Shown here one piece after another: positions 1 to 35,922 of a stretch of DNA of 35,922 nt; position 1 is the first letter of the stretch, and each line of letters starts with the position of its first letter. The position numbers and the translations under genes were made by a program. The notes under the pieces are model-generated. The model was not told the DNA's origin. It did no database searches and saw only the letters and a list, made by a program, of their open reading frames with translations. Source of the stretch: Candidatus Omnitrophota bacterium (lineage in GTDB: Bacteria; Omnitrophota; Gorgyraeia; Gygaellales; Profunditerraquicolaceae); assembly GCA_028718225.1 (NCBI GenBank), contig JAQUMI010000011.1:1-35922 (forward strand), read 5' to 3'.

Positions 1-146
1 CGAATGTCGTTTTTTTCGGCGGCCAGCTCATTTTCCCCAAGGATTCGCTTATCCTGCGTTTTCTGCATAACTATACGGTTTTCGCGATGCAGAAAAAATT
101 GTACCGCGAAGGCATCCCGTTTGTTATATTGCCGATAAGGGTCTAG
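1..146 (+). CDS. C-terminal end of a probable APC-family amino acid permease (partial)
   Basis: An open frame runs in from the left edge and ends at TAG 144-146, giving the last 47 residues of a protein. The visible tail has a short hydrophobic strand (VVFFGG), the segment FLHNYTVFAMQKKL and the end VILPIRV. The LHNxT motif followed by a basic, amphipathic stretch and a closing beta strand resembles the cytoplasmic tail of large APC-superfamily permeases. A Kup-type potassium transporter tail is an alternative. Only the tail is present, so transport function cannot be shown here. The gene ends 4 bases before an inverted repeat and is followed by the atp operon in the same direction. Confidence 0.45.
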   Translation, partial: NVVFFGGQLIFPKDSLILRFLHNYTVFAMQKKLYREGIPFVILPIRV

Positions 147-150
147 AAAA

Positions 151-205
151 AGGGGACGGTTCTATTTTTCCGTCTCCCGCGCTTTGGAAAATAGAACCGT
201 CCCCT
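151..205. repeat. Imperfect inverted repeat with GGGGACGGTTCTATTTT arms
   Basis: Left arm 151-171 and right arm 186-205 are reverse complements except for one extra T in the left arm's T run. The 14-base loop is 172-185. An A-run before the left arm and a T-run after the right arm extend the symmetry, interrupted by GG at 206-207. The element fills most of the space between the upstream permease tail and atpZ. It could be a REP/MITE-like dispersed repeat or a hairpin in the atp mRNA leader. It is not a typical intrinsic terminator, because the stem is only moderately GC-rich and the following T run is broken by GG. Confidence 0.75.
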
Positions 206-214
206 GGTTTTTAT

Positions 215-451
215 ATGGCCGATAAAAAAGAGCTCTATAAAAAAATTAAAATTGCGGGGATGGTTTCGTATATCCCTATAATACTGGCTGCCGCTCCTCT
301 GGGCAGTTTCTTTTTAGGCGAATATCTGCAGAATAAATTCCACCTGCCGTTTTATTTCCTGGTTTTCTGTGTTGCCTTAGGCGTCATCATCGGCATAAGA
401 GAGTCGGTCAGGATAATCAAACTGGTTTGGAAGATAGAGAATAAAAATTAA
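215..451 (+). CDS. atpZ: AtpZ/AtpI-type small membrane protein of the F-type ATP synthase operon
   Basis: This is a 78-residue protein with a basic N-terminus, two predicted membrane segments (about residues 14-35 and 44-64) and a charged C-terminus. Size, the two-helix layout and position at the head of an F0F1 operon match the AtpZ family, whose members have been proposed to act in Mg2+/Ca2+ handling or in assembly of the c-ring. No good Shine-Dalgarno sequence precedes ATG 215, and an in-frame TAG at 191 rules out a longer form beyond that point. The inverted repeat ends 9 bases before the start. One base separates it from the next gene. Confidence 0.8.
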   Translation: MADKKELYKKIKIAGMVSYIPIILAAAPLGSFFLGEYLQNKFHLPFYFLVFCVALGVIIGIRESVRIIKLVWKIENKN

Positions 452-452
452 A

Positions 453-824
453 ATGCAGGGATTAATTAAAAGAGCCGTAAAGGCAAATATTATTTTGGTG
501 CTGACAGCAGCCTTGATTTGCGCAGCTATGCGTAAATTCAGCTTTGGCGCCGGCCTCCTGATCGCTGCCGGCTGGTCAATGGCTAATTTTCTGTTTACCT
601 TGAATCTACTGGAGATTGCCTTGCTCCGTAAACCCAAGAAAAGGTTTTTGTTGTTGCTTTTAATAAAATTTCCAGTATTATATTTATTAGGGTTTTTAAT
701 TTTAATCTTTAAAGTTTTCCCTGCTTTAAGTTTACTCCTCGGCCTGTCTTCAATCTTGTTAGTTTTAGGAGTATTGAATATATGCCCCAAACCCATCAAA
801 CGCAATACGAACTACCCAACCTAG
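453..824 (+). CDS. atpI: ATP synthase subunit I-like membrane protein
   Basis: A 123-residue hydrophobic protein with about four membrane segments (near residues 9-27, 30-53, 65-85 and 88-108) separated by short basic loops. Position directly before atpB and the four-helix profile match AtpI-like proteins, known in other bacteria as assembly helpers for the c-ring. Sequence conservation in this family is weak, so the call rests on context and topology. The 3' end overlaps the start of atpB by 43 bases in another frame, which suggests translational coupling. Confidence 0.7.
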   Translation: MQGLIKRAVKANIILVLTAALICAAMRKFSFGAGLLIAAGWSMANFLFTLNLLEIALLRKPKKRFLLLLLIKFPVLYLLGFLILIFKVFPALSLLLGLSSILLVLGVLNICPKPIKRNTNYPT

Positions 825-1582
825 TTTCGCTCCTGGCGGATAAAATCGGCAGGGTTACTCATTTAGGCGAACAGATTTACTTGTGGGAGAATGTGATATT
901 TTCCCTTATTATTGTCATGGTCATCTCCCTGGTTGCGTTTCTGGCTTGCCGTAAGCCGAAAATGATTCCGGAAAGGTTACAAAACGCGGTAGAAGCCATA
1001 GCCGGAGGTTTAGATGATTTTATCTGCGGCATATTAGGAGCGCGGGGAAGAAGTTACACTCCTTTTATCGGAACACTTTTCATTTATATACTCTTTATGA
1101 ACCTATGCGGGATCATCCCTTTTATGAAATCTCCGACGGCCAGCTGGTCTACTACCCTGGGCCTGGCAATTTGCGTTTTTATCTACGTGCAGTATACTGC
1201 TTTAAAAGAATTCGGGTTCCTGGGCTATCTGGATCATATGATGGGCAGGCCCAGGGGCATTTTGGCGTTTTCCGTTTTTATCCCGCTGATGATGTTCGTC
1301 TTGCATATAGTTTCGGAGTTGGTCAGACCGATAAGCCTGTCTTTACGTTTACGCAGCAATATTTGGGGCGACGATTTGCTTTTATCCGTATTGGCGGGAC
1401 TGGGCCTAGCCGGCGTACCGCTCTTTGTATTCAGCGCGCTGCTGGCAATTGTAGCGGCGTTAGTCCAGGCACTGGTTTTTAGCCTTTTAACAACCATATA
1501 TTTTGCCCTTGTCTTGACCCACGAGGAGGAAGATAAAGAAACGGGTAAATTAATTAAGGAGGAAAAATGGATTACAAAGTAG
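782..1582 (+). CDS. atpB: F-type ATP synthase subunit a
   Basis: A 266-residue integral membrane subunit that forms the ion half-channels next to the c-ring. The family core is clear: RPISLSLRLRSN near residues 182-193 carries the essential stator arginine (Arg189), and VQALVFSLLTTIYF (228-241) matches the last conserved helix, with Gln229 at the usual polar position. The common GNMYAG segment is replaced by SNIWGDD, with acidic residues 197-198 where other a subunits have a Glu. ATG 782 is preceded by GGAG. Its 3' end contains the strong ribosome binding site and start of atpE (16-base overlap). Confidence 0.97.
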   Translation: MPQTHQTQYELPNLVSLLADKIGRVTHLGEQIYLWENVIFSLIIVMVISLVAFLACRKPKMIPERLQNAVEAIAGGLDDFICGILGARGRSYTPFIGTLFIYILFMNLCGIIPFMKSPTASWSTTLGLAICVFIYVQYTALKEFGFLGYLDHMMGRPRGILAFSVFIPLMMFVLHIVSELVRPISLSLRLRSNIWGDDLLLSVLAGLGLAGVPLFVFSALLAIVAALVQALVFSLLTTIYFALVLTHEEEDKETGKLIKEEKWITK

Positions 1583-1797
1583 TCTTGGCGTTTGCTATTC
1601 CCTTAGGCTTAAGCCTGATCGCAGTAGGTTCGGCGATTGCTTTAGGTAAAGCAGTATCTTCGGCGATGGAGGCAACAGGCAGGCAGCCGGAAGCCGCAAC
1701 CAAAATCCTGATTAACATGGCTACAGGTTGCGCCTTTATTGAAGCGTTGACGATTTACGGGCTGGTTTTTGCGTTTGTGTTAGCGGGTAAATTATAA
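1567..1797 (+). CDS. atpE: F-type ATP synthase subunit c (proteolipid)
   Basis: A 76-residue hairpin of two membrane helices joined by the polar loop GRQPEA (38-43), which contacts the rotor stalk. Glu59 in the second helix (FIEALTIYG) is the ion-binding carboxylate. Using the loop arginine (Arg39) as anchor, the position of the Na+-ligand glutamine in helix 1 of Na+-type c subunits is Leu26, and the residue after the carboxylate is Ala60 rather than Ser/Thr. This favours a proton-type ring, by inference. A strong Shine-Dalgarno (AAGGAGG) lies 5 bases before ATG 1567, fitting the high copy number of subunit c. Confidence 0.97.
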   Translation: MDYKVVLAFAIPLGLSLIAVGSAIALGKAVSSAMEATGRQPEAATKILINMATGCAFIEALTIYGLVFAFVLAGKL

Positions 1798-1811
1798 ACT
1801 AAAAAATCCCT

Positions 1812-2306
1812 ATGGAATTACTTAAGCTTTTAAGCACTAATGAGATTGTTGCCCAAATCCTGGGCTTTTTGATTTTACTGGTCCTCTTGAGGGCCTTTGC
1901 TTGGAGGAGTATTCTCGGGTTACTTGATAAACGTAAAGAGCGCATTGCCCTGGAGTTTAAAAAGATAGAAGAGGCTAAAGCGGATATCGAGAAATTAAGG
2001 CTGGAGTATGCCGCAAAAATAGCTTCTATTGACGAGACAGCACAGCTGAAAGTTCACGAAGCGCTTAATCAGGCCAAGTTAATCCTAGAGGATAGCCGTA
2101 AGAACGGCTATCTCCAGGCCCAGGCGATTATAGACAATGCCAAGCAGAGCGTTAAATATGAACTAGCTAAAGCCAAAGATGAGCTAAAGAATGAGATCAT
2201 TGATTTAACGCTTAAGGCTACCGAGGACCTTATCCAGGAGAAATTCACCGGAGAAGGAGATAGAAAGTTGGTAGAAGATTTCTTGAAGGGAGTGGATAAG
2301 CTTTAA
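1812..2306 (+). CDS. atpF: F-type ATP synthase subunit b
   Basis: A 164-residue protein with one N-terminal membrane helix (about residues 9-28) followed by a long charged, helical coiled-coil region, the layout of the peripheral stalk b subunit. The C-terminal part (DLTLKATEDLIQEKF) matches the segment that binds delta and F1. It stands between atpE and atpH; its TAA ends at 2306 and atpH starts at 2307. No Shine-Dalgarno is evident before ATG 1812. Confidence 0.95.
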   Translation: MELLKLLSTNEIVAQILGFLILLVLLRAFAWRSILGLLDKRKERIALEFKKIEEAKADIEKLRLEYAAKIASIDETAQLKVHEALNQAKLILEDSRKNGYLQAQAIIDNAKQSVKYELAKAKDELKNEIIDLTLKATEDLIQEKFTGEGDRKLVEDFLKGVDKL

Positions 2307-2849
2307 ATGAAAGAAAGGCTGGTTGTTAAGAGATACGCTGAAGCGTTTATGGATTTTGCTAAGGAGACTATTGGATTGAAGCAGGCTGTCCTGGATTTTA
2401 AAAATTTAAAGGTCATTATGCACGATAATCAAGGATTCCAGGAGATATTATATAGCCTGGATGTGTCTCATTCCGAGAAGTGCGATTTTATTGACAAGGC
2501 CCTGGATGCGGATTTCTCTAATGAATTCAAACAGTTTTTAAAGCTCCTTTTAGAAAAGAACCGCATTGACCGGATCAGCGATATTGCCGATTACGTAAGG
2601 GCAGCCTACAGCCACTTGGGAGAAACCGAAGCAATATTAAGGACGAGTTTTCCTTTAGATTTAAGTTTGGTCCGTAAGATCAAGGATAAGTTGGAGCAAA
2701 AGTTTAACCGCCGCTTTAGGTTTTATATAGATTTGGACGGCCGGCTGCTCGGAGGAGTCCAGGTAATTATAGGCAATACTATTATTGACGGCACAGTGCG
2801 CCGCAGGTTAGAAGACCTTAGGGAGCAGCTTTTAACAGTAAGAGTTTAA
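2307..2849 (+). CDS. atpH: F-type ATP synthase subunit delta
   Basis: A 180-residue protein of normal length for delta (OSCP-like), which links the peripheral stalk to the top of F1. The N-terminus ([13 protein letters not shown]) and the C-terminal [20 protein letters not shown] segment are the two best conserved parts of the family and both are present. The start codon follows the atpF stop without a gap, and atpA starts one base after its stop, so all three are translationally linked. Confidence 0.95.
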
Positions 2850-2850
2850 T

Positions 2851-4376
2851 ATGCCATTAAGACCCGAAGAAGTAAGTTCAATTATCCGCCAAGAGCTGGA
2901 AAAATATAAGACCCGCATGCGCTCGGAGTCTTTCGGTACGGTTATCCAGGTCGGGGATACTATTGCCCGCATTCACGGTTTAGATGACGTGATGACGGGT
3001 GAGTTAGTGCAGTTTTCAGAGAATGTCATGGGTATGGTTTTGAACCTGGAGGAAGACAGCGTAGGCGTAGTTGTTTTCGGGACGGATAACCCGGATAAGG
3101 ATATTAAAGAAGGGGATATTGTCAAGCGGACCGGGAAAATAATCCAGGTCCCGGTGGGAGAGGCATTAATCGGCCGGGTAGTCAATGCCTTAGGCCGGCC
3201 GATTGACGGTAAAGGCCCGGTTAATACGGATAAATTCAGGCCGATAGAATCCAAGGCACCTAATGTGGTTGAGCGCCAGCCGGTATGCGAATCGCTGGAA
3301 ACCGGGATTAAGGCCATTGATGCGATGACGCCTATCGGTCGGGGCCAGCGCGAACTTATCATTGCCGACCGCCAGACAGGCAAGACCGCCATTGCTATTG
3401 ATACGATTATCAATCAAAAAGGTAAAGGCATATATTGTATTTATGTGGCGATAGGCCAGAAACTTTCCAGCGTGGTGACTGTTTCGGAGACTTTACAAAA
3501 ATGCGGGGCAATGGAGTATACTACGATTGTCAGTGCCTCCAGCCGCGCATCGGCATCTTTACAGTATTTGGCGCCTTACTCCGGATGCGCCATGGCTGAA
3601 GAACTGCTTTATTCCGGAAAACACGTTTTAGTAGTCTATGACGATTTAACTAAGCACGCGCAGGCTTACCGGCAGCTCTCCCTGCTTTTAAGAAGGCCTC
3701 CGGGAAGAGAAGCTTATCCCGGAGATATATTCTATCTGCATTCGCGTTTACTGGAGCGCGCGGCAAAACTAAATGATTCACTCGGCGCCGGATCTTTTAC
3801 GGCCATCCCGATTGTCGAAACCCAAGCCGGAGACATCACCAGTTATATCCCCACTAACGTTATCTCTATTACCGACGGCCAGATTTATTTAGAGAATGAT
3901 TTATTTTACGCCGGGGTGCGGCCGGCAATAAACGTGGGTTTATCGGTTTCTCGGGTAGGAGGTAAGGCCCAGGTAAAAGCCATGCGCCAGGTAGCTTCCA
4001 AACTTAGGCTGGACCTGGCGCAATACAGGGAACTGGTTATTTTTACTCAATTCGGTACTGAGCTGGATAAGTCCACCCAGGCTCAGCTTGTCCGCGGCGA
4101 GAGGATGACCGAGATTTTAAAGCAGGAGCAGTTTAATCCGCTGCCTATATCTAAGCAGGTATTGATTATTTACTGCGGTACGCACGGATTCCTGGATGAC
4201 CTTGCGGTAGGCTCAATCAAGAAATTCGAAGCGCAGTTTTTTAAATATATGGATAAAAATCATCCTGATATCTCCGCTGAGATAGAGTCCAAAAGAGAAT
4301 TAAGCCAGGAATTGATGCAAAGGATGGATGCGGCGATATACGCTTTCAAAAGTAACTTTGTCCGGGATAATACATT

Positions 4377-4380
<4 letters not shown>
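2851..4380 (+). CDS. atpA: F-type ATP synthase subunit alpha
   Basis: A 509-residue non-catalytic nucleotide-binding subunit of F1, with an N-terminal beta barrel, a central nucleotide-binding domain and a helical C-terminus. The P-loop is ADRQTGKT (172-179); the family almost always has Gly at the first position, so Ala172 is unusual. The alpha-type segment [10 protein letters not shown], with the arginine finger that completes the catalytic site in beta, is intact, as is [15 protein letters not shown]. Its stop overlaps the atpG start (ATGA, 4377-4380). Confidence 0.97.
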
Positions 4381-6654
<2,274 letters not shown>

Positions 6655-6672
6655 GGCCGTCCCTTTATAGCT

Positions 6673-6930
6673 ATGGAAAAAACATTCCGCGTTAACATCT
6701 TAACCCCGGAGAGAAGTATTTTTGAGGGAGAAATTGTTTCGCTCATTGTCCCGGCGGCGTTAGGGTATCTGGGCATCCTGGCAGACCACGCCCCGTTGGC
6801 GGCGAGCCTGAAGGCCGGTAAAATAATTTTTAGAGGGAATACGGGCGAGCAAACCGTATTATATAATAAAGATAGGGGTTTTCTGGAAGTCGCCGAGAAT
6901 AAAGTTACCGTACTTCTGGATTCTGCCTAA
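6673..6930 (+). CDS. atpC: F-type ATP synthase subunit epsilon, short form
   Basis: An 85-residue protein that covers only the N-terminal beta-sandwich domain of epsilon (ILTPERSIFEGEI, VPAALGYLGILADHAPL, FLEVAENKVTVLLDSA). The usual C-terminal two-helix domain of about 45-50 residues, which inhibits ATP hydrolysis in many bacteria, is missing. The bases after the TAA do not continue the domain in another frame, so this looks like a naturally short form rather than a frameshift. Short epsilons are known in several lineages. It is the last gene of the atp operon. Confidence 0.93.
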   Translation: MEKTFRVNILTPERSIFEGEIVSLIVPAALGYLGILADHAPLAASLKAGKIIFRGNTGEQTVLYNKDRGFLEVAENKVTVLLDSA

Positions 6931-6948
6931 ACCCTAAGATTTTCTTTC

Positions 6949-6976
6949 TTGACAAAATAAATTTCCATATTATCAT
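6949..6976 (+). promoter_or_regulatory. Sigma70-type promoter candidate between atpC and gdhA
   Basis: A perfect -35 box TTGACA (6949-6954) is followed after 16 bases by TATCAT (6971-6976). If used, it starts a transcript about 155 bases ahead of gdhA that must read through the hairpin at 7035-7084. This makes that hairpin a possible attenuator for gdhA rather than only the end of the atp operon. Confidence 0.6.
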
Positions 6977-7034
6977 TAAAGGGTACCTTTAAAGAGATCA
7001 ATAGAAAGCAGTTTGGTTTTATCCAGGAAAGAGT

Positions 7035-7084
7035 AAAAGACAAAGGCGTCTAGAAACTTAAAGAGGCGACTTTGTCTTTTTTTT
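7035..7084 (+). terminator. Intrinsic terminator, possibly an attenuator of gdhA
   Basis: Bases 7035-7045 pair with 7070-7080 (11 base pairs). After one mismatch, four more pairs (7047-7050 with 7065-7068, one of them G-T) extend the stem. A run of eight T follows at 7077-7084. A small competing hairpin, AGAC-AAAGGC-GTCT (7038-7051), uses the left arm and would break the terminator if stabilised. The element lies downstream of the promoter at 6949 and 56 bases before gdhA. Confidence 0.8.
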
Positions 7085-8477
<1,393 letters not shown>

Positions 8478-8500
8478 AATAAGGTTATCTCCTGCCTGTA

Positions 8501-8537
8501 AAACGCCCTTAAAGGTGACCTTTAAGGGCGTTTTTTT
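8501..8537 (+). terminator. Strong intrinsic terminator after gdhA
   Basis: A perfect 15-bp stem (8501-8515 with 8519-8533) around a three-base loop (TGA) with a GC-rich half (CGCCC/GGGCG) and a run of seven T at 8531-8537. It stands 23 bases after the gdhA stop and immediately before the promoter of the next unit. Confidence 0.95.
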
Positions 8538-8538
8538 A

Positions 8539-8567
8539 TTGAACTACTTAAATTTTAGCGGTAGAAT
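8539..8567 (+). promoter_or_regulatory. Sigma70-type promoter for the HEAT/HD-GYP pair, leaderless spacing
   Basis: TTGAAC (8539-8544), a 17-base spacer and TAGAAT (8562-8567). Only 9 bases separate the -10 box from ATG 8577, so transcription should begin at or within about three bases of the start codon. No Shine-Dalgarno is present. Confidence 0.7.
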
Positions 8568-8576
8568 AAAAACCTA

Positions 8577-10499
8577 ATGGACAAAGAAGAGGCAATAACC
8601 GGTTTTCTTAAAGGGCTGCGCATAGCCATTAATAACGCACTGGCTTATTCCCGCCAACATCCTTACTTTCTAAAATCTACCCAGGAATTCAAAGAAAAAA
8701 TCGATGCTTTATTTACTTTTCTAGATCCCATAAAAGTCAGCGCTACTTCCGGCTCTTTATTTCTGGACGGTAAATACTGGGACAAGATTGTTTCCTCCGT
8801 TGAACTCGCCCAAATTTTGCATCAGCGTAAAATCAAGAGCATTGAATTCAAATCCGGCCTGGTTGTTTCGGAATTAGCGGACGCCTTAAGCTTTTTAGCC
8901 CTGCAGCCGAAAGAGATTCTTAAAAAAGGCGGTTTATCCAGGCTCTTAAGGGATATGGACAGCCAACATATCCGCATTGAAGAATTGGATTATTCCGGGC
9001 TTTTAGGCGGCCAAGGGGAAGCGACTAAAGATATCTGGCTCTATCTTTTCAATGAAGCGGTAGAAAAGCAGGATGCCCAGAAAATAAATGAATTCGCGGA
9101 TAATTTCTCGGAAGGCGTAAAGAATCTCAGTGTTAAGAAAGTTATCGAAGATAATAAATTAAGGGAGAATTTACACGGGCTCTTACATTATTTAAAGGAC
9201 GGAGATAAAGAAAAATACCTTAAATGTTCCCGGGAGCTCTCCAGCCTCTTTTTAAATTCCGGCGTGCAAATCAGCACGGATAACGTAGGTAAGCTAAAAG
9301 GGCTATTCAGCGATCTTGACGGAAATGATTTCGCGGATCTCCTTTTATCTCAAGTATCCGATAGCGGAAGGTTGAATACCCTGAACCTAGAATTGTTTTC
9401 GCGCCTGGCCGGGGAAGAAAGAGCAGAAAAAATTGCTTTCCGTCTGGCGGATAAAGTCAAGGGTAAAATAGAGCTAAGTAATAAGCCGGCTTTATACAAG
9501 AAGATCAAAGATTTATTATCCGGGCCGGACGCTCAAACTGTTTCTCCTGCCTACCATTTAGCCCTGGCCACATTAATTAAAGACATTTCTTTCAAGGATA
9601 CCTTGTTTTTTGACCGCGGACAACTGCGCTCCAATTACCGCACAGCTATCCTTAATTTACTTATTCAGGAAAAAAACGCTGAAGATTTAAACATGATTCT
9701 GGAGAAGTTAGACAGGGAATGGGGGAATATAAGCCAGGACAAGGATTATCAATTCTTAAAGTATTTATTGGATGCGCTGAGACAGAAAAATAAAACCGGG
9801 GAGTTTTCTGCCGGCGTTTTAGAAAGTATTGAAAAAAGAATTGGCGAGGAAGTAGAAAAGGGTATCTGGGATGAGGCCGTACCGCAAGGTCTGGCGCTTT
9901 TGGCTGATGCCCTGGATAAGAGTTACTTAACAGTTGATTTCTATCTGGATAAGATCTTTCGGGAAAATAAACTTAACACCCATGGTTTAAAATTATTTTT
10001 AAGGTTTTTCCCGGCAAGCCTAAGTATTTTTTACGAATACCTGCGTTCAAGGCGCGCCGATTTGGAATTCTTAAACCAGGCTATACAGATTTTATCCGGA
10101 ATTGACCTCTCTGTTTCCCTACCTGTTTTAAAGGAAGTCTTTTTTTCCGGAAACGAGTTGATCAAGCTGGAGGTGTTGGAGGTAATGCGGAATTCTGCCG
10201 TGGTTGATACGGAATTTCTCTTTTCCCTGCTTGAAGAAAAGAGCATAGCCTTAAGGAAAGGGGCGTTGAGGGTTTTGCGTAAGAATGATGCCGATAGAAA
10301 TAAGGCGCTCGACCTGCTCTTAGGAATTCCCAGCCCATGGGGGAGCAGGAACCAGCTGATTTTAGAGAATGTGAAGATTGTAGAAGATTTATGGTTAGAG
10401 GAAGCAGGCGATTATCTGGTTGCTTTCAGCAAAAGAAGGTTCTTCTGGAATAAGAATTTGAGAAATGCAGCGCTCGAGGTGCTTAAGAAATGGAAATAG
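8577..10499 (+). CDS. Helical-repeat (HEAT-like) protein with an N-terminal module shared with the HD-GYP neighbour
   Basis: A 640-residue soluble protein of unknown function with no signal peptide or membrane segment. Residues about 8-140 (with SRQHPYFLKS, SGSLFLDGKYW, LHQRKIKSIEF and MDSQHIRIEEL) align by eye with the N-terminus of the next protein. The rest is almost entirely helical. The C-terminal third has HEAT-like repeats (LPVLKEVFFSGNELIKLEVL, LLEEKSIALRKGALRVL, NKNLRNAALEVLKKW), so a scaffold or adaptor role is plausible. It overlaps the HD-GYP gene by 10 bases and shares its promoter. No enzyme motif is seen. Confidence 0.8.
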   Translation: MDKEEAITGFLKGLRIAINNALAYSRQHPYFLKSTQEFKEKIDALFTFLDPIKVSATSGSLFLDGKYWDKIVSSVELAQILHQRKIKSIEFKSGLVVSELADALSFLALQPKEILKKGGLSRLLRDMDSQHIRIEELDYSGLLGGQGEATKDIWLYLFNEAVEKQDAQKINEFADNFSEGVKNLSVKKVIEDNKLRENLHGLLHYLKDGDKEKYLKCSRELSSLFLNSGVQISTDNVGKLKGLFSDLDGNDFADLLLSQVSDSGRLNTLNLELFSRLAGEERAEKIAFRLADKVKGKIELSNKPALYKKIKDLLSGPDAQTVSPAYHLALATLIKDISFKDTLFFDRGQLRSNYRTAILNLLIQEKNAEDLNMILEKLDREWGNISQDKDYQFLKYLLDALRQKNKTGEFSAGVLESIEKRIGEEVEKGIWDEAVPQGLALLADALDKSYLTVDFYLDKIFRENKLNTHGLKLFLRFFPASLSIFYEYLRSRRADLEFLNQAIQILSGIDLSVSLPVLKEVFFSGNELIKLEVLEVMRNSAVVDTEFLFSLLEEKSIALRKGALRVLRKNDADRNKALDLLLGIPSPWGSRNQLILENVKIVEDLWLEEAGDYLVAFSKRRFFWNKNLRNAALEVLKKWK

Positions 10500-11836
10500 G
10501 CGAGAAGATAGAAAAAGCTTTTAAGGATCTATTAACTTCACTCCAAACAGCTAAACTTTACGGTGCAGAACATCCTATTACGAAGAACTCCATTGAAAAA
10601 ACTTACTTTAGCTTGCAGGCTGTTTTAAGCGAAAGAAAAGATCTGGTTGTGGGGATAATCGGAGAAGAACTGGCTTTTGAAAAAGAGATATTTTTTGACC
10701 TAAGTAAGGTACTTAAACAAATGATTGTTTACCTTAAGGAGAGGGAGATAGAAAGGATTTCTTTCGGCCGGGACCTGGAAAAGGAGGAGCTGTATAAATT
10801 TATCGGTTTTTTAACCCGGCCTAAAGAAGAGACCAAAGGGAGGGCTGCGGATCTCTTGGCGCTGGCGGGAATCAGAAATATCGCAATAGGAAAGGTCAGG
10901 TCTTCTTCTGCTGTTGCCGGCTCCGGGCCAGAGCAGCAACCCCTGGATTTAACGGCTGTATACCAGGAGTCGCTGGAAGAGGTTTCCCTGCCTTTAGCTA
11001 AAATCATGAACAGAGAGGCGATAGACGGCCTTAGCCTTAAACTTACGCTCAATAACATTATTGAAAATTTAGGTATCTACTATCAGCAGTTGCTCAAACT
11101 GGTTACCCTGAAAAGATATGATTTGGGGACATTTACGCATCTTTTAAACGTTTCTATATTAAGTATCTATTTTTCCTCTAAGCTCGGGTTCAGCAAGGAT
11201 GTGGTTATGGATATAGGGTTAGCGGCTTTATTTCACGATATAGGTAAACTCTATATTTCGCGCAAGACAATCCGCAAGCCCGGAGCTTTAAGCGATTCAG
11301 AATTCGCCCAGATGGAGAGCCACACTATCTTAGGGGCCAAGCTTCTTATGCAATATGTGGAAACAATAGGGATTATGCCTGTAGTGGTCAGTTTTGAACA
11401 TCATCTCAGGTATGACTTAAGCGGCTATCCCCGGTTCCCTTATAAAAATAAGCAGCATATTGCTTCGGCCATTGTTTCTATCTGCGACGTGTACGACGCG
11501 CTTTCCCAAAGAAGGACCTATAAGACAGATTATCCTTCGGATATGATTTATAATCTTATGCTCCGCGGTAGCGGCACGACATTTGAGCCAGGATTATTGG
11601 ATATTTTCTTTAAAGCAATCGGGGTTTGGCCCAGGGGTACCCTGGTTGCTTTAAGCGATGAACGGGTGGCCGTGGTTATAGATGAAAATGAGGATGATAT
11701 ATTTCTGCCGGTGGTCAGGGTAATTCATCCGCAAGGGCAGGAAGAAGTAATTAACCTTAGAGAGGATAAGGAGATCAAGATAGACCGTTACCTAAGCCCC
11801 TGGACAGAGGGTAAAGAATTCTTGCACTTAATTTGA
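10490..11836 (+). CDS. HD-GYP domain protein (probable cyclic-dinucleotide phosphodiesterase)
   Basis: A 448-residue protein. Residues 7-137 form a module related to that of the preceding gene. Residues about 185-380 form an HD-GYP domain: His217, the metal-binding HDIGK (249-253), His278, EHH (303-305), the GYP signature in LSGYPRFP, and CDVYDALSQRR (332-342). HD-GYP proteins usually cleave c-di-GMP or related cyclic dinucleotides; substrate is not known here. After the domain, WPRGTLVALS and a beta-rich tail match a common C-terminal extension of such proteins. There is no receiver or PAS domain, so the input is likely the N-terminal module or the HEAT-like partner. Confidence 0.92.
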   Translation: MEIGEKIEKAFKDLLTSLQTAKLYGAEHPITKNSIEKTYFSLQAVLSERKDLVVGIIGEELAFEKEIFFDLSKVLKQMIVYLKEREIERISFGRDLEKEELYKFIGFLTRPKEETKGRAADLLALAGIRNIAIGKVRSSSAVAGSGPEQQPLDLTAVYQESLEEVSLPLAKIMNREAIDGLSLKLTLNNIIENLGIYYQQLLKLVTLKRYDLGTFTHLLNVSILSIYFSSKLGFSKDVVMDIGLAALFHDIGKLYISRKTIRKPGALSDSEFAQMESHTILGAKLLMQYVETIGIMPVVVSFEHHLRYDLSGYPRFPYKNKQHIASAIVSICDVYDALSQRRTYKTDYPSDMIYNLMLRGSGTTFEPGLLDIFFKAIGVWPRGTLVALSDERVAVVIDENEDDIFLPVVRVIHPQGQEEVINLREDKEIKIDRYLSPWTEGKEFLHLI

Positions 11837-11859
11837 CCCATTCGGCGACCCCGCCCTTA

Positions 11860-11888
11860 TTTACAAAAAGCAAATTAAGTATTATAAT
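11860..11888 (+). promoter_or_regulatory. Sigma70-type promoter for the DUF1846 gene
   Basis: TTTACA (11860-11865), a 17-base spacer and a consensus TATAAT (11883-11888). It is followed by a short leader with AGGGAG before ATG 11920. It lies in the 83-base gap after the HD-GYP gene. Confidence 0.8.
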
Positions 11889-11919
11889 ATGTCCGAGCAT
11901 TAAGCAGGGAGAATAACCG

Positions 11920-13446
11920 ATGGTTAAAAATACAGGTTTTGATAATGAGAAATACCTTAAAGAGCAGACCGCCGCGATTATAGACCGGGTTAAAAAGTTT
12001 GATAATAAACTCTACCTGGAATTCGGCGGAAAACTTTGTTTTGATTACCATGCCTCCCGGGTCCTTCCCGGTTATGATCCTAATGTCAAGATACGGCTGT
12101 TGCAATCCCTGAAAGATAAGATCGATATTGTTTTGGCTATCTATGCCGGCGACATCGAGAGGGGGAGAGTGCGCGGAGATTTCGGGATAACCTATGACGC
12201 TGCGACCCTTAAATTGATCGATGATTTAAGGAAATGGGGCCTGGATATCCTGGCAGTGGTAATCACCCGTTTTGCCAATCAGTCTTCAGCCGTAATTTTT
12301 AAAAATAAATTAGAGCGCCGCGGGGTCAAGGTCTATTTACATTATCCCATAGAAGGTTACCCTGCAGATATAGATGCGATTGTAAACGAGAATGGCTTTG
12401 GGAAGAACGATTTTATCGAAACTAAAAAACCGATATGCGTAGTTACTGCCCCGGGCCCCAACAGCGGAAAGCTCGCCGTATGCCTGTCACAATTGTACCA
12501 GGAGCATAAGCGCGGGACAAATGCCGGTTATGCCAAGTTTGAGACTTTTCCCATCTGGAATATTCCCTTAAAGCATCCGGTAAACGTGGCTTATGAGGCA
12601 GCCACGGCGGACATTCTGGATTTTAATCTGGTTGACCCGTTTCATCTGGAGAAATATAAAGAAACCGCCATAAATTATAACCGCGATGTGGACAGCTTTC
12701 CGATATTAAAGTTAATCTTAAGCAAGATACTGGATAAGCAGGCGGATATGCCGGTGTATAATTCGCCTACGGATATGGGGGTTAACCGGGCCGGGTTCGG
12801 TATCGTGGATGATGGAATAGTCCAGGAAGCGGCCAAACAGGAATTAATCCGCCGGTATTTCAGGTATAATTCCGAGTATGTCCTGGGAGTAGAAAAAAAA
12901 GAAACCGTTGACCGGGTCAGTCTGCTGATGGAAGAATTAGGAGTTAAGCTTGTGGACCGGGTTGTAGTCGGAGTAGCCCGTAAAGCAGCAGAAGAAGCGG
13001 AAGGCCAAGGTAAAGGGAATGCCGGCATATTTTGCGGAGCAGCGATTCAGCTCAATGACGGCCGCATTATTACCGGAAAGAATTCCAGGCTTATGCACGC
13101 TGCTTCCAGCCTGATTTTGAACGCAGTCAAGGTTTTAGCGAATATTCCCGATGAAATCCTGCTTCTTTCCCCGCATGTTATCAGCCAGATCAGCAAATTA
13201 AAAGAAGCTATACTTGATGCAGAAACAGAGAGCCTGGATCTGGAAGAAGCGTTAATCGGGCTTTCTATCAGCGCGACGACTAATCACACGGTAGAGCTGG
13301 CTATGAAGAAACTGGTGGAATTAAGAGGGTGTGAGGTGCATATGACGCATATTCCTACTCCCGGAGATGAAGTCGGTTTAAAAAGGCTGGGGGTAAATCT
13401 GACTACCGACGGAAAGTTTTCCTCCCATAATCTCTTCGTCACTTAA
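11920..13446 (+). CDS. DUF1846 (UPF0371) family protein
   Basis: A 508-residue protein matching the DUF1846/UPF0371 family in length and in several typical stretches: LYLEFGGKLCFDYHASRVLPG near the N-terminus, VVTAPGPNSGKLAVCLSQLY (about 180-199), a P-loop-like segment, and NAGYAKFETFPIWNIPLKHPVN. Structures exist for the family but, as far as I know, no settled function. The gene has its own promoter and is followed after 3 bases by the beta-CASP nuclease gene, so the two are probably one operon. Confidence 0.9.
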   Translation: MVKNTGFDNEKYLKEQTAAIIDRVKKFDNKLYLEFGGKLCFDYHASRVLPGYDPNVKIRLLQSLKDKIDIVLAIYAGDIERGRVRGDFGITYDAATLKLIDDLRKWGLDILAVVITRFANQSSAVIFKNKLERRGVKVYLHYPIEGYPADIDAIVNENGFGKNDFIETKKPICVVTAPGPNSGKLAVCLSQLYQEHKRGTNAGYAKFETFPIWNIPLKHPVNVAYEAATADILDFNLVDPFHLEKYKETAINYNRDVDSFPILKLILSKILDKQADMPVYNSPTDMGVNRAGFGIVDDGIVQEAAKQELIRRYFRYNSEYVLGVEKKETVDRVSLLMEELGVKLVDRVVVGVARKAAEEAEGQGKGNAGIFCGAAIQLNDGRIITGKNSRLMHAASSLILNAVKVLANIPDEILLLSPHVISQISKLKEAILDAETESLDLEEALIGLSISATTNHTVELAMKKLVELRGCEVHMTHIPTPGDEVGLKRLGVNLTTDGKFSSHNLFVT

Positions 13447-13449
13447 TCT

Positions 13450-14844
13450 ATGGCGGTTAAATTAAAATTTTTAGGCGGAGTAAGAACGGTTACCGGCTCA
13501 AGCCATCTGGTGACATCCGGAAGGACTGAGGTCATCCTGGACGCCGGGCTCTTCCAGGGGCACCGGGATGAGTCTTATAAAATAAACACAGCCTTTAATT
13601 TTAACCCGCGCTCCATTAATGCCCTGGTCTTGTCGCACGCGCACGTTGACCACTGCGGAAATATCCCGAGCCTGATTAAGAAGGGCCTGCGCTGTAAAAT
13701 TTACACTACTCCCGCTACTAAGGACCTGGCCCAGCTTATGCTTGAAGATTCCGGCAAGATCCAGGAAGAAGATATTAAATATGTGAATAAGATAAATAAA
13801 AGGATAGGCCTAGCCGAAAGAAAGCCGCTCTATACTAAAAAAGAAGCGGCCAGGGCTACTAAGATATTCCGGCCAATTGCCTATAATCAAAAATTCTGCA
13901 TTGCTAAAAATATCTACGTTACGCTGCTTAATGCCGGCCACATATTAGGTTCAGCCGTAACCGTGTTGGATATTAAGGACGATAACCGTAGTATACGCCT
14001 GGGTTATGCCGTGGATTTGGGCAGAAAAAACCTTCCTTTACTCAATGACCCGGTTATCCCCAGGGGCTTAGACTATCTGATTTTGGAGAGCACTTACGGC
14101 GCCAGACTCCATGCCCCGGTTGAAGAGGCCCAGTCAAAATTAAGAGAGGCAATCTCGCGTACCCTGCGCCGGGGGGGAAAAGTACTTATTCCGTCTTTTA
14201 CCCTAGAGCGCACGCAGGAAGTAATTTATTTTCTGAACGAGTTGTTAAAAGAAAAACTCATCCCTTATGTCCCGATATACGTGGATAGCCCTCTGGCAAC
14301 AGACATCACCGAAGTATTTGAGTACCATACTGATTACCTGGATAAAGAAACCCGCCAGGCTATTACCAAGGGAGACAGCCCGTTCGGGTTCTTAAACTTA
14401 AGGTTTATCCGCGACCAGAAGGAATCCAAGGCCTTAAATGCGGACAAGCGGCCGATGATTATTATTGCCGGTAGCGGCATGTGCGAATCCGGGAGGATCC
14501 TGCACCATCTGCAGAACAATATTGAAGATTCCCGGAACACGGTCCTGGTAGTCGGCTATATGGCCAAAGATACTTTGGGCAGGAGAATAGTAGACAGGGA
14601 AAAGATCGTGCGTATCTTCGGCATAGAATATGAACTTAATGCGGAAGTAGTGATTATTAACGCTATGTCCGGGCATGCCGATAAGGATGAACTCTTGGAA
14701 TTTGTAAATGCCTGCCTACCTTTAAAACGCATCTTTCTGGTGCATGGAGAAGAAGAACAGTGCCAGGCACTATTTGATACGCTTACCCAAAAAGGCCTGA
14801 ATGTCTATATTCCGTCAAAAGACGAAGAAGTGTTGCTTGAATAG
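13450..14844 (+). CDS. Beta-CASP metallo-beta-lactamase-fold RNase
   Basis: A 464-residue protein of the metallo-beta-lactamase/beta-CASP type, usually an RNA nuclease. The zinc motif is HAHVDH (63-68), with further ligands in NAGHILGS and the Asp of AVDLGRKN. The beta-CASP insert is visible through ESTYGARLH, IPSFTLERTQEVI and VDSPLAT, followed by IAGSGMCESGRILHHL and the closing histidines in AMSGHADKDEL and LVHGEEEQ. The common FSGDLGR motif is AVDLGR here, keeping the metal-binding Asp. It starts 3 bases after DUF1846. The physiological RNA target is unknown. Confidence 0.93.
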   Translation: MAVKLKFLGGVRTVTGSSHLVTSGRTEVILDAGLFQGHRDESYKINTAFNFNPRSINALVLSHAHVDHCGNIPSLIKKGLRCKIYTTPATKDLAQLMLEDSGKIQEEDIKYVNKINKRIGLAERKPLYTKKEAARATKIFRPIAYNQKFCIAKNIYVTLLNAGHILGSAVTVLDIKDDNRSIRLGYAVDLGRKNLPLLNDPVIPRGLDYLILESTYGARLHAPVEEAQSKLREAISRTLRRGGKVLIPSFTLERTQEVIYFLNELLKEKLIPYVPIYVDSPLATDITEVFEYHTDYLDKETRQAITKGDSPFGFLNLRFIRDQKESKALNADKRPMIIIAGSGMCESGRILHHLQNNIEDSRNTVLVVGYMAKDTLGRRIVDREKIVRIFGIEYELNAEVVIINAMSGHADKDELLEFVNACLPLKRIFLVHGEEEQCQALFDTLTQKGLNVYIPSKDEEVLLE

Positions 14845-14864
14845 GAATTGTATGGTAATATAAT
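14837..14864 (+). promoter_or_regulatory. Sigma70-type promoter for the bL27-like gene
   Basis: TTGAAT (14837-14842), a 16-base spacer and consensus TATAAT (14859-14864), overlapping the end of the beta-CASP gene. ATG 14902 follows with a strong AGGAGG, giving the small gene an independent, probably strong start. Confidence 0.65.
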
Positions 14865-14901
14865 TTTTCATTTAAAGAGGCAAAATCAAGGAGGTAATCA
14901 A

Positions 14902-15147
14902 ATGACAGGTGGATTTTCAACACCCAAGAAAGACAAGGCGAATAAAGTTTCCGCAGGTATGTCCGTTTTAACCGGACAAATTTTAGTCAGAGGAGTGGAT
15001 ACTTATAAAGCCGGAATCAATGTTAAGGGCTTAGGTACATTATTTGCTGTTTGCCCGGGCAAGGTTTACTTTACCAGGAAAAAGACCAGCCATGGTAAAG
15101 TACGCACTTTTGTCAATATCAAACCCGCCGAGAAGAAAACTAAATAG
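14902..15147 (+). CDS. rpmA: Stand-alone bL27-like ribosomal protein
   Basis: An 81-residue basic protein. The stretch TGQILVRGVDTYKAGINVKG-LGTLFAVCPGKVYFTRKK and the ending VRTFVNIKP align with the bL27 core (AGSIIVRQRGT, PGxNVGxGxDxTLFA, GxVxFxxK, YVSVxP). The N-terminus is unlike ordinary bL27: the GGSTRNGRDS segment is replaced by GGFSTPKKDKANKV, and the RQRGT element by RGVDT. ATG 14902 was chosen because AGGAGG lies six bases upstream; an in-frame ATG at 14848 would add 18 residues without a ribosome binding site. No rplU or obg is adjacent, so this may be the only, relocated bL27 or a divergent paralogue. The symbol is tentative. Confidence 0.75.
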   Translation: MTGGFSTPKKDKANKVSAGMSVLTGQILVRGVDTYKAGINVKGLGTLFAVCPGKVYFTRKKTSHGKVRTFVNIKPAEKKTK

Positions 15148-15161
15148 GCTTTTAGCGTATT

Positions 15162-16250
15162 ATGCAGGATAGGGCCAAGCAGTATTCTAACATTAAATAT
15201 ACCCTTGAGATTGCGGGTATAATCTATACCTTAGTTATTATTACCCTATTCCTGAAATCAGGCTTATCTCAATGGTTCGTCCTGGCTTTAAGTAAAACCC
15301 AGTTAACTTTCCTGCTCCTTCCTTTATACCTGCTTATAGTATCACTGGGTTATTACCTGCTGGTTCTTCCATTTAATTTTTATCAAACCTATGTCCTGGA
15401 GCACAAATTTTCCTTAACTACCCAGCCGCTGGCGGATTGGTTTAAGGACCAGTTTAAATCCGGAGTAATATCCTACCTGATCATTCTTATACTAGTGAGC
15501 GCGTTTTATTTTATTTTAAAATATAATCCGGATACCTGGTGGCTGGCTGTCTCTATATTCTGGATTTTCTTTAGCATTGTCCTGGCCAAGCTCCTGCCGG
15601 TAGTCATTATCCCGCTATTTTTCAAATATAAAAAACTAAGCGACGGGGACTTGCGCCAGCGTATTATGCGCCTGGCTGGGAAGATGAAGGTCAAGGTTTT
15701 GGATTGTTTTGAGATTGATTTCAGCAAGAAGACCTTAAAAGGAAATGCCGCTTTCGTGGGTATCGGCAATACCCGCCGGGTAATTTTAGCGGATACTTTG
15801 AAGGATAAATACAATTACGATGAAATTGAGGTTATCCTGGCGCATGAATTTGCGCATTATCAGTTGAAACACCTCTTAAAATTGATTCTGGTCAATTCTA
15901 TCATCACGTTGGCAGTTTTTTATTTGATCTTCCGGACCAACGCGTATATTTTGAATTTATTCGGCTTATCCTCTTTGAGCGATCTGGCAGGACTTCCGGT
16001 TGTGCTGGTGTATTTTATTGTCTTCGGTATAGTGACGCAGCCGCTGGAGGCTTTTATCAGCCGGAGCTTTGAGCGGAGCGCTGACAGCGTGGCATTAGAG
16101 GCTACCGGATTAAAAGACGCTTTTATTTCGACGATGGATAAACTCAGCCAGCAAAATCTCAGCGATAGGAATCCCCACCCCCTAATCAAGTTTTTCTTCT
16201 TTGACCATCCGCCGATTGATGAACGCATCAAAGCCGCAGTAAACCACTGA
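15162..16250 (+). CDS. M48-family (Ste24-like) membrane zinc metalloprotease
   Basis: A 362-residue integral membrane protease. It has several N-terminal membrane helices (about 17-32, 48-70, 103-120 and 127-151), the zinc motif HEFAH (228-232), two further membrane helices, and the third zinc ligand Glu304 in FERSADSVAL. It ends with the HPPIDERI element typical of the Ste24/CAAX protease 1 group. Bacterial members are thought to act in membrane protein quality control; the substrate here is unknown. No Shine-Dalgarno precedes ATG 15162. The last 60 bases recur, diverged, at 16733-16792. Confidence 0.93.
   Translation: MQDRAKQYSNIKYTLEIAGIIYTLVIITLFLKSGLSQWFVLALSKTQLTFLLLPLYLLIVSLGYYLLVLPFNFYQTYVLEHKFSLTTQPLADWFKDQFKSGVISYLIILILVSAFYFILKYNPDTWWLAVSIFWIFFSIVLAKLLPVVIIPLFFKYKKLSDGDLRQRIMRLAGKMKVKVLDCFEIDFSKKTLKGNAAFVGIGNTRRVILADTLKDKYNYDEIEVILAHEFAHYQLKHLLKLILVNSIITLAVFYLIFRTNAYILNLFGLSSLSDLAGLPVVLVYFIVFGIVTQPLEAFISRSFERSADSVALEATGLKDAFISTMDKLSQQNLSDRNPHPLIKFFFFDHPPIDERIKAAVNH
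16191..16250 (+). repeat. Direct repeat copy 1: 3' end of the M48 gene
   Basis: These 60 bases, ending at the M48 stop codon, match 16733-16792 at about 42 of 60 ungapped positions by hand count, including a shared TTTTTCTTCT start. The two copies flank the pilin-like gene. Confidence 0.75.
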
Positions 16251-16276
16251 AGAATTATCCTGCCCGTTATTTTTCG

Positions 16277-16305
16277 TTGTAATCGCTTTAAGCAGGTGAT
16301 AAAAT
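16277..16305 (+). promoter_or_regulatory. Promoter candidate for the pilin-like gene, leaderless spacing
   Basis: TTGTAA (16277-16282), a 17-base spacer and TAAAAT (16300-16305). The ATG at 16315 is 9 bases after the -10 box, and the intervening AAAAACCAA resembles the AAAAACCTA before ATG 8577. No ribosome binding site is seen, so the mRNA is probably leaderless. Confidence 0.55.
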
Positions 16306-16314
16306 AAAAACCAA

Positions 16315-16728
16315 ATGTACCAGTCGAATAAAGCCTTCACTTTAATCGAACTAATCATTGTTATAGTCATCGTCGCTATCCTCGCAGCAACTGCCATCCC
16401 TAAGTATTATGCCTCTGTAGAAAAAAGCAAAAGAACAGAACTATACGCTACTTTGGAAGCCGTAAGACGAGCACAACTAGCTTATTATGCGGTTTACGGA
16501 GCTTATCCCGGGACTAATACTTGGCCCGTCATAGTAGTTGTTGACGGAGATACTATTTATAATCTCTCCAACCCTACTAATAGCCATTGGCGGTATGGTT
16601 CGGGTAACGATCTGCCTGTTGATTGCGCTCCGGATGGAAGGTATACTTATGGTTATAAACAGCCGGGGGATACGTGTTGGTCGGGATTATGCGTTAACTC
16701 TGGAAAGGTTGTTGGATCTTGTACGTAA
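16315..16728 (+). CDS. Type IV pilin-like / pseudopilin protein
   Basis: A 137-residue protein with a class III prepilin signal: short basic leader MYQSNKA, then FTLIELIIVIVIVAILAATAIPKY. Cleavage is expected between Ala7 and Phe8, with Glu12 as the +5 glutamate. Ala replaces the usual Gly at -1, which some prepilin peptidases accept. The soluble part has an alpha-helical spine and four cysteines (104, 121, 126, 136) that could form two disulfides outside the cell. No assembly ATPase, platform protein or peptidase is nearby, so it depends on a machinery encoded elsewhere. It may be a minor pilin, a type II secretion pseudopilin or a competence pilin. Confidence 0.88.
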   Translation: MYQSNKAFTLIELIIVIVIVAILAATAIPKYYASVEKSKRTELYATLEAVRRAQLAYYAVYGAYPGTNTWPVIVVVDGDTIYNLSNPTNSHWRYGSGNDLPVDCAPDGRYTYGYKQPGDTCWSGLCVNSGKVVGSCT

Positions 16729-16732
16729 ATAA

Positions 16733-16792
16733 TTTTTCTTCTCTGGCTATCTACCGATAGACGAGCGCGTCAAAGCAGCGAGGAGCCGTTAA
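16733..16792 (+). pseudogene. Remnant of an M48 protease gene 3' end (direct repeat copy 2)
   Basis: The frame from 16733 reads FFFSGYLPIDERVKAARSR and then stops at 16790-16792. It matches the end of the M48 protease upstream (FFFFDHPPIDERIKAAVNH). The preceding in-frame triplet (16730) is a TAA, so nothing more of the gene remains. The stop overlaps the lpxB stop on the opposite strand, suggesting this was once the true 3' end of an M48 gene convergent with lpxB. Confidence 0.7.
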
Positions 16793-17922
16793 TTTTTTAG
16801 GAAATCAACTATGATTTTGGCGGCCCGGGTTGCTGCGCCGGACTGGCCTAAAGAAGATTTAACCGCGCTAAGTTCAGAGCGCATCCTTTCCGATTCCACG
16901 CGATTACTCAGGATTTCCAGGGCCTTGGCGGATATTTTTTCGGGTGAGGCGTTAAACTGGATGAATTCCGGGATAATTTTTTTGCCGGCGACGATATTTA
17001 CGATCCCGATATAAGGGATTTTTACCTGCGGCCGGTAAGAGAGGTAATTAAGAAGCCCCATTTTATAAATTATTAAAAAGGGCTTTTGCATAATTGCAGC
17101 TTCCAACACGGCTGTCCCCGAGCAGACCAAAGCAAAATCCGCGATATTTAAAGCATCATAGGTTTTTCCTTCTATGAATTTTACCTCAATATTGAATTTT
17201 TTGATTATCCGGTCATAAACTCCCCAGCTGGTTTGGCTGGGCTTGGCGATGACGAATTGCGCATTGATTTTTTTATGGATAAGCTGCCCGGCCTTAAGCA
17301 TTACCGGCAGTATTTTTTTTATCTCCTGTTTGCGCGAGCCCGGCAGGAGCGCGATGACCGGCCTGTTTTTTAAAAAGCTTAATTTATGCAATAGTTCATC
17401 TTTTTCTAGGCCTGGCCTGACAATATCCAGCAGTGCATGGCCGACGCAATCCGCGTCCACTCCCTGTTTCCGGTAGAATTCTTTTTCAAATTCAAAAAGA
17501 ACGATCATTTTCCGGATATATTTCTTAATGGTTTTTACTCTTCCTCTGCGGGAGGCCCAGACCTGCGGGCTGACATAATAGATAGTGGGGATGCGGTTGT
17601 TGATCGCTTTGGCCAGGCGCAGGTTAAACCCGGAAAAATCCACCAAGATTATGGCGTCAAATTTACCCGAGCGCACTTTTTCTAAAATCAAGTCTTTGAG
17701 GATAAAGAATCTGGGAAGTTTTTTGAGGACATCAAAAAAGCCCATGACACTCAGGCCCTTAGTATCATAGATTATTTCAGCGCCTGCCTGGGCCAGCAGA
17801 GAACTGCCTATTCCGGATATTTTTATTTCAGGGCTTATTTTTTTTATTGCGCTGGCCAAAGCGCTGGCGTGCAGTTCGCCCGAAGGCTCGCCGCAGATAA
17901 TCAGGATTTGTTTCTTTGCCAT
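16789..17922 (-). CDS. lpxB: Lipid-A-disaccharide synthase
   Basis: A 377-residue GT-B glycosyltransferase that joins UDP-2,3-diacyl-glucosamine and lipid X to form the lipid A disaccharide at the inner membrane. Family features include ICGEPSGELHAS at the N-terminus, LSVMGFFDVLKKLP, YYVSPQVWASRRGR, the VGHALLD segment and LLPGSRKQEI. I chose ATG at 17922 (MAKKQILIICGEPSGE) because the upstream open frame adds 29 residues with no family counterpart. The start overlaps the end of the Gfo/Idh gene by 22 bases, indicating coupling. It shows that the organism makes lipid A. Confidence 0.95.
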   Translation of the reverse strand: MAKKQILIICGEPSGELHASALASAIKKISPEIKISGIGSSLLAQAGAEIIYDTKGLSVMGFFDVLKKLPRFFILKDLILEKVRSGKFDAIILVDFSGFNLRLAKAINNRIPTIYYVSPQVWASRRGRVKTIKKYIRKMIVLFEFEKEFYRKQGVDADCVGHALLDIVRPGLEKDELLHKLSFLKNRPVIALLPGSRKQEIKKILPVMLKAGQLIHKKINAQFVIAKPSQTSWGVYDRIIKKFNIEVKFIEGKTYDALNIADFALVCSGTAVLEAAIMQKPFLIIYKMGLLNYLSYRPQVKIPYIGIVNIVAGKKIIPEFIQFNASPEKISAKALEILSNRVESERMRSELSAVKSSLGQSGAATRAAKIIVDFLKN

Positions 17923-18827
17923 ATCTGGTTTTGGATTTCCAAGGCCACTTTTAGGGCGCTGCGGGCAACTTCGCCTGATACAAGAGGCACCTGGCGTTTT
18001 GCCACGCAATCAACAAAGGCCTGTAATTCTTTTTGCAGGGGCTGTTCTTTCTCAATCGGCAGGTTTTCTTTAGTAATCTTCAAAAGGCCCTTGCGGTAGA
18101 CCCAGGCCTGGGCATCTTTGTAATCCAGCGAGATGTAGGTATTTTCCTGAAAGATGCGGATTTTACGCATGATTTCATCGGAAATACGGCTGGCAGTGAG
18201 ATTAGCTACGCAGCCGTTCTTAAACGTAATCCGGGCATTAGCAATATCTTCAAAGGAAGTCAGCACATTTATACCTACAGAATCAATACGCTCAACCGGC
18301 GAAGTAACCAGCCCCAGGATTATATCGATATCATGAATCATTATATCCAGGACTGCGCCGACATCAAGCGAGCGGTTGGGAAAAGGAGAAAGGCGGTGGC
18401 ATTCAATAAACTTCGGATTCTTGATTATTTTCTGGGTAGCCCCAAAAGCAGAATTAAAGCGCTCGATGTGCCCGACCTGCAGGATTAAACCGTTACTTTT
18501 AGCTGTTTTTATCAGGCTATCCGCTTCTTCTAAGGTCGGGGTAAAGGGTTTTTCGACCAGAGTATGGATATTATGCTTCAGAAAATCCGAGGCTATTGTA
18601 TGGTGTAATTTAGTCGGCACAGCCACGCTGACCGCATCTACCTTAGTGAAAAGTTCGCGATAATCCGGATAGCCCGGGACATTCAGGCCCCGGCTGATTT
18701 CATTTAAACGGGCCTTATTTGTATCGGAGATAGCTTCAAGCGAGCAGCCGGGGAGTTCCTGGTATATCTTGGCATGGATACTGCCTAAGTGCCCTACGCC
18801 AATCACTCCCACCTTTAATTTAGCCAT
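17901..18827 (-). CDS. Gfo/Idh/MocA-family oxidoreductase of the lipid A locus
   Basis: A 308-residue NAD(P)-dependent sugar dehydrogenase. The Rossmann motif GVIGVGHLGSIH is at the N-terminus, the conserved EKP is in LVEKPFTPT, followed by LQVGHIERFN and the catalytic-region DIMIHDIDIIL. ATG 18827 (MAKLKVGVIG) is preferred over a start 69 bases upstream because that extension is not family-like and a promoter ends 6 bases before 18827. Position directly before lpxB and opposite msbA links it to lipid A. A GnnA-like role (oxidising UDP-GlcNAc at C3) is possible, but no partner aminotransferase is in view; other UDP-sugar dehydrogenases fit too. Confidence 0.9.
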   Translation of the reverse strand: MAKLKVGVIGVGHLGSIHAKIYQELPGCSLEAISDTNKARLNEISRGLNVPGYPDYRELFTKVDAVSVAVPTKLHHTIASDFLKHNIHTLVEKPFTPTLEEADSLIKTAKSNGLILQVGHIERFNSAFGATQKIIKNPKFIECHRLSPFPNRSLDVGAVLDIMIHDIDIILGLVTSPVERIDSVGINVLTSFEDIANARITFKNGCVANLTASRISDEIMRKIRIFQENTYISLDYKDAQAWVYRKGLLKITKENLPIEKEQPLQKELQAFVDCVAKRQVPLVSGEVARSALKVALEIQNQIWQRNKS

Positions 18828-18833
18828 AAAGGA

Positions 18834-18862
18834 ATAATAGCAAACCGCCTGCCTTATTGCAA
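18834..18862 (-). promoter_or_regulatory. Sigma70-type promoter for Gfo/Idh-lpxB, leaderless spacing
   Basis: On the minus strand, TTGCAA (18862-18857), a 17-base spacer and TATTAT (18839-18834). ATG 18827 follows after only 6 bases, so transcription should start on or next to the A of the start codon. Confidence 0.7.
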
Positions 18863-18889
18863 CTATAATCTTTATAGGCAATAAAAAAG

Positions 18890-18918
18890 TTGCCACAGGC
18901 CGCCGGATATGCTACAAT
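18890..18918 (+). promoter_or_regulatory. Sigma70-type promoter and leader of msbA
   Basis: TTGCCA (18890-18895), a 17-base spacer and TACAAT (18913-18918), diverging from the Gfo/Idh promoter. The leader of about 40 bases contains a 6-bp hairpin (GCCTGT 18936-18941 with ACAGGC 18949-18954) shortly before the AGAAAG ribosome binding site. Confidence 0.75.
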
Positions 18919-18966
18919 ACCTTTCCTTTTGGAGAGCCTGTCTTCTCAACAGGCAGAAAGCAAAAA

Positions 18967-20757
18967 ATGCGCGATTATTTGAAGCTATTGAGGTTTATTA
19001 AGCCGTATTCGGGGAAGTTTTTTATAGCCTGCGTCTGTATGATTTTTTCTGCCATATTTGACGGAGTATCCTTGGCTATGATGGTCCCTTTGGCAGATAA
19101 GGTCCTTACCAATAAAACGATCATTATCCCGGCTAAATTACCGGTATTTCTGGCTGATCTTGTGGCTAAAATCAACAGTATCCCTCCGATAGTGCTTTTG
19201 AATTATATGGCCGTAGGAATTATATTGCTTTTTATACTTAAGGGGATATTCGGCTTTTTGCAGAGTTACCTTATGTCTGATATCGGCCAGCTCATTGTCC
19301 GGGATATCAAGGCCAAACTTTACGCTAAATTTCAGATGCTCTCCCTGGATTATTTCACCCATAAACGCGGCGGAGAGATGATCTCGCGCATCACCAATGA
19401 CGTCAAGATGGTAGAGAATGCTGTTTCTTACGGTTCTACAGACCTGGTTTACCAGGGCGCGCAGGTACTTATATTTTTCTCCCTGACCTTGTTTATTTAT
19501 CCCAAGTTCGTTATTTTTATCGTTCCTCCGCTGGCTATTTTGGGCTATTTGATCTCTAGCGTAGGCAAGAAGCTCAGGAAATTATCCCGGACCTCGCAGG
19601 AGAAAATGGCGGATACCAACTCCATACTTTATGAGACGATTATCGGCGCGCGCATCGTTAAGGGATTTAATATGGAGCCTTACGAAATAAAGAAATTCAA
19701 TAAGGTAAACCATGACTATTACCGCGTTTCCATGAAGTCTATCAAGCGCATCCTGCTGCTGAGCCCGGCAACCGAGATCCTGGGTTGTATCGCCGGCGTT
19801 ATCATATTCTTTTTGGGAGGCAGGGAAGTTATCGCCGGAAAAATTTCCTTCGGCGTTTTCGGGCTTTTTCTCGGTTCGCTTTTATCAACTATCCGGCCTT
19901 TTAAAAAGTTGAGCCAGGTAAATTCTTTAAACCAGCAGGCGGTTGCCGCCAGTGAGCGTATTTATGAGGTCCTGGAGACAGAGCCGAGCGTGGTAGAATC
20001 TGCTGTTGCCCGGGAACTGACCGGGTTCAAGAATAATGTCGTCTTTGGCGACGTTTGGTTCAGTTATGGGGATAACCAGGTCTTAAAAGGGATAAATTTA
20101 AATGTTCCCTACGGTTCAGTCCTGGCTATTGTAGGCCCCAGCGGCACGGGTAAAACCACGCTTTTGGATTTAATTCCGCGTTTTTACGACCCTCAGAAAG
20201 GCAGTATTAGTATTGACGGAGTAAATATCCGAGAAGTTACTTTAAAATCGTTGCGGCAACAAGTGGGCATTGTTACCCAGGAGACCATTCTTTTTAATGA
20301 TACGATTAAAGGTAATATTTCTTATGGCAAGCCCGGGGCAATGGATGCAGAGATTAAGCAGGCCAGCCTCCAGGCCAATGCCCATGATTTCATCAGCCAC
20401 TTGCCGCAAGGCTATGATACGGTTATCGGAGACAGGGGAATGCGCATTTCAGGAGGAGAGCGCCAGCGTATTGCCATAGCCCGCGCCCTGCTGAAGAACC
20501 CGCCTATTTTGATCCTGGATGAAGCTACTTCCCAGTTGGATTCGGAATCAGAGAGGATAGTCCAGGATGCTTTAGACCGGTTGATTAAGGGCCGCACGGT
20601 TTTTGTCATTGCCCACCGTCTTTCTACAGTAAGAAACGCGCATAAAATAGTGGTTTTAGACAAAGGTGTTATCGCTGAATCAGGCACACATACGGAGCTT
20701 TTAAGCAAAAACGGGCTGTATAAACGGCTATATTCAATACAAGAGTTACGAAAATAG
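18967..20757 (+). CDS. msbA: MsbA-type lipid A/lipid ABC exporter
   Basis: A 596-residue half-transporter: an N-terminal six-helix membrane domain (about 1-310) fused to a nucleotide-binding domain. The Walker A motif GPSGTGKT is at 390-397, the ABC signature ISGGERQR begins at 494, followed by Walker B LILDEATSQLD and the H-loop IAHRLSTVRN. Homodimers of this type flip lipid A core across the inner membrane; the divergent lpxB operon supports that role over other multidrug-type exporters. Confidence 0.9.
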   Translation: MRDYLKLLRFIKPYSGKFFIACVCMIFSAIFDGVSLAMMVPLADKVLTNKTIIIPAKLPVFLADLVAKINSIPPIVLLNYMAVGIILLFILKGIFGFLQSYLMSDIGQLIVRDIKAKLYAKFQMLSLDYFTHKRGGEMISRITNDVKMVENAVSYGSTDLVYQGAQVLIFFSLTLFIYPKFVIFIVPPLAILGYLISSVGKKLRKLSRTSQEKMADTNSILYETIIGARIVKGFNMEPYEIKKFNKVNHDYYRVSMKSIKRILLLSPATEILGCIAGVIIFFLGGREVIAGKISFGVFGLFLGSLLSTIRPFKKLSQVNSLNQQAVAASERIYEVLETEPSVVESAVARELTGFKNNVVFGDVWFSYGDNQVLKGINLNVPYGSVLAIVGPSGTGKTTLLDLIPRFYDPQKGSISIDGVNIREVTLKSLRQQVGIVTQETILFNDTIKGNISYGKPGAMDAEIKQASLQANAHDFISHLPQGYDTVIGDRGMRISGGERQRIAIARALLKNPPILILDEATSQLDSESERIVQDALDRLIKGRTVFVIAHRLSTVRNAHKIVVLDKGVIAESGTHTELLSKNGLYKRLYSIQELRK

Positions 20758-20785
20758 TTGCATATTCAGGATAATCCGGTATAAT
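20758..20785 (+). promoter_or_regulatory. Sigma70-type promoter for the rpsB operon
   Basis: TTGCAT (20758-20763), a 16-base spacer and consensus TATAAT (20780-20785), starting immediately after the msbA stop codon. It gives a leader of about 65 bases before rpsB. Confidence 0.8.
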
Positions 20786-20791
20786 AACAGA

Positions 20792-20835
20792 GTTAAACTG
20801 TTGCTCAAGAGGCTTTGGCAGCGGTACTTATTAAC
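20792..20835 (+). promoter_or_regulatory. Hairpin in the rpsB leader, possible S2 autoregulatory site
   Basis: GTTAA (20792-20796) pairs with TTAAC (20831-20835). ACTGTTGC (20797-20804) then pairs with GCAGCGGT (20818-20825), including two G-U pairs, leaving the bulge ACTTA and a 13-base apical loop. S2 operons in several bacterial groups are known to be controlled by S2 binding its own leader. I did not match this hairpin to a specific published model. Confidence 0.5.
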
Positions 20836-20857
20836 AATCTAAAAGGGGGAGAGTAGA

Positions 20858-21754
20858 GTGCCATCAGATTTAATCAAGCAGTTATTGGAAGCAGGGGTAC
20901 ATTTTGGGCATCAGACTAAACGCTGGAACCCGAAAATGAAGAAATTTATCTTCGGTTCAAGGAGCGGTATCTATATTATTGACCTGGAAAAGACCGAAGA
21001 ATGCATAAACAAGGCCAGAGATTTCCTTATGGATATTACCTCAAAAGGTGAATACGTGCTTTTTGTGGGGACTAAAAAGCAGGCCCAGGAAGTTATGCTC
21101 CAGGAAGCAATCCGTTCAGGCATGTATTATGTGACTGAGCGCTGGCCCGGGGGCCTTTTGACCAATTTCTCGACCATTAAAAAGAGCATAAGCCGCTTGA
21201 AAGAGATAGAGAGGATGCGCGAGGATGGGACATTTGCCAAGCTGACCAAAAAGGAAGTGGCTGGCCTGGAGAAAGAACTGATTAAGCTGAATAAAAATTT
21301 CTCTGGGATCGTGCCGATGGAGCGTATGCCTAAAGCGGTTTTTGTCATTGATACCACTAAAGAGGATACAGCAGTAAATGAAGCCCGGCGCTTAGGGATA
21401 CCCATCGTAGCCCTGATTGATACTAATTCCAATCCGGATTTAGTTGACTATCCTATTCCCGGTAATGACGACGCCACTAAGTCTATTAAGGCTGTGGCGG
21501 ATATTATTACGGATACGATTATTGAGGGAAGGAAAAAGTTCCTCTCTTATCTGGCCCAGGAAGGGGTAAAGATCCAGGAGGAAACCGGGGAGGCTATTGA
21601 ACCGGCATTATTACCCGAAGAAGAGATTAAAATCAAAGAGATTGAAGAGATAGTTGAGGTTGCCGAGCCTGTTGAAGGAGAAGCCAAGCCTGCCAAAAAG
21701 GCGCATATTAAACCGGCGGCCGAAGGAAAAACCAGGCCCAAAAGGAAGGTATAA
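20858..21754 (+). CDS. rpsB: 30S ribosomal protein uS2
   Basis: A 298-residue protein. The family N-terminus LLEAGVHFGHQTKRWNPKMKKFI is clear, as are TNFSTIKKSI and VALIDTNSNPDLVDYPIPGND. Residues after about 230 form an acidic and then Lys/Ala/Pro-rich tail beyond the usual S2 core. Translation begins at GTG 20858 behind GGGGGAGAG. It leads the rpsB-tsf-pyrH-frr cluster. Confidence 0.97.
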   Translation: MPSDLIKQLLEAGVHFGHQTKRWNPKMKKFIFGSRSGIYIIDLEKTEECINKARDFLMDITSKGEYVLFVGTKKQAQEVMLQEAIRSGMYYVTERWPGGLLTNFSTIKKSISRLKEIERMREDGTFAKLTKKEVAGLEKELIKLNKNFSGIVPMERMPKAVFVIDTTKEDTAVNEARRLGIPIVALIDTNSNPDLVDYPIPGNDDATKSIKAVADIITDTIIEGRKKFLSYLAQEGVKIQEETGEAIEPALLPEEEIKIKEIEEIVEVAEPVEGEAKPAKKAHIKPAAEGKTRPKRKV

Positions 21755-21760
21755 ATAAAA

Positions 21761-22285
21761 ATGAAAATATCGGTAGAAGCAATTAAGGAGTTAAGAGAGA
21801 TAACTTCTTCCAGCGTGGCGCATTGCAAGAAGGCGCTGGAGGAGGCAAAGGGAGATATTAAAAAAGCCGCTGAATTATTGCGCAAGCAGGGCCTGGAGAT
21901 CGCCGCCAAGAAACAGTCCCGACTGGCTAAAGAGGGAAGGATAGAGGCGTATGTACATCACGGGAATAAAGTCGGAACATTGCTGGAGGTGGACTGCGAA
22001 TCGGATTTTGTCGCCAAAAACGAAGATTTTGTCAGGTTTACCAAAGATCTGGCGATGCAGATAACCGCGACCAGCCCTTTGTATATCAAAAAGGAAGATG
22101 TCCCCGCGGAAGTAGTGGAACATGAAAAAAATAAAGATGATTTTTATAAGAACCATTGTTTAATGGAACAGCCTTTTGTCAAGGATCCGTCTATTACCAT
22201 TAAGGATTATTTAGGCACTATTGTTTCCAAGATGGGTGAGAATATCATTGTACGCAGGTTCATGCGTTATAAAGTCGGCGAATAA
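21761..22285 (+). CDS. tsf: Elongation factor Ts, short form
   Basis: A 174-residue guanine nucleotide exchange factor for EF-Tu. The N-terminal UBA-like domain ([20 protein letters not shown]), the [12 protein letters not shown] element that contacts EF-Tu, and the ending LEQPFVKD-type segment plus [12 protein letters not shown] are present. It is shorter even than Thermus-type EF-Ts (about 196): the usual EGKP-IVEGKL helix before the EQPF segment is missing. The N-terminal TGAGMMDCKKAL consensus is altered to [12 protein letters not shown]. It lies 6 bases after rpsB. Confidence 0.94.
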
Positions 22286-22290
22286 TACCA

Positions 22291-23013
22291 ATGGGTTCAG
22301 TCTATAAAAGAATAGTCCTTAAGTTAAGCGGCGAAGCCCTGCAGGGAAGAAAGTCCCACGGAATAGACCAGTCGGTCCTTATATCCATCTCCCGCCAGAT
22401 AAAAGAAATTCGGGATTTAAAAGTAGATGTGGCGGTAGTCCTGGGCGCCGGAAATATCTTCCGCGGCCAGGAAAATACTGGTTCGCGCGGTCTGGACATG
22501 GACAGGTCCGTTGCCGATTATATGGGGATGCTGGCTACCGTGATTAATGGCCTGGCTCTTCAGGATGTCCTGGAAAAGTCCGGTGTGCCTACCCGAGTTA
22601 TGACGGCTATAGATATGGAACGTATAGCCGAACCTTATATCAGAAGACGGGCTATCCGGCACCTGGAAAAAGGAAGGGTAGTGATTTTTGTCGCCGGTAC
22701 AGGCAATCCTTATTTTACTACGGATACGGCAGCTGCCTTGAGGGCGATGGAGATAAATGCCAACGCCATATTAAAGGGCACTCAGGTAGACGGAGTTTAT
22801 TCGGCTGATCCCTTAAAAGTTAAAGGCGCCAGGAAATTTACGCATTTAAAATATATCGACGTATTGAAAAAAGGGCTAAAGGTTATGGACGCTACCGCAA
22901 TTAGCCTGTGTATGGATAATAAGCTTCCTATCGTTGTCTTTAACCTGAATAAGAAAGGGAATATTAAACGGGTAGTCCTGGGCGAAAGAATAGGGACGGT
23001 AGTAGCGCAATAA
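22291..23013 (+). CDS. pyrH: UMP kinase
   Basis: A 240-residue amino acid kinase family enzyme that makes UDP from UMP and ATP. The motifs [36 protein letters not shown] and [14 protein letters not shown] are standard, and the length is typical. It follows tsf by 5 bases. Confidence 0.97.
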
Positions 23014-23041
23014 CCAATCAGGTATTAAAAAGGGGTTGACT

Positions 23042-23602
23042 ATGACTACGAAAGAGATTTTACATAGTACCGAAGAAAAGATGAAGAAATCCTTTGAGTC
23101 GGTATCCCGGGAATTCGGAGAAGTGCGCACCGGCAGGGCCAGCCCTACGCTAGTGGAGGGGTTGCATATTGATTATTACGGGGCGCCTACCCTATTGAAA
23201 CAGCTGGCCGCTATTTCGGCTACCGACGCGCACTTATTGACGATTCAACCCTGGGATATTTCCGCTATTCCCGAAATCGAAAAGGCGATATTGAAGTCTA
23301 ACTTAGGGGTTAATCCTTCTAATGACGGTAAATTGATCAGGCTGTCTTTCCCGCAACTATCCAAGGAGAGGCGCCAGGAGCTGGCTAAAGAAATCCATAA
23401 AATGGCCGAGGTAGGCAGGGTTAGTTTAAGGACGATCAGGCGCGACGCCAAAGAGCAGATTGAAAAATTAGAGAAGGATAAAGCGATTACCGAGGACGAT
23501 AAATTCCGTAGTGTTGATGAATTGCAGAAACTGGTAGATAAGCATATTGCCAAGGTTGACGAGCTGTTAAAGAGTAAAGAAAAAGAAGTGCTGGAATTTT
23601 AA
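23042..23602 (+). CDS. frr: Ribosome recycling factor
   Basis: A 186-residue factor that, with EF-G, splits the ribosome after termination. The family signatures EVRTGRASPTLVEGL, YYGAPTLLKQLA, IPEIEKAILKSNLGVNPSNDG and RRDAKEQIEKLEKD are all present. ATG 23042 is preferred to an in-frame TTG at 23036 because AAGGGG lies six bases before the ATG and the resulting length is normal. tRNA-Lys begins 4 bases after the stop. Confidence 0.96.
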   Translation: MTTKEILHSTEEKMKKSFESVSREFGEVRTGRASPTLVEGLHIDYYGAPTLLKQLAAISATDAHLLTIQPWDISAIPEIEKAILKSNLGVNPSNDGKLIRLSFPQLSKERRQELAKEIHKMAEVGRVSLRTIRRDAKEQIEKLEKDKAITEDDKFRSVDELQKLVDKHIAKVDELLKSKEKEVLEF

Positions 23603-23606
23603 ATTT

Positions 23607-23679
23607 GGGCCTCTAGCTCATCCGGTAGAGCAGCGGCTTTTTAAGCCGCGTGTGCCGAGTTCGAGTCTCGGGAGGCTCA
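23607..23679 (+). tRNA. tRNA-Lys(TTT)
   Basis: A full cloverleaf of 73 bases: acceptor GGGCCTC with GAGGCTC (one G-U pair), D arm GCTC/GAGC, anticodon stem GCGGC/GCCGC with loop TTTTTAA (anticodon TTT), and T arm CCGAG-TTCGAGT-CTCGG. The discriminator is A and CCA is not encoded. It lies 4 bases after frr. Confidence 0.97.
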
Positions 23680-23716
23680 CTTGATTTTTTTAGGAAGCGG
23701 GTAAGAGGGTTAATAA

Positions 23717-23798
23717 GGGCGGATGGTGGAATTGGCAGACACGATAGCCTTAGGAGCTATTGGGGCAACCCTTGGAGGTTCAAATCCTCTTCCGCCCA
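23717..23798 (+). tRNA. tRNA-Leu(TAG)
   Basis: A class II tRNA of 82 bases. Acceptor GGGCGGA pairs with TCCGCCC, the anticodon stem ATAGC/GCTAT holds the loop CTTAGGA (anticodon TAG), and a long variable arm TGGGGCAACCC precedes the T arm with TTCAAAT loop. The discriminator is A and CCA is not encoded. Confidence 0.97.
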
Positions 23799-23830
23799 TT
23801 AAAATTTTCCGACAAGGATAATTTTAATGG
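23796..23830. repeat. Hairpin 1 in the tRNA-Leu/tRNA-Gly spacer
   Basis: CCATTAAAATT (23796-23806) and AATTTTAATGG (23820-23830) are perfect reverse complements. After one T-T mismatch, three more pairs (TCC with GGA) close a five-base loop GACAA. The left arm includes the last three bases of tRNA-Leu. No T run follows on the plus strand. Confidence 0.8.
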
Positions 23831-23882
23831 CACTCAAGCGAGCGTTAAACAGCCCGGCAGGGGCTGTAGTGAGCGGAGTGCC
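23829..23882. repeat. Hairpin 2 in the tRNA-Leu/tRNA-Gly spacer
   Basis: The outer stem GGCACTC (23829-23835) pairs with GAGTGCC (23876-23882) and the inner stem ACAGCCC (23849-23855) with GGGCTGT (23861-23867). A large internal loop with GCGAGCG opposite GTGAGCG lies between. With hairpin 1 it fills nearly the whole spacer. It may be a REP-like element or a processing structure. Confidence 0.7.
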
Positions 23883-23898
23883 TAAGGCAATAGGTATT

Positions 23899-23974
23899 GC
23901 GGGAGTAGCTCAGTTGGTAGAGCGCAACCTTGCCAAGGTTGATGTCACGGGTTCGAATCCCGCCTCCCGCTCCA
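23899..23974 (+). tRNA. tRNA-Gly(GCC), CCA encoded
   Basis: A cloverleaf with acceptor GCGGGAG/CTCCCGC, D arm GCTC/GAGC, anticodon stem CAACC/GGTTG with loop TTGCCAA (anticodon GCC), and T loop TTCGAAT. The first T-stem pair is an A-C mismatch. After discriminator T, CCA is encoded (23972-23974), unlike the two preceding tRNAs. Confidence 0.97.
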
Positions 23975-24018
23975 TAAACTACTAAATTTACAATCCAGCC
24001 ACTGAAAGGAGAAGTAAC

Positions 24019-24489
24019 ATGCAGATTATGGAGTTCTTGTCCAAAAAAGCTATCCTCACCGATATAAAGTCCGTCAAAAAAGAGGATGTTATCAAAGAGC
24101 TGGTTGAGGCGCTCATTGCTGCCGGTGATATTGAAAAGCGCTCCCGGAATAAGCTGATTGAGTCGTTGATGTCCAGGGAAGCGCTGGGTTCGACTGCCAT
24201 CGGCCAGGGGATCGCCATACCGCACGCAAAATCAGATTGCGTAGAAAAGTTAGTTGCGGCTTTCGGCCTTTCCAAGAAAGGCGTAGATTTTGATTCTCTT
24301 GACGGCGAGCCGGCCTATATCTTTTTTCTCCTGGTTGCCCCTCAGGATTCTGCCGGGCCGCACTTAAAGGCCCTGGCGCGTATTTCACGTCTGCTTAAGG
24401 ATAAATACTTCCGGGATACCTTGCGGTCCTGCGAAGACGATAAAGCCGTTATCAAGATCATAGCGCAAGAAGACGAAAAGAAAATTTAA
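24019..24489 (+). CDS. PTS EIIA domain protein (PtsN/fructose-mannitol EIIA type)
   Basis: A 156-residue single-domain EIIA. The phosphorylated histidine is His69 in GQGIAIPHAKSD, the motif of the EIIA-2/PtsN family, followed by LLVAPQDSAGPHLKALARIS. There is no EIIB or EIIC nearby, so it probably acts as a regulatory EIIA phosphorylated by the HPr and EI encoded downstream. ATG 24019 has AAAGGAGA upstream. It starts 44 bases after tRNA-Gly. Confidence 0.93.
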   Translation: MQIMEFLSKKAILTDIKSVKKEDVIKELVEALIAAGDIEKRSRNKLIESLMSREALGSTAIGQGIAIPHAKSDCVEKLVAAFGLSKKGVDFDSLDGEPAYIFFLLVAPQDSAGPHLKALARISRLLKDKYFRDTLRSCEDDKAVIKIIAQEDEKKI

Positions 24490-24522
24490 CCATTTTTCGC
24501 GTACTATTCCCAGAGAATCAAG

Positions 24523-25764
24523 ATGACTAAGAAAATCCATAATATGCTCAAGTGGTTTTATCCCGGTATAGGAGTCAAACGCTGGATAGGTCTGAGCGTT
24601 TTCGGCGTTTTGCTTTTAATTTTTGCTACCGGCCACCTGCGGGCCGAAGAATTTTTGGGTATCCAGATCCTGGACTCCATAATTCTATTTTCAGGTATCA
24701 TAATACTAATATTGGGCGTAAAGAGGATGATGCGTTCTTTTATTGCCGTTTTTGTGCCTTCTTCAGGAGGGGACGAGCTTTTTGATATAATTTATCAGAA
24801 CAGACAGCTCACCCGCGGCCCAAAAGTTGTAGTTATCGGCGGAGGGACAGGCTTGTCGGTCCTATTAACCGGGTTAAAGCATTTTACCACGAATCTATCC
24901 GCCATCGTTACAGTGGCGGATGACGGCGGCTCTTCAGGCAGGATCAGGGAAGAATTCGGAATGCTCCCTCCGGGAGATATCCGTAACTGCCTGGTAGCTT
25001 TAGCGGATGCGCCGGCGCTGATGCGGGATTTATTCCAGTTCCGCTTTAGTACAAATTCCGAATTAGCCGGGCACAGTTTCGGGAATCTTTTTATTACCGT
25101 GATGACGCAGCTGACCGGAGATTTTGAAAAGGCGATTAAAGAGACCAGTAAAGTTTTGGCGCTGAGGGGCCAGGTTATCCCCTCAACCCTGAATAAAGTG
25201 GTTTTGGTCGCCGAGCATAAGGACGGCTCAACTACCGTAGGCGAGAACCAGATTCCTAAAACGAAGCGTTCCATAAATAAAGTTTATCTTAACCCGGCGC
25301 ATTCGTCGGCGACGCCCGACGCGATTAAGGCCATAAAAGAGGCCCGGATTATCGTCTTGGGTCCCGGTTCTTTGTACACGAGCATTATCCCTAACTTATT
25401 GATACCCGAAATTAGCGAAGCGGTTGCTTCTGCCCAGGCGCTTAAGGTATACGTATGTAACGCGATGACCCAGCCGGGAGAAACCGACGGTTTTAGTGCT
25501 GCAGAACATATTAAGGTGCTTACAGCGCATTCGCATCCGCGGATTCTTGATTATTGCGTCGTAAATACAGGCGAGATACCGCCGGGTGCGCTTAAACGTT
25601 ATATACAACAGGGTTCGTATCTGGTAGTCAACGACGGTAAAAAAATAGAAGATATGGGGTACCGCGTGATTGAAGACGATTTCGCGACTATTGAAGACGG
25701 CGTCATCAGGCACGATGCGGAAAAGTTAGCCAAAATCATATTAGGATTAATTGAGGAAATTTAA
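24523..25764 (+). CDS. YvcK/CofD-like protein (gluconeogenesis factor)
   Basis: A 413-residue protein. Two membrane helices (about 21-36 and 49-66) precede a YvcK domain that begins with VVVIGGGTGLSVLLTGLK (GGGTG at 106-110) and continues with TVADDGGSSGRIREEFG and PPGDIRNCLVALAD. In Firmicutes, YvcK binds UDP-sugars and affects carbon flow and cell wall precursor supply. The N-terminal membrane anchor is found in some family members. It sits between EIIA and HPr, which supports a carbon-regulation role. Confidence 0.93.
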   Translation: MTKKIHNMLKWFYPGIGVKRWIGLSVFGVLLLIFATGHLRAEEFLGIQILDSIILFSGIIILILGVKRMMRSFIAVFVPSSGGDELFDIIYQNRQLTRGPKVVVIGGGTGLSVLLTGLKHFTTNLSAIVTVADDGGSSGRIREEFGMLPPGDIRNCLVALADAPALMRDLFQFRFSTNSELAGHSFGNLFITVMTQLTGDFEKAIKETSKVLALRGQVIPSTLNKVVLVAEHKDGSTTVGENQIPKTKRSINKVYLNPAHSSATPDAIKAIKEARIIVLGPGSLYTSIIPNLLIPEISEAVASAQALKVYVCNAMTQPGETDGFSAAEHIKVLTAHSHPRILDYCVVNTGEIPPGALKRYIQQGSYLVVNDGKKIEDMGYRVIEDDFATIEDGVIRHDAEKLAKIILGLIEEI

Positions 25765-25773
25765 TTCATCTCG

Positions 25774-26043
25774 ATGAGCGTAATCAGGAAACAGTTAACC
25801 GTCAAGAATCGCCAGGGGCTACATGCGCGGCCGGCCGCCTTATTTGTGCAGGTAGCCAATAAGTTTGACTCCCGGATAACCGTTAAGCGGGATAATGAAG
25901 AAGTTAACGGTAAATCGATCATGGGCATACTTATGCTCGGTGCCGAGAGGGATAGCGTTATTATTATTGAGGCCGAAGGAGAAGACGCGCATTTAGCAAT
26001 TCAAGAGTTAGAAAAGATTATTACCAGCGAGGAAGACAAATGA
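25774..26043 (+). CDS. ptsH: Phosphocarrier protein HPr
   Basis: An 89-residue protein. His17 in GLHARPAA is the site phosphorylated by EI. Ser48 in GKSIMGILML matches the Ser46 position that HPr kinase modifies in organisms with HprK-type control, so serine regulation is plausible; no hprK is in view. Its stop overlaps the ptsI start (ATGA, 26040-26043). Confidence 0.96.
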   Translation: MSVIRKQLTVKNRQGLHARPAALFVQVANKFDSRITVKRDNEEVNGKSIMGILMLGAERDSVIIIEAEGEDAHLAIQELEKIITSEEDK

Positions 26044-27770
26044 ACCAGATTAAAGGCATAGCTGCCGCTACCGGGATTAGCGTAGGGTTAGCCTACAAGG
26101 TAGGCAAGGAGGAATTTATTGTCCCCCGGCAGCTAATCAATGAAGAAGAGATACCTATTCAGATCCAGCTATTTGAAGAGGCGCTAATCAAGACGCGCAG
26201 GGAGATCATTGAGCTGCAGAAAAGAATAAGCACGGAAATGGGCCAGGAAGAGGCTCAGATCTTTGACGCGCATCTGCTAGTTTTAGAAGACCGCATGCTT
26301 ATCGAAGAGGTAATCTCCCGCCTTAAAAAAGATAAGCTAAATGTCGCCTTTATCTTCCAGGAAGTTTTAAAGAAATATATTTCTGTGTTTTCCAATATCG
26401 AAGACGAATACCTCAAAGAACGTATTGCCGATATAAACGATGTAGGTAAAAGAATTTTACGCAACCTTTTAGGCAAGGAAAGGCAAGGTTTGGGGGATTT
26501 AAAGGAGAGGGTCATCGTGGTTGCCCATGACCTTTCGCCGTCGGATACCGCGGCCATGCATAAAAAGAATGTCGCCGGGTTTATTACGGATATCGGAGGT
26601 AAGACCTCGCATACCGCAATTATGGCCAAGTCCCTGGAGATACCGGCTGTAGTCGGAGCGAAAGATGCTACCGTTAAGATTAACCCGGGCGATATGCTGA
26701 TTGTAGATGGCACTCTGGGTATTGTCATTGTTAATCCGGATGAAGAAACCCTGGAGTCATACCGTAGCGAAGAATTAAAGTTAAAAGGGATAACCGAGAA
26801 ATTCCTTTCGGCTAAAGACCTCCCTGCGATTACTCTGGACGGCAATCAAATTGAGATAAATGCTAATATTGAATTTCCCGATGAGGTCCCGGCGGTAAAA
26901 CTGCACGGAGGCGAAGGTATCGGCCTTTACCGTACCGAATTTTTTTATATGAACAGGAAAGACCTGCCTACCGAGGAAGACCATTACCAGGCCTATAAAT
27001 ATGTAGCCGAAGAGATGAACCCTTACCCGGTAATTATCCGCACGCTGGATTTAGGCGGAGACAAGTTTTTATCGCAGTTTGAGGTTCCGCACGAGATGCA
27101 TCCGTTTTTAGGCTGGAGAGCGATCCGGTTTTGTCTGGCGCGGCCGGATATATTTAAATTGCAGCTAAGGGCGATCCTCAGGGCTTCAGTGCACGGGAAT
27201 TTAAGGCTTATGTACCCGATGATTTCAGGTGTTGAGGAGTTAAAACAGGCGAATAAAATACTTGAAGAGGCCAAGGAGGAGCTTAAAGCTAAAGATATGC
27301 CTTTTGATGAAGATGTCCAGGTTGGCGCAATGATTGAAGTCCCTTCTGCAGCAATGACCGCAGATATATTGGCTAAAGAAGTGGATTTCTTTAGCATCGG
27401 GAGCAACGACTTGATTCAGTATGCTCTGGCAGTTGACCGCGCCAATGAAAAAGTGGCCTATCTTTATGAGCCTACGCATCCGGCGGTCTTACGTTTGATT
27501 AAGCATATTATTGATGCCGCGCATAATGGCGATATCAATGTGGGGATGTGCGGAGAAATGGCCGGCGAACCGGGCCTGGCGCTGATCCTCCTGGGTTTAG
27601 GCCTGGATGAATTCAGTATGCCTCCGCAGGTTATACCGGAATTGAAATATTTGATTCGATCAGTTACCCTGAAAGAAGCCCAGGAAATTGCCAATGAGGC
27701 ATTGGGGTTCTCTACGGGGTCCGAGGTAGAAGAGTTTACCCAGGCGAAGTTAAGGGGGATATTAAAATAA
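26040..27770 (+). CDS. ptsI: Phosphoenolpyruvate-protein phosphotransferase (Enzyme I)
   Basis: A 576-residue enzyme that transfers phosphate from PEP to HPr. The phospho-histidine is His191 in GGKTSHTAIMAKSLEIPAVVG. The C-terminal PEP-binding barrel shows GIGLYRTEFFYM, the phosphate-binding RTLDLGGDK, MIEVPSAAM, FFSIGSNDLIQY and the catalytic-cysteine segment MCGEMAGEP. Its length is normal. The AGGGGG that serves the following gene lies within its 3' end. Confidence 0.97.
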   Translation: MNQIKGIAAATGISVGLAYKVGKEEFIVPRQLINEEEIPIQIQLFEEALIKTRREIIELQKRISTEMGQEEAQIFDAHLLVLEDRMLIEEVISRLKKDKLNVAFIFQEVLKKYISVFSNIEDEYLKERIADINDVGKRILRNLLGKERQGLGDLKERVIVVAHDLSPSDTAAMHKKNVAGFITDIGGKTSHTAIMAKSLEIPAVVGAKDATVKINPGDMLIVDGTLGIVIVNPDEETLESYRSEELKLKGITEKFLSAKDLPAITLDGNQIEINANIEFPDEVPAVKLHGGEGIGLYRTEFFYMNRKDLPTEEDHYQAYKYVAEEMNPYPVIIRTLDLGGDKFLSQFEVPHEMHPFLGWRAIRFCLARPDIFKLQLRAILRASVHGNLRLMYPMISGVEELKQANKILEEAKEELKAKDMPFDEDVQVGAMIEVPSAAMTADILAKEVDFFSIGSNDLIQYALAVDRANEKVAYLYEPTHPAVLRLIKHIIDAAHNGDINVGMCGEMAGEPGLALILLGLGLDEFSMPPQVIPELKYLIRSVTLKEAQEIANEALGFSTGSEVEEFTQAKLRGILK

Positions 27771-28501
27771 AAGCAATAATTTTAGCTGCAGGATACGCTA
27801 CGCGTCTGTATCCTTTAACCCGGGAGTACCCCAAGCCCTTGCTGGAGGTTAAGTGCAGGCCTATTCTTGACTATATCATCAATAAATTAGAGAGGGTGCG
27901 GGCAGTCGATGAGATAACCGTAGTTACTAACAGCAAGTTTATGGCTAAGTTCCGGGAGTGGAAAAAGTCGCTTAAGGTAAAAAAACCGGTAGTATTGGTA
28001 GACGATTTGACCAGGAGCAATACGGACAGGCTGGGTGCAATCGGGGATATTGCTTTCGTCATAAGAAAAAAGCGCATCCAGGAGGATATCCTGGTTATCG
28101 GCGGCGACAATCTGTTTAGTGGGGGGTTAACTAAATTTGTGAATTTCGCGGTGAGCAAGAGCCCGGCAGTCACTATCGGCCTCTATAAGTTAGGGAATTT
28201 AAAAGATGCTTCCAGCTACGGCGTAGCCAAGCTGGACGGGCGTAAGCGGGTTATCTATTTTGAAGAGAAACCGGCTAAACCAAAATCCAGGCTCGTCGCC
28301 ATGTGCCTGTATTATATCCCTGCTGCGCGATTGAGGTTGATTCAGGAATACCTGAAGATCGCCAGGAAAGCGGATGCTACGGGTAATTATATAGATTGGC
28401 TCAAGAGCAGAATGGATACCTACGGTTTTATCTTTCGGGGTTCCTGGTATGATATCGGGGATTTTAAATACTTAACCAGAGCAAAGAAATACTTTGCTTG
28501 A
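27767..28501 (+). CDS. Sugar-phosphate nucleotidyltransferase with apparent ATA start
   Basis: A 244-residue NTP_transferase enzyme that activates a sugar phosphate with a nucleoside triphosphate; substrates are not clear. The full catalytic N-terminus KAIILAAGYATRLYPLT followed by PKPLLEV is encoded, so translation must begin near 27767, but no ATG, GTG or TTG is available there. The best candidate is ATA 27767, 8 bases after AGGGGG and overlapping the ptsI stop as ATAA. The in-frame TTG at 27839 would delete the nucleotide-binding loop. Later features are GGDNLFSGG, YFEEKPAKP and SWYDIGDF. Confidence 0.85.
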   Translation: MKAIILAAGYATRLYPLTREYPKPLLEVKCRPILDYIINKLERVRAVDEITVVTNSKFMAKFREWKKSLKVKKPVVLVDDLTRSNTDRLGAIGDIAFVIRKKRIQEDILVIGGDNLFSGGLTKFVNFAVSKSPAVTIGLYKLGNLKDASSYGVAKLDGRKRVIYFEEKPAKPKSRLVAMCLYYIPAARLRLIQEYLKIARKADATGNYIDWLKSRMDTYGFIFRGSWYDIGDFKYLTRAKKYFA

Positions 28502-28520
28502 AAACTTCTAAGGAGGATCA

Positions 28521-29693
28521 ATGGGAACACGTAAGCATTTTTTTACTTCCGAATCAGTAGGCGAAGGGCATCCGGATAAGGTCTGCGATCAGATATCCGA
28601 TGGGGTATTGGACGAGGTATTAAGGCAAGACCCTTACGGCCGGGTTGCCTGCGAGACATTTGTAACTATGGGGCTTTTAATCGTCGGTGGAGAGATTACT
28701 ACTACCGCTTATGTTGACATACAGAAATTAGCCCGCGGGATCATTAAAGAAATAGGTTATACGCACCCTAAGTACGGATTTGATTACCATACCTGCGCCA
28801 TTATTAATACGATTAACAGCCAGTCCCCGGATATTGCCCAGGGCGTAAATACCGGCGGCGCAGGTGACCAGGGCTTTATGGTCGGCTTTGCCTGCCGGGA
28901 GACCGAAGAATTGATGCCGCTTCCGATAATGCTCTCTCAGAAATTAGTGAAAAAGATGGCGGATATAAGGAGAAAAGGGGTTTTAAAGTATTTGGGCCCT
29001 GATTGCAAGTCCCAGGTTTCGGTCGAATACCATGACGGACATCCCAAAAGAGTAGATTCTGTTGTGTTGGCCTGCCAACATACGGAAGATATCCTGGATT
29101 CTACCAAAGAAAAGATTACTAAGCAAGCGCGCCAGGAATTTATTGATCTGGTCGCTAAGCCTGTTTTAAAAGGCTATACCGACAAAGATACAAAATATTT
29201 TGTTAATGAAACCGGAAAATTCGTTATCGGTGGGCCGCAATCCGATACCGGGATGACCGGCAGGAAAATCGTCGTGGATACTTATGGCGGAGCAGCCGCT
29301 CCCGGCGGCGGGGCATTCTCCGGCAAGGACCCGACCAAGGTTGACCGTTCAGCCGCTTATATGGCGCGTTACCTTGCCAAGAATATCGTCGCCGCGGGCC
29401 TGGCGGATAAATGCTTAATCCATCTGGCTTACGTAATCGGACGGGCAGATCCTTTGGCGATCATGGTAGATACCTCCGGAACCGGAAAACTGACTGAAGC
29501 CCAGTTTATAAAATTGATCCGGGATAATTTTGAACTTACGCCTCAAGGTATGATTAAATCCCTGGATCTTTTACGCCCTATATATAGAAAAACCGCTTGC
29601 TACGGGCATTTTGGCCGGACAGAGCCTGAGTTTAGCTGGGAGTCGACGGACAAGGCGGCAGTGTTGAAGAAACAGGCAGGGAAAATACAGTAG
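28521..29693 (+). CDS. metK: S-adenosylmethionine synthetase
   Basis: A 390-residue enzyme making S-adenosylmethionine from methionine and ATP. Signature segments include [17 protein letters not shown] (His17), [14 protein letters not shown] and [28 protein letters not shown] lies 7 bases before the ATG. It leads a methyl-cycle pair with ahcY. Confidence 0.97.
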
Positions 29694-29729
29694 ATAGCAG
29701 GCAATATACAGAAAAACTGAAAGGGGAAT

Positions 29730-30986
29730 ATGAAATTCGACATTAAAAATATAAACTTAGCCAAGAAGGGTGCTTTAAGGATTGAATGGGCAGCTAACAA
29801 TATGCCTGTCCTGAATTTGATCAAACAGAGATTCTCAAAAGAAAAACCTTTGAAGGGGTTAAAAATCGCTGCTTGCCTGCATGTTACTACCGAGACAGGC
29901 GTATTAGCCGGTGTTTTAAAGGCAGGAGGAGCCGAGGTTTTTGTCTGCGCCTCCAATCCTCTATCTACGCAGGATGATGTTGCTGCATCTCTGGTTAAAG
30001 ATTCAAAGATAGCGGTCTTTGCAATTAAAGGAGAAGATACTAAGACTTATTATAGCCATATAAAGTCTGTTTTAGCTGTCCGGCCCGATATTACCATGGA
30101 TGACGGAGCAGACCTGGTCAGCACTATTCATAGCGGTTCGCCTTCCAGCCATAGCAATATTATCGGTGGCACCGAGGAGACGACTACCGGAGTGATCCGC
30201 TTGAGGGCTTTGGCTTTAGAGGGTAAGTTGCGTTATCCGATTATCGCGGTGAATGACGCCATGACCAAGCATCTGTTTGATAACCGTTACGGCACAGGCC
30301 AGTCTACGATAGACGGGATTATCCGGGCCACGAATAAATTATTGGCCGGGGCGAATTTTGTAGTTTGTGGCTACGGTTGGTGCGGTAAAGGCGTGGCTAT
30401 GCGCGCTAATGGCCTGGGCGCAAAAGTAATTGTGGTGGAAGTTGACCCTTTACGCGCCCTGGAAGCGACTATGGACGGTTTTAGGGTAATGACGATAAGA
30501 GAGGCTGCCTTAATAGGCGATGTTTTCGTGACCGTAACCGGCGACATCAATGTGATCAGGAGAGAACATTTCGCCAGGATGAAAGACGGCGCAATCGTCT
30601 CTAATTCCGGGCACTTTAATGTAGAGCTGGATATTGCGGGCCTGGCGAAATTAAGCGCGAGAAGAAGAGTTATCCGCGATTTTGTGGAAGAATATATTTT
30701 AAAGAACGGGCGCAGGGTTTATCTTTTAGGCGAAGGCCGGCTGATCAATTTAGCCGCTGCCGAAGGCCATCCGGCCTCGGTCATGGATATGTCATTTGCC
30801 AACCAGGCGTTTTCTGCCGAATATATGGCTAATAATTACAGGAAACTTAAAAACCAGGTTTATCAGGTCCCTGAAAATATTGATAAGAATATTGCCGGTT
30901 TAAAACTTAAGTCTTTAGGCATAAAAATAGATACTTTGACTCCGGAACAGAAGAAATATTTATCCAGCTGGGAGATGGGGACATAA
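29730..30986 (+). CDS. ahcY: Adenosylhomocysteinase
   Basis: A 418-residue NAD-dependent hydrolase that removes S-adenosylhomocysteine, the by-product of methylation. It has [53 protein letters not shown] and the NAD-binding [13 protein letters not shown]. It is the short form, without the insertion seen in many proteobacterial and eukaryotic enzymes. The ATG is behind AAAGGGGA, 36 bases after metK. Its TAA shares one base with the pfkA start (TAATG). Confidence 0.96.
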
Positions 30987-31945
30987 TGAAAAGAATAGCG
31001 GTTTTGACTACGGGGGGGGATGCCCCGGGGATGAATCCGGCAATCCGCGCGGTTGTGCGTTATGGTATTGCTCAAAAGATGGAAGTAATGGGGGTATTCC
31101 GGGGATGGTGGGGCTTGATCAACGAAGAATTAAAAGTTTTGGATCACCGTTCTGTCTCAGGGATAATCGGCCAGGGCGGGACAATTTTAAAAACGGGCCG
31201 CTGCCCTGAATTTCAAACCGAAACCGGACAGGAGCGCGCGTTTAATACACTTAAAAAATTTGCCATTGACGGATTGATTGTGATCGGCGGTAACGGCAGC
31301 TTTGCCGGCGCGCATAAATTCGGAAATAAATATAACGTTCCCTGCATAGGCATCGCCGCCTCCATTGACAACGATATAAACGGTATAGATTATACTATTG
31401 GCGCGGATACCGCTATAAATACCGCGCTCAATGCGATTGATAATATCCGGGATACCGCGACCTCAATGGAGCGGATTTTCGTGGTTGAGGTAATGGGGCG
31501 GGATTGCGGTTTTATCGCGTTGGCGGTGGGCCTTGCCGGAGGATGCGAAGACGTATTTATTCCGGAGGAGCCGTTTGACCTGGAGAAATCCTGTCATGAT
31601 ATTGTCCACGGTAATATGATCGGCAAGGTAAGCTGGATTATCGTGGTCGCCGAAGGCGCAGGGCATGCCGAAGATATTGCCAGGAAGATAACCGAAATTA
31701 CCAGCCTGGAGACCAGGGCAGTTACTCTCGGGCATATTCAAAGAGGCGGCCGGCCGACGGCATTTAGCCGGGATCTGGCTTTAAATCTGGGTAAGGCAGC
31801 GGTTGATTGCCTGCTTAAGGGAGAAAAAGATAAAGCTGTCGGGTTAAACAGCGGCAAAATAGCCGTGATAGATTTTAAGACAGCGATTAAGAAAAAAGAA
31901 TTGAAGGCAGAAGGATTATATAGATTAATTAAAACGTTAACTTAG
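30986..31945 (+). CDS. pfkA: 6-phosphofructokinase with Asn at position 103
   Basis: A 319-residue PfkA-family enzyme phosphorylating fructose 6-phosphate. The catalytic Asp is Asp128 in SIDNDINGIDYTIG, and VEVMGRDCG and LGHIQRGGRPTAFSR are typical of the fold. The nucleotide/Mg2+ loop reads IGGNGSFAG: Asn103 replaces the Asp of the usual GGDGS, while Gly104, associated with ATP rather than pyrophosphate use, is kept. AASIDND replaces the PGTIDND of E. coli. ATP use is the likeliest reading, but the changed metal ligand leaves some doubt. Confidence 0.93.
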   Translation: MKRIAVLTTGGDAPGMNPAIRAVVRYGIAQKMEVMGVFRGWWGLINEELKVLDHRSVSGIIGQGGTILKTGRCPEFQTETGQERAFNTLKKFAIDGLIVIGGNGSFAGAHKFGNKYNVPCIGIAASIDNDINGIDYTIGADTAINTALNAIDNIRDTATSMERIFVVEVMGRDCGFIALAVGLAGGCEDVFIPEEPFDLEKSCHDIVHGNMIGKVSWIIVVAEGAGHAEDIARKITEITSLETRAVTLGHIQRGGRPTAFSRDLALNLGKAAVDCLLKGEKDKAVGLNSGKIAVIDFKTAIKKKELKAEGLYRLIKTLT

Positions 31946-31972
31946 GCGCGATGAAAGGAGAAATTACTTACT

Positions 31973-33298
31973 ATGGGACGCAAGGCCTTGAGTATTGATA
32001 AGATTATTATGGATTTGGTGCTAAGCGACGATTCTGGCACTAAGAAGAAGCTGGCCAAAAAGATTTTAGGATTAGCTTATAAAAAAGGCATCTATCCGTC
32101 AAGTATCCATGATTTTTATATGGCAGCCGGCCGAGGGGAATTTAGCGGTTTTACCGTTCCGGCGATAAACCTGCGCAGCCTGACTTACGATTTGGCGCGG
32201 GCGATATTCCGGGTCGCTAAAAAGAATAACAGCGGCGCGTTCATTTTTGAGATCGCTAAATCCGAGATGGGTTATACCGCTCAGGCCCCGGTTGAATACG
32301 CCAGCGTTATCCTGGCAGCTGCGCTTAGAGAAAATTATCAGGGGCCGGTGTTTATCCAGGCCGACCACACCCAGGCCAATGCCAAGAAATTCCAGGAAAA
32401 TGCGGATAAAGAATTACAGGCTTTACAGGATGTAATCGCTGATGCGGTCGCAGCCGGTTTCTATAATATTGATATTGACTCATCTACCTTAGTGGATTTA
32501 TCCAAGCCGGATATAAAGGCGCAACAGAAGCTTAATTACGAAGTTTGTGCCAAACTTACGCAATTTATCCGCCGGATCGAGCCTAAAGGCATTACTGTGT
32601 CGGTAGGCGGTGAAATCGGCGAAGTCGGACACCAGAATTCTACCCCCGAGGACCTGGTTGCGTTTATGCAAGGTTACCGCGAGAGATTACGCAAGGGCCT
32701 GATAGGCATCAGCAAGATTTCTATCCAGACCGGGACATCCCACGGAGGAGTAGTTAAGGCTGACGGCTCTATCGCCGAGGTCAAACTTGATTTTGCTACG
32801 CTGAAGAATCTTTCCAATATTGCCCGGAAGGAATTCGGGCTGGGCGGCGCAGTGCAGCACGGCGCCTCGACCTTGCCGGAGGATATGTTCCATAAATTTC
32901 CGGAGCATGATACCATTGAAGTGCATTTGGCCACGGGTTTCCAGAATATGCTGCTGGATAGCCAGAGTTTTCCTGCGGATTTAAAGAAAAGGATGTATGA
33001 TTGGCTTAATCTGAACGCTGCCGGTGAAAGAAAGCCGGGGGAGAGCGACGAGCAATTCTTCTATAAAGCGCGCAAGAAAGCCCTGGGGCCATTCAAAAAA
33101 GATATTATGGGGTTACCTCAGGAAGTGCGCGATGAAATAGCCGCCGAGATTGAGAATAAATTTGATTTTCTCTTTAAGCAGTTAGACGCCGTGAATAACC
33201 GGGATTTGGCGGATAAATATGTTTCTTTAAGGCGCGTAATTGTCAGAAAGCATAAAGCCGGAAAAGAAGTTGTCCACGACGGAGAAGGCGCAGATTAA
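31973..33298 (+). CDS. Class II (zinc) fructose-bisphosphate aldolase-like protein
   Basis: A 441-residue member of the class II aldolase superfamily. Zinc and catalytic motifs are visible in order: FIQADHTQ (catalytic Asp and zinc His), [26 protein letters not shown] (His) and AVQHGAST (last zinc His, usually LHGGSG). It is larger than typical FbaA (about 350) because of N- and C-terminal extensions. Placement 27 bases after pfkA suggests fructose 1,6-bisphosphate cleavage or formation, but a tagatose-bisphosphate or other aldolase activity cannot be excluded. Confidence 0.88.
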
Positions 33299-33314
33299 AA
33301 AAGCGAGGATAAAT

Positions 33315-34967
33315 ATGCGTTCGGATAAAATCAAAAAAGGTTTAGAGAGGGTGCCGCACCGCGCACTTTTGCATGCTACCGGGTTGTCCAGGAAAGACCT
33401 GGATCGGCCGTTTATCGGCCTGGCTTCGTCTTTTACCGACCTTATACCCGGCCATATCGGCATGCGCGAGCTGGAACGTTTTATTGAGCGGGGGATTTGC
33501 TATGGTCAGGGTGTGCCTTTTTTATTCGGCGTCCCGGGAATCTGCGACGGTATTGCCATGGGCCATTTAGGAATGTGTTATCCTTTGGCCTTGCGCGAGA
33601 TTGTTGCCGATACCATTGAAACAGTTTGTAACGCCCATCAATTAGACGGGATTATTTGTCTGACGAACTGTGATAAGATCACTCCCGGTATGCTTATGGG
33701 AGTGGCACGTTTGAATATTCCGGCAATTGTCGTAACTGCCGGGCCGATGCTCTCTGGCCGTTATAACCAGCGCAAATTAGCTTTTGTGCACGATACTTAT
33801 GAAGGGATGGCCCGGGCCAAGAAAGGCGAGATCTCTGCGGAAGAATTATCCTGTTTAGAGATGGAAGCTTGCCCCGGAGCTGGTTCCTGCCAGGGTCTGT
33901 ATACGGCTAATACCATGGCTTGTTTAACTGAGGCCATGGGGATGTCTTTGCCTGGAAGCGGCACTAGCCTGGCAGCATCCGCGAAAAAACGCCGAATTGC
34001 CGAGGCCAGCGGGGAGCGCATCGTGGAGTTGGTGCGCAAAAATATCAAGCCCCGTGATATCATTACTAAAAAATCTTTGGAGAACGCTATTGTGGTGGAT
34101 ATGGCTTTGGGCGGCTCAAGCAATACTGTTTTACATCTTATGGCGATCGCCCATGAAGCGGGAATTGAGCTAGACTTAAAGACTTTTGATAAAATCAGTA
34201 AGCGCATACCGCACATTACTAACATAGAGCCAGCAGGTACGCATTTTATGGAGGATCTTGAATATGCCGGCGGTATTCCTGCGGTCTTCAAGAGGTTAAA
34301 GCCAGAACTGAATAATATTTTGAATGTCAGCGGTGAAAAAACTTTTGCCATTGCCGATAAGGCGAAGATATTCGATGAGGAGGTGATTCGGCCGTTAAAT
34401 AGAGCTTACCATAAGCAGGGTGGTATTGCTGTGCTCTACGGGAATATCGCGCCGAACGGCGCCGTAGTTAAACAGAGCGGCGTGAGCGAAAAAATGATGA
34501 AGTTTACCGGAAAGTGCCGCGTATTTAACCGCGAAGAAGAGGCGCTGCAGGCGATCATGAATAACAGGATTAAAAAGGGCGATTGCGTGGTGATTCGCTA
34601 TGAGGGCCCCGCAGGCGGACCCGGAATGCGTGAGATGCTTGCTCCGACTGCCGCAATTGTAGGGCTGGGCCTGGCGGATTCAGTGGCATTGATTACCGAC
34701 GGCCGTTTTTCCGGCGGGACAAAAGGCCCGTGCATCGGGCATATTTCGCCTGAGGCTTCTTCCGGCGGCCCGATTGCGATTTTAAAAGACGCAGATATAA
34801 TTACTATTGACATACCGAACAGAAGAATAGAGGTCAGGTTAAGTAAAGAAGAAATCAAAAAAAGATTCAGGGATTGGAAACCCGTGGCGCCGAAGATTAA
34901 GACGGGTTATCTATCCAGGTATTCAAGGTTAGTCAGTTCGGCGGATAAAGGAGCAATACTAAAGTGA
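33315..34967 (+). CDS. ilvD: Dihydroxy-acid dehydratase
   Basis: A 550-residue iron-sulfur dehydratase of branched-chain amino acid synthesis. ATG 33315 ([19 protein letters not shown]) is chosen because this is the usual family N-terminus and GAGGA lies just upstream; the frame stays open to 33240 inside the aldolase gene. Cluster cysteines are probably Cys119 (TNCDKITPG) and Cys192 (CPGAGSCQG). The third region reads DLIPGHIG, with Gly where [2Fe-2S] enzymes have Cys, as in the oxygen-sensitive [4Fe-4S] type of E. coli. It overlaps ilvB as GTGA. Confidence 0.96.
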
Positions 34968-35922
34968 AGGGTTCACGAATACTTTTGGAGTCTTTGAAAC
35001 GCGAAGGAGTAGAGGTAATCTTCGGCTATCCCGGAGGGCAGGTCCTGCCTATTTTTGATAGCCTTTATGATTCCGATATCAAGTTTATCCTTACGCGCCA
35101 TGAACAGGGAGCAGCGCATGCTGCCGACGGCTATGCCCGGGCAACCGGCAAAGCCGGGGTGTGCCTGGCTACTTCTGGGCCGGGGGCAACGAACCTGGTT
35201 ACCGGCATTGCCAACGCCTATATGGATTCCATACCCATGGTTGCAATCACCGGACAGGTCAAGAGTTTCTTAATCGGTAACGACGCTTTTCAGGAAGCTG
35301 ATGTAACCGGCATTACCCGTCCGATAACTAAACATAATTATTTAGTTAAAGATATTAAAGACCTGGCTCGTATAATCCGGGAAGCTTTTTATATTGCTTC
35401 TACCGGCAGGCCGGGGCCGGTATTAATAGATATTCCTTCGGATATTCAGGTAATGGACGCGGAATTTAATTGGCCGCAAGATATCAAGATGCGCACTTAT
35501 AATCCGACTTTGTTTGGGCATCCCGGGCAGATCAAGAAAGCGGCTAAACTTATCGCGGCTGCCAAAAAACCGATTATCTATGCCGGAGGCGGAGTGATTA
35601 CTTCCGGAGCGCATAAAGAATTAAGGATGCTGGCGGAAAAAATCAATGCGCCTTTAACCTGGACCCTCATGGGTATAGGCGGTTTTCCGTCAACGCATGA
35701 GCTTGCCTTAGGTATGCTGGGTATGCATGGGACTGCCTATGCGAACCACGCGATTATGGAGAGTGATTTGATCATCGCGGTGGGTGCGCGTTTTGATGAC
35801 CGGGTGACCGGCAGGCTGGATGCCTTTGCGCCTTATGCAAAAATCATCCATATCGACGTGGATCCATCTTCGATCAGCAAGAATGTAAACGTGCATATCC
35901 CGATAGTAGGGGATGCTAAAAA
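34964..35922 (+). CDS. ilvB: Acetolactate synthase large subunit (partial, 3' end beyond window)
   Basis: The first 319 codons of a thiamine-diphosphate enzyme that makes acetolactate for valine, leucine and isoleucine. It shows [15 protein letters not shown], the catalytic Glu in [42 protein letters not shown] and [14 protein letters not shown]. Translation starts at GTG 34964, which overlaps the ilvD stop. The frame runs open off the right edge, so the C-terminal cofactor domain is not seen. Confidence 0.96.

Follow-up and report, generated by a model that had tools for sequence, protein, structure and literature searches.

The locus and its neighbours

The window analysed here is a whole stretch of 35,922 nucleotides from a contig of a draft Omnitrophota genome. 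An open reading frame on its plus strand encodes a protein of 81 amino acids, which an earlier note, made from the letters alone, had described as an orphan, divergent relative of ribosomal protein bL27 with its own promoter. The motifs, neighbouring genes, TATAAT and AGGAGG that it described were all confirmed in place, and the locus is laid out as follows.

13450-14844, plus strand: beta-CASP/RMMBL metallo-hydrolase, conserved upstream neighbour
14837-14864, plus strand: sigma-70-like hexamers TTGAAT-16-TATAAT, 10 of 12 positions matching the consensus (weak evidence)
14888-14894, plus strand: Shine-Dalgarno AAGGAGG, 7 nt 5' of the ATG (sequence)
14902-15147, plus strand: bL27-like protein of 81 aa, a relocated and tail-shortened rpmA (profile, fold, orthologues)
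14902-14934, plus strand: residues 1-11, M-x-GG-[FK]-STPKKD, conserved replacement N-terminus (alignment of 70 relatives plus the window)
15162-16250, plus strand: M48 (Ste24-like) membrane metallopeptidase, 14 bp past the bL27 stop (conserved downstream partner)

A Shine-Dalgarno-like core was found upstream of the divergent bL27 gene in all 68 loci from the window's family. The gene does lie between a beta-CASP and an M48 gene, but it does not stand alone as an orphan, since both neighbours are conserved: the former is upstream in 60 of the 68 family loci and the latter downstream in 60 of the 68, at a median distance of 2 bp (60 loci). Promoter-like hexamers are likewise present, but the reading of a promoter of its own is not supported, because a scan of the window found 4 sites against 2.2 ± 1.8 in shuffles, a number that chance would readily give, and the best upstream scores at the 68 family loci were distributed as in shuffles that kept base composition only.

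The two conserved neighbours would suit a bL27 body exapted for work off the ribosome, for example together with the flanking M48 protease or beta-CASP nuclease. However, divergent bL27 genes in other families lie beside quite different genes, most often upstream of what we take, from a reading of the sequences, to be glmS- and rsmI-like genes, so the neighbours do not define the function of the protein. The body is also clearly still that of bL27 and the genome has no other, and exaptation is considered improbable.

Genes for uS2 (rpsB) and EF-Ts (tsf) were found at 20858-22282 of the window, on the same strand and about 6 kb 3' of the bL27 gene.

Identity and predicted fold of the protein

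The only Pfam family that matched the window protein, up to an E value of 10, was PF01016, with a score of 24.2 bits against a gathering cut-off of 20.5 (E 3.6e-5). With the NCBIfam equivalog model TIGR00062 the protein scored 22 bits, where the cut-off is 90.35. Because this score is so far under the cut-off, the annotation is corrected here, and the claim made is one of homology and orthology to bL27 rather than membership of the canonical equivalog. When the protein was compared with PDB sequences using phmmer, 35 of the 37 matches listed were bL27 (best E 1.1e-5). By sequence, the protein can be recognised as a bL27, though barely.

An AlphaFold model based on the window protein together with 70 relatives had a mean pLDDT of 85.9, with a strong body; the first ten residues averaged 63, so the model does not place the tail end. 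The best Foldseek matches were bL27 or mitochondrial mL27. A second aligner (VIA) gave Z scores of 11.3 at best against solved bL27 chains over almost the entire length; against E. coli 6enj_W, residues 1-76 of the model lay on residues 11-85 of the chain (Z 11.2, 72 residues, 2.2 Å), and against Thermus bL27 alone (1v8q_A) 63 residues were matched at 1.5 Å. The model thus has the body fold of bL27. Profile placement and predicted fold, either of which could have refuted the earlier note, both agree with the bL27 core signature that it had read in the sequence, and the product of 14902-15147 is a real bL27.

The first residue of the model falls at the usual residue 11, so the protein lacks about ten residues that normally extend as far as the peptidyl transferase centre (PTC). 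The sequence alignment likewise gives a shortened tail, and neither the AHKK motif nor a tail that would reach the PTC is found in the protein. The N-terminus is therefore different, as had been noted, and more exactly it is shortened, not merely changed. There is no Prp-type cleavable extension (FF|A or LF|A before a normal tip), as the protein begins M-x-GG. This start is secure, since the in-frame residues upstream are unconserved and, in several relatives, a stop lies only 3-5 codons ahead of it.

Relatives were aligned from 71 sequences extracted from 80 loci (alignment A4), with one locus, L147, dropped as the wrong open reading frame. Across the 70 remaining relatives and the window, M1, G3, G4, P8, and K10 were invariant, and S6, T7, K9, and D11 were conserved at 90% or more. 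Comparison of the window gene with those of two near relatives (L090 and L091) gave dN of 0.045-0.051 and dS of 0.77-0.87. The conservation of the N-terminus together with the low dN relative to dS argues that the new N-terminus is under selection and is not decaying, and the gene as a whole is, as judged from these coding sequences, under strong purifying selection.

Copy number and the rplU-obg operon

The window genome is a draft of 1.04 Mb in 53 contigs, 83.3% complete, and the protein at 14902-15147 was the one PF01016 match in all of it. The rplU gene is on another contig, in the order rng-rplU-obg-proB (rng, obg, and proB presumably, as named from their sequences), and no rpmA separates rplU from obg. 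The window gene is thus away from the usual operon, and the second rpmA that the earlier note had suggested looking for beside rplU is not there.

The same slot was compared in other Omnitrophota genomes. In canonical loci with both genes found, the gap between rplU and obg was 243-470 bp (24 of 24) and holds rpmA. In contrast, the distance from the rplU stop to the start of the obg domain did not exceed 113 bp in 28 of the 30 loci from non-canonical genomes, those with a divergent bL27 or no match; the two exceptions were 217 and 711 bp, and one further non-canonical locus (G204) had no obg. According to a published study, the binning of metagenome-assembled genomes can lose ribosomal genes, rpmA included (PMC9723686). 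The completeness of the window genome qualifies the claim of an only copy, but the empty slot and the relatives stand against a hidden canonical copy, and the empty slot is not attributable to binning.

The possibility that this is the sole bL27 of the lineage, a relocated and diverged ribosomal protein, is therefore upheld. The other possibility raised before, a paralogue used in stress or quality control while another gene of the genome encodes a canonical bL27, would account for the odd location, the divergent sequence and the promoter-like site. It was rejected, and is regarded as very improbable, given that there was no second PF01016 match, that the rplU-obg slot lacks rpmA, that no genome among 285 had both types of bL27, and that the divergent form is near-universal in its family and strongly conserved.

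Distribution across Omnitrophota

A scan of named genome contigs found 80 loci, nearly all of which were titled Omnitrophota or Omnitrophica. Of 59 genomes sampled from the window's family, 48 have a strong orthologue and the other 11 have no strong match. Among the family genomes that were at least 90% complete, 25 of 26 had a strong orthologue and the 26th had only a chance-level match. Such near-universal retention under strong constraint is what would be expected of a housekeeping ribosomal protein.

In two profile searches of 285 Omnitrophota genomes, 137 had a canonical bL27 (PF01016, E ≤ 1e-24), 94 had a divergent one (profile A1, E ≤ 1e-13), none had both, and 54 had neither, the tables being counted by hand. 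Seven PF01016 matches (E 0.003-0.7), and weaker A1 matches to canonical proteins, were kept out of the divergent count. The 94 genomes with the divergent type comprised 48 of 51 from the window's family and 46 from other families. In the other families the N-terminus of the divergent protein is different, for example MGGRVGGITSKYYYETAG (20 genomes read), but in the alignment these proteins agree with that of the window: five residues are deleted from the tail, RQRG is one residue shorter, the GxGKDHT loop is reduced in length, and a hairpin has been inserted. In a bL27 tree, 20 divergent sequences from other families and 15 from the window's family formed one clade with a long stem (support 100/99).

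Two of the 54 genomes with neither type (G278 and G234) carry a third, still more divergent bL27-like form, which was far from the rest in the tree on a very long branch. The genes are at L220:1456-1695 (minus strand) and L221:113-340 (plus strand), and the proteins begin MAYQGTHDVQKHGSRAWRQRLKVS and MAFKGTHNVQAHGSRAWRQRLKVS; the gene adjoining the one in L220 is, judged from its sequence, RNA 3'-phosphate cyclase-like. Profile A2, run over 27 genomes of the no-match families, found bL27 only in these two. Profile A3, run over 30 such genomes, gave 8 matches up to an E value of 5: five in frames of 1509-2478 aa, which we take by their size to be RNA polymerase subunits, two in frames of 542-544 aa, and one in a stop-containing frame of 44 residues. 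The glmS loci of the no-match families (22 loci, from 20 of 24 genomes) contained no convincing bL27 by profile. Neither profile found bL27 in families f20, f28, f36, and f37, which include the single-contig genomes G075 (searched with both profiles) and G249 (with A3), these being absences by profile only.

Two trees of Obg (46 and 55 rows) grouped most of the non-canonical genomes, though they represent a single gene with long branches. They did not contain a single non-canonical clade, and constraining these genomes to one clade in the larger tree was nearly rejected (p-AU 0.07), though not at 0.05.

Tail shortening was also found in genomes that keep rpmA between rplU and obg (12 genomes examined, loci L336-L347). 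In family f8 the body is canonical and the tail, MAH[MV][VT]NGRD (for example MAHMVNGRD), is about six residues short of the full MAHKKGxGSSRNGRD. A genome of f15 has MAHKGLGNGRD, with about four tail residues missing, and one f21 genome has an altered start, MGKGSSSGKNNRE. The shortening in f8 is, going by these sequences, independent of that in the divergent clade.

Ribosomal RNA and uL16

The 23S rRNAs of five genomes with a divergent bL27, four with no match, four canonical Omnitrophota, and E. coli were compared; two further sequences from the window's family, that of G102, which was unlike the others, and that of G037, which was partial and badly aligned, were left out of the count. The bases around the PTC were ordinary in the divergent-bL27 genomes, and no compensating remodelling of the PTC was found in this set. 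At 14 positions all five divergent genomes departed from a base shared by E. coli and all four canonical genomes, but most of these departures were common to some of the no-match genomes, and those at 583, 2434, and 2532 were found in the divergent genomes only. Position 2434 (E. coli numbering) was U in all five divergent genomes and A in the four canonical genomes, the four no-match genomes, and E. coli. A single insertion column, after E. coli 846, was common to at least four of the five divergent genomes. No loop insertion was found in uL16 in 23 aligned proteins, those of 29 that a sequence pattern extracted, the other six loci being dropped by it.

These comparisons bear on whether the tail might still reach the PTC, either because the path through the rRNA has shortened or because the true start is further upstream. 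The very strong conservation of the N-terminus is as expected of a functional tip. However, the in-frame residues upstream are unconserved, with stops close by in several relatives, and the five divergent and four no-match 23S rRNAs gave only the one common insertion column and no PTC remodelling. A tail that reaches the PTC is therefore held to be unlikely.

The draft genome of G102 may include a contig of foreign origin that carries its 23S rRNA gene (L269). Long insertions near the PTC helices were seen in L264, L268, and other 23S loci, and at least one of them apparently has a homing-endonuclease-like frame.

Proposed role and comparison with known bL27 proteins

The reading that we prefer, with a probability of roughly 80%, is that the protein is the only bL27 of its lineage, present in the large ribosomal subunit as a structural body, with a tail too short for the PTC. 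In some ancestor within the phylum, rpmA would have disappeared from its place between rplU and obg while persisting elsewhere as a rapidly changing gene. The changes would have included a five-residue deletion in the NGRDS region of the tail, removal of one residue from RQRGT, shortening of the GxGKDHT loop, and a new hairpin ahead of the last strand. The window's family would then have lost about four to five additional tail residues, giving the start M-x-GG-x-STPKKD. The protein would sit in the large subunit and act structurally as the bL27 body does, its new N-terminus probably lying on 23S rRNA along the former path of the tail. Compared with E. coli and Thermus the tail lacks about ten residues, so its tip is expected to end before the PTC. 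We infer that the protein is incorporated into the ribosome with its tip in this position, and that the PTC and the entry of tmRNA are managed without an AHKK tip.

The divergent form resembles canonical bL27 (PF01016/TIGR00062) in its body fold, in its single copy per genome, in being small and basic, and in the core GQ-V-aGxIivR...G-NV-...tLfA...G-V-F. Canonical bL27 has an AHKK..GGS..NGRDS tail and an RQRG, whereas the divergent form is without both and about ten residues shorter; it also has a shorter GxGKDHT loop, an extra hairpin before the last strand, and a gene outside rplU-obg. No report of a tail-shortened, relocated bL27 in Omnitrophota was found in the literature searched, which did not extend to subscription papers.

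Other bL27 proteins with unusual N-termini are comparable in part. The long bL27 of Firmicutes, matured by the Prp protease, also has a lineage-specific N-terminus, but there the extension is cleaved to expose a normal tip (PMC9405229), while in the Omnitrophota form the tip itself is absent. Ribosomes without a normal tip are also found in E. coli with rpmA deleted or with AaaaAGG tail mutations, but these are laboratory mutants, the deletion being nearly lethal according to a preprint (PMC12871816), and the Omnitrophota lineage is natural and has SmpB and tmRNA. The f8 protein is from the same phylum and has a shortened tail, but unlike the divergent form it has a canonical body, keeps its operon and the MAH, and lacks about six residues within the tail.

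Implications for tmRNA-SmpB

The tail of bL27 is the part of a protein closest to the catalytic site, and its removal barely alters catalysis. In a 2026 preprint, removal of bL27 or mutation of the HKK of the tail reportedly made tmRNA-SmpB more efficient, and deletion of rpmA lowered viability 10,000-fold, with partial rescue by deletion of the tmRNA gene (ssrA) (PMC12871816). The same preprint proposes that the tail excludes tmRNA-SmpB, which would perhaps explain its near-invariance and its co-conservation with tmRNA (PMC12871816).

Hand counts gave SmpB in 49 of 51 genomes from the window's family and in all seven sampled f20 genomes. A tmRNA was found in 13 of 20 smpB regions, including 6 of 7 loci from the window's family, the window's own genome among them. 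The divergent lineage thus has no HKK and no tail reach, yet SmpB and tmRNA are retained. This would mean either that such a gate does not account for the tail in general or that these bacteria gate tmRNA by other means. A broader reading, to which we give slightly less than even odds, is that much of Omnitrophota abandoned the PTC tip by at least two routes (the divergent clade and f8), with f20, f36, f28, and f37 lacking a profile-detectable bL27, while SmpB, and tmRNA where seen, were kept; in that case tmRNA-SmpB would be controlled without the tip, perhaps even without bL27 altogether, or the gate would have moved to another part of the ribosome. Because the co-conservation of tail and tmRNA is broken in natural lineages, the idea of a gate can be tested by comparison, and a sole recognisable copy that is relocated and has lost its tip is a natural test of the function of that tip. 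The divergent bL27 is also relevant to sets of genes that are used as universal markers.

The usual tmRNA tag ends in LAA. The tags predicted by ARAGORN in the window's family (for example L316:4440-4836, plus strand) do not, and end in forms such as PVFAN, AFGIN or ALPW.
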